Source of the DNA: Gammaproteobacteria bacterium
GTDB lineage: Bacteria > Pseudomonadota > Gammaproteobacteria > Chromatiales > Chromatiaceae
Assembly: GCA_020445255.1 (NCBI GenBank)
Contig: JAGRGY010000019.1
Coordinates: forward strand, 1 to 64,000
Reading direction: 5' to 3'
DNA length: 64,000 nucleotides
Shown: piece after piece, positions 1 through 64,000 of the stretch
Layout of the letters: each line of letters begins with the position of its first letter
How positions within the stretch are numbered: the first letter of the stretch is position 1
Notes under the pieces: model-generated
What the model was told of the DNA's origin: nothing
The model's input: the letters and a program-made list of their open reading frames with translations, nothing else
The model's database searches: none
Translations under genes and position numbers: made by a program

Positions 1-1518
1 GCCCTGTGGGACAGAAACCGCAAACAGCTGTTTCTCGCGCGAGACCGACTCGGCATCAAGCCGCTGTACTACAGTCTGCTCGACAATGGCCAATTGATAT
101 TCAGTTCAGAGCTCAAGGCACTGAAAGAACATCCCCGCCTCGATCGTTCGATCGACGACCAGGCTGTCGAGCAGTACTTCGCGTTGGGGTACATCGCTGA
201 ACCGCGCAGCATCTATCGCGGCACACGCAAGCTTCGGCCCGGGCATACGCTGTTGGTTGAACGGCAGCCACGCGAGCTGGTGCAACGGCAATACTGGGAC
301 GTACCGTTTACTGCTCAAAGTTCCCCGATCACTGAAGAGGACGCACTCATCGGGCTGGTCGAGCGGCTCCGTGAAGCGGTCGATATCAGGCTGATCGCGG
401 AAGTGCCGTTGGGGGCATTTCTCTCGGGAGGCGTGGATTCGAGTTCGGTCGTCGCAATGATGGCGGGTCTGAGCCAGGAGCCCGTGAATACCTGCTCGAT
501 TGCGTTTGGCGAGGCGGAATACAACGAGGCTGCCTACGCGACGCAGGTGGCCGAAAAATTCGGCTGCCGGCACCGCGTGCAGGCGCTGGACCCGAACGAC
601 CATTCATTGCTGGACGCGTTGCCCGGACTCTACGATGAGCCGTTTGCAGACAGTTCCGCGATGCCGACCTACCGCGTCTGCGAACTGGCGGCGCGTGATG
701 TAATTGTCGTCCTTTCCGGTGACGGCGGCGACGAGAATCTGGCCGGGTATCGTCGTTATGCACAACACCTGTGCGACCTTGCCGCGAAGCAGTCGATCCC
801 GGCAGCAATCAGGAGATTGCTCGGAAGCATTGGCAGGATATATCCGGACATCACTTTGCTGCCGGGCGCATTGCGGCGGCGTCAGGGCCTGATCTCGATG
901 GCGCAGGATCCGGTCGAGAGTTTCTTCGAGATCAACGCGGTCATGAAAGGCGACCTGCGGCAATCGCTGTATTCCAACGGATTCAGGAGTCGCCTGCAGG
1001 GTTATGGCGCGGTGGAGGTGTTTCGCGAGCACGCGGGGCGCGCGCCGACTGCGGATCCGTTGTCGCTCGCTCAGTATCTCGACCTCAAGACTTACCTGCC
1101 GGGCGATATTCTGACCAAGGTCGATCGTGCGAGCATGGCGCATTCGATCGAGGTGCGTGTGCCCTTGCTCGATCATAAGCTGGTCGAATGGATTTCCGGG
1201 TTGCCCGTCGATTTGAAGCGCAGGGGGGGCGAAGGCAAATACCTGCTGAAGAAGGGCATGGAGTCCTATCTGCCGCGGGATATCCTGTATCGTCCGAAAA
1301 AGGGCTTTGCCGTGCCGCTGGCGGCCTGGTTCCGCGGTCCTTTACGTGGTCGTCTGCAGCAGGCGCTTGCCAGCGACAGACTGTACGCGACCGGTGTGTT
1401 CGATCGTCGTCGTCTGCATCGATTGTTCGAGCAACACGATCGGGGGCACAGGGACTGGAGCACCCAGCTGTGGGCCGTGTTGATGTTCGAGGCATTCTTG
1501 CGCGGCGAAAACGCCTGA
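1..1518 (+). CDS. Asparagine synthase-type amidotransferase, exosortase A-associated (5' end cut off)
   Basis: The reading frame is open from base 1, so the N-terminal glutamine-hydrolysing domain (catalytic Cys2) lies mostly outside the window; 505 codons remain. What is visible begins in the end of the glutaminase domain (RDRLGIKPLYY) and continues into the ATP-dependent synthetase domain with the pyrophosphate loop LSGGVDSSS and the SGDGGDE motif. Asparagine synthases of this kind transfer ammonia from glutamine to a carboxylate. The phrases YDEPFADSSAMPTYRVCELA and DILTKVDRASMAHSIEVRVP resemble the XrtA/PEP-CTERM amidotransferases found in exopolysaccharide loci rather than housekeeping AsnB; that sub-family call is from memory. 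It is probably the last gene of an operon extending to the left; a hairpin follows its stop. Confidence 0.85.
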   Translation, partial: ALWDRNRKQLFLARDRLGIKPLYYSLLDNGQLIFSSELKALKEHPRLDRSIDDQAVEQYFALGYIAEPRSIYRGTRKLRPGHTLLVERQPRELVQRQYWDVPFTAQSSPITEEDALIGLVERLREAVDIRLIAEVPLGAFLSGGVDSSSVVAMMAGLSQEPVNTCSIAFGEAEYNEAAYATQVAEKFGCRHRVQALDPNDHSLLDALPGLYDEPFADSSAMPTYRVCELAARDVIVVLSGDGGDENLAGYRRYAQHLCDLAAKQSIPAAIRRLLGSIGRIYPDITLLPGALRRRQGLISMAQDPVESFFEINAVMKGDLRQSLYSNGFRSRLQGYGAVEVFREHAGRAPTADPLSLAQYLDLKTYLPGDILTKVDRASMAHSIEVRVPLLDHKLVEWISGLPVDLKRRGGEGKYLLKKGMESYLPRDILYRPKKGFAVPLAAWFRGPLRGRLQQALASDRLYATGVFDRRRLHRLFEQHDRGHRDWSTQLWAVLMFEAFLRGENA

Positions 1519-1521
1519 ATT

Positions 1522-1547
1522 TACCCTTCACCTAGGGTATTTCTATT
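1522..1547 (+). terminator. Rho-independent terminator after the amidotransferase gene
   Basis: A 6-bp stem (TACCCT at 1522-1527, AGGGTA at 1534-1539) with a 6-base loop is followed by the T-rich stretch TTTCTATT. It starts four bases after the amidotransferase stop and overlaps the end of the convergent maf gene. The stem is short, so it may be weak. Confidence 0.5.
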
Positions 1548-2107
1548 CCCTCGGCTGCAAGCATTTCGACCAGCCGCATCAGCGGCAGCCCGACGAGCGA
1601 ATTGGGATCGCGACCCTCGAATGCAGAAAACAGCGTGATCCCGAAACCCTCCGATTTGAAGCTGCCGGCGCAGTTGAACGGCTGTTCAAGATCCACGTAG
1701 CGTTCGATCTGATCCGCGCCGAGTTCGCGAAACCGGACGGTAAATGTCTCGACATCGACCTGTGTGTGGCCGGTTGTCGTATTCAGCAGACAAAGCCCCG
1801 TGTAAAAAACCACCGCGCGACCGGAGGCCCTGCACAATTGCTCGATCGCCCGCTCGCGATCTCCGGGTTTGCCCAGAACCTGAGCACCGATGGTGGCGAC
1901 CTGATCCGAGCCGATCACAAGGGCATTCGGGTGTCGCGCGCCAACAGCGCGGGCTTTGGCCGCCGAGAGCCGCTTTACCAGCGACGCGGCATCCTCGCCG
2001 TCACGTTGTGATTCATCGGTCTCGGGCGCATCCGCCGCAAACGGGATCGCGAGTTTTTCCAGCAGCGCTGCGCGATACGGCGATGTTGATGCGAGGACCA
2101 GATGCAT
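1532..2107 (-). CDS. yceF: Maf/YceF-type nucleotide pyrophosphatase (7-methyl-GTP pyrophosphatase)
   Basis: Protein of 191 residues, the usual length. It begins MHLVLASTSPYR, the Maf N-terminal signature, followed by DETD-like acid residues (APETDES), IGSDQVA, and the C-terminal block CAGSFKSEGFGITLF with GRDPN and VGLPL. These match E. coli YceF closely, the sub-family that hydrolyses 7-methyl-GTP as a house-cleaning enzyme, rather than the dTTP/UTP enzyme YhdE. In E. coli yceF lies directly divergent from yceD; here the divergent neighbour is oadG, because the oxaloacetate decarboxylase genes sit between yceF and yceD. Cytoplasmic. Confidence 0.9.
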   Translation of the reverse strand: MHLVLASTSPYRAALLEKLAIPFAADAPETDESQRDGEDAASLVKRLSAAKARAVGARHPNALVIGSDQVATIGAQVLGKPGDRERAIEQLCRASGRAVVFYTGLCLLNTTTGHTQVDVETFTVRFRELGADQIERYVDLEQPFNCAGSFKSEGFGITLFSAFEGRDPNSLVGLPLMRLVEMLAAEGIEIP

Positions 2108-2321
2108 GGCTGGTACGCCGTGTTGGATCAGGCGAATCAGTCTATCAGACTCTCCTAAATTGCCGAATCCAATGATTGGCGATTGAATCTCTTAATACCG
2201 ATGCCGGCGCGATTCCATTAGAATGCGCGGGTTTGCACGTGCCTGCTGTCCAGCCGTAGCGCGCTGCCGTCGCATAACAATCGATACCTTGGGCCGTCGA
2301 ACGCACTCGGGAGGTGCAGAC

Positions 2322-2552
2322 GTGGATACCGGTCTGGTGATGCAGGGCGTGGAACTCATGCTGCTCGGCATGGGGATCGTGTTTAGCTTTCTGGCGATGC
2401 TGGTTTTCACGTTGCGTGGTATGTCGCGTCTCGCCAATCTGCTCGATGACCGGGCCGCCGACGATTCCGGTCCGATGCCCATCCAGGTGGCCGACAATCG
2501 CCAACTTGTGGCGGTGATCGCGGCCGCGATCGCCCGCTACCGCTCATCCTGA
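2322..2552 (+). CDS. oadG: Oxaloacetate decarboxylase (Na+-pumping), gamma subunit
   Basis: Small membrane subunit of 76 residues: one transmembrane helix near the N-terminus (ELMLLGMGIVFSFLAMLVFTL) and a short soluble tail ending in IAAAIARYRSS, typical of OadG, which anchors the alpha subunit to the beta subunit. The frame is open from an ATG at 2223, but I choose the GTG at 2322 because GGGAGGTG lies six bases upstream of it and the protein then begins directly before the membrane helix, as in the family. First gene of oadGAB; the alpha-subunit gene follows after 42 bases. Confidence 0.85.
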   Translation: MDTGLVMQGVELMLLGMGIVFSFLAMLVFTLRGMSRLANLLDDRAADDSGPMPIQVADNRQLVAVIAAAIARYRSS

Positions 2553-2594
2553 TCCCGCTCAACTGAAAGAAGCCCGCCCGAACAGAGACTTCTC

Positions 2595-4382
2595 ATGACC
2601 ACGAACAAACTCGCCATTACAGACGTCGTCCTGCGCGACGCTCATCAGTCATTGTTCGCAACGCGACTTCGTCTGAAAGACATGCTGCCGATTGCCGCCA
2701 AGCTGGATACGGTCGGCTTCTGGTCGCTGGAAATGTGGGGTGGTGCAACATTCGATGCCTGCATCCGCTTTCTCGGAGAGGATCCATGGGAGCGCCTGCG
2801 CGCCTTGAAGGCGGCGATGCCGAATACGCGTATGCAGATGCTGTTCCGGGCTCAGAATATCCTGGGTTACCGCCACTATGCCGATGATGTCGTGGAGCGG
2901 TTCGTGGAGCGCGCCGCCGAAAACGGCATGGACGTGTTCCGCATCTTCGATGCGATGAACGATCTGCGTAACTTCACAACCGCGGTGAAGGCCACACTGC
3001 GCGTGGGGCGGCATGCTCAGGGGGCGATGTCGTACACGGTGAGCCCGGTCCATGACCTGCAATATTGGCTGGACATGGCCAAGGGTCTCGAAGACATGGG
3101 TTGCCATTCGATTTGCATCAAGGACATGGCCGGCCTGCTGGCGCCTTACACGTGCTTCGAACTCGTATCGCGACTGAAAGAGACCGTCGCGGTGCCGATC
3201 GCGATGCAGTCGCACGCGACCACGGGCATGAGCACGACGACCAATATCAAGGCCGCCGAGGCCGGCATCGACATGCTGGACACCGCGATCTCGTCGATGT
3301 CGATGACCTACGGCCATTCGGCCACGGAATCGGTGGTCGCGATCCTCCAGGGCACCGAACGCGACACCGGTCTCGACATCCATCTGCTCGAAGAGATCGC
3401 AGCGTATTTTCGCGAGGTCCGGAAGAAGTACGCCAAGTTCGAAGGTTCGCTGCGCGGCGTCGATTCCCGAATCCTGGTTGCGCAGGTGCCAGGCGGCATG
3501 CTGACGAACATGGAGAATCAGCTGCGCGAGCAGGGTGCGGCCGACCGCATGGACGAAGTGCTTGCTGAGATTCCGCGTGTGCGCGAAGACCTCGGGTTTA
3601 TTCCACTGGTCACGCCGACGTCGCAAATCGTGGGCACCCAGGCCGTGCTCAACGTGCTGTCGGGCGAACGCTATAAGAACATCAGCAAGGAAACGGCGGG
3701 CGTGCTCAAGGGTGAATACGGTGCGACCCCGGCCCCGGTCAACGTCGGGTTGCAAAAGCGGGTGCTGGGTGAAGGGGGTGCGCCGATCACGTGTCGCCCC
3801 GCCGATCTCATCGAGCCGGAGGTCGACCGCCTGACTCTGGAGTTCCGTGGCTTGGCCAAGGAGCGCAGCATCCGGGTCGCTGACGCTGAAATCGACGATG
3901 TGCTGACCTACGCACTGTTTCCCCAAATCGGTCTGAAGTTTCTCGAAAACCGCGACAATCCCGCCGCGTTCGAACCGCCGCCAGGTCAGGAGCCACCTCC
4001 GGCCAAACCCGAACCTGCGGTTTCGGCCGCTGCCAAAGGGCCTGAGTCCTACCAGGTGACCGTGGACGGACGGACCTACGGCGTGACCGTTGCGCCGGGC
4101 GGCGAGATCGCCCAGGTCCAGCCGGCGGCCGCGAACCCGGCGCCGATCGCGGCCGCACCGGCCGGCGGCGCGGTCAATGTCCCCGCGCCGTTGGCCGGCA
4201 ACATCTTCAAGGTCAATGTCGCGCCTGGACAGGTCATCAAGTCTGGCGACGTGATCATGTTGCTGGAGGCGATGAAAATGGAAACGGAGGTGCGCTCACC
4301 CGATTCCGGCACCGTTCAGTCGGTACTGGTGAAGGAAGGTGACGTTGTACAGGTTGGCGACGTACTGCTGACCCTGGGCTGA
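2595..4382 (+). CDS. oadA: Oxaloacetate decarboxylase (Na+-pumping), alpha subunit, biotin-carrying
   Basis: 595 residues. The N-terminal half is a carboxyltransferase TIM barrel: [12 protein letters not shown] supplies metal-binding residues, KDMAGLL carries the lysine that takes the carboxyl group, and [10 protein letters not shown] the metal-binding histidine. A conserved PYC_OADA domain follows to about residue 450, then a Pro/Ala-rich linker, and a biotinyl domain with the EAMKMET biotinylation site near residue 560. It transfers CO2 from oxaloacetate to biotin; the beta subunit then releases it and exports sodium. Pyruvate carboxylase B subunits look similar, but the flanking oadG and oadB settle the identity. 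It has no biotin carboxylase domain. Confidence 0.96.
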
Positions 4383-4387
4383 CGGCG

Positions 4388-5686
4388 ATGATGGACAACG
4401 GTTTCGAGGCCCTGTGGCAGTCCATGGGGATTGCCAATCTGGTCTGGGGCCAGGCGTTCATGGTGCTGGTGGGTGGCTTGTTGATGTTCCTGGCCATCCG
4501 CAAGGGTTTTGAGCCTTTGCTGTTGCTGCCGATCGGATTCGGATGCGTGCTGGCGAACGTGCCGGTGGCCGGTCTGGCCGACGACGCTGTTGGCCACCTG
4601 CTGCTTGCGAAGAACCCGGCGCACATGGCGGCACTGGCCGATCTGCTCGGCACTCCGATCGCCGCGCTGGGCGATGCGGTGCACCATGCCAGTGGTGCGA
4701 GCGTGCACGCAGCTAGGGCGCTGGCCCGCGATCTGGGCTACGAGCCCGGCATGCTGTACCAGTTCTACGCCGTCGCAATCGAATCGGGGGTTGCGCCGCT
4801 GCTGATCTTCATGGGTGTCGGTGCGCTGACCGACTTTAGTGCGCTGATCGCACTGCCGGCGACCTTGCTGCTGGGTGCTGCGGCCCAGTTCGGCATCTTC
4901 TTCACGCTGATCGGGGCCCTGGCATTGAATGTGGTCCCCGGCTTCAATTTTTCTCTTGCCGATGCGTCGGCGATCGCGATCATCGGCGGCGCCGACGGGC
5001 CGACTGCGATCTTCCTCGCCTCGAAGCTGGCCCCCGACCTGCTCGGCGCGATCGCGGTTGCCGCCTACTCTTACATGGCGCTGGTGCCGATCATCCAGCC
5101 ACCGATCATGCGCGCGCTGACCACGGACGCCGAACGCAGGGTGGAGATGATGCAGCTGCGGCCGGTCAGCAAGCTCGAAAAGATCATGTTCCCGTTGACG
5201 GTGCTGCTGCTGTGCCTGCTGTTTTTGCCGTCTGCGGCGCCGCTGATCGGCATGCTGACCTTTGGCAACCTGCTGCGCGAATCCGGCGTCGTGGATCGCC
5301 TGAGCAAATCGGCGCAGAACGAGATCATCAATGCGGTCACCATCATCCTCGGGCTGTCGGTGGGTTCGAAGTTGCAGGCCGACAAGTTCCTCAGCGTCGA
5401 AACGCTGGGCATCCTTGCGCTCGGCGCGATTGCGTTCTGTGTCGGCACAGCGGCTGGAGTCATCATGGGCAAGATCATGAACCGGGTGTCGGGTGGGAAA
5501 GTCAATCCCCTGATCGGCGCGGCCGGCGTCTCGGCGGTCCCGATGGCGGCACGCGTCGTCAACAAGGTGGGGCTCGAATCCAACCATCATAATTTTCTAC
5601 TTATGCATGCCATGGGGCCGAACGTGGCCGGGGTCATCGGGTCTGCGGTCGCAGCAGGGGTGCTGCTGGCCGTGGTTGGCAGCTGA
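4388..5686 (+). CDS. oadB: Oxaloacetate decarboxylase (Na+-pumping), beta subunit
   Basis: Integral membrane protein of 432 residues with about nine or more hydrophobic segments, the length of Vibrio-type OadB. The most conserved piece, [20 protein letters not shown], contains the aspartate known to be needed for sodium transport, and [18 protein letters not shown] lies near the C-terminus. It decarboxylates carboxybiotin on OadA and couples this to sodium export. It starts five bases after oadA. It is the last gene of the oad operon; a sigma-70-like promoter for the next operon lies 40 bases downstream. Confidence 0.95.
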
Positions 5687-5725
5687 GCCGCCCCTTATAA
5701 GCGTCTGGAATAAATCAGAATTTCG

Positions 5726-5754
5726 TTGCCCGATCCGCGGAATCTAAATATAAT
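5726..5754 (+). promoter_or_regulatory. Sigma-70-type promoter of the yceD-rpmF-fab operon
   Basis: TTGCCC (5726-5731) and a perfect TATAAT (5749-5754) are separated by 17 bases. Transcription should begin near 5761, only about three bases before the yceD ATG at 5764, so the transcript would be leaderless or nearly so. No Shine-Dalgarno sequence lies before yceD, which fits. Confidence 0.65.
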
Positions 5755-5763
5755 TCCGCTCTT

Positions 5764-6306
5764 ATGTTGTCGCTTCTGCCGGACTATGCCGATCCGCTGC
5801 GTCTGAGTGCGCTGGGTAAGCGCTATGAGGGCAAGATCAAGCTGGCAGAGTTGCCGCGCCTGGGGCCGCTCCTGGCTTCTCCGGAAGGAGATGCTTCGTT
5901 CGTGCTGACGTTCGGCGTCGATCAGGAAAAGCGGCCGGTGGTCAGCGTCGCTGTCGCTGCGGCCCTGATCGTCCAGTGTCAGCGTTGCATGGGGCCGATG
6001 GCACTCGCCGTGGATTCGGTTGCGGATCTCGCGGTCGTTTCAGGGCCCGACGAGGCTGAACGGCTGCCGGCGGAGCTGGATCCGCTGCTGATCGAGGACG
6101 GCCGCGTGGAATTGCGTGCACTGATCGAGGACGAACTGTTGTTGTCCGTTCCACCGGCACCGATGCACGCGCGCGAGAATTGTGAAGTGCAGTTGGATCG
6201 CGTCAACGACAACGAACTGGCGGCGCATGGCCCGGCTGATGCCGAACGCGAGAACCCGTTTGCGGCGCTTGCGGGCCTGCGTGACGAATTGGGCAAACAC
6301 GACTGA
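5764..6306 (+). CDS. yceD: YceD (DUF177), 23S rRNA accumulation protein
   Basis: 180 residues, as in E. coli YceD, which is needed for normal 23S rRNA levels and is conserved upstream of rpmF. Visible family features are the CQRC pair near residue 73, an acidic middle, EDELLLSVPPAPMH and a C-terminal PFAALAGL. Known members have a second C.....C site; here one later cysteine (NCEV) remains. The start is supported by alignment with E. coli YceD over the first residues, although no ribosome-binding site precedes it. rpmF follows after 21 bases and is surely co-transcribed. Confidence 0.88.
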   Translation: MLSLLPDYADPLRLSALGKRYEGKIKLAELPRLGPLLASPEGDASFVLTFGVDQEKRPVVSVAVAAALIVQCQRCMGPMALAVDSVADLAVVSGPDEAERLPAELDPLLIEDGRVELRALIEDELLLSVPPAPMHARENCEVQLDRVNDNELAAHGPADAERENPFAALAGLRDELGKHD

Positions 6307-6327
6307 TCTGTCTCAGAGGTAACGAAA

Positions 6328-6498
6328 ATGGCGGTCCAACAGAACCGAAAAACTCCTTCGAAGCGGGGCATGCGCCGCGCGCACGACGCACTCAAACCGG
6401 AATCACTGTCGATCGATCCGACGTCCGGTGAGACCCATATGCGTCACAATGTGACCCCGGACGGTTTCTACCGCGGTCGCAAAGTCATCGACAAATAA
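6328..6498 (+). CDS. rpmF: 50S ribosomal protein L32
   Basis: A short gene of 56 residues beginning [20 protein letters not shown] and ending RGRKVIDK, the complete L32 pattern. It is the form without the zinc-binding cysteines, as usual in gammaproteobacteria. A purine-rich GAGGTAACG lies just upstream of the ATG. It sits between yceD and plsX exactly as in E. coli. Confidence 0.97.
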
Positions 6499-6546
6499 TC
6501 CCATTGCCTCGATGAGTCGGTTCGCACGGCGGCACGCGATCATTTC

Positions 6547-7569
6547 GTGAGCAAACGGATCACGATTGCCCTCGACGCGATGGGTGGTGACCACGGCCCG
6601 CGCGTCGTGGTTCCCGCCGCGGTGACGTTCCTCCAGAACAACCCCGACTGCGAGTTGATCCTGGTCGGGCGGGAAGATGCAATCGGTGCGCACGTACGTG
6701 GCCAACTGCCGGAACGGCTGACCATTCAGCCCGCTTCGCAGGAGGTCGGAATGGACGAACTGCCGTCGCGGGCGTTGCGCAATAAAAAGGACTCGTCGAT
6801 GCGCGTGGCTATCGACCTGGTCAAAGCCGGAACGGCCGACGCCTGTGTCAGCGCGGGCAACACCGGTGCGCTGATGGCCACGGCGCGGTTCGTGTTGAAA
6901 ACGCTGCCGCACATCGACCGCCCCGCGATCATCACGTCGCTGCCCGCGGTCAACGGCCGAACCTGGATGCTGGACCTGGGGGCCAACGTCGATTGCGAGG
7001 CGGAGCATCTTTACCAGTTCGCGGTGATGGGTTCGGAGCTGGTGAGTTCTGTGGAGGGCGTTGCAAATCCCTCCGTCGCGCTGCTGAATATCGGCCAGGA
7101 AGAGATCAAAGGGAACGAGCAGGTCAAAGAGGCGCACGAACTGCTTACCCGCAGTTCGCTGAACTACATTGGCTACGTGGAAGGTGATGATATCTATCTG
7201 CGTGACAACCTGGATGTCGTCGTCACTGATGGCTTCGTCGGCAACGTGGCACTGAAGACTACCGAAGGCGTCGCGAAGCTGATTCGCCATTTCATGACGG
7301 AAGAGTTCAAACGCAATATATTCACCAAGCTTTCGGGGCTTGTGGCACTGCCTGTGTTGCACGCATTGCGTAAACGTATCGACCCCCGACGCTACAATGG
7401 CGCAAGCCTGCTGGGTTTGCGCGGAATCGTCGTCAAGAGTCACGGTGGTGCCGATGCGCTCGCCTTTGAATACGCCATCAGGATCGCGAAAAAGGAAGTG
7501 ACCGCCGATATCGCTGAACGTATTGAACAGCGCGTCGCCAGGCAACTCGACATGTCGGCCGACGCATGA
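6547..7569 (+). CDS. plsX: Phosphate acyltransferase PlsX
   Basis: 340 residues. PlsX converts acyl-ACP plus phosphate to acyl phosphate, the first step of phospholipid synthesis through PlsY. The N-terminal signature [12 protein letters not shown] is present, then [14 protein letters not shown] and the C-terminal [12 protein letters not shown]. The start is a GTG, which puts the family signature at residue 6; there is no clear ribosome-binding site. The stop overlaps the fabH start by four bases, so the two are translationally coupled. Confidence 0.95.
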
Positions 7570-8543
7570 CGACGTTCGCGCGCATCACCGGTACCGGCAG
7601 CTACCTGCCGGAGAAGGTCCTCACCAACAAGGACCTCGAATCCATGGTCGATACCAGCGATCAGTGGATCCGCGAGCGTACCGGTATCGTCAAGCGGCAT
7701 ATTGCTGTCGACGGACAAACGACCTGCGATCTGGCCGAATACGCCGCGCGACGCGCGATCGAAGCCGCCGGAAGGGATCCCGAAGATATCGATCTGATCG
7801 TCGTAGCCACGACGACGCCCGACAAGGTGTTTCCGAGCACGGCCTGCCTGTTGCAGCAGCGCCTCGACATCCACGGTTGCGCGGCGTTCGACGTGCAGGC
7901 GGTATGCACCGGCTTTGTCTACGCGCTTGGCGTCGCCGAGAAATTCGTGCGGACTGGTGCAGCCAAGTGTGCGCTGGTTGTCGGTGCCGAGACCTTTTCG
8001 CGTCTGATCGACTGGACCGACCGCGCCACCTGCGTCCTGTTCGGCGACGGTGCGGGCGCGGTGGTCGTCGAGGCGGCCGACGAGCCGGGTATCCTGTCGA
8101 CCCATCTGCACGCCGATGGTGCCTACGAGAATCTGCTGCATGTGCCCGGAGGCGTGTCACGTGGATTCGATTTCGAGAGCGATGAAGGCAACCCGCGGTT
8201 CGCGCAGATGCGTGGCAACGAGGTCTTCAAGATGGCCGTGAACACCCTCGGTCGAATCGTCGACGAAACGCTCAAGGCCAATGATCTGAAGAAATCCGAT
8301 GTCGACTGGCTGGTTCCGCACCAGGCCAACATACGGATCATCAATGCGACGGCACGCAAACTGAGCATGTCGATGGACAAGGTTGTCGTTACTGTCGATC
8401 AGCATGGCAATACGTCGGCGGCATCGGTGCCTCTGGCGCTCGATGTGGCCGTGCGCGACGGACGTATCCAGCGTGGCGAAGTGCTGTTGCTCGAGGCTTT
8501 CGGCGGTGGTTTTACCTGGGGTTCCGTGCTGCTCAAGTACTGA
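7566..8543 (+). CDS. fabH: 3-oxoacyl-ACP synthase III (KASIII)
   Basis: 325 residues. FabH condenses acetyl-CoA with malonyl-ACP to start fatty-acid synthesis. The catalytic triad is visible: Cys in DVQAVCTGF, His in [11 protein letters not shown] and Asn in [10 protein letters not shown]. The N-terminal GTGSYLPE and the [10 protein letters not shown] motif are typical of the family. It overlaps plsX by four bases and runs into fabD after 12 bases, all in the usual fab order. Confidence 0.96.
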
Positions 8544-8555
8544 GTGACATCTGCA

Positions 8556-9497
8556 ATGACGAAACCTTACGCGATTACATTTCCAGGCCAGGGATCGCAG
8601 TCGGTCGGCATGCTCGCCGAACTGGCGGCAGCCTATCCCGTGGTCCGACAGACGTTCGATGACGGTTCACAGGCCCTCGGCATCGACCTCTGGAAGCTCA
8701 GTCAGGAAGGCCCGAAGGAACGCCTCAACGAGACCGAGAACACCCAACCGGCACTGCTTTGCGCCGGCATGGCGGTCATGCGCGTGATCGAGGCACGAAC
8801 CGATGCCCGGGCGGTCGTCATGGCGGGCCACAGCCTCGGTGAATACACGGCGCTGGTGGCGGCGGGTGCCGTGGATCTCGCCGACGCCGTCCGGCTCGTC
8901 GCGATGCGGGGGCGGTTCATGCAGGAGGCCGTACCGGTTGGCACAGGTGCGATGGCCGCGATCCTCGGCCTCGACGACGACAAGGTGCGCGAGGTGTGTG
9001 AGAAAGGTGCACAAGGCGAAGTTGCATCGGCGGTCAATTTCAATTCTCCGGGGCAGGTCGTGGTCGCCGGCGATGCCGCTGCGGTGGCGCGTGTCGCCGA
9101 GTTGGCCAAGGCCGCAGGGGCCAAACGTGCGCTGATGCTGGATGTCAGCGTCCCATCGCATTGCGCATTGATGCGGCCGGCGGCCGAAAGGCTCTCCGAA
9201 GCACTGCAGGATGCGACGTTCAGAATCCCTGCGATACCCGTGCTGCACAATGTCGATGTCACTGCCGCCGGGTCGGTGGAAGCGATGAAACAGCGTCTGG
9301 TCGAACAGCTGTACAGCCCGGTGCGCTGGGTCGAAACGGTCGAGGCGATCGGCGCGCGGGGTGCGCAGCGGGTCATCGAGGCCGGACCAGGCAAGGTGCT
9401 GGCTGGGTTGATCAAGCGAATCGACAAATCGCTCGAAGCGCTGCCTGTTTTCGACCCCGCGAGTCTCGATATCGCCATGGAGTCAATCAATGCTTGA
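8556..9497 (+). CDS. fabD: Malonyl-CoA:ACP transacylase
   Basis: 313 residues from the ATG at 8556 (MTKPYAITFPGQGSQ). The frame also opens at a GTG at 8544; I prefer the ATG because GAGTGA lies eight bases before it and homologues begin there. The active-site serine is in GHSLGEYTAL; His is in VPSHCALM; the oxyanion motif GQGSQ is near the start. FabD loads malonate onto ACP for chain elongation. Its last codons overlap the fabG start by eight bases. Confidence 0.95.
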   Translation: MTKPYAITFPGQGSQSVGMLAELAAAYPVVRQTFDDGSQALGIDLWKLSQEGPKERLNETENTQPALLCAGMAVMRVIEARTDARAVVMAGHSLGEYTALVAAGAVDLADAVRLVAMRGRFMQEAVPVGTGAMAAILGLDDDKVREVCEKGAQGEVASAVNFNSPGQVVVAGDAAAVARVAELAKAAGAKRALMLDVSVPSHCALMRPAAERLSEALQDATFRIPAIPVLHNVDVTAAGSVEAMKQRLVEQLYSPVRWVETVEAIGARGAQRVIEAGPGKVLAGLIKRIDKSLEALPVFDPASLDIAMESINA

Positions 9498-10230
9498 TGG
9501 AAAAATAGCGCTCGTCACCGGCGCGAGTCGTGGGATCGGCAGTGCCATTGCGGACATGCTCGGTGCGCAGGGGGCCACTGTGATCGGCACCGCAACCAGC
9601 GATGGCGGAGCAGATGCGATCACGCAGCGGTTTGCGGACAAAGGTGTCAAGGGCCGTGGCATGTGCCTGGATGTTTCGGATGACGATGCCGTCGAACAGG
9701 TCATCAAGACGATTGTCGACGAGTTCGGTCCGATTACCATCCTGGTCAACAATGCCGGAATCACGCGCGACAATTTGTTGATGCGCATGAAAAATGACGA
9801 ATGGGACAGTGTGCTTAGTACCAACTTGAGTTCGATCTACCGCATGTCGAAGGCCTGCCTGCGCGGCATGATGAAGGCCAGATCCGGGCGTATCGTCAAT
9901 ATTGCGTCAGTGGTCGGTGCCAGTGGCAATGCCGGGCAGACGAACTACGCGGCCGCCAAGGCCGGCATGTTCGGCTTCACAAAATCCCTTGCGCAGGAGG
10001 TGGGGTCGCGCGGCATCACGGTCAACGCTGTTGCACCCGGCTTCATCGATACCGATATGACGCGTGAGCTGCCGGATTCACAGCGACAGGCCCTGCTCGG
10101 CGGGATCCCGCTCGGGCGATTGGGTCAACCCGAGGAGATTGCTGCCGTCGTGGCCTTTTTGGCATCCGACAGCGCCGCCTACGTGACCGGAGAAACGATC
10201 CACGTCAATGGCGGAATGTACATGGCCTGA
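9490..10230 (+). CDS. fabG: 3-oxoacyl-ACP reductase
   Basis: 246-residue short-chain dehydrogenase. The NADP-binding TGASRGIGSAIA is at residue 10, NNAGITRD near 90, and the catalytic Ser-Tyr-Lys is seen in NIASVVG and YAAAKAG. It ends in the usual VTGETIHVNGGMYM. FabG reduces 3-oxoacyl-ACP in each elongation round. It follows fabD with an overlap and precedes acpP after a 140-base gap that carries the acpP promoter. Confidence 0.96.
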   Translation: MLDGKIALVTGASRGIGSAIADMLGAQGATVIGTATSDGGADAITQRFADKGVKGRGMCLDVSDDDAVEQVIKTIVDEFGPITILVNNAGITRDNLLMRMKNDEWDSVLSTNLSSIYRMSKACLRGMMKARSGRIVNIASVVGASGNAGQTNYAAAKAGMFGFTKSLAQEVGSRGITVNAVAPGFIDTDMTRELPDSQRQALLGGIPLGRLGQPEEIAAVVAFLASDSAAYVTGETIHVNGGMYMA

Positions 10231-10289
10231 CGGCAATTGGGGGGGTTTCATCGCTGTTTCAGTCGGTTCTGAAATTGCCCGCCAAAGCT

Positions 10290-10317
10290 TTGAAGCCGTG
10301 TCCAAACTGAATACAAT
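10290..10317 (+). promoter_or_regulatory. Promoter of acpP
   Basis: TTGAAG (10290-10295) and TACAAT (10312-10317) with a 16-base spacer lie in the fabG-acpP gap. An own promoter for acpP is known in E. coli and fits the need for much more ACP than FabG. Confidence 0.55.
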
Positions 10318-10370
10318 ACCGCGTCACTGCGTGGCGCACTCGAATACGCATTCCTGGAGGAATTGTCAGA

Positions 10371-10604
10371 ATGAGCTCTATCGAAGAACGCGTTAAGAAG
10401 ATCGTTGTCGAGCAACTGGGCGTCAAAGAAGAAGAAGTCGTTCCGTCTGCTTCGTTCGTCGACGATCTCGGCGCCGACTCGCTTGATACCGTCGAACTGG
10501 TCATGGCCCTGGAAGAGGAATTCGAGACCGAGATTCCCGATGAAGAGGCCGAAAAGATCACGACCGTTCAGCAGGCGATCGATTACGTCACCGCGCACAG
10601 CTGA
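10371..10604 (+). CDS. acpP: Acyl carrier protein
   Basis: 77 acidic residues. The serine that takes 4'-phosphopantetheine is in [18 protein letters not shown] near residue 37. The protein begins [12 protein letters not shown] and ends AIDYVTAHS, as in most gammaproteobacteria. A strong GGAGG lies ten bases upstream. With its own promoter before it and a hairpin after it, the gene can be expressed separately from the rest of the fab operon. Confidence 0.98.
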
Positions 10605-10625
10605 TTGCATCCGCTGTCCGCTGTC

Positions 10626-10667
10626 CGGCCGTAGGTTCTGCAGTGCGGGACTGCGGCCGTTTGGTTT
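10626..10667 (+). terminator. Attenuating hairpin between acpP and fabF
   Basis: CGGCCGTAG (10626-10634) pairs with CTGCGGCCG (10651-10659), nine pairs including one G-U, with a 16-base loop, followed by TTTGGTTT. This looks like a leaky terminator that would make a short abundant acpP mRNA while letting some transcription into fabF. Confidence 0.5.
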
Positions 10668-10705
10668 GAAGCATCGGTTGCCAAGACACCAAAGGGTTCT
10701 CCCAG

Positions 10706-11950
10706 ATGTCAAATAGAAGGGTCGTCATCACAGGGCTGGGTCTTATCGCCCCCGTGGGGTTGGACGTTGCCAGCGGCTGGGAGAGCATCCTTGCGGGCAG
10801 GAGCGGTATCAAGCCGATCACGCATTTCGAGATCGAGCCATTCAGTGTCCGGTTCGGGGGCCCGATCTACGACTTCGATGTCGAGCAATACATCTCGAAG
10901 AAAGAAGCCAAGAAGATGGATGCGTTCATCCACTACGGCATAGCCGCCGGCGTTCAGGCGCTGCGCGACAGCGGGATCGAGATCACCGAACAAAACGCCA
11001 AGCGCATCGGTGTGGCGATCGGATCGGGCATCGGTGGCGTGACCGGTATCGAGAATGGCTATGGCGCCTACCTCAACGGTGGGCCGCGCCGCATATCCCC
11101 ATTTTTCGTGCCGGCCAACATCATCAACATGGTCGCGGGGAACCTGTCGATCATGTACGGCCTGAAAGGGCCAAATATTTCGATCGTTTCGGCTTGCAGC
11201 ACCGGTGCGCACAACATCGGTGATGCAATGCGGATGATTCAATACGGTACCGTCGACATGATGGTCGCCGGCGGCGCCGAGATGGCGACCTCGCCGACCG
11301 GACTGGGCGGTTTCGCTGCGGCGCGTGCACTCAGCACGCGCAATGACGATCCTCAGGCGGCGAGCCGTCCGTGGGACCGCGACCGCGACGGCTTCGTGCT
11401 GAGCGATGGTGCGGGCGTGCTGATGCTGGAGGAACTCGAACACGCGAAGGCGCGAGGTGCCCGGATCTATGCCGAGCTCGCCGGGTCTGCGATGAATTCG
11501 GATGCCTACCACATGACCTCGCCGTCGCCGGGTGGTGAGGGTGCGGCTGACTGCATGCTGCTGGCACTCGAAGACGCCGGCATCAATCCGGAAGCTGTCG
11601 ACTACATCAATGCCCACGGCACGTCGACGCCAGCGGGCGACGTCGCCGAAACGATGGCGGTCAAGCGGGCGTTCGGCGATCATGCGCGCAAGCTCGCGGT
11701 AAGTTCGACCAAATCCATGACCGGACACATGCTCGGTGCTGCGGGTGGTGCCGAAGCGCTGTTCACCGTGCTGGCCCTGCGTGATCAGGTCATGCCCCCG
11801 ACCATCAACCTGGACAATCCGGATCCGGAATGCGATCTCGATTACGTGCCGCACACGGCGCGCGAGTCCAGGATCGACGTGGCCCTGTCCAACTCGTTCG
11901 GATTCGGCGGTACCAACGGAACCCTGGTTTTCCGTCGTTTCAACGGCTGA
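10706..11950 (+). CDS. fabF: 3-oxoacyl-ACP synthase II (KASII)
   Basis: 414 residues. FabF elongates acyl-ACP with malonyl-ACP. The active-site cysteine is in [11 protein letters not shown], and the two histidines are in [11 protein letters not shown] and [14 protein letters not shown]; the C-terminal [13 protein letters not shown] is intact. It follows acpP and precedes pabC, which is the gene order of E. coli. Confidence 0.97.
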
Positions 11951-11983
11951 ACGGGCCGTGCGCGACGTCGCCACGTCGGTTGA

Positions 11984-12814
11984 ATGCAGGAATCGATACT
12001 GATCGACGGCCAGGCCGCGGAAGCGGCCTGGATTCGCGACCGTGGCTTCCAGTTCGGTGACGGCCTGTTCGAAACCATCGCCTTCCGCGACGGCGGACCC
12101 TGCCTCTGGGAGGGTCATGTCGACCGGTTGCTCGACGGCTGCACGCGCCTCGGTCTCGTCGCCCCCCCCGTCGAACTGCTGCACGCTGAGTGCATGCAAC
12201 TGTGTGCCGGCCTCGATCGGGCCGTGCTGAAGCTCTACATCACCGCGGGCGATTCCGAACGTGGCTACCGGCGGCCCGACACCGTGGCCTGCAGAAGGAT
12301 CCTGCAGCGCTCGAATTGGCCGTACCTCATCGACCGCCCTTCGTGGCGGGTGCGCATCTGCCGCCAGCGGGTCGGTGAGAATCCCGCGTTGGCCGGGATC
12401 AAGCACCTCAATCGCCTCGAACAGGTGCTGGCGCGCGCCGAGTGCGATGATGCCGCGACTGACGAGGGGGTCATGCTGGGACAGGATGGCAGGGTGGTCA
12501 GCGGCACCATGAGCAATCTGTTCGCACAATTCGGCGGGGTGCTGGTGACGCCACGGATCGATGGTGCCGGGATCGCCGGGGTGGTGAGGAGGCTGATCAT
12601 CGAGCTGGGTCGGCAACACGGATGGGAAGTGCGCGAGGATCGCGTCGATCCGGATAAGCTGCGCAGCGCCGATGCCCTGTTCATGACGAACTCGCTGGTC
12701 GGTATCGCGCGAGTCGTATCGCTCGACGACACTGAACTCGATCAGACGGTACCTGTCCACCCCGCGATCGATGCCGCCCGGGCGCTGAGCCACGTGCCGG
12801 GAGCCGCGTCATGA
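11984..12814 (+). CDS. pabC: Aminodeoxychorismate lyase
   Basis: 276 residues of the fold-type IV PLP family. PabC splits 4-amino-4-deoxychorismate into 4-aminobenzoate and pyruvate for folate synthesis. Typical pieces are RDRGFQFGDGLFETI, the PLP lysine in GIKHLNRLEQVLARAE, and GTMSNLFA. Branched-chain aminotransferases share the fold, but the position between fabF and mltG is the classical one for pabC. It overlaps mltG by four bases. Confidence 0.92.
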   Translation: MQESILIDGQAAEAAWIRDRGFQFGDGLFETIAFRDGGPCLWEGHVDRLLDGCTRLGLVAPPVELLHAECMQLCAGLDRAVLKLYITAGDSERGYRRPDTVACRRILQRSNWPYLIDRPSWRVRICRQRVGENPALAGIKHLNRLEQVLARAECDDAATDEGVMLGQDGRVVSGTMSNLFAQFGGVLVTPRIDGAGIAGVVRRLIIELGRQHGWEVREDRVDPDKLRSADALFMTNSLVGIARVVSLDDTELDQTVPVHPAIDAARALSHVPGAAS

Positions 12815-13815
12815 GGCTGCTCGGGATTCTGCTTGGTGTGGCGCTGCTGTTCGGTAGCGTCGGCGGGGGGTGGGCATGGATGGAGTATCGCCGCTTCATC
12901 AAAGAGCCCCTGAAGATCGAGCAGGGGACGACCGTGTACCAGGTCGAACCGGGCGCGACGCTGGCCTCGATCGCGCGCGACCTCGAGCGCAATGGGCTCA
13001 TCGGCAACGCGCAGTATCTGCAGTGGTACGGTCAATACACGGGCCAGGCGAACCGGATCCGTGCGGGCGAATATCGTCTCAGCGATTCGCTCACGCCCGA
13101 TGCGCTGCTCACCCTGCTGGTGTCGGGAAAGACCATCGAACACAGTTTGACGTTGCTCGAGGGCTGGAACATCCGTCAGGTCCGCGCCGCGGTGGCCGCC
13201 CACGAGGCGCTCAAGCATACCGTGGGCGACATCGATGACGCCGCGCTGATGGATCAGCTCGACCGCGCCGGCGAGCATCCAGAGGGACGATTCTTTCCCG
13301 ATACCTATCGGTTCACCCGGGGAACCACCGACCTGGAGTTTCTGCGCCGCGCAATGGCGCGGATGGATGATCAACTCACCCAGGCCTGGGCAGAGCGCAG
13401 CGGCGACATTCCGCTGAAGACGCCGTACGAGGCCCTGATACTGGCATCGATCGTCGAGAAGGAAACCGGGCAGGCCGACGAACGTCCGCGGATCGCAGGC
13501 GTGTTCACCCGGCGTCTGGAAAAGGGTATGAAGCTGCAGACCGATCCGACGGTGATCTACGGCATGGGCGCGGCATTCGACGGGAATATCCGGCGCAAGG
13601 ACCTGTCTGCGGACACGCCCTACAACACCTACGTGCACACCGGCTTGCCACCGACGCCGATCTGCATGCCCGGACGCGATGCGCTCGACGCAGCGGTCAA
13701 CCCTGCACCGGGACCGGCGCTGTATTTCGTCTCGCGCGGTGATGGGTCGCACGCCTTCTCAGCGACGTTGGACGAGCACAACGCCGCGGTGCGCAAGTAC
13801 CAGTTGGGCCGATGA
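12811..13815 (+). CDS. mltG: Endolytic murein transglycosylase MltG
   Basis: 334 residues: an N-terminal membrane anchor (about residues 1-20, rich in Leu and Gly), a LysM-like subdomain, and the YceG domain with the catalytic glutamate in LASIVEKETG, followed by LQTDPTVIYG and YNTYVHTGLPPTPICMPG. MltG cuts nascent glycan strands and so sets their length; it acts on the periplasmic face. It overlaps pabC before it and tmk after it by four bases each. Confidence 0.95.
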   Translation: MRLLGILLGVALLFGSVGGGWAWMEYRRFIKEPLKIEQGTTVYQVEPGATLASIARDLERNGLIGNAQYLQWYGQYTGQANRIRAGEYRLSDSLTPDALLTLLVSGKTIEHSLTLLEGWNIRQVRAAVAAHEALKHTVGDIDDAALMDQLDRAGEHPEGRFFPDTYRFTRGTTDLEFLRRAMARMDDQLTQAWAERSGDIPLKTPYEALILASIVEKETGQADERPRIAGVFTRRLEKGMKLQTDPTVIYGMGAAFDGNIRRKDLSADTPYNTYVHTGLPPTPICMPGRDALDAAVNPAPGPALYFVSRGDGSHAFSATLDEHNAAVRKYQLGR

Positions 13816-14447
13816 GCGACGCACGCTTCATCACCGTCGAGGGCATCGAGGGGGCGGGCAAATCGAGCTGCCTAGCCGTCATCGAGGCGCTCATACGCAG
13901 GCGCGGTCATGACCTACTGGTCACGCGCGAGCCCGGCGGTACGCCACTCGGCGAGGAACTGCGCGCCCTGCTGCTGGGTCACCGCGCTGATGGCATGTCC
14001 GACGATGCAGAACTCCTGCTCATGTTCGCGGCACGGGCGGAGCACCTGTACCGACGGATCGAGCCGGCGCTTGCCGCGGGGCAGTGGGTCCTGTGCGACC
14101 GCTTCACCGATGCCACCTATGCCTATCAGGGTTACGGTCGCGGCATCGACCTGGCGCGCATCGCGACGCTGGAGACCTGGGTCCAGGGAGGGCGCAAGCC
14201 GGATTTGACCTTGCTGCTCGACCTGCCGGTGGAGCAGGGCCTGTCTCGCGCCGGCAAACGCTCGGCACCCGACCGCTTCGAACGCGAACAGACCGCTTTT
14301 TTCGAGCGCGTGCGGGCCGGTTACCTCGCGTTGGCCGAGCGCTCACCGCAGCGGTATCGCGTGATCGATGCATCCCGACCGCTCGAACCGGTTGCAGAGG
14401 ATATCGCGACGACGTTCGCCACCTGGCTCGACGGAGATGCCCGGTGA
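13812..14447 (+). CDS. tmk: Thymidylate kinase
   Basis: 211 residues. Tmk phosphorylates dTMP to dTDP. The P-loop reads EGIEGAGKSS near residue 10, followed by the DR(Y/F) motif in LCDRFTDATYAYQGYGR, and the lid region RAGKRSAPDRFE. Overlaps of four bases with mltG and holB indicate coupled translation. Confidence 0.96.
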   Translation: MSDARFITVEGIEGAGKSSCLAVIEALIRRRGHDLLVTREPGGTPLGEELRALLLGHRADGMSDDAELLLMFAARAEHLYRRIEPALAAGQWVLCDRFTDATYAYQGYGRGIDLARIATLETWVQGGRKPDLTLLLDLPVEQGLSRAGKRSAPDRFEREQTAFFERVRAGYLALAERSPQRYRVIDASRPLEPVAEDIATTFATWLDGDAR

Positions 14448-15448
14448 CTGCGGCCGGGCCGGCGGTGGTGCTGCCCTGGCACGCCGCGGCGTGGCGACGA
14501 CTGGCCGGATTGCGCGCCGGCAGTCGCATGCCACACGCGATCCTTCTGGCAGGCCCGGCGGGGCTCGGCAAGTCACAGTTTGCCCGCCGCCTCGGCGCGT
14601 CGCTAGTTTGCGCACGGGTGGGCGCCGAGGGCGATGCCTGTGGTGAATGTGCCGCGTGCCGGCAGGTGCGGGCAGGCAGTCACGCTGATCTGCACTGGAT
14701 CGCCCCCGACGAGCCCGGAAAGCTGATCAAGATCGATGCCATACGAGCACTGAACAGGCACAGTGTACTGGCCGCCCAGGAGGGCGGTTATCGCGTGTTC
14801 GTCATCGATCCAGCGGAGATGATGAACGTCTCGGCCGCGAATGCGCTGCTGAAGACGCTCGAAGAGCCCGCCTCGCGAACGATCCTGGTCCTGGTGAGTT
14901 CGCGGCCGGACCGCCTTCCCGCGACCATCCGCAGCCGCTGCCACGCGATAGTGTTCGCGGTCCCGCCGACGAGCGATGCGCGCGACTGGCTCGTACAGGA
15001 ACTCCCGGACGGCGACGTAAATTCCTGGTTGGCGATCGGAGGCGGGGCGCCGCTGCAGGCGACACGCGCATTCGCCGAGGGTTGGCTGGATGCCGACCGC
15101 CAATTGATCCGGGGGCTCGGGCAGCTCAAGGAACGTCGGACGAATCCGCTGCAGGTCGTTGAGAATCTGACCGGCCGGCCGCTAACGTCGGTATTGGAAA
15201 GCTTCAGGCGCTGTGTCGCCGATCTGGTCCGGATCAGGCAGGTTCCGACATACGTGGGAATCTTTCACCCAACGGAGCGTGCCGATTTGCAATCGCTGGC
15301 CCAAGACATAGACTTTAAACGCCTACACGAATTCGGTGATGAGCTGGCGCGTTTCGACCACGAGTCGCGGCACAATCTGAATCCGACCATGGTCATCGAG
15401 TTTCTCGTCAATCGCTGGCTGCAACTGACTCGCCCGGGGGGGCGCTGA
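14444..15448 (+). CDS. holB: DNA polymerase III delta' subunit
   Basis: 334 residues from the GTG at 14444, whose GTGA overlaps the tmk stop; a longer open frame upstream is only read-through of tmk DNA in another frame. Delta' is the non-motor subunit of the clamp loader. Seen here are a P-loop GPAGLGKSQ, a zinc-binding cysteine cluster (CGECAACRQV), the sensor stretch NALLKTLEEP and the SRC motif IRSRCH. E. coli delta' has a ruined P-loop; this one looks intact, as in many other bacteria. Confidence 0.93.
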   Translation: MTAAGPAVVLPWHAAAWRRLAGLRAGSRMPHAILLAGPAGLGKSQFARRLGASLVCARVGAEGDACGECAACRQVRAGSHADLHWIAPDEPGKLIKIDAIRALNRHSVLAAQEGGYRVFVIDPAEMMNVSAANALLKTLEEPASRTILVLVSSRPDRLPATIRSRCHAIVFAVPPTSDARDWLVQELPDGDVNSWLAIGGGAPLQATRAFAEGWLDADRQLIRGLGQLKERRTNPLQVVENLTGRPLTSVLESFRRCVADLVRIRQVPTYVGIFHPTERADLQSLAQDIDFKRLHEFGDELARFDHESRHNLNPTMVIEFLVNRWLQLTRPGGR

Positions 15449-15450
15449 AC

Positions 15451-15810
15451 ATGTCCGCACAGAACATTCCGCGCGCGCGCCAGGGTATCCTGTCGCTGAC
15501 GATAAAGGACAAGAATGCGCTGTATGCGGCATACATGCAGTTCGTCAACAACGGCGGCCTGTTCATCCCGACGACCAAGAAGTACAACCTCGGTGACGAG
15601 GTGTTCATGCTGCTCAGCCTGATGGACGAGACGGAGCGACTGCCGGTCGCCGGAAAGATCATCTGGATCACCCCTGTCGGATCCGAAGGCAATCGCGCGG
15701 CCGGAATCGGCGTGCAGTTCAGCGACCAGGACGGTGGCATGGCACGCAACAAGATCGAGGGCTATCTGGCCGGCGCGCTGCAGTCGGACAAACCCACGCA
15801 CACAATGTGA
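15451..15810 (+). CDS. pilZ: Type IV pilus protein PilZ
   Basis: 119 residues that closely follow Pseudomonas PilZ: ILSLTIKDKNALYAAYMQF, NNGGLFIPT, VAGKIIWITPVG and AAGIGVQF, ending in THTM. This is the founding PilZ, which acts with the pilus ATPase PilB in pilus assembly and, like its Pseudomonas counterpart, has no RxxxR c-di-GMP-binding motif. It starts three bases after holB and its stop overlaps tatD; the holB-pilZ-tatD order is also that of Pseudomonas. Confidence 0.93.
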   Translation: MSAQNIPRARQGILSLTIKDKNALYAAYMQFVNNGGLFIPTTKKYNLGDEVFMLLSLMDETERLPVAGKIIWITPVGSEGNRAAGIGVQFSDQDGGMARNKIEGYLAGALQSDKPTHTM

Positions 15811-16595
15811 CCGGCATGCTGGTGGATTCACACTGCCACCTCGACCGGGTGGACCTGGCACCTTACGACCAGGATTTTTCGCGCCTGATGCAGACGACAC
15901 GCGACGCGGGCGTATCGCATCTGCTGTGCGTGTCGATCGATCTCGAGTCCTACCCCGACATGTTGGCGCTGGTCGAGGATTACCCGGAGATTTCGGTGTC
16001 GGTCGGTGTGCATCCGAGCGATGACGACCGGCGCGAACCGAGCCTCGAGGAGCTGGTAAGTCTCGCCGGGCATCCCAGGAACGTGGCCATCGGCGAGACC
16101 GGCCTCGACTACTACCGCGCCAACGGCGATGTCGAATGGCAACGGCAGCGTTTTCGCACCCACATACGCGCCGCGCGTGAAGCCGGCAAGCCGTTGATCA
16201 TCCATACGCGCGACGCGCGCGATGACACGATTGCCATCCTGCGCGAGGAAAAGGCCAGCGAGGTCGGCGGTGTCATGCATTGCTTCACCGAGACCTGGGA
16301 GATGGCGCAGGCGGCTTTGGAGCTCAATTTCTACATCTCGTTTTCCGGCATCGTCACCTTTCGCAATGCCGAGGCGCTGCGTGACGTGGCGGCGCGGATC
16401 CCCGATGATCGACTGCTGATCGAGACCGACTCGCCGTATCTTGCACCGGTGCCGTTTCGCGGCAGGCCCAACGAACCGCGCCACGTTGCACGCGTCGCGG
16501 AAGCCGTCGCGGCGGTGCGCGGCGTGGAAACCGACACGGTCGTGCGACAGTCGCACGACAATTTCTTTCGACTGTTCGGTGCTGCCGACCGGTGA
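15807..16595 (+). CDS. TatD-family metal-dependent deoxyribonuclease/hydrolase
   Basis: 262 residues of the TIM-barrel TatD family (YcfH sub-type by context). The metal ligands are visible in order: DSHCHLD, GETGLDYYR, IHTRDARDD, MHCFTE and IETDSPYLAP. I give the GTG start that overlaps the pilZ stop (GTGA); an ATG three codons later (15816) would give the more usual N-terminus MLVDSHCHLD. Family members are 3'-5' exonucleases or D-aminoacyl-tRNA deacylase-like hydrolases, so the exact substrate is open. Confidence 0.9.
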   Translation: MTGMLVDSHCHLDRVDLAPYDQDFSRLMQTTRDAGVSHLLCVSIDLESYPDMLALVEDYPEISVSVGVHPSDDDRREPSLEELVSLAGHPRNVAIGETGLDYYRANGDVEWQRQRFRTHIRAAREAGKPLIIHTRDARDDTIAILREEKASEVGGVMHCFTETWEMAQAALELNFYISFSGIVTFRNAEALRDVAARIPDDRLLIETDSPYLAPVPFRGRPNEPRHVARVAEAVAAVRGVETDTVVRQSHDNFFRLFGAADR

Positions 16596-16631
16596 GCCGT
16601 CGTTGACAGCATGCGGTGACAGGGAGGTCAC

Positions 16632-17069
16632 ATGCATTCGATCGATCTGCCATTGTGTTCCGGGTTGCGGCGCATCGCGTTGCTCGCGCCGATGGCGGCG
16701 ATCGCGTCGATTGCGCTTAGTCCGCTGGTCATGCCGGCAAAAATGGGGTTGGCTGCGGCGCTCACCGTCGTCTCGGCGGTTTCCTGGCGGCACTACCGGC
16801 GCACCCGGCCGGTCCGGTTGAGCGTCGATGCGGCCGGGTGCATGCACTGCACGCTGGCCGATGCCACGGTGCTCGACGTCCGCACGATACGTACAGGTAT
16901 GGTCAACCCGGTGTTGGTTACGGCGCGCCTGGTCGGAGAAACCGGACGTAGTGTCGACTTGTTCGCGTCGTCGTCGGCGTTGAATCCGGAAACCCACTGG
17001 CGCTTGCGCCGGGTGCTTCTGGCGTGGCACGCGGACGAGCGTCAATCGGGCGACTGGCGCGGTACGTAG
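16632..17069 (+). CDS. YgfX-like membrane protein
   Basis: 145 residues: two hydrophobic segments between about 16 and 50 separated by a short loop, then a soluble beta-rich part ending [17 protein letters not shown]. The topology and the C-terminal pattern resemble YgfX (CptA), which in many gammaproteobacteria lies beside nadB and sdhE. The likeness is modest and rests on memory. GGGAGG stands four bases before the ATG. No sdhE gene is present next to it, and its last 28 bases overlap the end of the opposing nadB gene. Confidence 0.55.
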
Positions 17070-18679
17070 TTGTCCGGTATCAGTATGGTGGGCGCGGTCT
17101 GGTTGTCGTCGCGGTCGGGAAAATCGCGGTTGTAGTGCAGGCCGCGGCTCTCGCGACGTCGCTGTGCACACTGGATGATCAGGTCGGCAACATCGACCAG
17201 GTTGCGCAGTTCGAGCAGGTCGTTGGTAACACGGAAATTACCGTAGTACTCGCTGATCTCGTGGCGCAACAGGTTGGCCCGTCGACGCGCGCGCTCGAGG
17301 CGCTTGTTGCTGCGTACGATGCCGACATAGTCCCACATGAAGCGTCGCAGTTCCTCCCAGTTGTGCGACACGACGACCTCTTCGTCGGAATCGGTCACCC
17401 GGCTTTCGTCCCAGGGCGGGATTACCGGCAGCGGATCTCTGCGCGCCGCGAGGCGGTCCAGGATATCGGTTCGGGCCACGTCGCTGAAGACCAGACACTC
17501 GAGTAGCGAGTTGCTGGCCATGCGGTTGGCGCCGTGCAGGCCAGTGTATGCCGTTTCTCCGATGGCGTAGAGACCGTCTAGATCGGTGCGTGCCTCGCGG
17601 TCGGTCTTGATGCCGCCGCAGGTGTAATGTGCGGCCGGCACGACCGGCAACGGCTCCCTGCGCATGTCGAATCCCAGCTCGAGGCAACGGCTATGTATGG
17701 TCGGGAACAACCGCTCGATCTCGTGCGCCGGTTTGTGGCTGATATCCAGGTACACGCAGTCGATGCCAAGCCGCTTCATCTCATGGTCGATGGCACGTGC
17801 GACGATGTCACGTGGTGCGAGTTCGGCGCGTTCGTCGAATTCGGGCATGAAGCGCGTACCGTCGGGCAGCAACAGGCGTCCGCCTTCGCCACGCACGGCC
17901 TCGCTGATCAGGAACGATTTCGCCTCCGGGTGGTACAGGCATGTGGGATGAAACTGGATGAACTCCATGTTCGCGACCCGGCATCCCGCACGCCAGGCCA
18001 TGGCGATGCCGTCCCCGGTCGCGACGTCCGGATTGCTGGTATAGAGATAGACCTTGCTCGCACCGCCGGTGGCCAGCACGACATTGTGCGCGGAAACGGC
18101 GATCACGCGACCGCTGGGAATGTTCAGCAGATAGGCCCCATGACAGCTGCGCATCGGACGTTCGCCCGCCTGTTGCTCACCGGTGGCGAGATCGACCGCG
18201 ATGTGATGTTCGAACACGCTGACGTTGGGGTGGGTGTCGAGCCTGCGCACCAGCGTGGTTTCAACCGCGTGGCCGGTTGCGTCGGCGGCGTGGACCACCC
18301 GGCGATGGCTGTGGCCGCCCTCACGGGTCAGGTGATACCCGGAATCGCCAGTGGGTGGGCTGCGGGTAAACTCGACCCCCTCCTCGAAAAGCCAGCGGAT
18401 GTTGTCCGGTCCGTGCTCGACGACCATGCGAACGATCTCTTCGTCGCACAGGCCGGCACCCGCGGTCAGGGTGTCGGCGACATGGGAATCGACCGAGTCG
18501 CGGGCGTCCAGCACGGCCGAGATCCCACCCTGGGCATACAGGGTGTTGCCCTCGGTGAGTTCGCGCTTGGAGACAAGCGCCACACGTACGTCCGGCGGCA
18601 TGCGCAGGGCCAGGCTCAGTCCGGCGGCCCCGCTGCCGATGATCAGCACGTCGAAGGTGAGGTTGTCCTGCCCGGTCAT
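17042..18679 (-). CDS. nadB: L-aspartate oxidase
   Basis: 545 residues from the ATG at 18679; the frame extends to another ATG at 18709, but the FAD-binding motif [13 protein letters not shown] then lies further from the end than in known NadB. The enzyme oxidises aspartate to iminoaspartate, the first step of NAD synthesis. Also seen are [34 protein letters not shown] and the C-terminal helix [11 protein letters not shown]. NadB rather than SdhA is supported by length and by the neighbouring divergent rpoE operon, as in Pseudomonas. Confidence 0.95.
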
Positions 18680-18840
18680 AACGTTGCTGGTCGGTGGCAA
18701 AGCCCCCATAATCCGCGCTTATGGCCGGACGGTAAAGGCCCGGATATCCGGCGAGGGCACCCGTGAAGGGTACGGCCGGGGCCGCGATGCAACCCACTGA
18801 ACCCGCGATGCGCGATATTGTCTCAAAATCCAGATTCGGC

Positions 18841-18867
18841 GAACTTTGTGCGCGACCGGTGGTCAAT
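18841..18867 (+). promoter_or_regulatory. Sigma-E-type promoter of the rpoE operon
   Basis: GAACTT (18841-18846), 16 bases, then TCAAT (18863-18867) inside GGTCAATC. This closely matches the sigma-E/AlgU consensus (GAACTT, 16-17 bases, TCNNA). Transcription would start near 18873, about 45 bases before rpoE, so the sigma factor would drive its own operon. Confidence 0.7.
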
Positions 18868-18917
18868 CTCCACAGGTCACGTCGACGCGTCGCGGGACCT
18901 GCCGGGGTGTCGCACGG

Positions 18918-19502
18918 GTGAGCAACGACCGCGAAGCCGACCAGATGCTGGTCGAGCGGGTACAGCGAGGCGACAAAAAGGCGTTCGATCTGTTGGTGCT
19001 CAAGTATCAGCACAAGGTCGGAAACCTGATCGCCCGCTACATCCGCGACCCCTCGGAGGTGTTCGACGTCACCCAGGAGGCCTTCATCAAGGCCTACCGG
19101 GCGCTGCCGAACTTTCGTGGTGACAGTGCGTTCTACACCTGGTTGTACCGGGTGGCGATCAACACCGCGAAGAACTACCTCGCGACCAAGGCGCGTCGGC
19201 CGCCGGGCGACGACATCGAGGCCGACACGGCTGAGCAGATGGATCTGGGGGCGCCGCTCAAGGAATATGCGACGCCGGAGAATCTAGCGTTGGAGCGGGA
19301 AATTGCGCAGACGATCCAGCGTGCACTCGACGAGCTGCCGGACGATCTGCGTACGGCGATAACGCTGCGCGAGTTGGACGGCCTGACCTATGAGGAAATC
19401 GCGCAGGCGATGGATTGTCCAATAGGCACGGTGCGATCGAGGATCTTCAGGGCGCGCGAGGCAATCGACGCGAAACTGAAGCCACTGCTGGCGGTTGATT
19501 GA
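18918..19502 (+). CDS. rpoE: RNA polymerase sigma factor, envelope stress type
   Basis: 194 residues from the GTG at 18918; homologues begin here (DQMLVERVQRGDKKAFDLLV), and the open frame upstream is non-coding. Sigma-2 region: DVTQEAFIKAYRALPNFRG and YTWLYRVAINTAKN. Sigma-4 region: LPDDLRTAITLRELDGLTYE, CPIGTVRSRIFRAREAI. It is most similar to RpoE/AlgU, which answers to misfolded outer-membrane proteins. It is held inactive by the next gene's product, and a sigma-E promoter lies upstream. Confidence 0.97.
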   Translation: MSNDREADQMLVERVQRGDKKAFDLLVLKYQHKVGNLIARYIRDPSEVFDVTQEAFIKAYRALPNFRGDSAFYTWLYRVAINTAKNYLATKARRPPGDDIEADTAEQMDLGAPLKEYATPENLALEREIAQTIQRALDELPDDLRTAITLRELDGLTYEEIAQAMDCPIGTVRSRIFRAREAIDAKLKPLLAVD

Positions 19503-19514
19503 GAGGCTCTCGCG

Positions 19515-20135
19515 ATGAAAACGACTGACGGCGAACTGATATCGATGCTGCTCGACGGCGAAACCCCTGCGGAATCACGCACGCGATCGGTTTCGCTCGT
19601 ACTGGACGGTGATCCACAGGCACGCGAAACATTCGCACGCTATCGCCTGATCGGCGATCTGATGCGTGACGAATCAATGCGGATCGTGCCGGTTGCCGAC
19701 CGGGTGCGGCGTGCGCTGCGGGACGAACCCACGATCATGGCGCCCCGTCGCCGCGAAGGGCCGCAGTGGTTGCGTCCCGCCGCCGGTCTTGCGGTGGCGG
19801 CGTCCGTCGCCGCGGTTGCGGTTGTCGTCGCACCGCAGTTCATCAACCCGCAGCAGGAACCGGTCAGGGCGGTCGAGATCAGTGCGCCGCCTTCACAACT
19901 CGCCGCATCGCCTTCGCAAGTCGCAATGACGCCGCGCGCACGCGACGTACAGCTGGTCGCCGCGGCCGCTCCCGCGGATGTACAGGACGCGGACGGGCCA
20001 CGCTGGAAGGCGCTAAATGCCGACCTGGAAGACCGGCTGAACCGGCTCGTCATCGAACACCAGGAGTTCGGCGGTCGCACGGGGGTGAACGGTCCGGTCC
20101 CGCACATCGGCTTCGTCAGTTATGACGCACGCTGA
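19515..20135 (+). CDS. rseA: Anti-sigma-E factor RseA (MucA)
   Basis: 206 residues: an N-terminal sigma-binding part (LISMLLDGETPAES, RYRLIGDLMR), one membrane helix near residues 90-112 (AAGLAVAASVAAVAVVV), and a periplasmic tail. It holds RpoE at the membrane until cleaved by DegS and RseP. It starts 12 bases after rpoE and its end overlaps rseB by 14 bases. Confidence 0.93.
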   Translation: MKTTDGELISMLLDGETPAESRTRSVSLVLDGDPQARETFARYRLIGDLMRDESMRIVPVADRVRRALRDEPTIMAPRRREGPQWLRPAAGLAVAASVAAVAVVVAPQFINPQQEPVRAVEISAPPSQLAASPSQVAMTPRARDVQLVAAAAPADVQDADGPRWKALNADLEDRLNRLVIEHQEFGGRTGVNGPVPHIGFVSYDAR

Positions 20136-21084
20136 CGGCTGGCGACGCGCTGTTGTCGCTGCGTTGTTGGCTGCATCGGGTGCCGCATCCGGCACCGACA
20201 TCTCCCCACTGCAGTTGCTGGACCGCATGAACGATGCTGTGCGTCAACGTGACTATGAGGGACGGTTCGTCGTTCAGGCCGGTGACCATTTGGATGCGCT
20301 GTACCTGGTCCATCGAGTGGACGGTGGCGCCGAGAAGGAGCGCCTCGTTTCGCTGAACGGCAGGCCTCGCGAGGTGATCCGCAGCGACGAGGCAGTGGTC
20401 TGCCGGGCGCCGGGTCGCGATCATCACATCAACGTCGGAAGTGGGCCGGCGGACCGCTCGTTTTCGCCGCTCGCCGGCGTGAGCGCGAGCCAGCTTTCGC
20501 AGCACTACACCATGCGGCTGCTGCAGACCGAACGTGTGGCGGGCCGCGAGGCCTATCAGCTGCTTATCGAACCGAAGGACGACATGCGGTTTGGTTACCG
20601 GCTGTACATCGATCGCGTGACCGATCTGCCCCTGCGCACCGTCATGTTCGACGAACAGCACGCGCCGATTTCGCAGATGATGTTCGTCGAACTGAAAACC
20701 GACGGCACAATCACGCCCATAGAACGCGATCTCTCCGCAATGCAGCTGGCCCACGCGACCAAGGAACAACCCGTTCCGGCTGCGCGCCTGGAGCGGCCGG
20801 GCTGGTCGTTCAGTGATCCGCCTCCCGGATACCAGCTCAACGTCCATCGCTGGCGACAGGTGCCGGAAGGTGTGCGCGAACATTTCATCTTTTCCGACGG
20901 GCTCGCAAGCGTTTCTGTCTATGTTCAGCCGGCGCGCGGAGATGCGATCCGGGGCGTCCAGGAACTGGGCAGTGCGCGGGCGGTGGGACGCCTGCTCGAT
21001 GGCCAGGAGGTCGTCGTCGTGGGTGAAGTGCCGGTCAAGACCCTCGAGTGGTTCGCCGAGCACATCCAGGCGGCATCGCGATGA
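20122..21084 (+). CDS. rseB: Periplasmic sigma-E regulator RseB (MucB)
   Basis: 320 residues with a signal peptide of about 24 residues (cleavage near AASG). The N-terminal domain has the LolA-like fold marks of the family (YEGRFVV, DALYLVHRVDGG, ERLVSLNG) and the C-terminal domain carries FIFSDGLASVSVYV. RseB binds RseA in the periplasm and shields it from DegS; lipopolysaccharide releases it. It overlaps both neighbours. Confidence 0.93.
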   Translation: MTHADGWRRAVVAALLAASGAASGTDISPLQLLDRMNDAVRQRDYEGRFVVQAGDHLDALYLVHRVDGGAEKERLVSLNGRPREVIRSDEAVVCRAPGRDHHINVGSGPADRSFSPLAGVSASQLSQHYTMRLLQTERVAGREAYQLLIEPKDDMRFGYRLYIDRVTDLPLRTVMFDEQHAPISQMMFVELKTDGTITPIERDLSAMQLAHATKEQPVPAARLERPGWSFSDPPPGYQLNVHRWRQVPEGVREHFIFSDGLASVSVYVQPARGDAIRGVQELGSARAVGRLLDGQEVVVVGEVPVKTLEWFAEHIQAASR

Positions 21085-21602
21085 TCGAGCAGCACGCCAG
21101 GGTGGTCAGGCTGCTGGGCGATGCGGCCGAGGTCGAGACGGAACGGCAGGCGGCCTGTGGTATCTGCAGTGCCAGCAAAGGTTGCGGCACCGCGTTGCTG
21201 GCCGACGCGTTTCCCAAGCGGCAGCAGCGTATGCGCGTCAGCAATGGGATTGGCGCACAGCAGGGCGACCGCGTGGTGATCGGGCTCGATGAGCGCGCGT
21301 TGCAGCGCGCGTCTTATCTGCTTTACGGCTTGCCTCTGCTCGGTCTGATCGGCGGGGCGCTGCTGGGCGACGCCATGGCGTCGAACTGGCATGTGGCGAG
21401 GGAACCTGCTGCCGCCATCGGCGGTCTATGCGGGGTAATCGCCGCTTTGTTGTTTGCGCGGCGGCGCGTCGACGCTACAGGGGCGGACGATGGTGCACAG
21501 GTAAAGCTGTTGCGGCTGGCCGGTCGTCGTCCCACTGTGACCCTGGACGGACTGTCGGCCATGTCAGCCGATCTATCGCGAGGAGTGAGCAAAAGCGAAT
21601 GA
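21081..21602 (+). CDS. rseC: RseC/MucC-type membrane protein
   Basis: 173 residues from the ATG at 21081, which overlaps the rseB stop; the frame extends upstream but homologues start at MIEQHARVV. A cysteine cluster (ACGICSASKGCGT, three cysteines) is followed by two membrane helices near residues 75-95 and 105-125. RseC is a positive modulator of the sigma-E system and resembles RnfG/RsxC-associated SoxR-reducing proteins. Its stop overlaps mucD. Confidence 0.9.
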   Translation: MIEQHARVVRLLGDAAEVETERQAACGICSASKGCGTALLADAFPKRQQRMRVSNGIGAQQGDRVVIGLDERALQRASYLLYGLPLLGLIGGALLGDAMASNWHVAREPAAAIGGLCGVIAALLFARRRVDATGADDGAQVKLLRLAGRRPTVTLDGLSAMSADLSRGVSKSE

Positions 21603-23032
21603 AATCCAGAATTCGATCTCAGCAGTCTTGGCTTGGTGGCATGGTCCTGCTTGCATTGCTCGCTGGCGGCGCTGCGCAGGCGCGCAGCCTGCCGGATTTC
21701 ACCGACCTTGCCGAAAGCAACAGCCCGGCCGTGGTCAATATCAGTTCGGAGCAGAAAACCCACGTCCACCGCAACCTGCCGAAAGATTTTTCGATCCCGG
21801 ATCTGCCCGAAAACAGCCCGTTTAACGAACTGTTCAAGCACTTCTTCGGTGAAGGCATGGACGATTTTGCCGAGCGTGAAACGCAGTCGCTGGGCTCGGG
21901 CTTCGTCATCTCGTCGGATGGGTACATTCTGACCAACCACCATGTGGTCTCCGATGCCGATTCGGTCCAAGTGAGGTTCAGTGACCGCAGCACCTATGAA
22001 GCCAGGGTCATCGGTTCGGACAAGGCCAGCGATGTCGCGCTGGTGAAGATCGACGCCGAGAACCTGCCCACCGTCAAGATCGGGCGCAGCAGCGACCTCA
22101 AGGTCGGTGAATGGGTGCTGGCGATCGGCTCGCCATTCGGATTCGATCACACGGTGACCGCCGGCATCGTCAGTGCAAAGGGACGCAGCCTGCCGAGCGA
22201 GAACTATGTGCCGTTCATCCAGACCGACGTCGCGATCAACCCGGGTAACTCAGGCGGGCCGCTGATCAACATGGACGGCGAAGTGATCGGCGTCAACTCG
22301 CAGATCTACAGCCGGACTGGCGGCTTCATGGGGCTGTCGTTCTCGATACCGATCGAGCTGGCGATGAATGTCGCGGACCAGCTGCGCGACCATGGTAGCG
22401 TTTCGCGTGGCTACCTTGGCGTACTGATCCAGGACGTCGACCGCGATCTCGCGGAATCGTTCGGCATGGGTCAGCCGCACGGCGCGCTGGTATCGCGGGT
22501 CATGCCCGGGTCGCCGGCCGACCAGGCGGGCATCAGGGTGGGCGACGTGATCACTGAATTCAATGGACGGCAGCTGCTGAATTCGAGCCAGCTTCCACCA
22601 CTGGTCGGAACCAGTCGTATTGACGAGCCGGCAAGGCTCAAGGTGCTGCGTGGCGGCAAGGAGCGCGACATCAGCGTCGTGGTGGGCCGCCTCGACGAGT
22701 CGCCGGCCCAGGTCGAGGCCGAATCGCCGGCCGCCGAACCGGACGAGATCGCTCAACTCGGCCTGTCGGTGATTGACATCGACCCGAAGGTGCGCGAGGA
22801 ACTCGCCCTCGAAGAGTCTGGCGGGGCGCTGATCGGTGGCGTCTCGCCTGGTCCCGCAAACGACGCGGGTATGCGCCGCGGCGACATCGTCCTGATGTAC
22901 GACGGCGTAGACGTCAAGGACGCTCACCATCTGCGTGAACTCATCGAAAAGTCGGCCGACAAGCGGACCGTTGCCGTGTTGATCAAACGGGGTGACAGTC
23001 CCCTGTTCCTGGCAATGCGTCTGCGTGACTGA
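21599..23032 (+). CDS. mucD: Periplasmic serine protease, DegP/MucD type
   Basis: 477 residues from the ATG at 21599, giving a normal signal peptide (WLGGMVLLALLAGGAAQA). Catalytic triad: His in LTNHHVV, Asp in DKASDVALVK and Ser in INPGNSGGPL. Two PDZ domains follow, the first beginning about GYLGVLIQDVD and the second with GGVSPGPANDAG. It degrades or refolds damaged envelope proteins. As in Pseudomonas it closes the rpoE-rseABC set; the stop of rseC overlaps its start. Confidence 0.95.
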   Translation: MKSRIRSQQSWLGGMVLLALLAGGAAQARSLPDFTDLAESNSPAVVNISSEQKTHVHRNLPKDFSIPDLPENSPFNELFKHFFGEGMDDFAERETQSLGSGFVISSDGYILTNHHVVSDADSVQVRFSDRSTYEARVIGSDKASDVALVKIDAENLPTVKIGRSSDLKVGEWVLAIGSPFGFDHTVTAGIVSAKGRSLPSENYVPFIQTDVAINPGNSGGPLINMDGEVIGVNSQIYSRTGGFMGLSFSIPIELAMNVADQLRDHGSVSRGYLGVLIQDVDRDLAESFGMGQPHGALVSRVMPGSPADQAGIRVGDVITEFNGRQLLNSSQLPPLVGTSRIDEPARLKVLRGGKERDISVVVGRLDESPAQVEAESPAAEPDEIAQLGLSVIDIDPKVREELALEESGGALIGGVSPGPANDAGMRRGDIVLMYDGVDVKDAHHLRELIEKSADKRTVAVLIKRGDSPLFLAMRLRD

Positions 23033-23288
23033 CGACTCCGACAAGGCCGTTTTCTACTACCGCGACGGCTGCCATCTGTGTGAGGAGATGGCAGCCGTAC
23101 TGTTTCGTGGCTGGCCTGATCGGGCGGCTGCAATGGAATGGCGCGACGTGGACAGTGACGCCGGCTGGCGCGAGGCCTATGGGCTGCGGGTGCCGGTTGT
23201 GATGCTGGGTCGCGACCTGGTATGCGAATCTCGCCCTGATTTGAGACACCTCGCCCGGTATTTCGGAGAACCGGCGAACTCGTTATAA
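23025..23288 (+). CDS. Glutaredoxin-like thioredoxin-fold protein (DUF836)
   Basis: 87 residues from the GTG at 23025, which overlaps the mucD stop. It has the CxxC redox motif [12 protein letters not shown] near residue 20, a cis-proline in LRVPVVMLG, and the short beta-alpha fold of the DUF836 glutaredoxin-like family. The partner and substrate are unknown. It lies between mucD and lepA, a place where this small family is often seen in gammaproteobacteria. Confidence 0.85.
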
Positions 23289-23392
23289 TTCAGGCGTTTC
23301 GGAACCGATCAACACGCTCGTCAGTTTTGAACGGAGCTTTCCGCCGGGAAGTTCCGTTTTTTCATCCGCCAGGGCCCAGTCGTACCGCCGCA

Positions 23393-25195
23393 ATGACCGA
23401 ACTCAGCCACATACGAAACTTTTCGATCATCGCGCATATCGATCACGGTAAATCGACCATCGCGGACCGGTTCATCCAGGTATGCGGCGGCTTGTCTGAG
23501 CGCGAAATGGCGAACCAGGTGCTCGACTCGATGGACCTCGAACGCGAGCGCGGCATCACGATCAAGGCCCAGTCGGTCACGCTGGATTACAAGGCGGCCA
23601 ACGGCGAGACCTACCAGCTGAACTTCATCGACACGCCCGGACACGTCGATTTCTCGTACGAGGTATCGCGCTCGCTCGCGGCCTGCGAAGGCGCCCTGCT
23701 GGTCGTCGACGCGGCCCAGGGTGTCGAGGCACAGAGCGTTGCCAACTGCTACACGGCCATCGAACAGGGGCTGGAGGTGCTGCCGGTCCTGAACAAGATC
23801 GACCTGCCGTCGGCCGAACCGGAAAGAGTCACCAACGAGATCGAGGAAATCATCGGCATCGAGGCCGACGACGCACTTCGTGTCAGCGCCAAGACGGGGC
23901 TGGGCATACCGGATCTGCTCGAGGCGCTGATCGCGAAGATCCCACCGCCGTCGGGAATCCAGGATGCCCCTCTGCAGGCTTTGATCATCGATTCGTGGTT
24001 CGATGCCTACGTCGGCGTCATCTCGCTGATCCGCGTCGTCAATGGCGCGATCCGTCCAAAGGACAAGATGCGGATCATGTCCACCGGTAGGATTTACCAG
24101 GTCGAAAAAGTCGGCGTGTTCACGCCCAAGCGATTGGACAAGTCCCAGCTCGGTACCGGCGAGGTCGGTTTCGTCATCGCCGGCATCAAGGATATCGACG
24201 GTGCGCCTGTCGGCGACACGTTGACGCTGGAGAACCGCCGCGCCGAAAAGGCTCTGCCGGGATTTCGCGCTGTCCGGCCACGCGTATTCGCCGGGCTCTA
24301 TCCGGTCAGTTCCGACGATTACGATGCCTTTCGTGATGCGTTGCAGAAATTGAAGCTGAACGATTCTGCGTTGCACTACGAACCGGAGACCTCGCAGGCG
24401 TTGGGTTTCGGCTTCCGCTGCGGGTTTCTCGGCATGCTGCACATGGAGATCGTGCAGGAGCGACTGGAACGCGAATATGACCTCGACCTGATCACGACGG
24501 CGCCGACCGTCGTGTACGAGGTGCTGCTGAACGACGGCACGCTGCTGCAGATCGAGAATCCCTCGCTGCTTCCGGATCCCGGCAAGTACCGTGAGGTGCG
24601 CGAGCCGATCATCGAGGCCCACATCCTGGTGCCCAAGGACCATCTCGGCAACGTCATCAACCTGTGCATAGAGAAGCGCGGCGTGCAGAAGAATCTGCAG
24701 TATCTGGCGGGCCAGGTCCAACTGGTCTACGAGTTGCCGATGAATGAGGTAGTGCTCGATTTCTTCGACAGGCTGAAGTCAGTCAGTCGCGGCTATGCGT
24801 CATTTGAGTACGAGTTCAAACGCTTTCAGGTCTCTTCCGTGGTCAAGCTCGATATCTTGATCAACGGTGAGCGCGTGGACGCGCTTTCGTTGATCGTTCA
24901 CCGTGACAACGCGGAGTCGCGCGGGCGGGAGCTGACCGAACGCATGAAGGAGATCATTCCCCGGCAGATGTTCGAGGTGGCGATACAGGCCGCGATCGGC
25001 AGCAAGATCATCGCGCGGTCGACAGTGAAGGCGCTGCGCAAGAACGTCACGGCCAAGTGCTATGGCGGAGATGTGACACGCAAGCGCAAGCTGTTGGAGA
25101 AGCAGAAGGCGGGCAAGAAGCGGATGAAGCAGGTTGGTCGGGTCGAGATCCCGCAGGAAGCCTTTTTGGCGGTGCTTCAGGTCGGCAAAGACTAG
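23393..25195 (+). CDS. lepA: Elongation factor 4 (LepA)
   Basis: 600 residues from the ATG at 23393 ([20 protein letters not shown]); the frame extends upstream without similarity. GTPase motifs: [25 protein letters not shown] and NKIDLP. The LepA-specific C-terminal domain ends [20 protein letters not shown]. It is a ribosomal GTPase that acts in initiation or back-translocation. A TATAAT at 23284-23289 over the end of the preceding gene may serve it, but I see no good -35 element. Confidence 0.97.
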
Positions 25196-25295
25196 TGCCT
25201 GTTCACGCTGCGGCTCGCACAGCGTTGACAGGCCCTGACACTCACCTAGGTCCTTCGCCGCGTAACGGTGACGGAGCGCAAACCCTGGAAGGAAA

Positions 25296-26144
25296 ATGCA
25301 GTCCACATTGATTCTGATCTTTTTCGCCATTCTCGTCTGGGTGGTGATCGCGCTGGGTATAGAACCGGCGTTGGCACTCGCCACTGTCGTGTCGGGTGTC
25401 GTTTGGGTGGGGTACAGACTCGCCAAGGGCAAAGGCGATGACTCAGACAGAAAACTGCCGACGACAGTCGAGTACGCCCGGTCGTTTTTCCCGATCTTTC
25501 TGGCCGTGCTGCTGCTGCGCGCATTTCTTGTCGAGCCGTTCAGGATTCCTTCCGGATCCATGATGCCGACACTGCTGGTCGGTGACTTCATCCTGGTGAA
25601 CAAATTCGCTTACGGTATACGTCTGCCGGTGACCAAGACCAAGGTCATCGAGCTCGGCGAGCCGGAGCGGGGCGATATCGTGGTGTTTCGCTGGCCGGTC
25701 AATCCGCGTCTGGACTACATCAAACGGGTCGTCGGTTTGCCTGGTGACCGTATCCGTTATCAGAACAAGACCCTGTACATCAACGGCGAACCGCAGGCGG
25801 CGGAGGCGGTTGGCGCCTACCAGCCGGAAGGTTCCGGCATGCGGGCGCTCGGGTCGATCGAGGCCAAGGAAAAACTCGGCGACGTCGAACACTCGATCCT
25901 GGTCAATCCACTGGCGCCGGATTTCAGCCCGTCATGCGGGTTCCTGGGATATCGGGAGGTCACGGTACCGGATGGCCACTATCTGATGGTCGGCGACAAC
26001 CGCGACGACAGCAACGATGGCCGCTGTTGGGGATTTGTACCGGAGGAAAACCTGGTTGGAAGAGCCTTCTTCATCTGGTTGAGCTGGGACTGGCAGCGTT
26101 CCGGCTTCCTCGATCTGAGCCGGTTGGGGAGCATCGGTGACTAG
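25296..26144 (+). CDS. lepB: Signal peptidase I
   Basis: 282 residues: two N-terminal membrane segments (about 2-22 and 62-80), the catalytic serine in FRIPSGSMMPTLLVGD, the catalytic lysine in DYIKRVVGLPGDRI, and the conserved box MVGDNRDDSNDGRCWGFV. It removes signal peptides on the periplasmic face. AAGGAA lies before the ATG. It follows lepA after 100 bases, as in E. coli. Confidence 0.97.
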   Translation: MQSTLILIFFAILVWVVIALGIEPALALATVVSGVVWVGYRLAKGKGDDSDRKLPTTVEYARSFFPIFLAVLLLRAFLVEPFRIPSGSMMPTLLVGDFILVNKFAYGIRLPVTKTKVIELGEPERGDIVVFRWPVNPRLDYIKRVVGLPGDRIRYQNKTLYINGEPQAAEAVGAYQPEGSGMRALGSIEAKEKLGDVEHSILVNPLAPDFSPSCGFLGYREVTVPDGHYLMVGDNRDDSNDGRCWGFVPEENLVGRAFFIWLSWDWQRSGFLDLSRLGSIGD

Positions 26145-26217
26145 TAACCCCGCCTTTCTTCAAGCGATTGACGTCGGATGCCGCTAAACTTTCACCGTCA
26201 CGCCAAGGAACAGTGCC

Positions 26218-26601
26218 ATGCAGCGAGATTCAGCCGCCCACAGACAGCACGGAATGACCATGATGTCATGGCTCATCGTGCTCGGGATCCTCGTGTTCTT
26301 CATCCTGATCGGCATAAAGATGGTCCCGACCTATCTCGAAAACTATTCAATCCGTCAGGTCCTCAAGAACATGGAGAACGACCGCGAGGTCCGCAAGATG
26401 ACCCCGCCAGAGTTGAAAAAGTCGTTTATCAAGCGCTTGAAGATCAACAGTGTCTACGACTTCGATCGGGACGCCATCAAGATCAAGAAAGAAAAGGAAG
26501 GGACCAGCTTCACCGTCACCTACGAGGTGAGAAAGCCGGTGGCAGGCAACGTCGCGATCGTCATGTCATTCTCGGAATCCGCGACCTTTCCGCCCCCATG
26601 A
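26218..26601 (+). CDS. DUF4845 membrane protein
   Basis: 127 residues: a short cytoplasmic N-terminus, a membrane helix (SWLIVLGILVFFILIGIKM, about residues 17-36) and a soluble periplasmic part beginning VPTYLENYSIRQVLKNM. It matches the DUF4845 family, which lies between lepB and rnc in many gamma- and betaproteobacteria. Function unknown; the context suggests secretion or envelope work. Its stop overlaps the rnc start (ATGA). Confidence 0.85.
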   Translation: MQRDSAAHRQHGMTMMSWLIVLGILVFFILIGIKMVPTYLENYSIRQVLKNMENDREVRKMTPPELKKSFIKRLKINSVYDFDRDAIKIKKEKEGTSFTVTYEVRKPVAGNVAIVMSFSESATFPPP

Positions 26602-27266
26602 GGCGCTTGCAGCGTCGCATCGGCTATGAGTTCCATGACCAGGACCTGCTCGAGCGTGCGTTGACGCATCGCAGTCTGGGGGGGCGCAACAACGAACGAC
26701 TGGAGTTCCTCGGCGACGCCATTCTGGGTTTCGAGGTCGCCGACAGCCTGTTCCGTTCCGTCGATGATGCCAACGAAGGCCAGTTGAGCAGGATGCGTGC
26801 GCACCTGGTGAAGCGGGAGACGCTTGCGGGCATTGCGCGCGAGCTGGATCTCGGCGACATTCTAAGGCTCGGCCCGGGAGAACTGCGCAGCGGTGGACAG
26901 ACCCGGGACTCGATCCTTGCCGATGCGATGGAGGCGATCATTGCCGCGGTGTACATCGACGGTGGCCTCGACCAGGCGAGGGAACTGATTCGGCGGTTGC
27001 TGGGCGAACGGCTGGCCCAACCTTCAGCCGAGACCGAACGCAAGGACCCTAAGACGCGTCTGCAGGAGCATCTGCAGGCGATCGGTCGCGCACTGCCGCA
27101 GTACGAGGTCCTCGAGGTGGCCGGCGACCAACACGAGCAGACCTTCACCGTGAGTTGTGCGATCGGCCTGGGCCCGGATACACAGGGCATTGGGCCCAGT
27201 CGGCGAAAGGCGGAGCAGGCGGCGGCACGTGCGATGCTGGCACAGATTGAGGCTGTCCCGCAGTGA
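26598..27266 (+). CDS. rnc: Ribonuclease III
   Basis: 222 residues from the ATG at 26598; a longer open frame upstream only reads through the previous gene in another frame. The RNase III signature NERLEFLGDAILGF and the second acidic site DAMEAIIAAVYID are present, and a double-stranded RNA-binding domain fills the last 70 residues (KTRLQEHLQ, GPSRRKAEQAAARAML). It processes rRNA precursors and structured mRNAs. It overlaps era by four bases. Confidence 0.96.
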   Translation: MRRLQRRIGYEFHDQDLLERALTHRSLGGRNNERLEFLGDAILGFEVADSLFRSVDDANEGQLSRMRAHLVKRETLAGIARELDLGDILRLGPGELRSGGQTRDSILADAMEAIIAAVYIDGGLDQARELIRRLLGERLAQPSAETERKDPKTRLQEHLQAIGRALPQYEVLEVAGDQHEQTFTVSCAIGLGPDTQGIGPSRRKAEQAAARAMLAQIEAVPQ

Positions 27267-28150
27267 GCTTTCACGCCGGTTATGCGGTCCTGGTCGGGCG
27301 CCCGAACGTCGGCAAGTCGACACTGCTGAACAGGCTGCTCGGACAGAAGCTGGCGATCACCTCACACAAGCCGCAGACCACCCGCCACCGTATCGTCGGC
27401 ATACTGAGCAGGCCGGACGGCCAGGTCGTTTTCGTCGACACGCCGGGCATACACGAGCGTGGTGGCAAGGCGATGAACCAGTACCTCAACCGGACCGCGC
27501 AGAGTGCGCTGCTCGACGTCGACCTCGCAATCTTCGTTGTCCAGGGATTGGTCTGGACGGCAGAGGACGAGCGCGTGCTGGACGCCATCCGACGAGCCGG
27601 CGTACCGGCCGTCGCGGCCGTCAACAAGGTCGATCTGGCCAAGCCCAAACAGGCACTGCTTCCTTACCTGGAGCAATTGTCGGCACGCCACGACTTCGCC
27701 GACATCGTGCCGCTGTCGGCGCGTAATGGGGACAACGCTGATGCGCTGCTCGCGAGCGTGTTGCGGCGAATGCCCGAGAGCGAACCCATCTACCCGGAAG
27801 ACCAGATAACGGATCGTTCCGAGCGCTTCTTTGCGGCTGAACTCCTGCGCGAGCAACTGATCAGGCGCTATCATCGTGAGTTGCCCTATGCGATTACGGT
27901 GGAAATCGAGCGATTCGAGGAGGTCGATGGCCGGTACGACATCGGGGCCGTGATCTGGGTCGAACGTGAAAACCAGCGTGCGATCCTGCTCGGTAAAGGC
28001 GGTGAGGCCATGAAGCAGACCGCAACCGCAGCACGCAAGGCGATGAACGACTTTTTCCAGACGCGGGTGCACCTCGAAGTATGGATAAAGGTCAAGAAGA
28101 GCTGGTCGAACGATGAAGCCAGCCTGGTGTCGTTGGGCTATTCGGACTGA
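27263..28150 (+). CDS. era: GTPase Era
   Basis: 295 residues with a GTG start overlapping the rnc stop. GTPase motifs: GRPNVGKST, the switch RHRIVGI, DTPGIHE and NKVDL. The C-terminal KH domain (LLGKGGEAMKQTATAARKAM) binds the 3' end of 16S rRNA. Era is needed for maturation of the 30S subunit. The order rnc-era-recO-pdxJ is that of E. coli. Confidence 0.97.
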   Translation: MSFHAGYAVLVGRPNVGKSTLLNRLLGQKLAITSHKPQTTRHRIVGILSRPDGQVVFVDTPGIHERGGKAMNQYLNRTAQSALLDVDLAIFVVQGLVWTAEDERVLDAIRRAGVPAVAAVNKVDLAKPKQALLPYLEQLSARHDFADIVPLSARNGDNADALLASVLRRMPESEPIYPEDQITDRSERFFAAELLREQLIRRYHRELPYAITVEIERFEEVDGRYDIGAVIWVERENQRAILLGKGGEAMKQTATAARKAMNDFFQTRVHLEVWIKVKKSWSNDEASLVSLGYSD

Positions 28151-28156
28151 CTTTCG

Positions 28157-28840
28157 GTGGATGGCGCGCAGCTGGCTGCGTACGTACTGCATTCGCGGCG
28201 ATATCGCGACAGCAGCCTGCTCGTCGACTTCCTCAGCCGCGAAGAGGGGCGCATCGTGTGCGTCGCCCGTGGGGCGCTGCGCCCAAAGAGCAACCTGCCG
28301 GTGCGTCAGCCGTTTCAACCCCTGGTCATCGAGTATCGGGGGCGTGGCGAGGTGAGCACGCTCGTTCGAGCCGAGGCGACCGCGCCACCGACCACGCTGA
28401 GTGGACGGCAGCTTTATTGCGGTTTGTACCTGAACGAACTGATGCTCCGGTTGACCGCGCGCCAGGACCCCCATCCGCACCTGTTCGACGACTATGCCAT
28501 GACGCTGGCCGCATTGCAGGAAGGTGTCGATACCGAACGCGTGTTGCGGCGCTTTGAAGTGAAGCTGCTCGACGGGATCGGGCTCGGACTGCTGCTCAAG
28601 GACGACAGTCAGGGTCAACCGGTGTGCGCCGACGCCGAGTACACTTACAATGTCGAGCTTGGTCCGGTGAGGGCCTCCGACGCGGACCGGCAGACATATG
28701 GCGGCGCCACGCTGTTGGCGATGCGGTCGGGGGACTGGGTCGGTGAGAAAGCGCTTGCGGAGGCACGCAGACTGATGCGCAGCGTGCTCGATCACCATCT
28801 AGAAGGCCGCCCCCTGCGGACACGCGAACTCTTCCGCTAG
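28157..28840 (+). CDS. recO: DNA repair protein RecO
   Basis: 227 residues with a GTG start six bases after era. The N-terminal OB-fold (AYVLHSRRYRDSSLLVDFLSR) and the helical part with YCGLYLNELMLRL identify it. The zinc cysteines of some RecO proteins are missing, as usual in gammaproteobacteria. RecO helps RecR load RecA on SSB-covered DNA. Confidence 0.94.
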   Translation: MDGAQLAAYVLHSRRYRDSSLLVDFLSREEGRIVCVARGALRPKSNLPVRQPFQPLVIEYRGRGEVSTLVRAEATAPPTTLSGRQLYCGLYLNELMLRLTARQDPHPHLFDDYAMTLAALQEGVDTERVLRRFEVKLLDGIGLGLLLKDDSQGQPVCADAEYTYNVELGPVRASDADRQTYGGATLLAMRSGDWVGEKALAEARRLMRSVLDHHLEGRPLRTRELFR

Positions 28841-28949
28841 CCCAAGCGGCATGCGGCGTTTCCCCGATCGACGGTGACGCGCCCGGTACGGGTGGTGCAA
28901 CGGGCGGACGGCGGGAGCCAGTCGATTCGACACAGGCGAAAACCAAACA

Positions 28950-29687
28950 GTGACGACAAGCTACGAACGACTACTCGGCGTCAACATAGATCACGTGGCG
29001 ACGCTGCGTCAGGCGCGTGGTACGCGGTACCCGGAACCGGTTCAGGCCGCATTGGTCGCGGAGCAGGCGGGCGCCGACTCGATCACGCTTCATCTGCGCG
29101 AAGATCGGCGGCACATCCAGGATCGAGACGTCGAGATCCTGGCGGGCATGTTGCAGACGCGAATGAATCTGGAGATGGCCGCAACCACCGAAATGCTGGC
29201 GATCGCCCGGCGCATCAAGCCTGCTGATTGTTGCCTGGTGCCGGAGCGGCGCGCGGAATTGACCACCGAAGGGGGGCTGGATGCAGCCGGCAACTTGGCC
29301 TACCTGCGAGACTTTTGCGCCGGTCTGGCCGAAGCCGGCGTGCGCGTGTCGCTATTTATCGATGCCGATCCGCGGCAAATCGATGCGGCACGCGAGATCG
29401 GCGCGCCGGCCATAGAGATCCACACCGGCCACTATGCGGACGCGCGCAGCGCCCAATCGAAATCGCAACAGCTGGCGGCGATCGCCACGGCAGTGGCACA
29501 CGGTGTCGAGATCGGTTTGCTGGTCAATGCCGGACACGGGCTTGATTACCACAACGTCAGGGCCGTCGCCGGAATCGCCGGCATCCGCGAGTTCAACATC
29601 GGTCACGCCATCGTCAGCAGGGCGATTTTTTCCGGCTTGCATCGTGCCGTCGCCGATATGAAGCGTCTGCTGCAGCCGCCCGGCTAG
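28950..29687 (+). CDS. pdxJ: Pyridoxine 5'-phosphate synthase
   Basis: 245 residues, GTG start. Active-site pieces are [16 protein letters not shown], a histidine and glutamate in EIHTGHYAD, and [11 protein letters not shown]. PdxJ joins 1-deoxyxylulose 5-phosphate with 3-amino-2-oxopropyl phosphate to form pyridoxine phosphate. It ends the long rpoE-lep-rnc operon; acpS, its usual follower in E. coli, is not here. The 109 bases before it show no clear promoter. Confidence 0.96.
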
Positions 29688-29698
29688 GCCGTCGCAGT

Positions 29699-32092
29699 CT
29701 ACAGCCCCGCGATACGACGACTTTCGCGATCGACCCGTTCCAGCAGCATGCTGGCTGCCACCTCATCCTCGAGCGAAATGGCTGGTTGAAGATCGGCAAG
29801 CGCATGGTAGAGCGCCGGAACGCCACACACGGCGGCAGCACCATGCAGACGGTGGGCAAGCTGCCACAGTTCGCCCCAGTCCCGGTCCTGCAGCGTACGT
29901 TTCAGTTCGTCGATCGACTGGGGCAGATCGTCTCGCAGCTCGGTGAACAGCTTGTCCGCGATGCTTGCTGATCCGCCCGCGATCCGCAGCGCCTGGTCTT
30001 CGTCGCGTACCGGCCAGACCTGGGGCTCGGCGACCTGGGCTGCAGCATCTATGTAAGGTTTGGGCACGCGGCCCGACAACAGCTCCACGACGGTGTTGCG
30101 CAGTTCGTCCTCGCTGACCGGTTTGATCAGAAAGCGGTCGATGCCCGCCCGGGCGATGTCACGCTGGTTCTTCTCGGCCGCATCGGCGGTCAGCGCCACG
30201 ATGTGTTGCGGCGCCCCGGTGGCCAGCTGTTGCATGCGGCGCGCGGCGTCGAGGCCGTTCATGCGCGGCATGTGCACGTCGAGAAACGCCATGTCAACCT
30301 GATGCACCATGGCGAGTTCGACGGCCTCGTCGCCGTCCGTAGCCTGCAGGACATCGGCGCCAAGCTCCTGAAGCAGGTGAGTGATCAGCTGCAGATTGAT
30401 GGCATTGTCGTCCGCTGCCACGCAGGTCTTGCCGCGCAACACGAGCCCTTGCTCGTCCATCGCCGCGGTCGATGCGGTTAGGCCCGCGGGTGTCTTTCGA
30501 TCACTCCTTGCCGGTGCCACCGTGCCGCGTAGACAGCCGCGCAGGCTTTGCTGCAGATGTCGGCGCTGGGGCGGTTTACTCAAGCAGTAGTTCGCGCCGT
30601 ACGTGGCGAATCGGGCAAGCAGTTCCTCGTCGGACGTGGATACAAGCGCAATGATCGGCAGTCGGTAGTCGCGTTGCATGCGCTCAACCAGCGCCAGCGC
30701 GTGCTTGATGTGGCGCTCATCGTCGTCGCAACTGATCACGATCAATGAGTACCGTGTCATGTCAACGCCATCCAGTTCACCTTCGCGCGCAAAATCGTCT
30801 ATTGCGAGCCCCATGTCGTTGAAGGCATTGCGCAGCGCGATCCTCGAAAGGTCGTGCCTGTCCAGCAGCAGCGCGCGGCGGTTCAACGGCGGAGTGTGGC
30901 GCACTGCCGGTGTGTCGGGATCGCGCTCGAGCTCGAGGGTCACGCGAAACACGGAGCCCTCAGCCAGTCGGCTGTTCACGTCGATCCGGCCATTCATCGC
31001 ACAGGCGAGCGAATGACAAATGCTCAGGCCGAGCCCGGTGCCGCCGAACACGCGGTTGGTGTTGGCGCTTCCCTGATCGAATGCCCGGAACAGGCGCTGC
31101 TGTTCGCCGAGCGGTATGCCGATGCCGGTGTCGCTGACAGCAAACGTGACGTTGAGTTTGTGCTGGTCCTCCTCATCGACCATCACCCGCACGACGATCT
31201 CGCCGCGATCGGTGAACTTCACGGCATTTCCGATCAGGTTGTTGAGGATCTGGATGATTCGGGTCTCATCACCGACGAGGTGGTCCGGGACGTCGCTATA
31301 CACCATGGATATGAGTTCCAGGTGGCGCGCGTGCGCCTGCGGTGCCCACAGTGCCACGGCACTCTCGACGCATGCGCGGAGCTGGAACGGCTCGTGGTTC
31401 AGTACCAGTTTGCCCGACTCGAGCTGCGAGAAATCGAGGATGTCATCGACGATGCGCAACAGCGACGAGGCGGATTTCTGGATCGTGTCGACGAAGTCTC
31501 TCTGCTTTTCGCTCAGGTCGGTCTTGGCCAGCAGGCGGGTAAAGCCGATGATGCCATTCATCGGAGTGCGTATCTCGTGACTCATGTTGGCCAGAAACTC
31601 GGACTTGGTCCGACTGGCCTCGATCGCGCGACGTCGTGCCAAATCGAGTTCGGCGTTGCGGATTTCGACGACCTCCATGCTTTCCTGCGCTTCGCGTGTC
31701 GCCTGGTCGATCTTTTCCTGCAACCTGTCCTGCGCCATCACGAGTTCCTGCGCCATTGCGTTGAAGCCGCTTTCGAGTTCGCCCATCTCACCCTCGGAGA
31801 TGCGAAAGACCCGGGCATCGCGTTCACCGTCCTGAAAGCGCTTCATCACACGGTTGACGATCTTCAGCGGTCGCAGCATGTGGCGCAGCCGGTACGAGGC
31901 GATCACGATCGTGACCGAAAGCGCCAGCAGCAGCAGGCCGATCCAGGCGGCCGCGAGGTCGGCCCGGTCGACGGCCAGCCACAGGTAGGCGCCGGGCAGC
32001 AGGGCAGTGGTGAGCAGCGGACCGAGAGTCAAAAGGTATTCGCGGTAATAGACCCGGTCGGAGGAGTAGAACTTGGGGAGATTCAGCGCCAT
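29699..32092 (-). CDS. barA: BarA/GacS-type hybrid sensor histidine kinase without a periplasmic sensor domain
   Basis: 797 residues from the ATG at 32092; the frame opens upstream, but that part would cross the cysM promoter and is not protein-like. Order: two membrane helices (about 21-41 and 47-66), HAMP linker, phospho-accepting His172 in [11 protein letters not shown], ATPase domain ([25 protein letters not shown]), a pseudo-receiver whose phosphorylation site is serine (LIVISCDDD), a true receiver (AADDN, FLDVHMP) and an HPt domain (AHRLHGAA). It should phosphorylate a UvrY/GacA partner and control CsrA-antagonist small RNAs. Only about five residues separate the two helices, whereas BarA and GacS normally have a large periplasmic domain there. 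Divergent from cysM, as in Pseudomonas. Confidence 0.9.
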
Positions 32093-32181
32093 TCGTGCGG
32101 ATCCCGAGGCCGTGCCCTGTGCGTTGCCCACGCGGCCGATACTACCTCGTTTTGCCTCCGGCGATTGAGTAAACTGACGGC

Positions 32182-33075
32182 ATGAAATACCCGACGATAG
32201 AGGCCTCTGTCGGCAATACGCCGCTTGTGCGACTGCAGCGCATACCCGGCGCAACTGACAACGTGATCCTGGCCAAGCTCGAAGGCAACAATCCGGCTGG
32301 TTCAGTCAAGGACCGGCCGGCAATGTCGATGATCCGGCGCGCCGAGGAACGCGGTGAAATTCGTCCCGGAGACACCCTGATCGAGGCCACCAGCGGAAAC
32401 ACCGGGATTGCGTTGGCGATGGCGGCAGCGATCCGGGGATTTCGGATGGTCCTGATCATGCCGGACAACCTGAGCGTAGAGCGCCGCGCCGCGATGCGCG
32501 CTTATGGTGCCGAGTTGATCCTGGTGACGCGCGAGCAGGGCATGGAGGGTGCGCGTGATCTGGCGCTGCAGATGCAGCGCGAGGGTCGCGGCAAGGTACT
32601 CAATCAATTCGCAAACCCCGACAACCCGCGTGCTCATTACGAAACCACCGGTCCAGAGATCTGGCGCGACACCGCTGGCAGCGTCACCCATTTCGTCAGC
32701 GCCATGGGTACGACCGGTACGATCATGGGGACTGCGCGGTATCTTCGTGAACAACGCCCGCGGCCGGCCATCATCGGCGTACAACCGGCCGAAGGTGCGT
32801 CAATTCCGGGTATCCGGCGCTGGCCGCCGGAGTATGTTCCCGACATCTTCGATTCCACCCTGGTCGACCGCGAGATGGACGTGACGCAGGACGACGCCGA
32901 GGAAATGACCCGCCGACTCGCCGCTGAGGAAGGCATCTTCTGCGGTATATCCTCGGGCGGAGCGGTCGCTGCAGCGCTGCGATTGTCGGGGGAGGTCTGC
33001 AATGCCGTGATCGTTGCGATCATTTGCGATCGCGGCGACCGCTATCTGTCAACAGGCGTGTTTCCTTCGGAGTAA
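32182..33075 (+). CDS. cysM: Cysteine synthase B
   Basis: 297 residues. The PLP lysine is in [11 protein letters not shown], the phosphate-binding loop in [11 protein letters not shown], and GTTGTIMG and GISSGGAV follow. CysM makes cysteine from O-acetylserine and sulfide or thiosulfate. The form with KDRPA and the shorter length is CysM rather than CysK, and the barA-cysM-rlmD context agrees. It begins an eight-gene operon with almost no spacing. Confidence 0.95.
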
Positions 33076-33077
33076 GT

Positions 33078-33812
33078 ATGCGTTTCTCGGTATTCGCGTT
33101 GTCCAGCGTGCCCGATGTCGTCACCGCACGCCGCAACCTTGCGCTCGATGATCTCGATGACAAAGCCGTTGCGAAGGTCCTGTTCCACCAGCGCAAGCAG
33201 CGAACCGGCTCGAGTGAGAATCTGCGCTGGGACGAGCGCATGCTGGCGAGCGTTTCGATCATCCATCATTCGATCGACAACGTGCAGATCGTGACCCACG
33301 ATTTCGCCTCCGACGACGAGCCCGCGATGTTGCGTGCGTACTATACGAGCGCGTTGCGCAGTGGCTGCATGGTGTCGTGGAATCCCGACGCACTCGATCT
33401 CCCGCTGGTGCACTTCCGCTCGTTGCTGCATCGTGTCAGCTATCCGGCATATTGGGACGCGATCAACGAACGCAGCGACTTTCATCTCAGCATCGTTGAT
33501 CGGCTGGCCCCCGGTGGCAGCGATCTCCCATCGCTCGATTCGATTGCGCGCAAAGTGGGGTTTCCCGGGATGCTCGGCCGCGGCGAGGATGCAGTGTACG
33601 AAGGCTGGCTCCGGCGCGATTCGACCGACGCAGTGGCGGCCAGTGACCTCGCGGCGTTGAACAGCTATCTGCTTGCGCTGCGGGTGTTCTCGCTGACAGG
33701 GCAGGTCACGCGACATGACGTCGAGCGCGTGGAAGTCCGGTTGCGTGGTGATCTCAGTGCGCGCAAGGCCGGTCATTTCACCGATTTCCTGCGTGCCTGG
33801 GAGCGCGCCTGA
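33078..33812 (+). CDS. PolB-like 3'-5' exonuclease homologue lacking catalytic residues
   Basis: 244 residues from the ATG at 33078, two bases after cysM. The fold and family (predicted PolB-type exonuclease, DEDDy superfamily, usually found next to cysM) are recognisable from VPDVVTARRNLALDDLDD, VLFHQRKQRTGS, VSWNPDALDLPLVHFRSLLHRV, KVGFPGMLGRG and LNSYLLALRV. In active members motif I reads FDIET; here it is FALSS (Ala7 and Ser9 for Asp and Glu). The motif III YCETD before LNTYL is ASDLA here. Only the motif II aspartate (LDLP) remains, and a stretch after it is shorter than usual. It is therefore probably not a nuclease, but the frame is intact and kept in an operon. Family details are from memory. 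Confidence 0.7.
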   Translation: MRFSVFALSSVPDVVTARRNLALDDLDDKAVAKVLFHQRKQRTGSSENLRWDERMLASVSIIHHSIDNVQIVTHDFASDDEPAMLRAYYTSALRSGCMVSWNPDALDLPLVHFRSLLHRVSYPAYWDAINERSDFHLSIVDRLAPGGSDLPSLDSIARKVGFPGMLGRGEDAVYEGWLRRDSTDAVAASDLAALNSYLLALRVFSLTGQVTRHDVERVEVRLRGDLSARKAGHFTDFLRAWERA

Positions 33813-35144
33813 ATGGGCGGGAGGAGAAGGCGCAGGCGGGCGCCGGAAGGTGAGTTCCTTGCCGAAATCAACGGTATGGCGCATGACGGCAGAGGCGTCG
33901 CGCGTGTCGACGGGAAGGCGACATTCATCCACGGCGCATTGCCGGGTGAAGAGGTGCGGTTCCGCTACCTGAGCTGTCGCCGCAACCATGACGAGGGTCA
34001 GGTCGTCAGCGTGATCCGTGCTGCACCCGAGCGTGTGACGCCGCGCTGTGACAGCTATGGCGTGTGCGGCGGGTGCAGCCTGCAGCACATGGATCCTGAT
34101 GCCCAGCTGGCGGCCAAGCAGCGTGTACTGCTCGACAACCTGCGCCAGATTGGTGATGTCGAACCGCAGCAGGTACTGCCACCGTTGCGCAATGACTCGC
34201 CGTGGGGCTATCGGCGCAAGGCGCGACTCGGCGTCAAGGACGTTCCGCGCAAGGGCAAGGTGCTGGTGGGCTTCCGCGAACGCGGATCGAGCTTCGTGAC
34301 CGACGTGGCAAAGTGCCACGTCCTGCACCCGCACGTCGGCGAGCGGCTGCCGGCGCTGAGCGGGCTGATCGAGTCGCTGACCATCAGCCGCCGCGTTCCG
34401 CAGATCGAGATTGCAATGGACGACGCGCAATGCGTGCTGATTCTGCGCGTGCTCGATCCACTTGGCGGAGGCGATGCGGACAGATTGCGTGCTTTCGCCG
34501 CGGAGCATGATGTGACTTTCTACCTTCAGCCGGGTGGGCCCGATAGCGTCGTTCCCCTGGATACCGCCGTCGACCTGCATTACCGGCTGCCCGAAGACGG
34601 ACTGAGGTTGTCGTTCCGGCCCGGCGACTTCACCCAGGTGAACAGCGACATCAACAGGAAGATGATCGCCGCGGCGATGGATTTGCTGGAGCTGCACGCA
34701 GACGAAGCCGTGCTCGACCTGTTTTGCGGCATCGGCAACTTTACTCTGCCCATGGCACGCCGCGCGGCGCACGTCGTCGGTGTCGAGGGCGATGCGGGCC
34801 TGGTCGCGCGTGCGCGTGAGAATTCCCGGCACAACGCAATTGACAATGCCGAGTTCTTCACTGCCGACCTGTACGGCGATCTGTCAGCCGAGCCGTGGAC
34901 CGGGCGTCGCTACGACAAGGTCCTGTTGGATCCGCCGCGCAGTGGGGCGTTCGAGGTGCTGCCGTTGATCGCCCGGCTCGGCGTGCGGCGCGTCGTCTAC
35001 GTTTCCTGCTATCCCGGCACGCTGGCACGGGATGCGGGCGAACTGGTCAGCAAACATGGTTTTCGATTGAGCCGCGCCGGGGTGATGGACATGTTTCCCC
35101 ATACGGCGCACGTCGAGTCGATCGCAGTGTTTGACAGGGACTGA
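33813..35144 (+). CDS. rlmD: 23S rRNA (uracil-1939-C5)-methyltransferase
   Basis: 443 residues. An N-terminal TRAM domain (about 14-70) is followed by the iron-sulfur cysteines CDSYGVCGGCSLQH and a later cysteine in KCHVLH. The SAM-binding domain has VLDLFCGIGNFTLP; DPPRSGA and the catalytic cysteine in VYVSCYPGTLARD close the site. RlmD methylates U1939. The ATG directly follows the previous stop. In most gammaproteobacteria relA comes next; here a CYTH gene does. Confidence 0.95.
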   Translation: MGGRRRRRRAPEGEFLAEINGMAHDGRGVARVDGKATFIHGALPGEEVRFRYLSCRRNHDEGQVVSVIRAAPERVTPRCDSYGVCGGCSLQHMDPDAQLAAKQRVLLDNLRQIGDVEPQQVLPPLRNDSPWGYRRKARLGVKDVPRKGKVLVGFRERGSSFVTDVAKCHVLHPHVGERLPALSGLIESLTISRRVPQIEIAMDDAQCVLILRVLDPLGGGDADRLRAFAAEHDVTFYLQPGGPDSVVPLDTAVDLHYRLPEDGLRLSFRPGDFTQVNSDINRKMIAAAMDLLELHADEAVLDLFCGIGNFTLPMARRAAHVVGVEGDAGLVARARENSRHNAIDNAEFFTADLYGDLSAEPWTGRRYDKVLLDPPRSGAFEVLPLIARLGVRRVVYVSCYPGTLARDAGELVSKHGFRLSRAGVMDMFPHTAHVESIAVFDRD

Positions 35145-35145
35145 C

Positions 35146-35613
35146 ATGGCCATCGAGATCGAACGCAAATTCCTGCTGTGCTCCGATGCCTGGCGCAGCG
35201 AGGTGCACGAAAGCGTGCGTCTGGTCCAGGGCTACATCGCGCGTGGCGAAGCGACCGCCGTGCGGGTACGAATCAGCGGAGAGCGTGCCGAACTGAACAT
35301 CAAACATTCGACCGACGGCGTGCATCGGTTCGAATACGAGTACCCGCTGCCGATCGACGATGCGCGCGAGCTGCTCGACAAGGTGGCACTGCGACCGCTG
35401 ATCGACAAGACCCGGCACCTCGTCGAACGCGGCGATCACCTGTGGGAGATCGACGAGTTTCACGGCGACAACGCCGGCCTCATCGTGGCGGAAATCGAGC
35501 TCGCTGATGCCGACGAGCCGTTCGAGCGACCGGCCTGGCTCGGCGAGGAGGTCTCACGCGACGTACGCTACTTCAACAGCAACCTGAGCAGGCACCCCTA
35601 CTCGCAATGGTGA
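35146..35613 (+). CDS. CYTH-domain triphosphatase
   Basis: 155 residues from the ATG at 35146, which has AGGGA six bases upstream. It begins with the CYTH signature IEIERKFLL (ExExK) and shows the tunnel residues VRVRISG, LNIKHS, FEYEYPL, WEIDEFHG and VAEIELA. Stand-alone short CYTH proteins of bacteria hydrolyse inorganic triphosphate; class IV adenylate cyclase is a less likely alternative. It is one base from rlmD and overlaps the next gene by seven bases. Confidence 0.88.
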   Translation: MAIEIERKFLLCSDAWRSEVHESVRLVQGYIARGEATAVRVRISGERAELNIKHSTDGVHRFEYEYPLPIDDARELLDKVALRPLIDKTRHLVERGDHLWEIDEFHGDNAGLIVAEIELADADEPFERPAWLGEEVSRDVRYFNSNLSRHPYSQW

Positions 35614-37079
35614 GGCTCGCCATAACGGGTCTTCTGCTGGTGCTGGCAGCGTGCAACGGCCGGGATCCACAGGCAATCGTCTTCGCTGTGGCCAGCGCGC
35701 CAACGGTCCTCGATCCGCGGCTCGCCAGCGACGCCGCCTCGGAACGGGTGAATGCCCTGTTGTTCGACCGCCTGGTCGTGCTCGACGATCGTGGTGAGCC
35801 GGTCGCCCAGATGGGACGCTGGCAGCAGCTGGGACCAAGGCACTATCGCGTGGAGCTCGTACCGGAAAGGCGGGCATTCGCGGATGGCCGCCAGCCGGAC
35901 GCACACGACGTCGTCGCCACGTATCAAAGCGTGCTGGATCCGGCGCTGGCCTCTCCACACCGCGGCGGTCTTGCCCACATCGAATCGATCGTCGCGGTCG
36001 ATCCGTCGACTGTCGACTTCAGTTTGTCGCGTGACGACCCCCTGTTTCCACTGCGACTGACGATCGGCATCCTGCCGGCGGCCCAGGCACGCCAGACAGA
36101 TGCCGTCGAAACACCGCGCGGCAGCGGGGCATTCGCCTTCCAGCGGCGCAGCGGCAACGGCAGGCTGGAGCTGCGCAGGCGCAGCGATGGGCAAAGGCTG
36201 GTGATCGAACAGGTCGCCGACCCTACGATGCGGACCCTGAAACTCTTGCGCGGCGAGGCCGATCTCGTGCAGAACGATCTGCCGCCGGAGATGGTTGCGT
36301 ATCTGGCCGACCGGCCGGCCGTCGAGCTGACCACGCGTCCGGGTACGACCTTCGCCTACCTTGGCTTCAATATGGCCGACCCGATACTGGCACGGCGCCA
36401 GGTACGCGCGGCGGTCGCGCACGCGATCGATCGCGACGCGATCATCCGCCACCTGTTCGGCGGGCGGGCGGAGAAGGCGGAATCGGTGCTGCGGCCGGGG
36501 CATTGGGCCGGGGTCGGCGATATGCAGCCGTTCGGTTTCGATCCGGAAACGTCGCGTCGCCTGCTGGCGGAGGCGGGATTCGGTCCCGCCAACCCGCTCA
36601 ACCTGGTCTACAAGACCAGTACCGATCCCCTGCGCCTGCGCATCGCACACGTGTTCCAACAGCAACTGGCCGATGTCGGCATCCGGCTCGAGATCGCCAG
36701 TTACGACTGGGGCACGTTTTTCGGTGACATCAAAGCGGGGCGGTTCCAGCTGTACAGCCTGGCCTGGGTTGGTGTGAACAGCCCGGATATCCTGCGATAT
36801 GCTTTTCACAGTGCATCGCGACCACCGGCGGGCGCCAACCGCGGCCGCTACCATTCCGTGGTGGTCGATCGACTGGTCGAGGAGGCCGAGAAACTGCAGG
36901 CGGCACAGGCCGCGGTATTGCTGCGCGAGGCGCAGCGCCAGGTTCACGACGACCTGGTCTACGTGCCGCTGTGGTATGAGGCCAATGTCGCGGTCAGCGG
37001 CGACGTATCGGGGTTTGCACCTGGATTCGACGGCAACTATCTCGCCCTGCAACGGGTGATGAAGCGTGATGGCCACTGA
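35607..37079 (+). CDS. Peptide ABC transporter substrate-binding lipoprotein (family 5)
   Basis: 490 residues. The signal peptide ends in a lipobox, LVLAAC, so the protein is a lipid-anchored periplasmic receptor. The SBP family 5 fold is shown by VLDPRLASDAASERVNALLFD, YRVELVPERRAFADG, DAHDVVATY, AVAHAIDRDAII and the C-terminal LRYAFHS and VYVPLWYE. Relatives bind di- and oligopeptides, including murein peptides (MppA). The stop overlaps the next gene, a YkuD enzyme, and two permeases follow, so these genes should work together. Confidence 0.88.
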   Translation: MVRLAITGLLLVLAACNGRDPQAIVFAVASAPTVLDPRLASDAASERVNALLFDRLVVLDDRGEPVAQMGRWQQLGPRHYRVELVPERRAFADGRQPDAHDVVATYQSVLDPALASPHRGGLAHIESIVAVDPSTVDFSLSRDDPLFPLRLTIGILPAAQARQTDAVETPRGSGAFAFQRRSGNGRLELRRRSDGQRLVIEQVADPTMRTLKLLRGEADLVQNDLPPEMVAYLADRPAVELTTRPGTTFAYLGFNMADPILARRQVRAAVAHAIDRDAIIRHLFGGRAEKAESVLRPGHWAGVGDMQPFGFDPETSRRLLAEAGFGPANPLNLVYKTSTDPLRLRIAHVFQQQLADVGIRLEIASYDWGTFFGDIKAGRFQLYSLAWVGVNSPDILRYAFHSASRPPAGANRGRYHSVVVDRLVEEAEKLQAAQAAVLLREAQRQVHDDLVYVPLWYEANVAVSGDVSGFAPGFDGNYLALQRVMKRDGH

Positions 37080-37584
37080 GCACGAAACCTGGATCCATGT
37101 CGACATCGAGCGTCAACGGCTCACGCTTTACGCCGGCGCGGCGATCGTCGCGCGCTGGCCGGTGTCGACCGCACTCAACGGTGCCGGCGAACAAGCCGAC
37201 AGCGGATGCACGCCGCGTGGCGAACACCGCATCCGTCTGCGTATCGGTGACGGTTGCCCAATGGGTACGGTGTTCGTCGGCCGTCGCCCCACGGGCGAGA
37301 TATGCGACGAGGTGTTGCGCGGCGCGTTTCCCGACCGCGACTGGATACTGACCCGCATTCTGTGGCTGACGGGCATCGAGACCGGGTTCAACCGTGGCAG
37401 CGGTTGCGACTCGCTGCGGCGATTCATCTATATCCACGGCTGTCCCGACGATGCCCCGATCGGCGTGCCCCTTTCTCACGGCTGCGTGCGCATGCGTAAT
37501 GCCGATATCGTCGATCTGTTCGACCGCGTCAGGTCCGGGACACGTGTCTACATCGGGTCCTTGCCGCTGGTAGACGATGACTAG
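37069..37584 (+). CDS. YkuD-family L,D-transpeptidase or L,D-carboxypeptidase, apparently cytoplasmic
   Basis: 171 residues from the ATG at 37069 (a GTG stands just before it). The catalytic YkuD signature is complete: HGCPDDAPIGVPLSHGCVRM with the nucleophile cysteine near residue 142. There is no signal peptide or membrane helix; the protein begins with the beta strand TWIHVDIERQRLTLYAG. Periplasmic L,D-transpeptidases are exported, so this one probably acts in the cytoplasm. Short cytoplasmic YkuD enzymes are known as L,D-carboxypeptidases in peptidoglycan recycling (ElsL of Acinetobacter). It lies between a peptide-binding protein and two peptide permeases. Confidence 0.82.
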   Translation: MATEHETWIHVDIERQRLTLYAGAAIVARWPVSTALNGAGEQADSGCTPRGEHRIRLRIGDGCPMGTVFVGRRPTGEICDEVLRGAFPDRDWILTRILWLTGIETGFNRGSGCDSLRRFIYIHGCPDDAPIGVPLSHGCVRMRNADIVDLFDRVRSGTRVYIGSLPLVDDD

Positions 37585-37602
37585 CCGGCACCCTGCGCCG
37601 GC
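37584..37602 (+). other. GC-rich hairpin before the permease genes
   Basis: GCCGGC at 37584-37589 and again at 37597-37602 can form a 6-bp stem with a 7-base loop right at the stop codon of the YkuD gene. No T-run follows, so it is not a classical terminator; it may slow transcription or protect the upstream mRNA. Confidence 0.3.
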
Positions 37603-37673
37603 GTCCGGTCGCGGATATCGATTCGATCTCGCTGGCGGCGTTCCGGTACCCACACGACCGAGCACTTTGACCG

Positions 37674-38609
37674 ATGACTAGGCTGCTCAAGGCGCTTGCA
37701 GACGCGTTGCTCGTGCTGTTCGGTGTCAGTACCCTGGTGTTCGTGCTGCTGGCCGTGGTGCCGGGTGATCCGGTCGACGTGGTACTCGGTGAATCCGCGC
37801 AGTCCGCCGATCGCGAGGCGATGCGCGAGGCGCTCGGATTGAATCGACCGCTGGTCGAGCGCTGGGGCGCGTTCTATCTGGACTTGCTGCAAGGCGATTT
37901 GGGTGAGTCCCTGGTGCGTCGCGAGCCGGTGTCGGCGCTGATCGCGCAGCGCCTGCCATGGACGTTGGCGCTGGCGGGTGCCGCTTTGCTGGTGGTGCTG
38001 CTCATCTCGCTCCCCGCCGGTATGCTTGCAGCGCGCAACCACAATCGCTGGCCTGATCGAGCGGTACAGGTCATTGCGCTACTCGGTCTTTCGATACCGA
38101 ACTTCTGGCTCGGCCCGCTCTTCGTGATGCTGTTCTCGATCGGTCTCGGCTGGTTGCCGGTCAGCGGCAACCAGGGCGCGGCAAGCGTCGTGCTGCCGGC
38201 GCTGACGCTCGGCCTCTCGATGGCGGCCGTCAGCACCCGGATGTTGCGCGCCAGCCTTCTGGAGATCATGTCCCAGCCGTACCTGCGTACCGCGCGCTGC
38301 AAGGGCCTCGACGAGCACGCGGTGATGTATCGGCATGCGCTACCGAACGCGCTGGCGCCTTTCATCACGGTGCTCGGGCTGCAGCTCGGCGCACTGTTGG
38401 CAGGCGCGGTGATCACCGAGGTGGTGTTCGCGTGGCCCGGCATCGGCACCTTGCTGGTCGACGCGATCGGCCAGCGCGACTACCCGGTCGTGCAGGGGGT
38501 GGTGCTGGTGATTGCGTTCGGCTACGTGCTCAGCAATCGCCTCGCGGACCTGCTTGTCGCACGTGTCGACCCCAGGATCGGGGCGGCGGATACCGGGGCC
38601 GGGACGTGA
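37674..38609 (+). CDS. Peptide ABC transporter permease, DppB/OppB type
   Basis: 311 residues with six membrane segments. The N-terminal pattern LLVLFGVSTLVFVLLAVVPG and GDPVDVVLG is typical of the first permease of peptide importers, and the ATPase-docking loop reads TARCKGLDEHAVMYRHALPNAL. It overlaps the second permease by four bases (GTGA). The ATPases DppD and DppF are missing from the window, so the pair must borrow them or they are encoded elsewhere. Confidence 0.93.
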   Translation: MTRLLKALADALLVLFGVSTLVFVLLAVVPGDPVDVVLGESAQSADREAMREALGLNRPLVERWGAFYLDLLQGDLGESLVRREPVSALIAQRLPWTLALAGAALLVVLLISLPAGMLAARNHNRWPDRAVQVIALLGLSIPNFWLGPLFVMLFSIGLGWLPVSGNQGAASVVLPALTLGLSMAAVSTRMLRASLLEIMSQPYLRTARCKGLDEHAVMYRHALPNALAPFITVLGLQLGALLAGAVITEVVFAWPGIGTLLVDAIGQRDYPVVQGVVLVIAFGYVLSNRLADLLVARVDPRIGAADTGAGT

Positions 38610-39403
38610 TCCGGTTGGCCGTCGTCGTGATCGCGGTTTGGCTGGTGGCTGCCGTGGCCGGCGTGATCGCGCCGCTGGATCCCAGCCGTATAAGCCTTCC
38701 TGATATCCTGGCATCACCGTCGGCCGCGCATCTGCTCGGTACCGACGATCTGGGCCGCCCGGTGTTCGACCGGCTGCTCGCCGGCGCTGGGGTGTCGTTG
38801 CTGGTCGCCGTTCTGACCGTGGGTCTCTCGGCGACGGTCGGGGTGGCCCTAGGGCTGCTTGCCGGTTACGTCGGTGGGTGGCCGGATCGCGTCATCGGGC
38901 GTGTGATCGAGGTGTTCCTGGCGTTCCCCGGCATGCTGCTGGCGATCGCGATGGCCGCGGTGCTCGGTCCCGGGCTGGACAACGTGATCATTGCGTTGGC
39001 GGTGATGGGCTGGGTGGGGTATGCACGCCTGGTGCGGGTTCAGGTCTTGTCATTGAAACAGAGCGACCATGTGCTTGCCGCGCGCGCCCTGGGGCGTGGC
39101 GATGTCGCGATCGTGCGCTGCCATCTGCTGCCGCTGGTCATGGCGCCGGTGCTGGTCGAGGCCAGCTTCGGTATTGCCGCGGCGGTGGTCGCCGAGGCGG
39201 GGCTGTCTTTCCTGGGGCTGGGCATCCAGCCGCCTGCGGCGTCGTGGGGTGGGATGATCCACGATGGCGTGCGTTACCTGCTGGTCGCTCCGCATCTGGT
39301 GCTGGCGCCCGGGGCGGCGTTGTTCGCGGTCGTGGTCGCGGTCAATCTGCTCGGCGACCACCTGCGCGACCGGCTCGACGTCACTTCACGTAGTACGCGG
39401 TAA
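38606..39403 (+). CDS. Peptide ABC transporter permease, DppC/OppC type
   Basis: 265 residues from the GTG at 38606; the open frame upstream lies inside the first permease. After an N-terminal membrane helix comes HLLGTDDLGRPVFDRLLAGAGVSL, the OppC signature. The docking loop is AARALGRGDVAIVRCHLLPL, and EAGLSFLGLGIQPPAASWGGM follows. It forms the channel with the preceding permease. Its last 23 bases overlap the opposing fliL-like gene. Confidence 0.93.
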   Translation: MIRLAVVVIAVWLVAAVAGVIAPLDPSRISLPDILASPSAAHLLGTDDLGRPVFDRLLAGAGVSLLVAVLTVGLSATVGVALGLLAGYVGGWPDRVIGRVIEVFLAFPGMLLAIAMAAVLGPGLDNVIIALAVMGWVGYARLVRVQVLSLKQSDHVLAARALGRGDVAIVRCHLLPLVMAPVLVEASFGIAAAVVAEAGLSFLGLGIQPPAASWGGMIHDGVRYLLVAPHLVLAPGAALFAVVVAVNLLGDHLRDRLDVTSRSTR

Positions 39404-39788
39404 AATACAGATCATCGACCAGGGGTTCGCCGGTCATTTCCTGCAGCTGGTCCCGGACTGCCGCGAGCGCTGCTTTGCGCAGGTTTTCCTTGCCCTCGCG
39501 GGAAAGCAGCTGCCTGCCGTCCTGGCCGGCGATCAACATCAGGATCTGGTGGCGCAGGGCGGGGGCATGCAGTTCGATCTTCGGCATTTCCACCGCATGC
39601 TGGGTCATCAATTGGATGTCGCAGCGAATATACTTCGGGCCGCCGCTGAGATTGCTGACGATCGATGGTTTGAGAGCGTAATAGCCGATCTCGATCGGCG
39701 GTTGTTCGTCGTCAGCGGCATTCATCACCGGCGTGAATGCCGCGCAGACCAACGCCAATATCAGGGCCGGAAGACCTCTATGCATCAT
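39381..39788 (-). CDS. FliL-like secreted protein
   Basis: 135 residues from the ATG at 39788 with AAGGA seven bases upstream. A signal peptide (about 24 residues, ending near NAA) is followed by a FliL domain: YYALKPSIVSNL, KYIRCDIQLMT, LRHQILMLIAGQ, LRKAALAAVRDQL and DDLYFTAYYV. True FliL is anchored by a non-cleaved helix beside the flagellar motor; this version seems to be exported, and no flagellar gene lies nearby. Its role is unknown. It is transcribed alone, against the surrounding genes. Confidence 0.75.
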   Translation of the reverse strand: MMHRGLPALILALVCAAFTPVMNAADDEQPPIEIGYYALKPSIVSNLSGGPKYIRCDIQLMTQHAVEMPKIELHAPALRHQILMLIAGQDGRQLLSREGKENLRKAALAAVRDQLQEMTGEPLVDDLYFTAYYVK

Positions 39789-39856
39789 CAACAGTCCTTT
39801 GGTCAGCAGCTGTTTCGGATAACCGGATCACATCTCCGTCGCGCGGGCGCAGTCTG

Positions 39857-40912
39857 ATGCTGCACGGTCCGGTCATGATCGATGTGCTCGGCACCGAACT
39901 CACTGAGAGTGACCGCCGAATGCTGTGCCACCCCGCAGCCGGCGGCGTCATTCTGTTCACGCGCAACTACGTCTCCCCACAGCAGCTACATCGGCTGGTG
40001 CGCGAGATTCATGAGCTGCGCTCGCCGCATCTGCTGATCGCCGTCGACCAGGAGGGCGGACGCGTTCAACGCTTTCGTGAAGGATTCACGCGGCTGCCGG
40101 CAGCCGGGCAGCTCCTCGCCCGCTGTGACGATGATGCCGTTGCCGCCCGTCACGCCGCGCACGAACTCGGCTGGTTGATGGCGGCGGAATTGCGGGCGAT
40201 CGGAGTCGATTTCAGCTTCGCACCGGTGCTCGATGTCGACGGTGGCTTGAGTACCGTAATCGGTGATCGGTCGTTTGCCGATGACGCCGACCTGGTCGGG
40301 CAGATGGCGGGGGCCTGGATGACAGGGGCCCGCGAGGCCGGCATGGTCAGCGTCGGCAAGCATTTCCCCGGTCACGGTGGCGTCGCCGCGGATTCGCATG
40401 TCGATCTGCCGGTCGATGATCGGCGACTCGACCAAATCCTCGCCCACGACGTGCGACCATTCGTGCGTCTGATCGACGGGGGCCTCGAGGGCGTCATGCC
40501 GGCACATGTGGTCTATTCTGCCTGCGATGATGCCCCGGCCGGCTTCTCGCGGTTTTGGTTGCAGGACATCCTGCGCGATCGGCTGCGCTTTCAGGGCGTG
40601 ATCTTCAGTGACGACCTGAGCATGGCGGCCGCAGGGCAGGCCGGCTGCTACGCAGATCGCGCGCATGCCGCGCTGCGGGCCGGATGCGACATGGTGCTGG
40701 TGTGTAACAATCCGGACGGCGCGAAAGAGGTTCTGGATGCGCTCGCCGGCTATCATGACCCAGTCGCCCAGTCGCGCACTGCGCGCCTGCATGGTCGGGC
40801 CGGACAGCGCTGGGATCGTCTGCACGAGGATCCGCGCTGGCATCGTGCCGTGGAACTGGCGGCGGCCTTTACGTCTGAGGCCAATCTGACACTGAACCTG
40901 GACGGGAAATGA
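39857..40912 (+). CDS. nagZ: Beta-N-acetylglucosaminidase NagZ
   Basis: 351 residues from the ATG at 39857 (MLHGPVMIDVLGTEL, as in known NagZ). The substrate loop and catalysts are seen in AVDQEGGRVQRFREGFTRLP, KHFPGHGGVAADSHVDLP (with the His-Asp pair) and FSDDLSM (nucleophile aspartate). NagZ removes GlcNAc from anhydromuropeptides in the cytoplasm during peptidoglycan recycling. It overlaps hpt by four bases. A possible recycling importer lies just upstream. Confidence 0.96.
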   Translation: MLHGPVMIDVLGTELTESDRRMLCHPAAGGVILFTRNYVSPQQLHRLVREIHELRSPHLLIAVDQEGGRVQRFREGFTRLPAAGQLLARCDDDAVAARHAAHELGWLMAAELRAIGVDFSFAPVLDVDGGLSTVIGDRSFADDADLVGQMAGAWMTGAREAGMVSVGKHFPGHGGVAADSHVDLPVDDRRLDQILAHDVRPFVRLIDGGLEGVMPAHVVYSACDDAPAGFSRFWLQDILRDRLRFQGVIFSDDLSMAAAGQAGCYADRAHAALRAGCDMVLVCNNPDGAKEVLDALAGYHDPVAQSRTARLHGRAGQRWDRLHEDPRWHRAVELAAAFTSEANLTLNLDGK

Positions 40913-41460
40913 CCATGGATCTTCGTGGTGAAGTCGAGCGCGTGATGCGCGAAGCGGAATGTCTGCACGACCGCGCCGCGATCGAATGCGCCTTCGACGA
41001 GATGGCCGAGCACATCAATCGCGACATGGCAGCGGGTGACGTAGTCGTGATCTGCGTCATGAACGGCGGGCTGGTCGCCAGCGGGCAGTTGCTGCCGCGG
41101 CTGAATTTCCCGCTGCGAGTCGACTATATGCACGCCAGCCGATATCGCGAACGGACCAGCGGCGAAGAACTGCACTGGAAGGTGGAGCCGGTGCAGCGGC
41201 TGCAGGGAAAGGATGTCCTGATCGTCGACGATATTCTCGACGAAGGCTACACGTTGGATGCCATCATTCGGTTCTGCTGGCAGACGCAACCCGCGAGCGT
41301 TCGTGCCGCGGTGCTGGTGCAGAAGCTGCACGATCGCGGCGTGCGCCCGCCTGTCGACTACATCGGACTGACGGTGCCGGATCGCTACGTGTTCGGATAC
41401 GGCATGGACTACAAGGGCTACTGGCGCAACGCGCGTGGCATATACGCGGTCGCGGATTAA
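40909..41460 (+). CDS. hpt: Hypoxanthine(-guanine) phosphoribosyltransferase
   Basis: 183 residues; the PRPP-binding motif is VLIVDDILDEGYTLD, with MNGGLVASGQLLPRL upstream and the purine-recognition part near VPDRYVFGYGMDYKGYWRN. It salvages hypoxanthine to IMP. In Pseudomonas-like genomes it stands between nagZ and the methylthioinosine phosphorylase gene, and so it does here: the hypoxanthine released by the next enzyme is its substrate. Confidence 0.92.
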   Translation: MTMDLRGEVERVMREAECLHDRAAIECAFDEMAEHINRDMAAGDVVVICVMNGGLVASGQLLPRLNFPLRVDYMHASRYRERTSGEELHWKVEPVQRLQGKDVLIVDDILDEGYTLDAIIRFCWQTQPASVRAAVLVQKLHDRGVRPPVDYIGLTVPDRYVFGYGMDYKGYWRNARGIYAVAD

Positions 41461-41480
41461 CGCACAGGGGGCACGACGCG

Positions 41481-42218
41481 GTGCAGGCACTGGGCATCAT
41501 CGGCGGATCGGGACTGACCCGGCTGCAGGCATTGACGGTCGAACGCCACGAGGTCATATCGACACCCTACGGCGAACCGTCGGCACCGCTGACATTCGGT
41601 CGTTTCGACGGCACCCGGGTCGTCTTCCTGCCGCGCCACGGTTCGACGCATTCGATTCCCCCGCACCGCGTGAACTACCGCGCCAACCTGTGGGCCATGC
41701 GCGAGGTGGGTATCGAACGCGTCATCGGCATGGCGGCGGTCGGTGGTATCACGCCGCCGATGGCGCCCGGCGTGCTGGCCGTGCCCGATCAGGTCATCGA
41801 TTACACCTGGGGTCGAGACCACACGCTGTTCGATGCCGACCTGGACAGCGTCACGCATATCGACTTCACCGACCCCTACTGCGAAGACCTGCGTGCGCAG
41901 ATCCTGGCCGCCGCGCGTGGCGTGGACATCGCGGTGCACGACGGTGGCACTTACGGCGCGACCCAGGGGCCGAGGCTTGAGTCGCGGGCGGAGATTGCGC
42001 GGATGGAACGCGACGGGTGCGATGTCGTCGGAATGACGGGTATGCCCGAGGCGGCATTGGCACGTGAACTCGGCATTTGCTATGCGTGCCTGGCGCTGAG
42101 CGTGAACTGGGCAGCCGGAAAGTCCGACGGCCCGATCACCATGGGCGAGATCGATCGCCACCTGGACCAGGGTATGGGACGGGCGCGCACGGTGCTGGCG
42201 GCAGTGGCGGGCGCATGA
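41481..42218 (+). CDS. mtnP: S-methyl-5'-thioinosine phosphorylase
   Basis: 245 residues, GTG start with AGGGGG nine bases upstream. The family marks are IIGGSGL, FLPRHGSTHSIPPHRVNYRANLWAM and the ribose-site stretch GMTGMPEAALARELGI. Methylthioadenosine phosphorylases share these, but the short length and the hpt neighbour fit the inosine-specific enzyme of Pseudomonas (PA3004). It yields hypoxanthine and 5-methylthioribose 1-phosphate. It overlaps the next gene by four bases. Confidence 0.88.
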   Translation: MQALGIIGGSGLTRLQALTVERHEVISTPYGEPSAPLTFGRFDGTRVVFLPRHGSTHSIPPHRVNYRANLWAMREVGIERVIGMAAVGGITPPMAPGVLAVPDQVIDYTWGRDHTLFDADLDSVTHIDFTDPYCEDLRAQILAAARGVDIAVHDGGTYGATQGPRLESRAEIARMERDGCDVVGMTGMPEAALARELGICYACLALSVNWAAGKSDGPITMGEIDRHLDQGMGRARTVLAAVAGA

Positions 42219-42895
42219 GGCTGCTGCTGCCCGCACTCGTCATGCTCATGACCGGTAGCGCGTGCGCCGACAGGGTCCCCGAGCAGTTTCGCACCGGCAT
42301 GCAGGCGTTGACCGAGGGCAATTACGCCGAGGCCTACTGCCTATGGAAGCCACTCGCCGATCGCGGTTACGCCGAGGCCCAGTATCACCTTGGCTGGTTG
42401 TATGCCAACGGCAACGGCCTTGCGGTGGATATCGAACGCGCCGTCGCGTATTGGAAAGCGGCCGCTCAGCAGGGGCACGCTGATGCCCAGTTCGCAATCG
42501 CGCTCGCGTACACCACGGGTGAGGGTATGAAAAAGGACCTGGATGTTGCCGTATCCTGGTACCTGAAAGCGGCCCGGACCGGTCACCAGGATGCGCGCGA
42601 GATCCTGTTGCGGCTGAATGGCGACCGTTCGGTGCACCTGCTCGAGAAACATCCGGAACTGGCACGCGAGGACTGGTTCGGCTGGCGCGCCGAGGTCAGC
42701 GGTGAGCGCATCAACGTGCGCGACGGGCCCGGCACCAATCACAAAGTCGTCGCCACGCTCGAACAGGGGACCGGGGTGCGAGTGGTCGGCACGAACGGTG
42801 ACTGGTACATGGTGGTGCTGCCAAGCACCAAGCGCGATGCTGCCGTCAAGGTTGCCTGGATCTATCGAACGTTGCTGAGCCGCAACAAGGGATAG
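42215..42895 (+). CDS. Exported Sel1-repeat and SH3b-domain protein
   Basis: 226 residues from the ATG at 42215. A signal peptide (about 19 residues, cleavage near SACA) is followed by three Sel1-like repeats (AEAQYHLGWLYANGNGLAVD, ADAQFAIALAYTTGEGMKKD, HQDAREILLRL) and a C-terminal SH3b domain (INVRDGPGTNHKVVATLEQG, NGDWYMVVLP, VAWIYRTLL). Such proteins scaffold envelope complexes; SH3b domains bind peptides or cell wall. The partner is unknown. Confidence 0.82.
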   Translation: MRLLLPALVMLMTGSACADRVPEQFRTGMQALTEGNYAEAYCLWKPLADRGYAEAQYHLGWLYANGNGLAVDIERAVAYWKAAAQQGHADAQFAIALAYTTGEGMKKDLDVAVSWYLKAARTGHQDAREILLRLNGDRSVHLLEKHPELAREDWFGWRAEVSGERINVRDGPGTNHKVVATLEQGTGVRVVGTNGDWYMVVLPSTKRDAAVKVAWIYRTLLSRNKG

Positions 42896-42942
42896 GTCAT
42901 AATCTGCGCGCGATCGGCGCATCAATGCTGGAGATAGAACAA

Positions 42943-43212
42943 ATGACGGGAATTGCAAAACGCAAAAAGGGTAACGGATTGTTTTCGACGCTTGTCGTGC
43001 TCCTGCTGTTGGCCCTGACGGTCGGTTTGTACCTGCAGATAGTCATCGGCGAGCGACAGACGCAGCAGCAGGCCCCCGTGCAGCAGGCCAGCGTGCGCGT
43101 GGTCGAGGGGCGTGAGCCGGCCGTGGCCACGACGGGTGCGGTACTGAAGGATCTCCCGGCCGATCAGATGAATCTGATCATCGACGTATTTGCGCCGGAG
43201 CGAAGCCGCTGA
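42943..43212 (+). CDS. Small single-span membrane protein, unknown
   Basis: 89 residues from the ATG at 42943, which has GGAGAT seven bases upstream; an ATG at 42925 is in frame but lacks such a site. A basic N-terminus (AKRKKGNG) precedes one membrane helix (STLVVLLLLALTVGLYLQIVI), then a Gln/Val-rich linker and a soluble tail of about 45 residues. I recognise no family. It may be co-transcribed with the preceding Sel1 gene. Confidence 0.6.
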   Translation: MTGIAKRKKGNGLFSTLVVLLLLALTVGLYLQIVIGERQTQQQAPVQQASVRVVEGREPAVATTGAVLKDLPADQMNLIIDVFAPERSR

Positions 43213-43239
43213 ACGGTTCGGAGCGGTGAGCGCGCTGAA

Positions 43240-43335
43240 TCGACAAATCCGATATCGATAATGAACTTAAAATATGGACAATAAATATCTAAAACAAATG
43301 GAAAAATAAGACGATCTTCAGAGTCGACTTTAATT
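43240..43335. other. AT-rich intergenic patch
   Basis: About 95 bases with long A and T runs (AAATATCTAAAAC, GGAAAAATAAGACG, TTTAATTTTCG) in otherwise GC-rich DNA. It lies between the small membrane protein and the histidine phosphatase gene and contains no gene. It could be a promoter region or a binding site for a nucleoid protein. Confidence 0.5.
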
Positions 43336-43420
43336 TTCGTTCCGTGAGCCGCGCGTCGCCTTGACGACCGCTCGCGTGGACGTTGCGGCACCAAGCCCGT
43401 GTCCGGCTGTCGCACGGATC

Positions 43421-44047
43421 ATGCGCTTCGACCCCATCCCCTGGCCTGTTTTGCTCGCGCTGCTCGTGTGGAGTTGCGTCGGGCGTGCCTTTGCAGAGGT
43501 GCCGCCGGATCTGCTTGCGGCGCTCCGTCAGGGTGGTTTCGTCATCTATTTTCGCCATGCGGCGACGGACTGGGATCAGCAGGACCGCGAGCGGTCGCTC
43601 ATGGACGTCGCGAGTTGTGACCCGAACCGGATGCGTCAGTTGTCGGATTCGGGCCGCGAGACGGCACGGCGCATCGGTATGCGGATCCGGGGGCTGGGCA
43701 TCCCTGTGGACTCGGTGGTGGCCAGCGAATACTGCCGCACCGTCGAGACGGCGAATCTGCTCGATCTGGGTCCGGTGACGACCTCGCGCGACGTGATCAA
43801 TGAGCGTGTCGCGGAGCGGGTGGGTGGACGTGACCACCTTCGTGACGCGGTGCGCAAGCGCCTGGCGACGATTCCGCGACCGGGTTTCAACAGCGTGATC
43901 GTTGCCCACGGCAACGTGTTCCTGCTGGCGGCGGGTACACGTCCTCCGGAGGCCGGCGCGGCGATCGTACGACCGCTTCCCGGTGGTCGCTTCGATGTGG
44001 TGGCGATGTTTGCGCCGGACGACTGGGATAAGCTGCGCGAGCGATGA
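43421..44047 (+). CDS. Periplasmic histidine phosphatase-family protein
   Basis: 208 residues from the ATG at 43421, giving a signal peptide (WPVLLALLVWSCVGRAFA). The frame is open further upstream without similarity. The phosphohistidine motif is FRHAATDWDQQD, a variant of RHG with Ala in place of Gly; VVASEYCRTVETANLL and the second histidine in VIVAHGNVFLL complete the site. Substrate unknown. Confidence 0.82.
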   Translation: MRFDPIPWPVLLALLVWSCVGRAFAEVPPDLLAALRQGGFVIYFRHAATDWDQQDRERSLMDVASCDPNRMRQLSDSGRETARRIGMRIRGLGIPVDSVVASEYCRTVETANLLDLGPVTTSRDVINERVAERVGGRDHLRDAVRKRLATIPRPGFNSVIVAHGNVFLLAAGTRPPEAGAAIVRPLPGGRFDVVAMFAPDDWDKLRER

Positions 44048-44105
44048 CGCCAGCGATTCACGCGTGGCGCAGCATCGGGCAAGTAGTTGAGACGAGGGTT
44101 GTGAG

Positions 44106-44612
44106 ATGCCGGTGAAGAGCAGGCGTGCCTGGTGGTTGTTGGCTTTGTCCGCGTTGGGGCTCGAGCTGACCGCATTGTGGTTCCAACACGGCATGGGGCT
44201 CGACCCGTGCGTGAAGTGTGTGTACGAACGGGTTGCCGTGCTGGGCCTGTTCACGGCCGGGCTGATCGGCTCGATTCAACCTGCCCTGTTCGCCCTGCGC
44301 CTGGCCGGTTACCTTGCGTGGGTGATCAGCGCGGTTTGGGGACTGCACCTGGCGCTGCAGCATGTCGGCATCCAGCATGATCCGAGTACCGCCTTCAGCT
44401 GCAGCTTCGCGGCCGAGTTCCCCTCCTGGGCGAAGCTCGACGAGTGGTTCCCGGCGATGTTTCTGCCTACGGGTTACTGTGACGACATCCAGTGGCAATG
44501 GTTGTCGTTGACGATGGCGCAGTGGATGGTGGTGGTGTTCTGCATCTATCTGTCGATCCTGCTCGCTGTGCTTTACAGCGAGTGGCGCCTTCGCGCCGGG
44601 CCGCAAACATGA
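44106..44612 (+). CDS. dsbB: Disulfide bond formation protein B
   Basis: 168 residues with four membrane helices. The first redox pair is DPCVKCVYERVA; the second lies in the periplasmic loop, FSCSFAAEFP and GYCDD. DsbB re-oxidises DsbA and passes electrons to quinones. No dsbA is in the window. A hairpin after the stop separates it from the opposing nrdJ gene. Confidence 0.94.
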   Translation: MPVKSRRAWWLLALSALGLELTALWFQHGMGLDPCVKCVYERVAVLGLFTAGLIGSIQPALFALRLAGYLAWVISAVWGLHLALQHVGIQHDPSTAFSCSFAAEFPSWAKLDEWFPAMFLPTGYCDDIQWQWLSLTMAQWMVVVFCIYLSILLAVLYSEWRLRAGPQT

Positions 44613-44614
44613 AC

Positions 44615-44632
44615 CCGGGCTTTACAGCCCGG
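44615..44632. terminator. Bidirectional hairpin between dsbB and nrdJ
   Basis: CCGGGCT (44615-44621) and AGCCCGG (44626-44632) form a perfect 7-bp stem with loop TTAC between two convergent genes. No T-run follows on either strand, so it is a weak or Rho-assisted terminator. Confidence 0.4.
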
Positions 44633-44640
44633 CCGCAAGC

Positions 44641-46392
44641 TCAATCGCAGCCGTCGGCTGCGGCAATCGGAGCGTTCGACGCTACCCCGCAGCGTGTGCC
44701 GACGACGCCTTCGCCGGTGCTCGGATTGGGCCTGAACACGGTGCAACCTTTCAGCCCCAGGCGATAGGCCTCGTCGTAGATGACCCGAAATACGTCAAAC
44801 GGCGTTTCTGGCGAGAGATTGATGGTCTTCGAAATGGCGTTGTCGACGTAGCGTTGCAACTCGGCCTGCATGAGCAGGTGCGCATCCGGTTCGAGAGCGG
44901 TTGCGGTGACAAAGCTGGCAGGCAATGGGCCGCCGCCGTGCCGCTCCCAGGCGCGCCTGGCATAGGCAGTGACGTTGAACGCACGCGTTGTGCCGCTGCC
45001 GGTCCCGATCCGGTACTCCGTCTCGATCTGCGGCAGCGGCTCGATGCCACTCGATACGCAGTCGGCCAGCAGGCTGATCGAGCCTGCCGGTGCGAGTGCG
45101 ATCAGGTGGCTGTTGCGCAACCCGTCAGCGTGGATCCGCGCGCGGATGTTGTCCGGCAGCGACTGGATGAATGGCCGCGCCAGCAGTGCGTCGCGGTCGA
45201 ACCAGGGGAAACTGCCTTTTTCCGCCGCCAGCGCACACGACGCGCGATACGCGGCATGGCAAACCGTGCGCAGCGCCACCGCGGCCGCCATGCGCCCTTG
45301 GCGTGAGCCATAGCGTCGCCCAAGCAGGATCAGGCTGTCGGCCAGACCGGTGACTCCCAGGCCGATCCGACGGCTGCCGCGGGCCTGCGCAGCCTGCTGT
45401 TCGAGTGGAAACGGCGATACATCGATGACGTCGTCGAGGAAGCGCACCGCCAGCGTCGTCGTCGCGACCAGGCCGTCGATGTCCCATTCGGCGTCGTTGG
45501 CGAAAGGCCGTCGCACGAAGCGGGTCAGATTGATCGACCCGAGGTCGCATGCGCCATAGGCGGGCAGTGGTATCTCGCCGCACGGGTTGGTGGCGTGGAT
45601 GTTTTCGACATAGCCGAGATTGTCCGTCTCGTTGATACGGTCGATGAACAGCACGCCCGGTTCGCCGGTCTCGTAGGCCGCGTGCAGCAGGGCGTCCCAA
45701 AGTGCCCGCGCAGGCGGCGTGCCGGCCTGGCCCGTCGGCGGCCAAGGCGCATCCTCGCGTACCGCGTCCATGAAGGCATCGCTGACCAGCACCGAGAGAT
45801 TGCTGGCGGAAAACCGGCCCGGCTCGCGCTTGGCATCGATGAAAGCGCGGATGTCCTGGTGATCGCAGGCGAGCGTCGCCATCATTGCGCCTGGTCGCAG
45901 GGTACCGGTCGAGGTGCCGGCACACAGGCTGTCGAACGGCTCGATCAGGCGCACCGGTCCCGGTGCCGTCGCCGCGCCATCGCCAACCCGCTGTCCGGCC
46001 GGACGAAGTGGTGAGAAGTCGTAGCCGATGCCGCCGCCGTACTGCAGGGTGAGGGCACCTTCGTGCAGCGCCTCGGCGATCGCGTCCGGGTTGTCGTGCA
46101 GTTCACCCATGACAAAGCAGTTGAACAAGGTGCGCTGCGGCCCGGCACCTGCATTGGCGAGCACGCGGCCGCCGGGAAGAAAACGCAGATCCGCCATCGC
46201 GCGGTGGAACACATCGGCAAACCGGTCGGGCGATGCCGCTTCGGCTTGGGCAACACACTGTGCGACCCTGAGCCAGGTATCGTTGAGGCTCGACTCTTCG
46301 CTGGCACCGGGGGAATGGCGACGATAACGGGTTTCCCAGACGAATTCTGCGAGCTCGGCGGAGGAGGCCGCGGGTTGGGACTGAATCGTCAT
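44641..46392 (-). CDS. nrdJ: Adenosylcobalamin-dependent (class II) ribonucleotide reductase
   Basis: 583 residues, the shorter class II type. It shows LPGGRVLANAGAG, TLFNCFVMGE (active-site cysteine), the thiyl-radical site ATNPCGEIPLPAYGACDLGSIN, and GLKGCTVFRPN. It makes deoxynucleotides using B12 and so works with or without oxygen. The C-terminal tail is short, with two cysteines thirteen residues apart, and has no CxxC pair. No B12 riboswitch is evident in the 97 bases before it. Confidence 0.93.
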   Translation of the reverse strand: MTIQSQPAASSAELAEFVWETRYRRHSPGASEESSLNDTWLRVAQCVAQAEAASPDRFADVFHRAMADLRFLPGGRVLANAGAGPQRTLFNCFVMGELHDNPDAIAEALHEGALTLQYGGGIGYDFSPLRPAGQRVGDGAATAPGPVRLIEPFDSLCAGTSTGTLRPGAMMATLACDHQDIRAFIDAKREPGRFSASNLSVLVSDAFMDAVREDAPWPPTGQAGTPPARALWDALLHAAYETGEPGVLFIDRINETDNLGYVENIHATNPCGEIPLPAYGACDLGSINLTRFVRRPFANDAEWDIDGLVATTTLAVRFLDDVIDVSPFPLEQQAAQARGSRRIGLGVTGLADSLILLGRRYGSRQGRMAAAVALRTVCHAAYRASCALAAEKGSFPWFDRDALLARPFIQSLPDNIRARIHADGLRNSHLIALAPAGSISLLADCVSSGIEPLPQIETEYRIGTGSGTTRAFNVTAYARRAWERHGGGPLPASFVTATALEPDAHLLMQAELQRYVDNAISKTINLSPETPFDVFRVIYDEAYRLGLKGCTVFRPNPSTGEGVVGTRCGVASNAPIAAADGCD

Positions 46393-46489
46393 GCGGTGTG
46401 GTTTGCCGCCGACCAGGCAGGGGACAGTCGCCTGTTCCCGCGACGGGTCACATGGGAAGGGTCAGGGGCCTGCGGCGGCAGCCCATCAT

Positions 46490-46924
46490 TCACAGGTATT
46501 CCGGCAGCTGCGCACGAATGCGTTCGGGTGTCTGGGTGGTCAGATCCTTCGCAATCTCTTCGCTGACCAGGCCGCGCAGTCCGGAAGACAGGTGCTTGCG
46601 CATCAGGCCGAGGAAGTGTGGCGCACCCATTACATACAGTTTCGCGAATGCATGCTTCATGCGACCGCGTTCCAGGTGTTCGCAGACCTCGCCGGCAAAG
46701 CGGTTTTCGTTCTCCTGTTTCACGGAGTTGCCGTTGCCGAGACCGTGCGAACCGCCATTGGCGCTGGTGTCGCGTCCACCGCGGTCGCTGACCAGGTCGC
46801 CCTCGTGCAATCGTGCCTGTGGATTGCTCAGGGTCTCCAGTTCGCACAACGGGCCGGACGGTTTGTCGGCGGAGAAGATGCGGGCGCGACAGGCGTCCGC
46901 GACGACAATCCAGGTAGTGCTCAT
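46490..46924 (-). CDS. Host attachment-type protein
   Basis: 144 residues from the ATG at 46924, which is preceded by GGGAGAA. It begins TTWIVVADACRARIF and carries the family's central Gly/Asn-rich stretch and the helical part RFAGEVCEHLERGRMKHAF, then LYVMGAPHFLGLMRKHL. The Pfam family is named after a gene needed for attachment of Agrobacterium to plants, but most members are in free-living bacteria and the fold resembles eRF1/RNA-binding domains. Function here unknown. Confidence 0.85.
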   Translation of the reverse strand: MSTTWIVVADACRARIFSADKPSGPLCELETLSNPQARLHEGDLVSDRGGRDTSANGGSHGLGNGNSVKQENENRFAGEVCEHLERGRMKHAFAKLYVMGAPHFLGLMRKHLSSGLRGLVSEEIAKDLTTQTPERIRAQLPEYL

Positions 46925-47020
46925 AGTTGTATTCTCCCAGGTTGGGAAGCGTGGTCTCCAATGCAGCCGCCGCCCCATGGCGGGCTGACGTCGGACCCCT
47001 TCAGTTTCTAGGCTACACAG

Positions 47021-47049
47021 CCCGTGATGCGTCGCGCACGGGTATTTTT
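47021..47049 (+). terminator. Terminator-like hairpin pointing right with no gene before it
   Basis: CCCGTG (47021-47026) pairs with CACGGG (47037-47042) and is followed by TATTTTT on the plus strand. All genes around it are on the minus strand, so it could stop an antisense transcript or a small RNA, or be chance. Confidence 0.35.
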
Positions 47050-47104
47050 CGCTTGTTTGACAGACGACAACATCGCTCGACCGGAGTCTCTGTCCTGCGG
47101 CTGT

Positions 47105-47923
47105 TCACTGTGTCCCGCGGGCGACGCTACCGCGTGGATTGAGCAACAGACGCGAGGTGACCCAGAAGATCGCGATCGGCACGATCAGGACCTCGAACAC
47201 GAACACCGAGAGCACGACGACGGCCTGCCGACTGAGCCGGTCTGCCATTCCGGTCAGCTCCTGCATCCGATCACGGATCCGGCCACGGTCGATATCCCAA
47301 GGACTGTCGATGTCGACGATCCCGCGCAGCTGTTCACCGGCGCGATCGAAGTCGTCGGTGGCCTGTTGGTAGCGCGTCTGCACCGCGCTGCTGTCGTGCA
47401 CGGCAGAGATCACCCACGGTGTCAGTGCCGCGAATGACCAGACGACGATACCGATGCGGATCAGACGCGCCAGCAGGTTCTCGAGCTCGGCCCCGGGCCG
47501 GTAACGGTAGATCGCAAAGCGGGCGGCCAGCAATGCGCCAAGGACCAGCGGCACCCATGGCACCACGATGAACTCACCGACCAGCTTCAACGACCAGAGC
47601 AGGGTTGCCGCGACCAGCGCCGCGACCGAGAAGCGTTCGATCAGGTCGTTCAACGGATCGAGAATCTGTCCGGGTTCGATCGTGGTGTTGATGCCGAGCG
47701 ATACCCCGACCTGCGTCTCCTGGATCACCGACACGACCGCGTTGATCGTGCGCGCGACCGCGAATGCAGCAATTGCGCGGTTGCCGGCCTCGGTCAGGCG
47801 ATCGTCCCCGGCGGCGCGAAAGTTGCCAACCGACGACAACAGCAGCATCAGGGTGAGCAACAGTGCAGACAGCAGGCCGCCGCGCGGCAGCACAAAGGAG
47901 GGTCGCGGAACGGTGTCATTCAT
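47105..47923 (-). CDS. Integral membrane protein, unknown
   Basis: 272 residues. Hydrophobic segments lie near residues 17-33, 98-112, 117-135 and 150-170, with a last one near 232-258; between the last two is a hydrophilic region of about 60 residues (SAVQTRYQQATDDFDRAGEQ) that may be helical. I recognise no family. It is transcribed in the same direction as the msrAB gene upstream and the host-attachment gene downstream. Confidence 0.7.
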   Translation of the reverse strand: MNDTVPRPSFVLPRGGLLSALLLTLMLLLSSVGNFRAAGDDRLTEAGNRAIAAFAVARTINAVVSVIQETQVGVSLGINTTIEPGQILDPLNDLIERFSVAALVAATLLWSLKLVGEFIVVPWVPLVLGALLAARFAIYRYRPGAELENLLARLIRIGIVVWSFAALTPWVISAVHDSSAVQTRYQQATDDFDRAGEQLRGIVDIDSPWDIDRGRIRDRMQELTGMADRLSRQAVVVLSVFVFEVLIVPIAIFWVTSRLLLNPRGSVARGTQ

Positions 47924-48024
47924 GCCGCCGAGTATATCGGTAGCGTGGCGTGGGGTCCCTCCGGACTTCCGCAGTGGTCCAAACGTGGCGGCCCGATCGC
48001 GTCACCTGGGACCGGCGCGTCGCG

Positions 48025-49173
48025 TCATTCGAACAAGGGCAGGTACTCGGCGTATCCCTCGCGCCCCAGCAGGTCTTTGGGCACGAACCGCAGTGCGGCG
48101 GAATTGATGCAATAGCGCAGGCCGGTCGGCTCCGGCCCGTCGGCGAATACGTGGCCGAGGTGGGAGTCACCGTAGCGGCTGCGTACCTCGGTGCGCGGCA
48201 GCAGCAGTCGGTAGTCGGTGTGTTCGACGACCAACGACGGGTCGAGCGGCCGCGTGAAGCTCGGCCAGCCGGTGCCGGAATCGTACTTGTCGGTCGACGA
48301 GAACAATGGGCCACCGCTGACCACATCGACGTAGATGCCGGCCTGCTTGTTGTTCCAGTACGCGTTGTCGAACGGCGGTTCGGTGCCTTCCTGCTGGGTG
48401 ACGTGATACTGCATCGGGGTCAGCGAAGCGCGCAGCTGTCCATCGTCCGGCCGGGTATAGCGCGGCGCGGTCTCGGCGACGTAGCGTTTGTAATCCGGGT
48501 TGATGTCGTCACCCCAAATGCGTGCGAGGTATTGGTCGCGGCCCGAGTTGAAGCGATAGAACCGATAGCGCACCGGGTTGCGGGTGTGGTAGTTCTGGTG
48601 GTAGCCCTCGGCCGCGTAAAAGCGGGTTGCGTCGATGATCGGCGTCACGACGGGGCGCGTGTACCGACCGCTGGCATCGAGTTCGGCACGCGATTGTTCG
48701 GCAATGCGGCGCTGTTCCGCATCGTGGACGAATACAGCGGTGCTGTACTGGGCACCGCGGTCGACGAACTGGCCATCTGCATCGGTCGGATCGATCATGC
48801 GCCAGAATGCCTGCAACAGCGCCTGATAGCTGGTCACGCTGCGGTCGTAGCGGACCAGCACGCTCTCACGGTGGCCGGTGCCTCCGCCCGACACCTCGTC
48901 GTAGCTCGGTCCGGCGACATGGCCGCCGGTATAGCCGGATATCGCGTCCAGCACCCCCGGCACCTTCTCGAAGTCGGCCTCGACACACCAGAAGCAGCCA
49001 CCGGCGAACGTTGCGTAACCGAAGCGCCCGTCGTCACTGCGCGCCGGCAGAATCCGTTGCGTGGACGATGCGTCAAGGTCGGCGAGGCCGCGCGTTTCGG
49101 GCGGGGGCCTCATCATCAGCACGACGACCGCGACCACGGCCACGCCCGCAATTAAAATCAACAGCTTGTACAA
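48025..49173 (-). CDS. msrAB: Membrane-anchored MsrA-MsrB fusion (methionine sulfoxide reductase)
   Basis: 382 residues from the TTG at 49173: GGAGG stands five bases before it and the protein then begins with an N-terminal anchor ([20 protein letters not shown]). An ATG at 49239 in frame lacks such a site. The MsrA domain (about 50-215) has the active cysteine in [13 protein letters not shown] and GYHQNYH; the MsrB domain (about 235-382) has SGTGWPSF and the active cysteine in [13 protein letters not shown]. The MsrB zinc CxxC pairs are missing. The anchor suggests repair of oxidised methionine on the periplasmic side, like other exported MsrAB proteins. Confidence 0.9.
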
Positions 49174-49334
49174 ATTTCCCTCCGCTTCCACCGGTGCTGT
49201 TCCCGAGCTTAGACCGGCTGGCAGCGGTAATTCGTGCAACGCGCGCCCAGCCGGTTGTCCGTGGCCCCCGCAGGAACTTGCACCGCACGTGCTGTCTATA
49301 CTGCATAACGCGCGGTGAACGGGGAGAATGACCG

Positions 49335-49802
49335 ATGCAGGAGCTCAACATCAACGGCAGTTCGGTCGCGGTCGATGTCGACCCCGCGACACCGCTGCTC
49401 TGGGTGATCCGCGAGCAGCTCGGGCTTACCGGCAGCAAATACGGTTGCGGCATCGGTGTATGCGGCGCCTGCACGGTGCACGTCGACGGACGTGCGGTGC
49501 GCGCATGCAGCCTGCCGGTTGCCGCAGTGACGGCCGGACAGGCGATCGTCACGATCGAGGGGCTGTCGACGAACGGCGACCACCCGGTGCAGCGCGCGTG
49601 GGACGATCTCGACGTGCCCCAGTGTGGCTACTGCCAGCCCGGGATGATCATGAGCGTCGTCGCCCTGCTTGCAGACAACCCCACGCCAAGCGACGCGGAC
49701 ATCGACGCCGCGGTCACCAACATCTGCCGCTGCGGCACGTTCAACCGGGTGCGCCGCGGCATCCATCTCGCGGCTGAGCGGCTGCGCGACGGAGGGGCGT
49801 GA
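49335..49802 (+). CDS. (2Fe-2S) subunit of a molybdenum hydroxylase (isoquinoline 1-oxidoreductase alpha-like)
   Basis: 155 residues with two 2Fe-2S clusters: a plant-type one ([17 protein letters not shown] and RACSLP) and a second one (CGYCQPGM and NICRCG). It carries electrons from the large subunit. The stop overlaps the start of the large subunit gene, so the pair makes a two-subunit enzyme. Confidence 0.92.
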
Positions 49803-51976
49803 TGGAGCGTGTGCCGTTGACCCTCTCGCGGCGGGACTTCGTGATCGGCACCACGGCCGCCGGCGTCGGCTTGTCGCTCGGCCTGTACCTGCCGAGCGCC
49901 TCGGCGACGCCGGAAATGGCCGACGATACGCGCGAACTGAACGCCTGGGTCGTCATCGAACCGGATGACACGGTGATCATCCGCATCGCGCGTTCGGAGA
50001 TGGGTCAGGGCACGCTGACCGGGCTCGCCCAGCTGGTCGCCGAGGAGCTCGAATGCGACTGGTCGAAGGTCACGACCGAGTACCCGACACCGGGCCGCAA
50101 CCGGATCCGTGACCGGGTATGGGGCAGTTTCTCTACGGGCGGCAGCCGCGGTATCCGCAGTAGCCAGCAGTACGTGCGCGAGGGCGGCGCGCTGGCGCGC
50201 ATGCTGCTGGTCGGGGCCGCCGCCGACCGCCTCGGCGTTGCGGAGGCCGAGTGTCGCGCGGCCGACAGCGTCGTCACCCATGTGCCGAGCGGACGTAGCC
50301 TGCGTTACGGTGAGGTGGCAGGTGATGCCGCGAAGCGAGCGCCGCCCGACAGCGTAACGCTGAAGGACCCGCGGGACTGGAAATTGATCGGCAGGCCGGT
50401 CAAGCGCCTGGACACACATGCCAAGGTGACGGGGGAGCAGGTGTACGGCACCGATCTGACACTGCCGGGCATGCTCAATGCATCGATCCGGGCGTGCCCG
50501 GTGTTCGGCGGTACGCTGAAATCCTTCGACGAGGCCCGGGTGCGCGACATGCCGGGGGTACGCGCGGTCGTGCGCGTCGACGACACGGCCGTGGCCGTGG
50601 TCGCCGATACCTGGTGGCAGGCCGACACCGCATTGCGTGCATTGCCCGTCGTCTGGGACCAAGGCCCCAACAGTGCCGTCAGCAGCGCGTCGATCGCCGC
50701 CCTGTTGCGCGAGGGTCTGGACGCGCACGACGCGTTCGTCGGCAATCGGGCCGGCGATGTCGACGCGGCGCTCGCCGGTGCCGCAAAGCGCGTCGAGGCC
50801 GAATACGCTTACCCATTTCAGCACCACGCCACCATGGAGCCGATGAATGCGACCGCACGCTGGACGCACGAGCGCTGCGATGTCTGGTGCCCGACGCAGA
50901 ACGGCGAGGCGGCGCTGCAGGCCGTGGTCGAGGCCGCGGGGCTGCCGGCGGGCCAGTGCGACGTGCACAAGATCGACCTCGGTGGGGGGTTCGGCCGTCG
51001 CGGCTTCAGCGACTATGTGACCCAGGCGGTCAAGATCGCCAGGCAGTTGCCCGGCACGCCGGTCAAGCTGATCTGGTCACGCGAGGAGGACATGCGTCAC
51101 GGCGCCTATCATCCGATTACGCGTGCGCGGCTGACAGGCGGGCTCGACGCCGACGGCAGGCTGGTCGGTCTGCGCATCCGTCTGTCGGGACAGTCGATCC
51201 TGGCCGCGGTGATGCCCGGCGCACTCAAAGACGGTGCCGACATGGTCACATTCCAGGGCATGCTGCCGGACGGCGATCATGCCATCAGCTACTCGGTGCC
51301 GAACCTGCTGATCGATCATGCAATGCGCAACCCGCCGGTTCCGCCGGGCTTCTGGCGTGGCGTCAACATCAACCAGAATGCGATCTATCTCGAATGCTTT
51401 GTCGACGAACTCGCACACGCTGCCGGCACGGATCCGCTCGCGTTCCGGCGCGCGCTGATGGTCGGCCATCCGCGCAGCCTGGGCGTGCTCAATGCGGTCG
51501 CCGAACGCGCCGGCTGGGGCACGCCGGCCGCTGCGGGTGTGTTTCGTGGGCTGGCCGTATGCAAGACCTTCGGCAGTCACGTGGCGGCGTGCGCCGAGGT
51601 CTCGGTGCGCGACGGTCGCCTGAAGATCCATCGCATCGTCGCCGCGACCGACTGCGGGTATGCCGTCAACCCGCAACAGATCGAGGCGCAGGTCGAGGGC
51701 TCGTTCGTGTTCGGCTTGTCGGCGATGCTGTACGGCGGCTGCACGGTCGCCGGCGGCGCGGTCGAACAGCACAATTTCGATACCTACCGGTCAATGACCA
51801 TCGCGGAGATGCCGCAGGTCGAGGCCATCGTCATGCCATCCGGCGGGTTCTGGGGCGGGGTGGGTGAACCGACCATCGCCGTTGCCGCTCCAGCCGTGCT
51901 CAATGCGATCTTCGCCGCGACCGGCAGACGCATCCGCGAGCTGCCATTGCGCGATACCGACCTGCGCGTGGCGTAG
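49802..51976 (+). CDS. Molybdopterin subunit of a molybdenum hydroxylase (isoquinoline 1-oxidoreductase beta-like)
   Basis: 724 residues. A twin-arginine signal LSRRDFVIGTTAAGV near the N-terminus shows export of the folded protein with its partner. Molybdopterin-binding stretches are RSEMGQGTLTGLAQLVAEEL, GGGFGRRGFSDYV, the PPGFWRGVNINQNA region and the active-site glutamate in GGVGEPTIAVAAP. The substrate may be an N-heterocycle or an aldehyde. No XdhC-type maturation factor or cytochrome subunit is encoded nearby. Confidence 0.88.
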   Translation: MERVPLTLSRRDFVIGTTAAGVGLSLGLYLPSASATPEMADDTRELNAWVVIEPDDTVIIRIARSEMGQGTLTGLAQLVAEELECDWSKVTTEYPTPGRNRIRDRVWGSFSTGGSRGIRSSQQYVREGGALARMLLVGAAADRLGVAEAECRAADSVVTHVPSGRSLRYGEVAGDAAKRAPPDSVTLKDPRDWKLIGRPVKRLDTHAKVTGEQVYGTDLTLPGMLNASIRACPVFGGTLKSFDEARVRDMPGVRAVVRVDDTAVAVVADTWWQADTALRALPVVWDQGPNSAVSSASIAALLREGLDAHDAFVGNRAGDVDAALAGAAKRVEAEYAYPFQHHATMEPMNATARWTHERCDVWCPTQNGEAALQAVVEAAGLPAGQCDVHKIDLGGGFGRRGFSDYVTQAVKIARQLPGTPVKLIWSREEDMRHGAYHPITRARLTGGLDADGRLVGLRIRLSGQSILAAVMPGALKDGADMVTFQGMLPDGDHAISYSVPNLLIDHAMRNPPVPPGFWRGVNINQNAIYLECFVDELAHAAGTDPLAFRRALMVGHPRSLGVLNAVAERAGWGTPAAAGVFRGLAVCKTFGSHVAACAEVSVRDGRLKIHRIVAATDCGYAVNPQQIEAQVEGSFVFGLSAMLYGGCTVAGGAVEQHNFDTYRSMTIAEMPQVEAIVMPSGGFWGGVGEPTIAVAAPAVLNAIFAATGRRIRELPLRDTDLRVA

Positions 51977-52004
51977 CGGCCGACGGCCGTCGACCGGAGA
52001 GGGC

Positions 52005-52901
52005 TCAAACGGACTGCGCCAGCGAGCGCGCCAGCAGGGGCGCCAGCGCGATCTCGTTGCTCGGGTGAACGACGCTGTCGGTGCTCGCAATCCGGATCAC
52101 CCCTTCGGCATTCAACCGCTCCACCGCATCACCGACGAACAGCGCGTGGGTGACCAGTACGGATACACTGGCGGCACCGACGTCGTGCAGCCGGCGCGCG
52201 GCCTCGATCAATGTCTGCCCGCTGCTGGCCACGTCGTCGACCAGCACCACCTCGCGGCCCGCGAAGGGCAGCGCCGGTAGCTCGATCTGCACGTCGCGGT
52301 CCCCGAGCCGGCGCTTGTGCGCGACACCGTAATCCAGCGCGGCCGGCTTCGCGATCGCGGCCACCCATTGTTCGGATTCGGCATCTGGACCCAGCAGCAG
52401 TGGCTGGCCGGAGTTGGCGGCGAGCCACTTCGTCATCAGCGGCGCCGCCGACAGCGCGACGGCGCGCCGGACCGGTATCGCATCGGCGAGCCGATGGACA
52501 CGGTGCAGATGTGGATCGACCGTGATCAGCGTGTCGAATTGACGCGCCAGCATGTGCCCGATGACCTGCTGGCTGACGGCCTCACCCGGATGGAACGCGC
52601 GGTCCTGGCGCATGTAACACAGATAGGGTGCGACGAGGACCACGCGTCCTGCACCCAGGTGACGTGCGGTTGCCGCCGTCAGTTCGAGGTCGACCAGTTT
52701 GGCGTTCGGTCGATCGAGACTCACGCAGATCACGACCTCGTCCGGCAACAACGCCGGAAGCCGCACGCGGCTCTCGCCATCGGGGAAGGTATGGATGTCG
52801 ACGTCCGCATAGGCATAGCCGGCCGCGGCGGCAAGGCGCGCGGCGGATGCCCGGTAGCTGGGCATGCCGAGGACGAGCCTGGTCGGTCCGGCGGAATTCA
52901 T
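52005..52901 (-). CDS. Ribose-phosphate pyrophosphokinase-like protein
   Basis: 298 residues from the ATG at 52901; the longer frame upstream lies inside the next gene in another frame. The Prs fold is shown by FPDGESRVRLP, YMRQDRAFHPGEAVSQQVIG, TVDPHLHR and the PRPP loop VVLVDDVASSGQTLIEA. It is shorter than housekeeping PrsA (about 315) and lies 19 bases after an AMP-phosphorylase-like gene, a pairing also seen in other bacteria. It may make or use PRPP/ribose bisphosphate with that enzyme. Confidence 0.85.
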   Translation of the reverse strand: MNSAGPTRLVLGMPSYRASAARLAAAAGYAYADVDIHTFPDGESRVRLPALLPDEVVICVSLDRPNAKLVDLELTAATARHLGAGRVVLVAPYLCYMRQDRAFHPGEAVSQQVIGHMLARQFDTLITVDPHLHRVHRLADAIPVRRAVALSAAPLMTKWLAANSGQPLLLGPDAESEQWVAAIAKPAALDYGVAHKRRLGDRDVQIELPALPFAGREVVLVDDVASSGQTLIEAARRLHDVGAASVSVLVTHALFVGDAVERLNAEGVIRIASTDSVVHPSNEIALAPLLARSLAQSV

Positions 52902-52920
52902 GTCGCAGCGGCCGCGTTGA

Positions 52921-54438
52921 TCACGGCGCCAGGGTGAACCCGCTGTCGGCCGTCGCTGCGTCGCAGGCGAAGCCGAAATCGGCGTCGAACTCGGCGTAGA
53001 TGGCGTACAGTGCCTCGCCCTTGTCGACACTGTCGCCGACCTTTTTGTACAGGTCGACGCCGGCCCCTTTATCCATTGGCGCGCCGGCCAGGCGGGCGAT
53101 GTGCGCCATGCGCTCGTTGTCGATCGCGTTGATGCGCCCGGCATGGCCGGCGTTGACCGTGCGCGACAGGCGACCGAGTGCGTAGGTGTGTTCGTTTCTG
53201 CCCTGTGCGTCGATGATCGCGTTCATCTTGTCCATGGCGCGTCCCGAATCGAGGATGTCGCGGGCCAGCACGTAGCCCTGTCCGCCGCGCACGTCGGGGT
53301 CGAACTCGAGGATGCGGCTGGCCAGCTGCAGGGCCTTTTCGCGCAGGTCGCGCGGCTGATTCGGGTCGTTCTGCAGTACCTGCATCACGTCGCGAGTCTC
53401 CAGCACCGGGCCGATGCCGCGACCGATCGGCTGGTGGCCATCGGTGATGATCACGTCGATCTGCAGGCCGACGCGGTCGCCGACGAATTCGAACAGCTTG
53501 CGCAGACGCATCGCGCCCGCCTGACTGCGTACCTTGGCCGTCGGACCCATAGGAATGTCGACCAGCAGGTGCGTGGCGCCCGCTGCAAGCTTTTTCGCCA
53601 GGATCGATGCGACCAGCTGCCCCGGCGAATCGATCGACAATGGCCGCTCGACCGAGATCAGGATGTCGTCGACAGGCGCCAGGCGCGCGGTCCCGCCCCA
53701 GGCCAGGCAGCCGCGTTCGGCGCGCACGATCTCGTCCAGGCGGTCGAGCGGCAGCTCGACCTCGGCCAGCACCTCCATCGTGTCGGCGGTGCCGGCCGGC
53801 GAGGTGATCGCACGGCTCGAGGTCTTGGGGATGACCATGCCGTGCGCGGCGACGATCGGCACTACCAGCATGCTGGTGCGGTTGCCGGGGATGCCGCCGA
53901 TGCAGTGCTTGTCGGCGACCAAAGTCTCGTGCCAGTTCAGGCGCTCGCCGCTGGCGGCCATGGCACGGGTCAGGTACAGCACCTCTTCGCGTTCCATGCC
54001 GGTCTCGCTGCACGCGACCAGGAACGCGGCCATCTCGATCTTGGCGTAGCGGTTGGCGACGATGTCGTGCGTGATGTCGACGTAGTCCTCGAAATCCAGC
54101 CGTTGGCCGGCGATCTTGCGATGTACAGCGTGCAGCGATTCCGGCGGTTTGGCATGGCCGACCGTCGCCGGCGTCCCTTCCGGCAGACCGAGCTGTTCGA
54201 ATGCCTGCAGACTGAGGCCGATCTGACCGGGTGCCGTGATCTCGGCATCTTCGACGACGTTCAGCGTGGCGAGAACCGAGACGCCATCGCCGGCGGGCTG
54301 GATCTCGACCTTCGACAGGGCCTGAAAGCCCTCGCTGCGGTAGACCAGGCAATCGCGGTGCAGGTAGGCGACGTTCTCCTTGTAGGTGTCGATCGCGACG
54401 CGCCGCAGCTGCAGGTGGGTCTTGATTTCTTCAGTCAT
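52921..54438 (-). CDS. AMP phosphorylase/long-type thymidine phosphorylase family protein
   Basis: 505 residues, much longer than the 440 of DeoA, because of an N-terminal domain of about 85 residues. The core has the phosphate and nucleoside sites [40 protein letters not shown] and a C-terminal barrel-sandwich domain. The archaeal members of this long family are AMP phosphorylases that release adenine and ribose 1,5-bisphosphate from AMP; the bacterial ones are usually called thymidine phosphorylase. Substrate uncertain. It is co-transcribed with the PRPP-synthetase-like gene. Confidence 0.85.
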
Positions 54439-54691
54439 GACCGCAGATTAGCAGGGAGACAAACCGGCATTGCCGTGCCACGTCAAACAAGCGGTCTAAA
54501 CAGCCGTTTTGCATCGCTCGCGGATCCCCGGTGCGTGGTCTGGTGATAGTTGACCTCAATCAGAAGGGTAGCGACAAACGATTTCCGACCCGCGATATCG
54601 AATGACATAGTCGAACGATAATGGTTCTCGCGCCTGAAAGGTGCGTGGAGACATTCCGGATACCTGCCTCGCATTGACGGAGGTGGCGCCG

Positions 54692-55870
54692 ATGACATCC
54701 CGAGAGGCGGATGGCAGACAACTGCGGTCCCGGTTCGACGGCAGGGAAGACCTGACCCCCCCGGCCGTGCTGGCTGAACTCGCGGGGCAGGCCGACGTGC
54801 AGTTCAACGGGATGCGGCCGTGGGACATTCAGGTTCACGACGCACGCGTGTATTCGCGCCTGCTGCTGCACGGTTCGCTCGGTTTTGGCGAGAGCTACAT
54901 GGACGGTCAATGGGACTGTCATGCGATGGACGAGCTGTTCGACCGACTGCTCGGCGAGGACATCGATGCCAAGCTCGGCCGGCGCACCCGGTTGCGACTG
55001 CTCGGCGAGATCATGCGGCATCGACTGTTCAACCTGCAGAGCGAGCGACGTGCCTACCAGGTTGGTGAACGGCACTACGACATCGGCAACGATGTGTTCG
55101 AGGCCATGCTCGACCCGACCATGAGCTATTCGTGCGGTTATTGGAACGATGCCGTCGACCTCGCCCAGTCACAACAGGCGAAGCTCGAGCTGATCTGTCG
55201 CAAGCTCGAGCTCGAACCGGGCCAGTCGCTGCTGGAAATTGGTTGCGGCTGGGGCGGTCTCGCGCGTTTCGCGGCCGAGCGCTACGGTGCCGTGGTGACC
55301 GGACTCACGGTATCGAGGGAACAACAACGGCTCGCGGTCGCGCGTTGTGCGGGGCTGCCGGTCCGCATCGAACTGATGGACTACCGCAAGGTGGCGGGTC
55401 GTTTCGACAAGGTCGTCTCGGTCGGCATGTTCGAGCACGTCGGACCGAAGAACTATGCCGCCTACTTCGAAACGGCAAACCGCGTGTTGAAGGACGACGG
55501 ATTGTTCCTGTTGCACACGATCGGCAATCACCGCACAACACCGATCGTCGATGCGTGGATCGACCGCTACATCTTCCCCAACGGCAAGTTGCCGTCCGCG
55601 GCCGAGGTGGCGGCCGCAGTGGATGACCGGTTTCTGGTTGAAGACTGGCACAACTTCGGCACCGACTACGACCGCACGCTGATGGCGTGGTGGGAGAACT
55701 TCGACGCCGCATGGCCGCGGCTTGAGTCGCACTACGGCACGCGCTTCTACCGCATGTGGAAATACTATCTGATGAGTAGCGCAGGCTTTTTCCGCTCGCG
55801 CCAGGGACAGCTGTGGCAGATCGTCCTCAGCAAACGTGGCCGCAGAAAAGGTTACCGCTCGGTGCGTTGA
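54692..55870 (+). CDS. cfa: Cyclopropane-fatty-acyl-phospholipid synthase
   Basis: 392 residues from the ATG at 54692, which has a strong GGAGGT seven bases upstream. It shows HYDIGNDVFEAMLDPTMSYSCGYW, the SAM-binding LLEIGCGWGGLARFAAE, VGMFEHVGPKNY and the C-terminal MWKYYLMSSAGFFRSR. It methylates double bonds of membrane lipids, often on entry to stationary phase. The 253 bases before it show no convincing -35/-10 pair. Confidence 0.95.
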   Translation: MTSREADGRQLRSRFDGREDLTPPAVLAELAGQADVQFNGMRPWDIQVHDARVYSRLLLHGSLGFGESYMDGQWDCHAMDELFDRLLGEDIDAKLGRRTRLRLLGEIMRHRLFNLQSERRAYQVGERHYDIGNDVFEAMLDPTMSYSCGYWNDAVDLAQSQQAKLELICRKLELEPGQSLLEIGCGWGGLARFAAERYGAVVTGLTVSREQQRLAVARCAGLPVRIELMDYRKVAGRFDKVVSVGMFEHVGPKNYAAYFETANRVLKDDGLFLLHTIGNHRTTPIVDAWIDRYIFPNGKLPSAAEVAAAVDDRFLVEDWHNFGTDYDRTLMAWWENFDAAWPRLESHYGTRFYRMWKYYLMSSAGFFRSRQGQLWQIVLSKRGRRKGYRSVR

Positions 55871-55900
55871 CGACAATGTGACTGTCGCCTGCGACTGGGT

Positions 55901-55925
55901 GAAATTCAAGATTCACGTGAATTTC
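55901..55925. promoter_or_regulatory. Two overlapping palindromes before the phosphodiesterase gene
   Basis: GAAATTCA (55901-55908) and TGAATTTC (55918-55925) are inverted arms, and ATTCACGTGAAT (55911-55922) is itself a perfect palindrome. The pair looks like an operator for a dimeric regulator, about 85 bases before the start codon. No known box is matched with certainty. Confidence 0.45.
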
Positions 55926-56007
55926 ATCTGCCGGCCATACGCGCTAAACCTGCCCGCAGCACATTGCCTCCAGAATGCAATTCTGCATTCATCACCAAGG
56001 AGGTTTC

Positions 56008-57309
56008 ATGTCGAACAGCAACATCGCCCGGGTATCCACCGTGGCCATCGGAATTGCCATCGCGGCCGGTCAGGCCATCGCCGGCTGGGGGGACGACCAT
56101 GGTGGGCGCGAGCACCGCAAGAGCCCGTCGCCTCATGGGCACGCGGCGCAGACGCCGGCCGTGCAGCTCGGTCCACGACCGTTCTACCTGGTCGAGGGCA
56201 TGGACGAAGGCCGGCTGAAGGACAAGCTGATGTCGTGCACCCACGGACCTTTCCACAAGACCGACTTCTCGATCGGGCATCGCGGAGCGGCGATGCAGTT
56301 TCCCGAGCATTCCGATGTCTCTTATCGCGCAGGAGCGCGCATGGGCGCTGGAATTGTCGAATGTGATGTCACCTTTACCTCGGACGGCGAACTCGTGTGT
56401 CGCCACAGCGAATGCGATCTGCATACGACCACCAACATTGTTGCCACTCCACTCAACGACAAGTGCAGCGTGCCTTGGACCGGTGCTGGCCAGAACCCGG
56501 CACCCAAGTGCTGCACCAGCGACATCACGCTCGCCGAGTTCAAGTCGCTCGAGGCCAAGATGGACGCGAGCAACGCGGCGGCAGACACGGCGGAAGGCTA
56601 CCTCGGCGGTACCGCGGCGTGGCGCACCGACCTGTACACCGGGCGTGCCAGCGTATTGTCGTTTCGCGAAGCGATCGCGCTCAACCGGGAACTGGGTGTC
56701 AAACATACGCCGGAACTGAAGGGCGCGTCGAACCAAGACCGTGTCGATGCGATATTCGGTGGCCAGGCGGCTTACGCGCAGCGGTTCATCGACGAACTCA
56801 CGCACGCCGGCGTCAAGCCGCGCGACACCTGGGTGCAGTCGTTCAACAAGGACGACATCCTTTACTGGATCCAGAACGAGCCTGGATTCGGCAAGCAGGC
56901 CGTCTACCTCGACAGCATCGACCCCACGACGAATCCGCCGATTCCGCGCCTGACGTTCGCCGAGTTGAAAGACCTGCGCAAACAAGGCGTGCGCATCATC
57001 GCACCGCCGATGTGGGCACTGCTCGACATCGATGGAAACGATGAGGTGGTGGCATCCGAGTATGCGGGGGACATCAACAATGCCGGGCTGGACATCATCA
57101 CCTGGACCTTCGAACGCGCCGACCTGCGTCACGGTGCGAGCAAGGCCGGCTGGTATTACATGTTCGACCCGGAGGGGCGTGCGATCACCAAGGACAGCGA
57201 CATGTACAAGGCACTCGACGTGCTCGCCTACGACGTCGGTATCCTCGGAATCTTCTCCGACTGGCCGGCGACGATGACCTATTACGCGAACTGCATGGAA
57301 CTCGACTGA
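56008..57309 (+). CDS. Secreted glycerophosphodiester phosphodiesterase
   Basis: 433 residues from the ATG at 56008, which has a perfect AAGGAGGT. Signal peptide to about AIAG; then a segment of about 23 residues with four histidines. The GDPD barrel follows: IGHRGAAMQFPEHS with the catalytic histidine, IVECDVTFTSDGELVCRH with the metal ligands, and a cysteine-rich insertion near residue 160. It hydrolyses glycerophosphodiesters to glycerol 3-phosphate. It is close to two other exported phosphoesterases, suggesting phosphate acquisition. Confidence 0.88.
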   Translation: MSNSNIARVSTVAIGIAIAAGQAIAGWGDDHGGREHRKSPSPHGHAAQTPAVQLGPRPFYLVEGMDEGRLKDKLMSCTHGPFHKTDFSIGHRGAAMQFPEHSDVSYRAGARMGAGIVECDVTFTSDGELVCRHSECDLHTTTNIVATPLNDKCSVPWTGAGQNPAPKCCTSDITLAEFKSLEAKMDASNAAADTAEGYLGGTAAWRTDLYTGRASVLSFREAIALNRELGVKHTPELKGASNQDRVDAIFGGQAAYAQRFIDELTHAGVKPRDTWVQSFNKDDILYWIQNEPGFGKQAVYLDSIDPTTNPPIPRLTFAELKDLRKQGVRIIAPPMWALLDIDGNDEVVASEYAGDINNAGLDIITWTFERADLRHGASKAGWYYMFDPEGRAITKDSDMYKALDVLAYDVGILGIFSDWPATMTYYANCMELD

Positions 57310-57328
57310 CGCCGTGCTGTGTTGCTGC

Positions 57329-57356
57329 TGCCCCCGCCGCCACTGCGGCGGGGGCA
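57329..57356. terminator. Strong hairpin between two convergent phosphoesterase genes
   Basis: A perfect 12-bp stem (57329-57340 with 57345-57356) and a 4-base loop CACT, all G and C but for the ends, lies between the phosphodiesterase and the SurE-like gene. No T-run follows, but the stem would be very stable for both strands. Confidence 0.6.
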
Positions 57357-57369
57357 TGTTCGAGGTCGC

Positions 57370-58380
57370 TCAGTGCGCGTTGTAGTGCCGTTTGTCGTGG
57401 CGGAAATCGCGGTTGTCGAGGACACCGTCGACTGCGCGGTGGACCTGCGCTGTGGCGGATGATGTGGCGGTGTAGGTGCCCTGGATAGGGCTGACGGTCA
57501 CGTAGCCCTCGTCCAGCGCATTGGTCTCGCTACGTGGATCGTCGTCTTCCGGGTAACCTCCGAGGCTTGCCGGGATCTCCAGCGACACGCCGGGAAGTGG
57601 CAGGCCGGCGGGGACGCCGAAGCCGACGGCAACCGGGCTGTCGCCCAAGTGCTCGTAAAACTGCAGGCCGAAATTCGCCGACTCCCCGATGCGCGTGACG
57701 AAGAATGAATAGTCTTCTGCGGTCGTGTTGTCGGCATCGATTACCGGCGTGTTGACGTTCAGTCCGATCCCTTCCGGCAACTTCACGCCGTGCCGCCCGT
57801 CCAGCGCGTCGACCAGGCGCACGGTGAGTTCCGCCACGATTCTGGCCTGCCGCGCGTCGCCCGAGGCGGCGCTAAGCGCGATCGCGGGGATGCGTTTATT
57901 GAGCGCCGTGACCGCGGCACCGATGGTTCCGGAGTGCGGCGTGACGATGCCGAGGTTGTTGCCTTCGTTTGGGCCCGAGATCACAAGATCGGGATAGGCG
58001 CCCCAGGCATGCATCGCGGCGACATCAATGCCATACAGCACGGCCGCCGACGGCGAGCCGTCGACGTAGAACTGCTGGGGTCCGAGCGTTGTGGGTCCGA
58101 CGCCGGGCGATCCGGCGGGCAGGGTGCCTCCGGGCGAGGCCTGCGACGTGGGACCGATTGGGCGCAGGAACGCGATCATACCGGACGTACCGCTCTGACC
58201 ACTGTAGGGCGCCGACAGGATGACGTCGTGACCGGCGGCTACCAGAGCGTCGTAGAGTGCCTGGATGTTTGGAGTCTCGAAGCCGTCGTCGTTGGTGATG
58301 ACGATGTTCAGTGCGGATGCGTGCTGGGCGCCGAGCAGAAGGCTGGCGACCAGCACGGAGCGATTGAGCGACCTTGACAT
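57370..58380 (-). CDS. Secreted SurE-like nucleotidase
   Basis: 336 residues from the ATG at 58380; AGGAG lies eleven bases upstream. A signal peptide (VLVASLLLGAQHASA) is followed directly by the SurE metal site, ITNDDGFETPNI. Further sites are SGPNEGNNLG and HSGTIGAAV. SurE enzymes are cytoplasmic 5'/3'-nucleotidases of about 250 residues; this one is exported and has a C-terminal extension with a basic, His-containing end. It probably releases phosphate from nucleotides outside the cytoplasm. Confidence 0.86.
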   Translation of the reverse strand: MSRSLNRSVLVASLLLGAQHASALNIVITNDDGFETPNIQALYDALVAAGHDVILSAPYSGQSGTSGMIAFLRPIGPTSQASPGGTLPAGSPGVGPTTLGPQQFYVDGSPSAAVLYGIDVAAMHAWGAYPDLVISGPNEGNNLGIVTPHSGTIGAAVTALNKRIPAIALSAASGDARQARIVAELTVRLVDALDGRHGVKLPEGIGLNVNTPVIDADNTTAEDYSFFVTRIGESANFGLQFYEHLGDSPVAVGFGVPAGLPLPGVSLEIPASLGGYPEDDDPRSETNALDEGYVTVSPIQGTYTATSSATAQVHRAVDGVLDNRDFRHDKRHYNAH

Positions 58381-58472
58381 GGGAGGGGTGTCTCCTGGTT
58401 GGTGATGACAATCATGAAGTTTCAGCCGCGTGCGTGACGAGCGTATGTCGTTTCTCATCCAGCAGGCGGGCG

Positions 58473-58499
58473 AAAGAAAGCCCGACCGTTTGGTCGGGC
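58473..58499 (-). terminator. Rho-independent terminator of the 5'-nucleotidase gene
   Basis: On the minus strand an 8-bp stem (58480-58487 with 58492-58499, GCCCGACC/GGTCGGGC, loop of 4) is followed by TTTCTTT. It lies 32 bases after the 5'-nucleotidase stop and separates it from the SurE-like gene. Confidence 0.7.
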
Positions 58500-58531
58500 G
58501 AGGTAGTGCAACCGGGTAGGGGCCGATGCAA

Positions 58532-60364
58532 TCAGGGCAGTTCGTTCACCCGGTCGATAGAAGGCGGTGCAACCGGTCCGAATGTGCCGAGATAGTTGAC
58601 CAGCGCATCGAGATCATTGCCGCCATCGGTCCGGGTTGCTGCGTCGATCGCAGCGAAGGTCGTGAAGTTGTCACCGCCGTCGGCGAGGAAGTTGTTGGCC
58701 GTCACACGATAGCTGCCAGCGGGATCCAGTGGCGCCCCATTGAGCATCACGTTGGATACATGCACATCGATGCAGTCACCGCCGACGATTGTCTTCTCCA
58801 GGTCATAGCTGAACCCCTGCGACACGCCGAGGTGCAGGAACGGCCGCGACGCGCCGAGGGGCTGGCATTGCTCTTCCAGAACGGACACGATCTGCGCTCC
58901 CGTCATGGTGAACGTCAGCAGCGTATTGCCGAACGGCTGGAACGTGAATGCCTCGCCGAAGGTGACCACGCCGTCACCTTCGCCTTCGATCGACGATGGG
59001 TAGGCAAGGTCCGAGCGCACCCCGCCCGGGTTCATGAACGCGATCTGTGCGTCCGCCGCCGAGGTCGCCCACAGTTGTGCATCGGCCACCAGGTTGCCGG
59101 CGGCCGACTCGACACCACGGTCGCTGCCCGGCGGGTTGCCTCCGCGCAGGATATCGTCACTGATCGTGCCGATCGGTGTCGTGCCGGCCTCGGCGTACAA
59201 TGGCGCCCACTTGTCGATGACAGCGGTCAGCTCGGGGTCCGGCTCAAGTTCGTCTTGATAGACGGCATGGTTGGTCGCTGTGGACAGATCGCGACGCACA
59301 TCACCGGTCTTCTTGTCCAATACCAGATTGAATTCGGATACCACGCGTCCATACGACCAGGCGCTTGTTACCGGGCGCGGGTTCCCGGCCGGGTCTGGCA
59401 GCATGCAGTTGTACGGCTGATGCGTGTGACCGGTGATCACGGCATCGACCTCGGCATTGAGCGCGGCGTTGATCGCGACGATCGGACCACTGATGCCTTC
59501 ACAGCCATCGAGCGTGAGCGGGTTGGGGATGCCGCCCTCATGGAGCAGGACGACGATCGCCTTGACGCCGTGGCGACGCAGGTGGCGGACCAGGCGGTTC
59601 GCCGTCTCCGCTTCGTCGAGGAAGGTGTATCCGGCGATGCCCGATGCCGCCACCAGCGTGTCGGTCGCCTCCAGGGTCATGCCGATGAACGCGACGTCGA
59701 CCCCCTCTATGCGCTTGATCCAGTACGGAGGCAGCGGCGTGTCGCCGGTTTCGTCGATCACATTTGCGGCCAGCCACTGAAAATTGGCGCCTGCGTAGGG
59801 TTCTTCGGGAAAGTAGCAGCCATCAACCGGGTGACAGCCGCCGTACTGCATGCGCAGCAACTCGATGACGCCTTCATCGAACTCGTGGTTGCCAACGCTC
59901 GATACGTCGAGTCCCATCGCGTTCAGCGACTCGACCGAGGGCTCGTCATGGAACAGCCCGGAGAACGCCGGTGAGCCGCCGATCAGGTCGCCTGCGGCGA
60001 CCGTCAGCGAGTACTTGTTGCCGGCACGCAGCTCCGCCAGCTTGGCCGCGAGGTACTCGGCCCCACCTGCCGGGCGGTCGTCGATTGTCCCGGGCGTGTC
60101 GGGCGTGAGGTGTCCGTGGTAGTCGTTGAACGCGAGCAGCTGCAGGTCGATCAGGCGGCCGCGGTTGTCGTGGCGCCCGTGGTGCGACCATCCCTTGTGC
60201 ACGGCAGAGCCATGCTTCCCGTGCGGCGCGGAATCGCCGGCGATCACGGCAGATCCGAATGCCAGCGAGAGCGCAGAGATGACGAGGGGCAGCGCGTGTG
60301 GAACGAACCGGCGATGCTGTTCAGGACCGTTCGCGAAGGGTTTATGGATCGAGGGAAGATTCAT
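58532..60364 (-). CDS. Secreted 5'-nucleotidase/2',3'-cyclic phosphodiesterase (UshA family)
   Basis: 610 residues from the ATG at 60364; the frame is open further but crosses the Pho box. A long signal peptide ends near SAVIA and is followed by a segment with six histidines in about 25 residues. The metallophosphatase domain shows LLAFNDYHGHL, AAGDLIGG, GNHEFDEG and GHTHQPYN; the C-terminal 5'-nucleotidase domain has SAAGNLVADAQ, NPGGVRSDL and the substrate-binding NNFLADGGDNF. It releases phosphate from nucleotides in the periplasm or outside. A Pho box controls it. Confidence 0.93.
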   Translation of the reverse strand: MNLPSIHKPFANGPEQHRRFVPHALPLVISALSLAFGSAVIAGDSAPHGKHGSAVHKGWSHHGRHDNRGRLIDLQLLAFNDYHGHLTPDTPGTIDDRPAGGAEYLAAKLAELRAGNKYSLTVAAGDLIGGSPAFSGLFHDEPSVESLNAMGLDVSSVGNHEFDEGVIELLRMQYGGCHPVDGCYFPEEPYAGANFQWLAANVIDETGDTPLPPYWIKRIEGVDVAFIGMTLEATDTLVAASGIAGYTFLDEAETANRLVRHLRRHGVKAIVVLLHEGGIPNPLTLDGCEGISGPIVAINAALNAEVDAVITGHTHQPYNCMLPDPAGNPRPVTSAWSYGRVVSEFNLVLDKKTGDVRRDLSTATNHAVYQDELEPDPELTAVIDKWAPLYAEAGTTPIGTISDDILRGGNPPGSDRGVESAAGNLVADAQLWATSAADAQIAFMNPGGVRSDLAYPSSIEGEGDGVVTFGEAFTFQPFGNTLLTFTMTGAQIVSVLEEQCQPLGASRPFLHLGVSQGFSYDLEKTIVGGDCIDVHVSNVMLNGAPLDPAGSYRVTANNFLADGGDNFTTFAAIDAATRTDGGNDLDALVNYLGTFGPVAPPSIDRVNELP

Positions 60365-60396
60365 CAGGGCACCGTAGTTGTTGTTCAAGAGCCCGG

Positions 60397-60430
60397 TTTT
60401 TAGCCTGCGGAGGTAACAGGAATGTGACGG
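60397..60430 (-). promoter_or_regulatory. Pho box and -10 element before the 5'-nucleotidase gene
   Basis: On the minus strand CCGTCAC-ATTC-CTGTTAC (60413-60430) matches the two CTGTCAY half-sites of the PhoB consensus at 5-6 and 6 of 7 positions with the right 4-base spacing. TAAAAA (60397-60402) lies ten bases further on, the usual place for the -10 of a PhoB-activated promoter. The start codon is 33 bases downstream of that. Confidence 0.6.
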
Positions 60431-60603
60431 TGCGGGGTCGGCCGGCGATCGCCTAGCCTCGGAATTGGCGGGACCTGAATGCACACGGTGCACTTTCGGC
60501 GTCGCGCCCAGCGCTGCGGTTGACTGGCGCGGATCGAACAAAAAGCTGATTCATCAAAGCATTGGGCAACGACGCGTCGCTAAGCCGGGACGTTGGAGGT
60601 GGC

Positions 60604-61494
60604 TCAGTGGTCGCGCGGCAGCGTGTCCAGGATCGAGCGCGCCTCCAGCGCGAGTGCACGGTCGCCGCTTTGCTGGCCCAGGTCCAGCGCGCGCTGCAGC
60701 CAGATCCGTGCCTGCGGTGCCTCGCGCTGTGCCGCGCTGCGTCCGGCGCGCAGCAGGTAGTCCGCGGCGAGTCGGGTCTGCCCATCGCGTTCGGCCAGGT
60801 CGCCGGCAGCGGCCAGGCTTCGGACCATGCCCCGGTAGTCGCGCTGCAGGCCGCGCATCGCGACCGCACGATCGAGCAGGGCCAGGGCCTGGGTCAGGTC
60901 ACCATCGATGGCGGCGAATCGTCCGGCAAGCTCGGTGCGATCGGCCGCATCGCCGGGTGGGTCGATGGCCTCCAGCGCCTGAAGGTGGCGGCGCACGTCG
61001 GCGGCGACGCCGCGGTCGGCGGCGATCAGCCCGGCGAGGAAATGGGCCCTGCCGGTTGCCGACGGCGACAGCGCCGCGGCGTCGAGCAGTGGATCGAGCG
61101 CGCTGCTTGCCATGTCGAGGTTTCCTTCACGGTACAGCACGATCGCGCGCAGCAGGTCGAGCTCACTGTCACCGCCGAGCCCGCGGCGCCCGCGCTCCGC
61201 CTCGGCCTGGGTCAGTTGGTCGAGTGCATCCTGGTATCGACCGATGTAGGTGTACGACAGCGCGAGATTGAAGCGTGCGTCGACGATCGCGTCGGCCCTG
61301 TCTTCGGCCAGCGCCTGATCGAGTGCCGCGGTATACAGGGTCGCTGCCTGCGCATACTGTCCCTGCGAGAACGCCAGGCGGGCCGACCGATCGAGCGATT
61401 CGCGCTCGGTTGTCGGCTGGGTGTCGGCCGGGGGCCCGGAGGCGCAGGCACCGAGCAGCGTGGCGAACAGCAATGTGAACAACCACCGCATCAT
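60604..61494 (-). CDS. TPR-like lipoprotein of the MCE operon
   Basis: 296 residues. The signal peptide ends in the lipobox LLGAC, so it is a lipoprotein. The rest is helical, with tetratricopeptide-like units such as ARLAFSQGQYAQAATLYTAAL, ALSYTYIGRYQDALDQLTQA and LLRAIVLYREGNLDMASSAL. A longer open frame upstream reads through the MCE gene in another frame. It overlaps the MCE gene by four bases, so it should act with it, perhaps where other MCE systems have an MlaC/auxiliary lipoprotein. Confidence 0.85.
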   Translation of the reverse strand: MMRWLFTLLFATLLGACASGPPADTQPTTERESLDRSARLAFSQGQYAQAATLYTAALDQALAEDRADAIVDARFNLALSYTYIGRYQDALDQLTQAEAERGRRGLGGDSELDLLRAIVLYREGNLDMASSALDPLLDAAALSPSATGRAHFLAGLIAADRGVAADVRRHLQALEAIDPPGDAADRTELAGRFAAIDGDLTQALALLDRAVAMRGLQRDYRGMVRSLAAAGDLAERDGQTRLAADYLLRAGRSAAQREAPQARIWLQRALDLGQQSGDRALALEARSILDTLPRDH

Positions 61495-62597
61495 GGTCGC
61501 AGCTCCTGCGCCGGCAACCGTCCGCTGCCACCCGGCGCATTGTCGCCTCCACCGAGCAACCAGCTGCCGCGCAGCTGGCGCAGCAGTGTCTCCAGTTCGG
61601 CGAGCGTCTGCTGAACCATGCCCATCAAAACCGGCACGCTGGCCGACGAGGCGCTGATGTCGCGCGTGATCTGCGGCAGTTGCGGTGACGTCGCACGCAG
61701 ATCGCGCATCACGTCGTCGAGCGAATCGAGAATCGAGTTCACATTGGCACTGATCGCCGGTAGGTCCTTGCTCTGCGCATTGACCGAGCGCGACAACGAT
61801 GCGATCTGCGCCGCGGTGGCGCGCAGCTCGTCGAGGATCGGTTCGAGCGCGGTCACGGTCTTGTTGGCATTCGCGAGCAGCGCCTCGAACTCGCGCGCCA
61901 CCTGATCGTTCGCCAGCAGGCGGCCAAGCGAACCCTCGCCCTGCTCGACCCGCGTGGTCAATGCGCTGACGTCGCCGAGCATGACCTGCAGGTTGCCCTC
62001 GGGGTTGGCCAGGCTCTCGGTGAGATCGGCCAGTGCGGTGATCGCGCGTTCGGCCTGGGCGAGTATCGGCATCACCCGGCTGCGTACGTCGGCCATCATC
62101 TCGCCGATGCTCTCGGTGGGCGCGCGGTCCGGCGCCGCGTCGAGCACCGCGTATTGCCAGTCCATGGCCTCGCCCTGGCCGCGCGTGATCTCGACGTAGG
62201 CATCGCCGGCGACCCCGAAGGTCTTGCGGATGATCGCCTTGGAATCGCGTCGGACGAACGGCGACATCGACGAGTCGATGCGGGCCTCGGCATGAATCTT
62301 CTGCTGCGGGTCGATGACGATGCGTTCGACCTTGCCCGCCGGTGTGCCGAGAATCTCGACCTTTGCTCCCTGGGCCAGCCCGAACAGGCCATCGTCGGGC
62401 AGCACGAGGCGGATGCGCTTGCTCGGGTCGATCCACTCGCGTACGGCATCGGCCTGCAGCAGCATGAAGGCGAGCAGCACGATGCCGAGCGACACGAACG
62501 CGCCGATCAGCGTCATGCGGAACCCTTCTCGCGGCGTGCTCATGCGAGAGCGCCCGGACATTGCGTCGACAAGCCGGCTCCGCCTTTCGAAATCCAC
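61491..62597 (-). CDS. MCE-domain (MlaD-like) protein
   Basis: 368 residues: a short cytoplasmic N-terminus, one membrane helix (about 29-47), an MCE domain (about 60-130, with GLAQGAKVEILGTPAGKVERI and FGVAGDAYVEITRG), and a long helical C-terminus rich in heptads with Asn and Leu. It is a single-MCE protein that forms a ring or tube for lipids between membranes. It follows an ABC-like subunit after 13 bases, and starts two genes downstream of an MlaE permease. Confidence 0.9.
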   Translation of the reverse strand: MDFERRSRLVDAMSGRSRMSTPREGFRMTLIGAFVSLGIVLLAFMLLQADAVREWIDPSKRIRLVLPDDGLFGLAQGAKVEILGTPAGKVERIVIDPQQKIHAEARIDSSMSPFVRRDSKAIIRKTFGVAGDAYVEITRGQGEAMDWQYAVLDAAPDRAPTESIGEMMADVRSRVMPILAQAERAITALADLTESLANPEGNLQVMLGDVSALTTRVEQGEGSLGRLLANDQVAREFEALLANANKTVTALEPILDELRATAAQIASLSRSVNAQSKDLPAISANVNSILDSLDDVMRDLRATSPQLPQITRDISASSASVPVLMGMVQQTLAELETLLRQLRGSWLLGGGDNAPGGSGRLPAQELRP

Positions 62598-62610
62598 GGC
62601 AAGGTCGTCT

Positions 62611-63330
62611 TCAAGTCTGCTCCTCCCAGGTGCGCAGTTCGGCGCCGACGATCCGGTGCCGATGATCGGCCGGAATGCCGTGGTCCCGGAGCAGCGCTTC
62701 GTGTTCGGTCAGCCAGATTACCGCACCGCGCCGCCGTCGGACCTGCTGGATGGCATCGATCAGTGGACTGAGCAGATCGGGATCCCCGCGGCCGCTTGGG
62801 TGTTCGAGGATCACCAGCGTCGGTCGGCCGAGAAACGCACGTACACAGGCGGCGCGGCGCAGGTCGGCTTCGGCACACCGCCCAGGCAACTGCAGCGGCA
62901 GTCCGGGCAGGCCGAAACGACGCGCGATATCGCTCGCCGCCGTGCGCAGCGTGGCGTCCGGCAGCAAGGTGTGGTGGCGCATCGGCAACAGCACGTTGTC
63001 CATCACCGAACGCGTCTCCATCCAGCCGCCGCGGCCCGGCACGCGACCCACGATGCGTCGGCGATTGAATGCGGTGTCACCGGGCAGGCGGCGCCAATCC
63101 TCGCCATTGAAGGCAATCGCTCCGCGGCTCGCAGGCGTCAATCCGAGCAGGGCGTCGGCCAGCACCTCGCTACGCACAGGATCGCGTGAATGCACCAGAT
63201 GAAGCTGGCCGGGCAGTACACGCAGGCCGAACGCGAGAGCGGGCCGCGACGGGCCAGCCGCCGCGATCTGCGCGGCATCCGCCTCGACGATGGGAACAAG
63301 CTCTGTCGTGTCCACGTTGTGCGCCATCAT
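62611..63330 (-). CDS. Degenerate ABC ATPase-like subunit of the MCE system
   Basis: 239 residues. It aligns along its length with MlaF-type ATPases (GAIAFNGEDW, VMDNVLLPMRHH, LRRAACVRAFLGRPTLVIL, VIWLTEHEALL), but every nucleotide-handling motif is changed: the Walker A position is HSRDPVRS (about 47-54, no GKS), the Q-loop glutamine is missing (VPGRGG), the LSGGQ signature is LPGRC, Walker B ends Glu176-His177 where ABC ATPases have Asp-Glu, and the H-loop histidine is displaced (TEH). It therefore probably cannot bind or hydrolyse ATP. The open frame is intact and keeps tight spacing to its neighbours. Confidence 0.8.
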   Translation of the reverse strand: MMAHNVDTTELVPIVEADAAQIAAAGPSRPALAFGLRVLPGQLHLVHSRDPVRSEVLADALLGLTPASRGAIAFNGEDWRRLPGDTAFNRRRIVGRVPGRGGWMETRSVMDNVLLPMRHHTLLPDATLRTAASDIARRFGLPGLPLQLPGRCAEADLRRAACVRAFLGRPTLVILEHPSGRGDPDLLSPLIDAIQQVRRRRGAVIWLTEHEALLRDHGIPADHRHRIVGAELRTWEEQT

Positions 63331-63338
63331 CGGCCTGA

Positions 63339-64000
63339 TCAGAACACGGCCGACACGAGTACGCCGATCGCAAACGTCGCCAGCAGCGAGGCGACGAAGG
63401 CACGTGGCAGCGCACGCCGGACACTACCGCGCTCGGGCTTCAGGCCCAACCCAATCCGGATCGGGATGTAGGCCAGGACGTAGCCAATCAACAGCGGCTT
63501 GACGATGAAAAGAAGATGATCCGCTGGCTGCATGTTGGCAAATACCCCAACGACGAGTTCCAACGGCGACTCCTTGACCAGATCGCCGGCGGCGGCGCCG
63601 GCGAAACCGATCCAGAGCGCGACATGGGTGAACAGGATGGTCAGCAGCAGTGCAGCGAGCGACATCGCCCAGCAACGCGGCAATGTGACGAAGTCGACCG
63701 GGTCGACACCCTGCGAGCGCAGCGTCGAGATGTAGCCATCGGTCGATAACTGGCCGATCTCATCGACCAGCACCGATCCGCTGCGTCCGATCAACACCAG
63801 GGCCGTCACGATCGGTGCGACCTGGCGCACCAGGACCAGTACGAGGAACTCACCGATGCGCTCGGCCTGTCCGGCCACACTCGACCAGTAAGCGATCTGC
63901 AGCACGAGGCCGATGCCGACCAAGGCCGCGGTGACGGCGACGGCCGGGATCGCACGCACACCGACCTGGAACAGGAAGTTCATCCATTCGGTGCGCATCG
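63339..64000 (-). CDS. MlaE-type ABC permease (5' end beyond the window)
   Basis: About 220 residues are visible. The MlaE/YrbE family is shown by VAPIVTALVLIGRSGSVLVDEIGQLS, TLRSQGVDPVDFVTLPRCWAM and several membrane segments. An ATG at 63998 lies at the very edge, but family members have some 40 more residues before this part, so the true start is probably outside. It is the membrane part of the MCE lipid transporter; the next gene follows after eight bases. Confidence 0.88.
   Translation of the reverse strand, partial: MRTEWMNFLFQVGVRAIPAVAVTAALVGIGLVLQIAYWSSVAGQAERIGEFLVLVLVRQVAPIVTALVLIGRSGSVLVDEIGQLSTDGYISTLRSQGVDPVDFVTLPRCWAMSLAALLLTILFTHVALWIGFAGAAAGDLVKESPLELVVGVFANMQPADHLLFIVKPLLIGYVLAYIPIRIGLGLKPERGSVRRALPRAFVASLLATFAIGVLVSAVF

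Follow-up and report, generated by a model that had tools for sequence, protein, structure and literature searches.

A conserved MCE gene cassette with an MlaF-fold subunit lacking every catalytic motif and a receptor whose cyclase domain is very likely inactive

The window analysed here, the first 64,000 nucleotides of contig JAGRGY010000019.1 (GCA_020445255.1) from a member of the Chromatiaceae, ends within an operon which raises a simple question: what use does an MCE transporter have for an MlaF-like ATPase that seems unable to bind a nucleotide? The sequence-only reading of this DNA had described such a protein, encoded by an intact frame tightly packed between permease and MCE genes, and had proposed a pseudo-ATPase that either pairs with an active ATPase from another locus or serves a permease working without ATP.

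The frame (Table 1) is uninterrupted. The permease gene stops (63339) 8 nt before it starts, and the MCE ORF lies on its 3' side, separated by 13 nt if the MCE start is the GTG at 62597; an ATG at about 62543 is the likelier start. Alignment to canonical MlaF proteins reveals that all the catalytic motifs have gone, as had been claimed: Walker A GPSGxGK(T/S) is replaced by SRDPVRSEV, the Q-loop region FQSGA by VPGRGG, the signature LSGGMARR by CAEADLRR, Walker B FDEP by LEHP and the H-loop VSHD by LTEH with a displaced His. With Pfam ABC_tran the protein scores 16.1 bits, short of the cut-off of 25. An AlphaFold2 model (pLDDT 93) consists of a complete ABC nucleotide-binding domain, the best Foldseek match of which is E. 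coli MlaF (6xgz, E 5e-17), with structural Z scores of 23.6 to MlaF over 226 residues and 25.6 to LolD. The product is an intact subunit with the MlaF fold, possessing neither the Walker A Lys, the Q-loop Gln, the signature, the Walker B Asp-Glu pair nor the H-loop His of an ABC ATPase. Nor have these motifs moved elsewhere in the protein, since GxxxxGK[ST] is absent from the whole of it, as from all 56 family members scanned.

Table 1. Cassette features located in the window, with the basis of each assignment
Feature	Position	Strand	Basis
TPR lipoprotein, lipobox LGAC	60604..61494	-	ORF and profile search; overlaps MCE stop by 4 nt
MCE (MlaD-like) single-domain protein, one N-terminal TM helix	61491..62597	-	ORF and profile search
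Pseudo-ATPase (degenerate MlaF-like ABC subunit), 239 aa	62611..63330	-	alignments, profile search, structure model
H-loop region, here LTEHEA (residues 207-212)	62695..62712	-	alignment
Walker B strand, here LVILEHP (residues 172-178), catalytic Glu replaced by His	62797..62817	-	alignment
ABC signature position and next helix, here CAEADLRRAACVRA (residues 152-165), LSGG lost	62836..62877	-	alignment
Q-loop region, here RVPGRGG (residues 96-102), Gln absent	63025..63045	-	alignment
Walker A position, here SRDPVRSEV (residues 48-56), Lys absent	63163..63189	-	alignment
MlaE-type permease (PF02405), cut by window edge	63339..64000	-	profile search; start near contig position 64079

The same genus contains orthologues at 50-62% identity, and a scan of named genomes, with alignment, yielded 52 loci (L049-L100) with clear relatives. 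Their hosts are Candidatus Accumulibacter, gammaproteobacterial MAGs, Desulfobacterales, deltaproteobacterial MAGs (placed in the Myxococcota by the tree tool) and many Acetobacteraceae, including Gluconacetobacter, Acetobacter, Asaia, Komagataeibacter and Commensalibacter. This distribution over several phyla rules out an oddity restricted to one genus. When 56 relatives from the Alpha-, Beta- and Gammaproteobacteria, Desulfobacterota and Myxococcota were aligned at the motifs, the losses proved to be common to the family: neither the Walker A Lys, or indeed any GxxGxGK(S/T), nor the Walker B Asp is kept in a single member, Glu standing at the latter position in 55, while 6 members keep the catalytic Glu and 6 the Q-loop Gln, 2 have the H-loop His and a single one has the first Gly of the signature. 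At the P-loop site the sequence differs freely from member to member (SRDPVRSEV, CRDTRRATL and other forms). Conservation is strong in the RAACVRA helix that follows the signature position (the Arg after the signature is kept in 55 and the RA helix in 56 of the 56), and R91, R164, G95 and the RAACVRAFLG helix show little or no variation. The pseudo-ATPases form a clade with support of 100/100, and alignment and tree together support their standing as a distinct subfamily, an idea which the sequence-only reading had made dependent on close relatives sharing the changes.

The dN/dS ratios of the pseudo-ATPase gene in 12 close pairs range from 0.05 to 0.30, which places it under purifying selection; those of the other four genes of the cassette described below range from 0.04 to 0.31 in close pairs. 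Since all 56 relatives are without the Walker A Lys and dN/dS is low, chance and sequencing error are excluded. The gene is present in 89 of 299 species of Acetobacteraceae (family assigned by inference from named members). The permease was matched at 1e-40 in 7 of 398 Pseudomonadota genomes, one of the seven being a four-gene locus of the kind discussed further on. Spread on plasmids was rejected, as tblastn gave no matches among 72,556 of them. One MAG, Ww536, contains two copies of the cassette (L051, L052), both near the version found in the betaproteobacterial Accumulibacter (L053-L055), and this resemblance suggests acquisition by horizontal transfer. A TGA apparently "inside" the ATPase gene of one Acetobacteraceae genus is its terminal stop, the match having run to or just past it. 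In a Burkholderiaceae MAG (L056, 394-1218) an in-frame deletion has left a fusion protein, in which the N-terminal ~194 residues of the pseudo-ATPase run on into the C-terminal tail of the MCE protein; this fusion may be an assembly artefact.

The window holds only part of the operon, its edge cutting the permease gene, and the receptor gene just past the edge was accordingly invisible to the sequence-only reading. The complete cassette specifies a dCache-GAF-cyclase-like receptor, an MlaE-type permease, the pseudo-ATPase, an MCE protein and a TPR lipoprotein, in that order. Gene order and strand are identical in 49 of 53 loci. The four exceptions are L056 and L098, which lie near a contig end or carry a deletion, and two Rhodopila-type loci (L096, 7995-8690, and L097), which consist of receptor, permease and pseudo-ATPase without an MCE or TPR gene downstream. 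No sixth conserved gene was found in the flanks of the cassette loci, and because the flanking genes are unconserved the five genes can be regarded as a unit. The MCE protein has an N-terminal hydrophobic segment and a PF02470 domain (41 bits; cut-off 25), as expected of MlaD; the TPR lipoprotein probably reaches the outer membrane. Downstream in the window (57370-60541, minus strand) are genes for SurE-like and secreted 5'-nucleotidase-like proteins, recognized by eye from the translation and lying outside the conserved cassette. We found no published account of such a cassette in the open literature, a search from which most subscription journals were absent, and the main text of a survey of the neighbourhoods of MCE systems (PMC5561183) is without cyclase, TPR, Cache or GAF, which suggests that the five-gene cassette is undescribed.

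The permease is a clear member of the MlaE family (PF02405, 126 bits; cut-off 22.5) and has changed together with its partner. Arg97 is kept in all 52 cassette permeases, and Glu98 and Lys205 in nearly all; at Glu127 of the T-E-Q motif (positions as in E. coli MlaE) every one of the 52 has Gly, whereas the canonical MlaE proteins read from fetched loci have T-E-Q or T-D-Q. The EExDA motif of mycobacterial permeases, which T-E-Q resembles, is a proposed ATPase-binding site (PMC9947336), and in the cassette permeases this putative site is altered. The coupling helix through which MlaE contacts MlaF lies in the cytosolic stretch that links TM2 to TM3 (PMC7790496), and by alignment Glu127 would fall within this stretch. 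The cassette permeases constitute one clade (support 100/100); since each of the two families forms a single clade, permease and pseudo-ATPase have evolved together.

The receptor gene lies outside the window at about 64160-66571 of contig C50 (8161-10572 of locus L009, minus strand). Its product contains dCache_1 (70.5 bits), GAF (64 bits) and Guanylate_cyc (PF00211, 71 bits) domains. Among 30 receptors of relatives profile matches revealed dCache in 30, GAF in 25 and the cyclase fold in 29. Cyclase residues were scored against the solved Rv1625c-type catalytic domain, in which we take the roles of D256, D300, K296, D365, N372 and R376 to be established. None of 49 receptors retains five of these six residues; Asp365 is replaced by Asn in 46, while 1 receptor still has Asn372, 3 have Arg376 and 13 the metal-binding Asp300. 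At D256, D300, K296, D365, N372 and R376 the window receptor has D, D, K, T, Q and T, and thus retains three of the six, namely both metal Asp residues and the Lys. Of the residue sets expected in a class III nucleotide cyclase (the two metal Asp, a Lys/Asp specificity pair and an Asn-Arg transition-state pair) it has only the first complete. Judged by these substitutions the cyclase domain is very likely inactive; we say very likely rather than certainly because the Asn alone is dispensable in some active cyclases (PMC4215837). At locus L206 an orphan MlaE-type permease gene (6244-7026), with no adjoining ATPase or MCE gene, lies two genes downstream of a cyclase ORF (3181-5385) with catalytic residues that look intact by eye, an arrangement that is possibly coincidental.

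Relatives of the cassette with four genes (permease, ATPase, MCE and TPR, no receptor) occur mostly in the Desulfobacterota, with a further locus in genome G094. The TPR-type MCE loci of the Desulfobacterota (L196-L205 and L208-L210, from the phylum of G064) together make up a broad sister group. Their ATPases are variously eroded, and the exact branching of these is uncertain owing to long branches. The ATPase of L202 has GPSGCGKST, FQD and DEP together with a broken signature, LSLGL; L196 retains Walker A only, and L197 and L198 possess no recognisable motif. The G094 locus (L158, 5989-9641) encodes permease, ATPase, MCE protein and TPR lipoprotein without a receptor; its ATPase has kept Walker A, the DE pair and the His, has MSELQ for LSGGQ and is without the Q-loop Gln. 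Its permease branches nearest to the cassette permeases. The L158 ATPase is unsupported as a direct ancestor of the cassette protein, as it falls among canonical ABC proteins on a very long branch. Because the signature is altered in all of the four-gene ATPases and the H-loop His is missing from most of them, the alignments suggest that erosion began on the hydrolysis side of the site and reached the P-loop later, and that loss occurred more than once.

Among described systems the closest likeness is to MlaFEDB, with which the cassette shares an MlaE-family permease, an ABC-fold subunit nearest to MlaF by Foldseek, an MlaD-like MCE protein and the same permease-ATPase-MCE neighbourhood. It differs in that its ATPase has no catalytic motif, is ~239 rather than 269 aa long and is missing the C-terminal extension, which in E. 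coli MlaF makes a dimer handshake (PMC7367683). There is no gene for MlaB (STAS) or MlaC, and in their stead stand a TPR lipoprotein downstream and the dCache-GAF-pseudo-cyclase upstream. Encoding neither an active MlaF nor MlaB or MlaC, the cassette falls outside the Mla system, yet it would work like an MCE transporter. PqiABC and YebST (LetAB) similarly comprise an MCE conduit, seemingly without an ABC motor, and PqiC is likewise an outer-membrane lipoprotein, but these systems have a PqiA-type membrane subunit and multi-domain MCE proteins and have not kept an ABC-like subunit. The YrbE permeases of the mycobacterial Mce1 and Mce4 systems are relatives of MlaE and their ATPase can be encoded elsewhere; this ATPase, MceG, is active and its Walker motifs are required for transport (PMC9947336), whereas the cassette encodes a dead subunit of its own and its permease no longer has the Glu of the EExDA-like motif. 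Heterodimeric ABC transporters in which one site is degenerate, such as TM287/288, also retain as a working part a nucleotide-binding domain which has lost catalytic residues, but they keep one complete composite site, while the sole subunit encoded by the cassette has lost both halves. The receptor has the domain architecture and cyclase fold of the class III cyclases with dCache/GAF input (Rv1625c type), from which it differs by the loss of their catalytic residues.

As ATPase-free MCE systems, PqiABC and YebST set a precedent for an MCE path that has no ABC motor. The explanation which we prefer, and for which we regard the chances as about even, is that the pseudo-ATPase is a scaffold in an MCE lipid conduit which is gated by the ligand-sensing pseudo-cyclase and is not driven by ATP hydrolysis of its own subunit. 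The permease, the MCE barrel and the TPR lipoprotein would provide a path for lipid between the inner and the outer membrane, and the pseudo-ATPase would keep the permease assembled from the cytoplasmic side. A periplasmic ligand would shift the dCache-GAF-pseudo-cyclase dimer, which would then act as an allosteric switch on the module of pseudo-ATPase and permease, so that the receptor, in place of ATP hydrolysis, would set the state of the permease; the lipid would move down its own gradient or by another driving force. The gene set itself, the missing catalytic residues of its two enzyme domains, the accompanying change in the permease and the purifying selection are demonstrated; we infer the formation of a complex, its gating, the nature of the substrate as a lipid and the independence from ATP. 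In this scheme receptor and transporter would touch, but co-transcription could mean shared regulation only. In E. coli MlaF the K47A and E170Q substitutions each abolish function (PMC7367683); because both residues are needed there, and the signature and partner motif are missing here as well, the pseudo-ATPase is not expected to power transport. Further points against the conduit are the canonical MlaF proteins considered below, the three catalytic residues kept by the window receptor, and the Rhodopila-type loci without MCE and TPR genes. A bolder form of the proposal, which we advance tentatively and think somewhat less probable, is that the cassettes make up a separate class of ligand-gated, ATP-independent MCE conduits, in which the ATP motor has been traded for a receptor, and pseudo-cyclase and pseudo-ATPase are kept solely as moving parts which pass a periplasmic signal to the MlaE-type permease.

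The main rival is that the transporter is driven by ATP in trans: a canonical MlaF encoded at a different locus would dock on the cassette permease, while the pseudo-ATPase would serve as an assembly factor or as a regulator competing for the dock. A search for a second MlaF gene, as the sequence-only reading had advised, located two canonical mlaF-mlaE loci in this genome; canonical MlaF is encoded in all 13 cassette genomes checked and another MlaE in 37 of 38, the exception being a MAG which may be incomplete. Our attempt to exclude an ATPase in trans through genomes free of canonical MlaF or MlaE therefore failed. Each ATP site of an ABC transporter is composed of the Walker motifs of one subunit and the signature of the other. 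Since the pseudo-ATPase has lost both sides, a mixed dimer with canonical MlaF would be left without a complete site. A shared ATPase is known from mycobacteria, where a single MceG powers several Mce transporters (PMC9947336), but the Gly that replaces the motif Glu throughout the cassette permeases, and the persistence of the pseudo-ATPase beside its permease in all loci, argue against it here. The suggested pairing with an active ATPase is weakened accordingly: candidate partners exist, the composite site and the permease motif speak against their use, and we regard ATP drive in trans as unlikely, if still a serious contender.

Less probable again is that the cassette is a sensory device, in which the permease, together with the pseudo-ATPase and MCE protein, would sense lipid in the membrane or periplasm and so control the state of the receptor and its pseudo-cyclase, with a protein-protein signal as the output. 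The retention of five genes though both enzyme domains are apparently dead, the sensor character of dCache and GAF and the fixed adjacency of receptor and permease are consistent with such a role; the conservation of R97, E98 and K205, a transport-type feature, the MCE domain, a lipoprotein that probably reaches the outer membrane, and flanks in which no output gene is conserved point instead to transport. The pseudo-ATPase may use nucleotide in some non-canonical manner, or the cyclase domain may have residual activity. Binding or hydrolysis through residues specific to the family (the Walker B Glu, the invariant Arg of LRGRIGRV and RAACVRAFLG) would account for the near-invariance of these positions, and L202 retains Walker A, Q-loop and DE despite its altered signature; the loss of the P-loop sequence and its Lys at a site left free to vary, and the likely location of the conserved residues, by alignment, mostly at packing positions of the helical domain and not near the phosphate, make this route very improbable. 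To a decaying gene, or an error of sequencing or assembly, we assign a practically negligible probability: the L056 deletion would fit it, but the 56 relatives with intact frames and dN/dS values well below 1 rule out frameshift, error or pseudogene, and nearly a third of the Acetobacteraceae species have retained the gene.

The cassette touches on an open question, the movement of lipids between the membranes of Gram-negative bacteria and the need of MCE systems for ATP. It amounts to a natural experiment, in which an MlaE-MCE transporter has an ABC subunit without an ATP site and is coupled to a sensor whose enzyme domain is very likely dead as well, and its receptor-free relatives, being at several stages of erosion, allow the loss of catalysis to be traced stepwise. 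The idea can be tested directly in cultured and tractable carriers, Gluconacetobacter diazotrophicus, Acetobacter, Komagataeibacter and Asaia. The conservation of a dead motor, always beside a sensor with a seemingly dead enzyme domain, in dozens of unrelated bacteria, the vinegar bacteria among them, suggests an undescribed form of signal-controlled lipid transport, which may be free of ATP.
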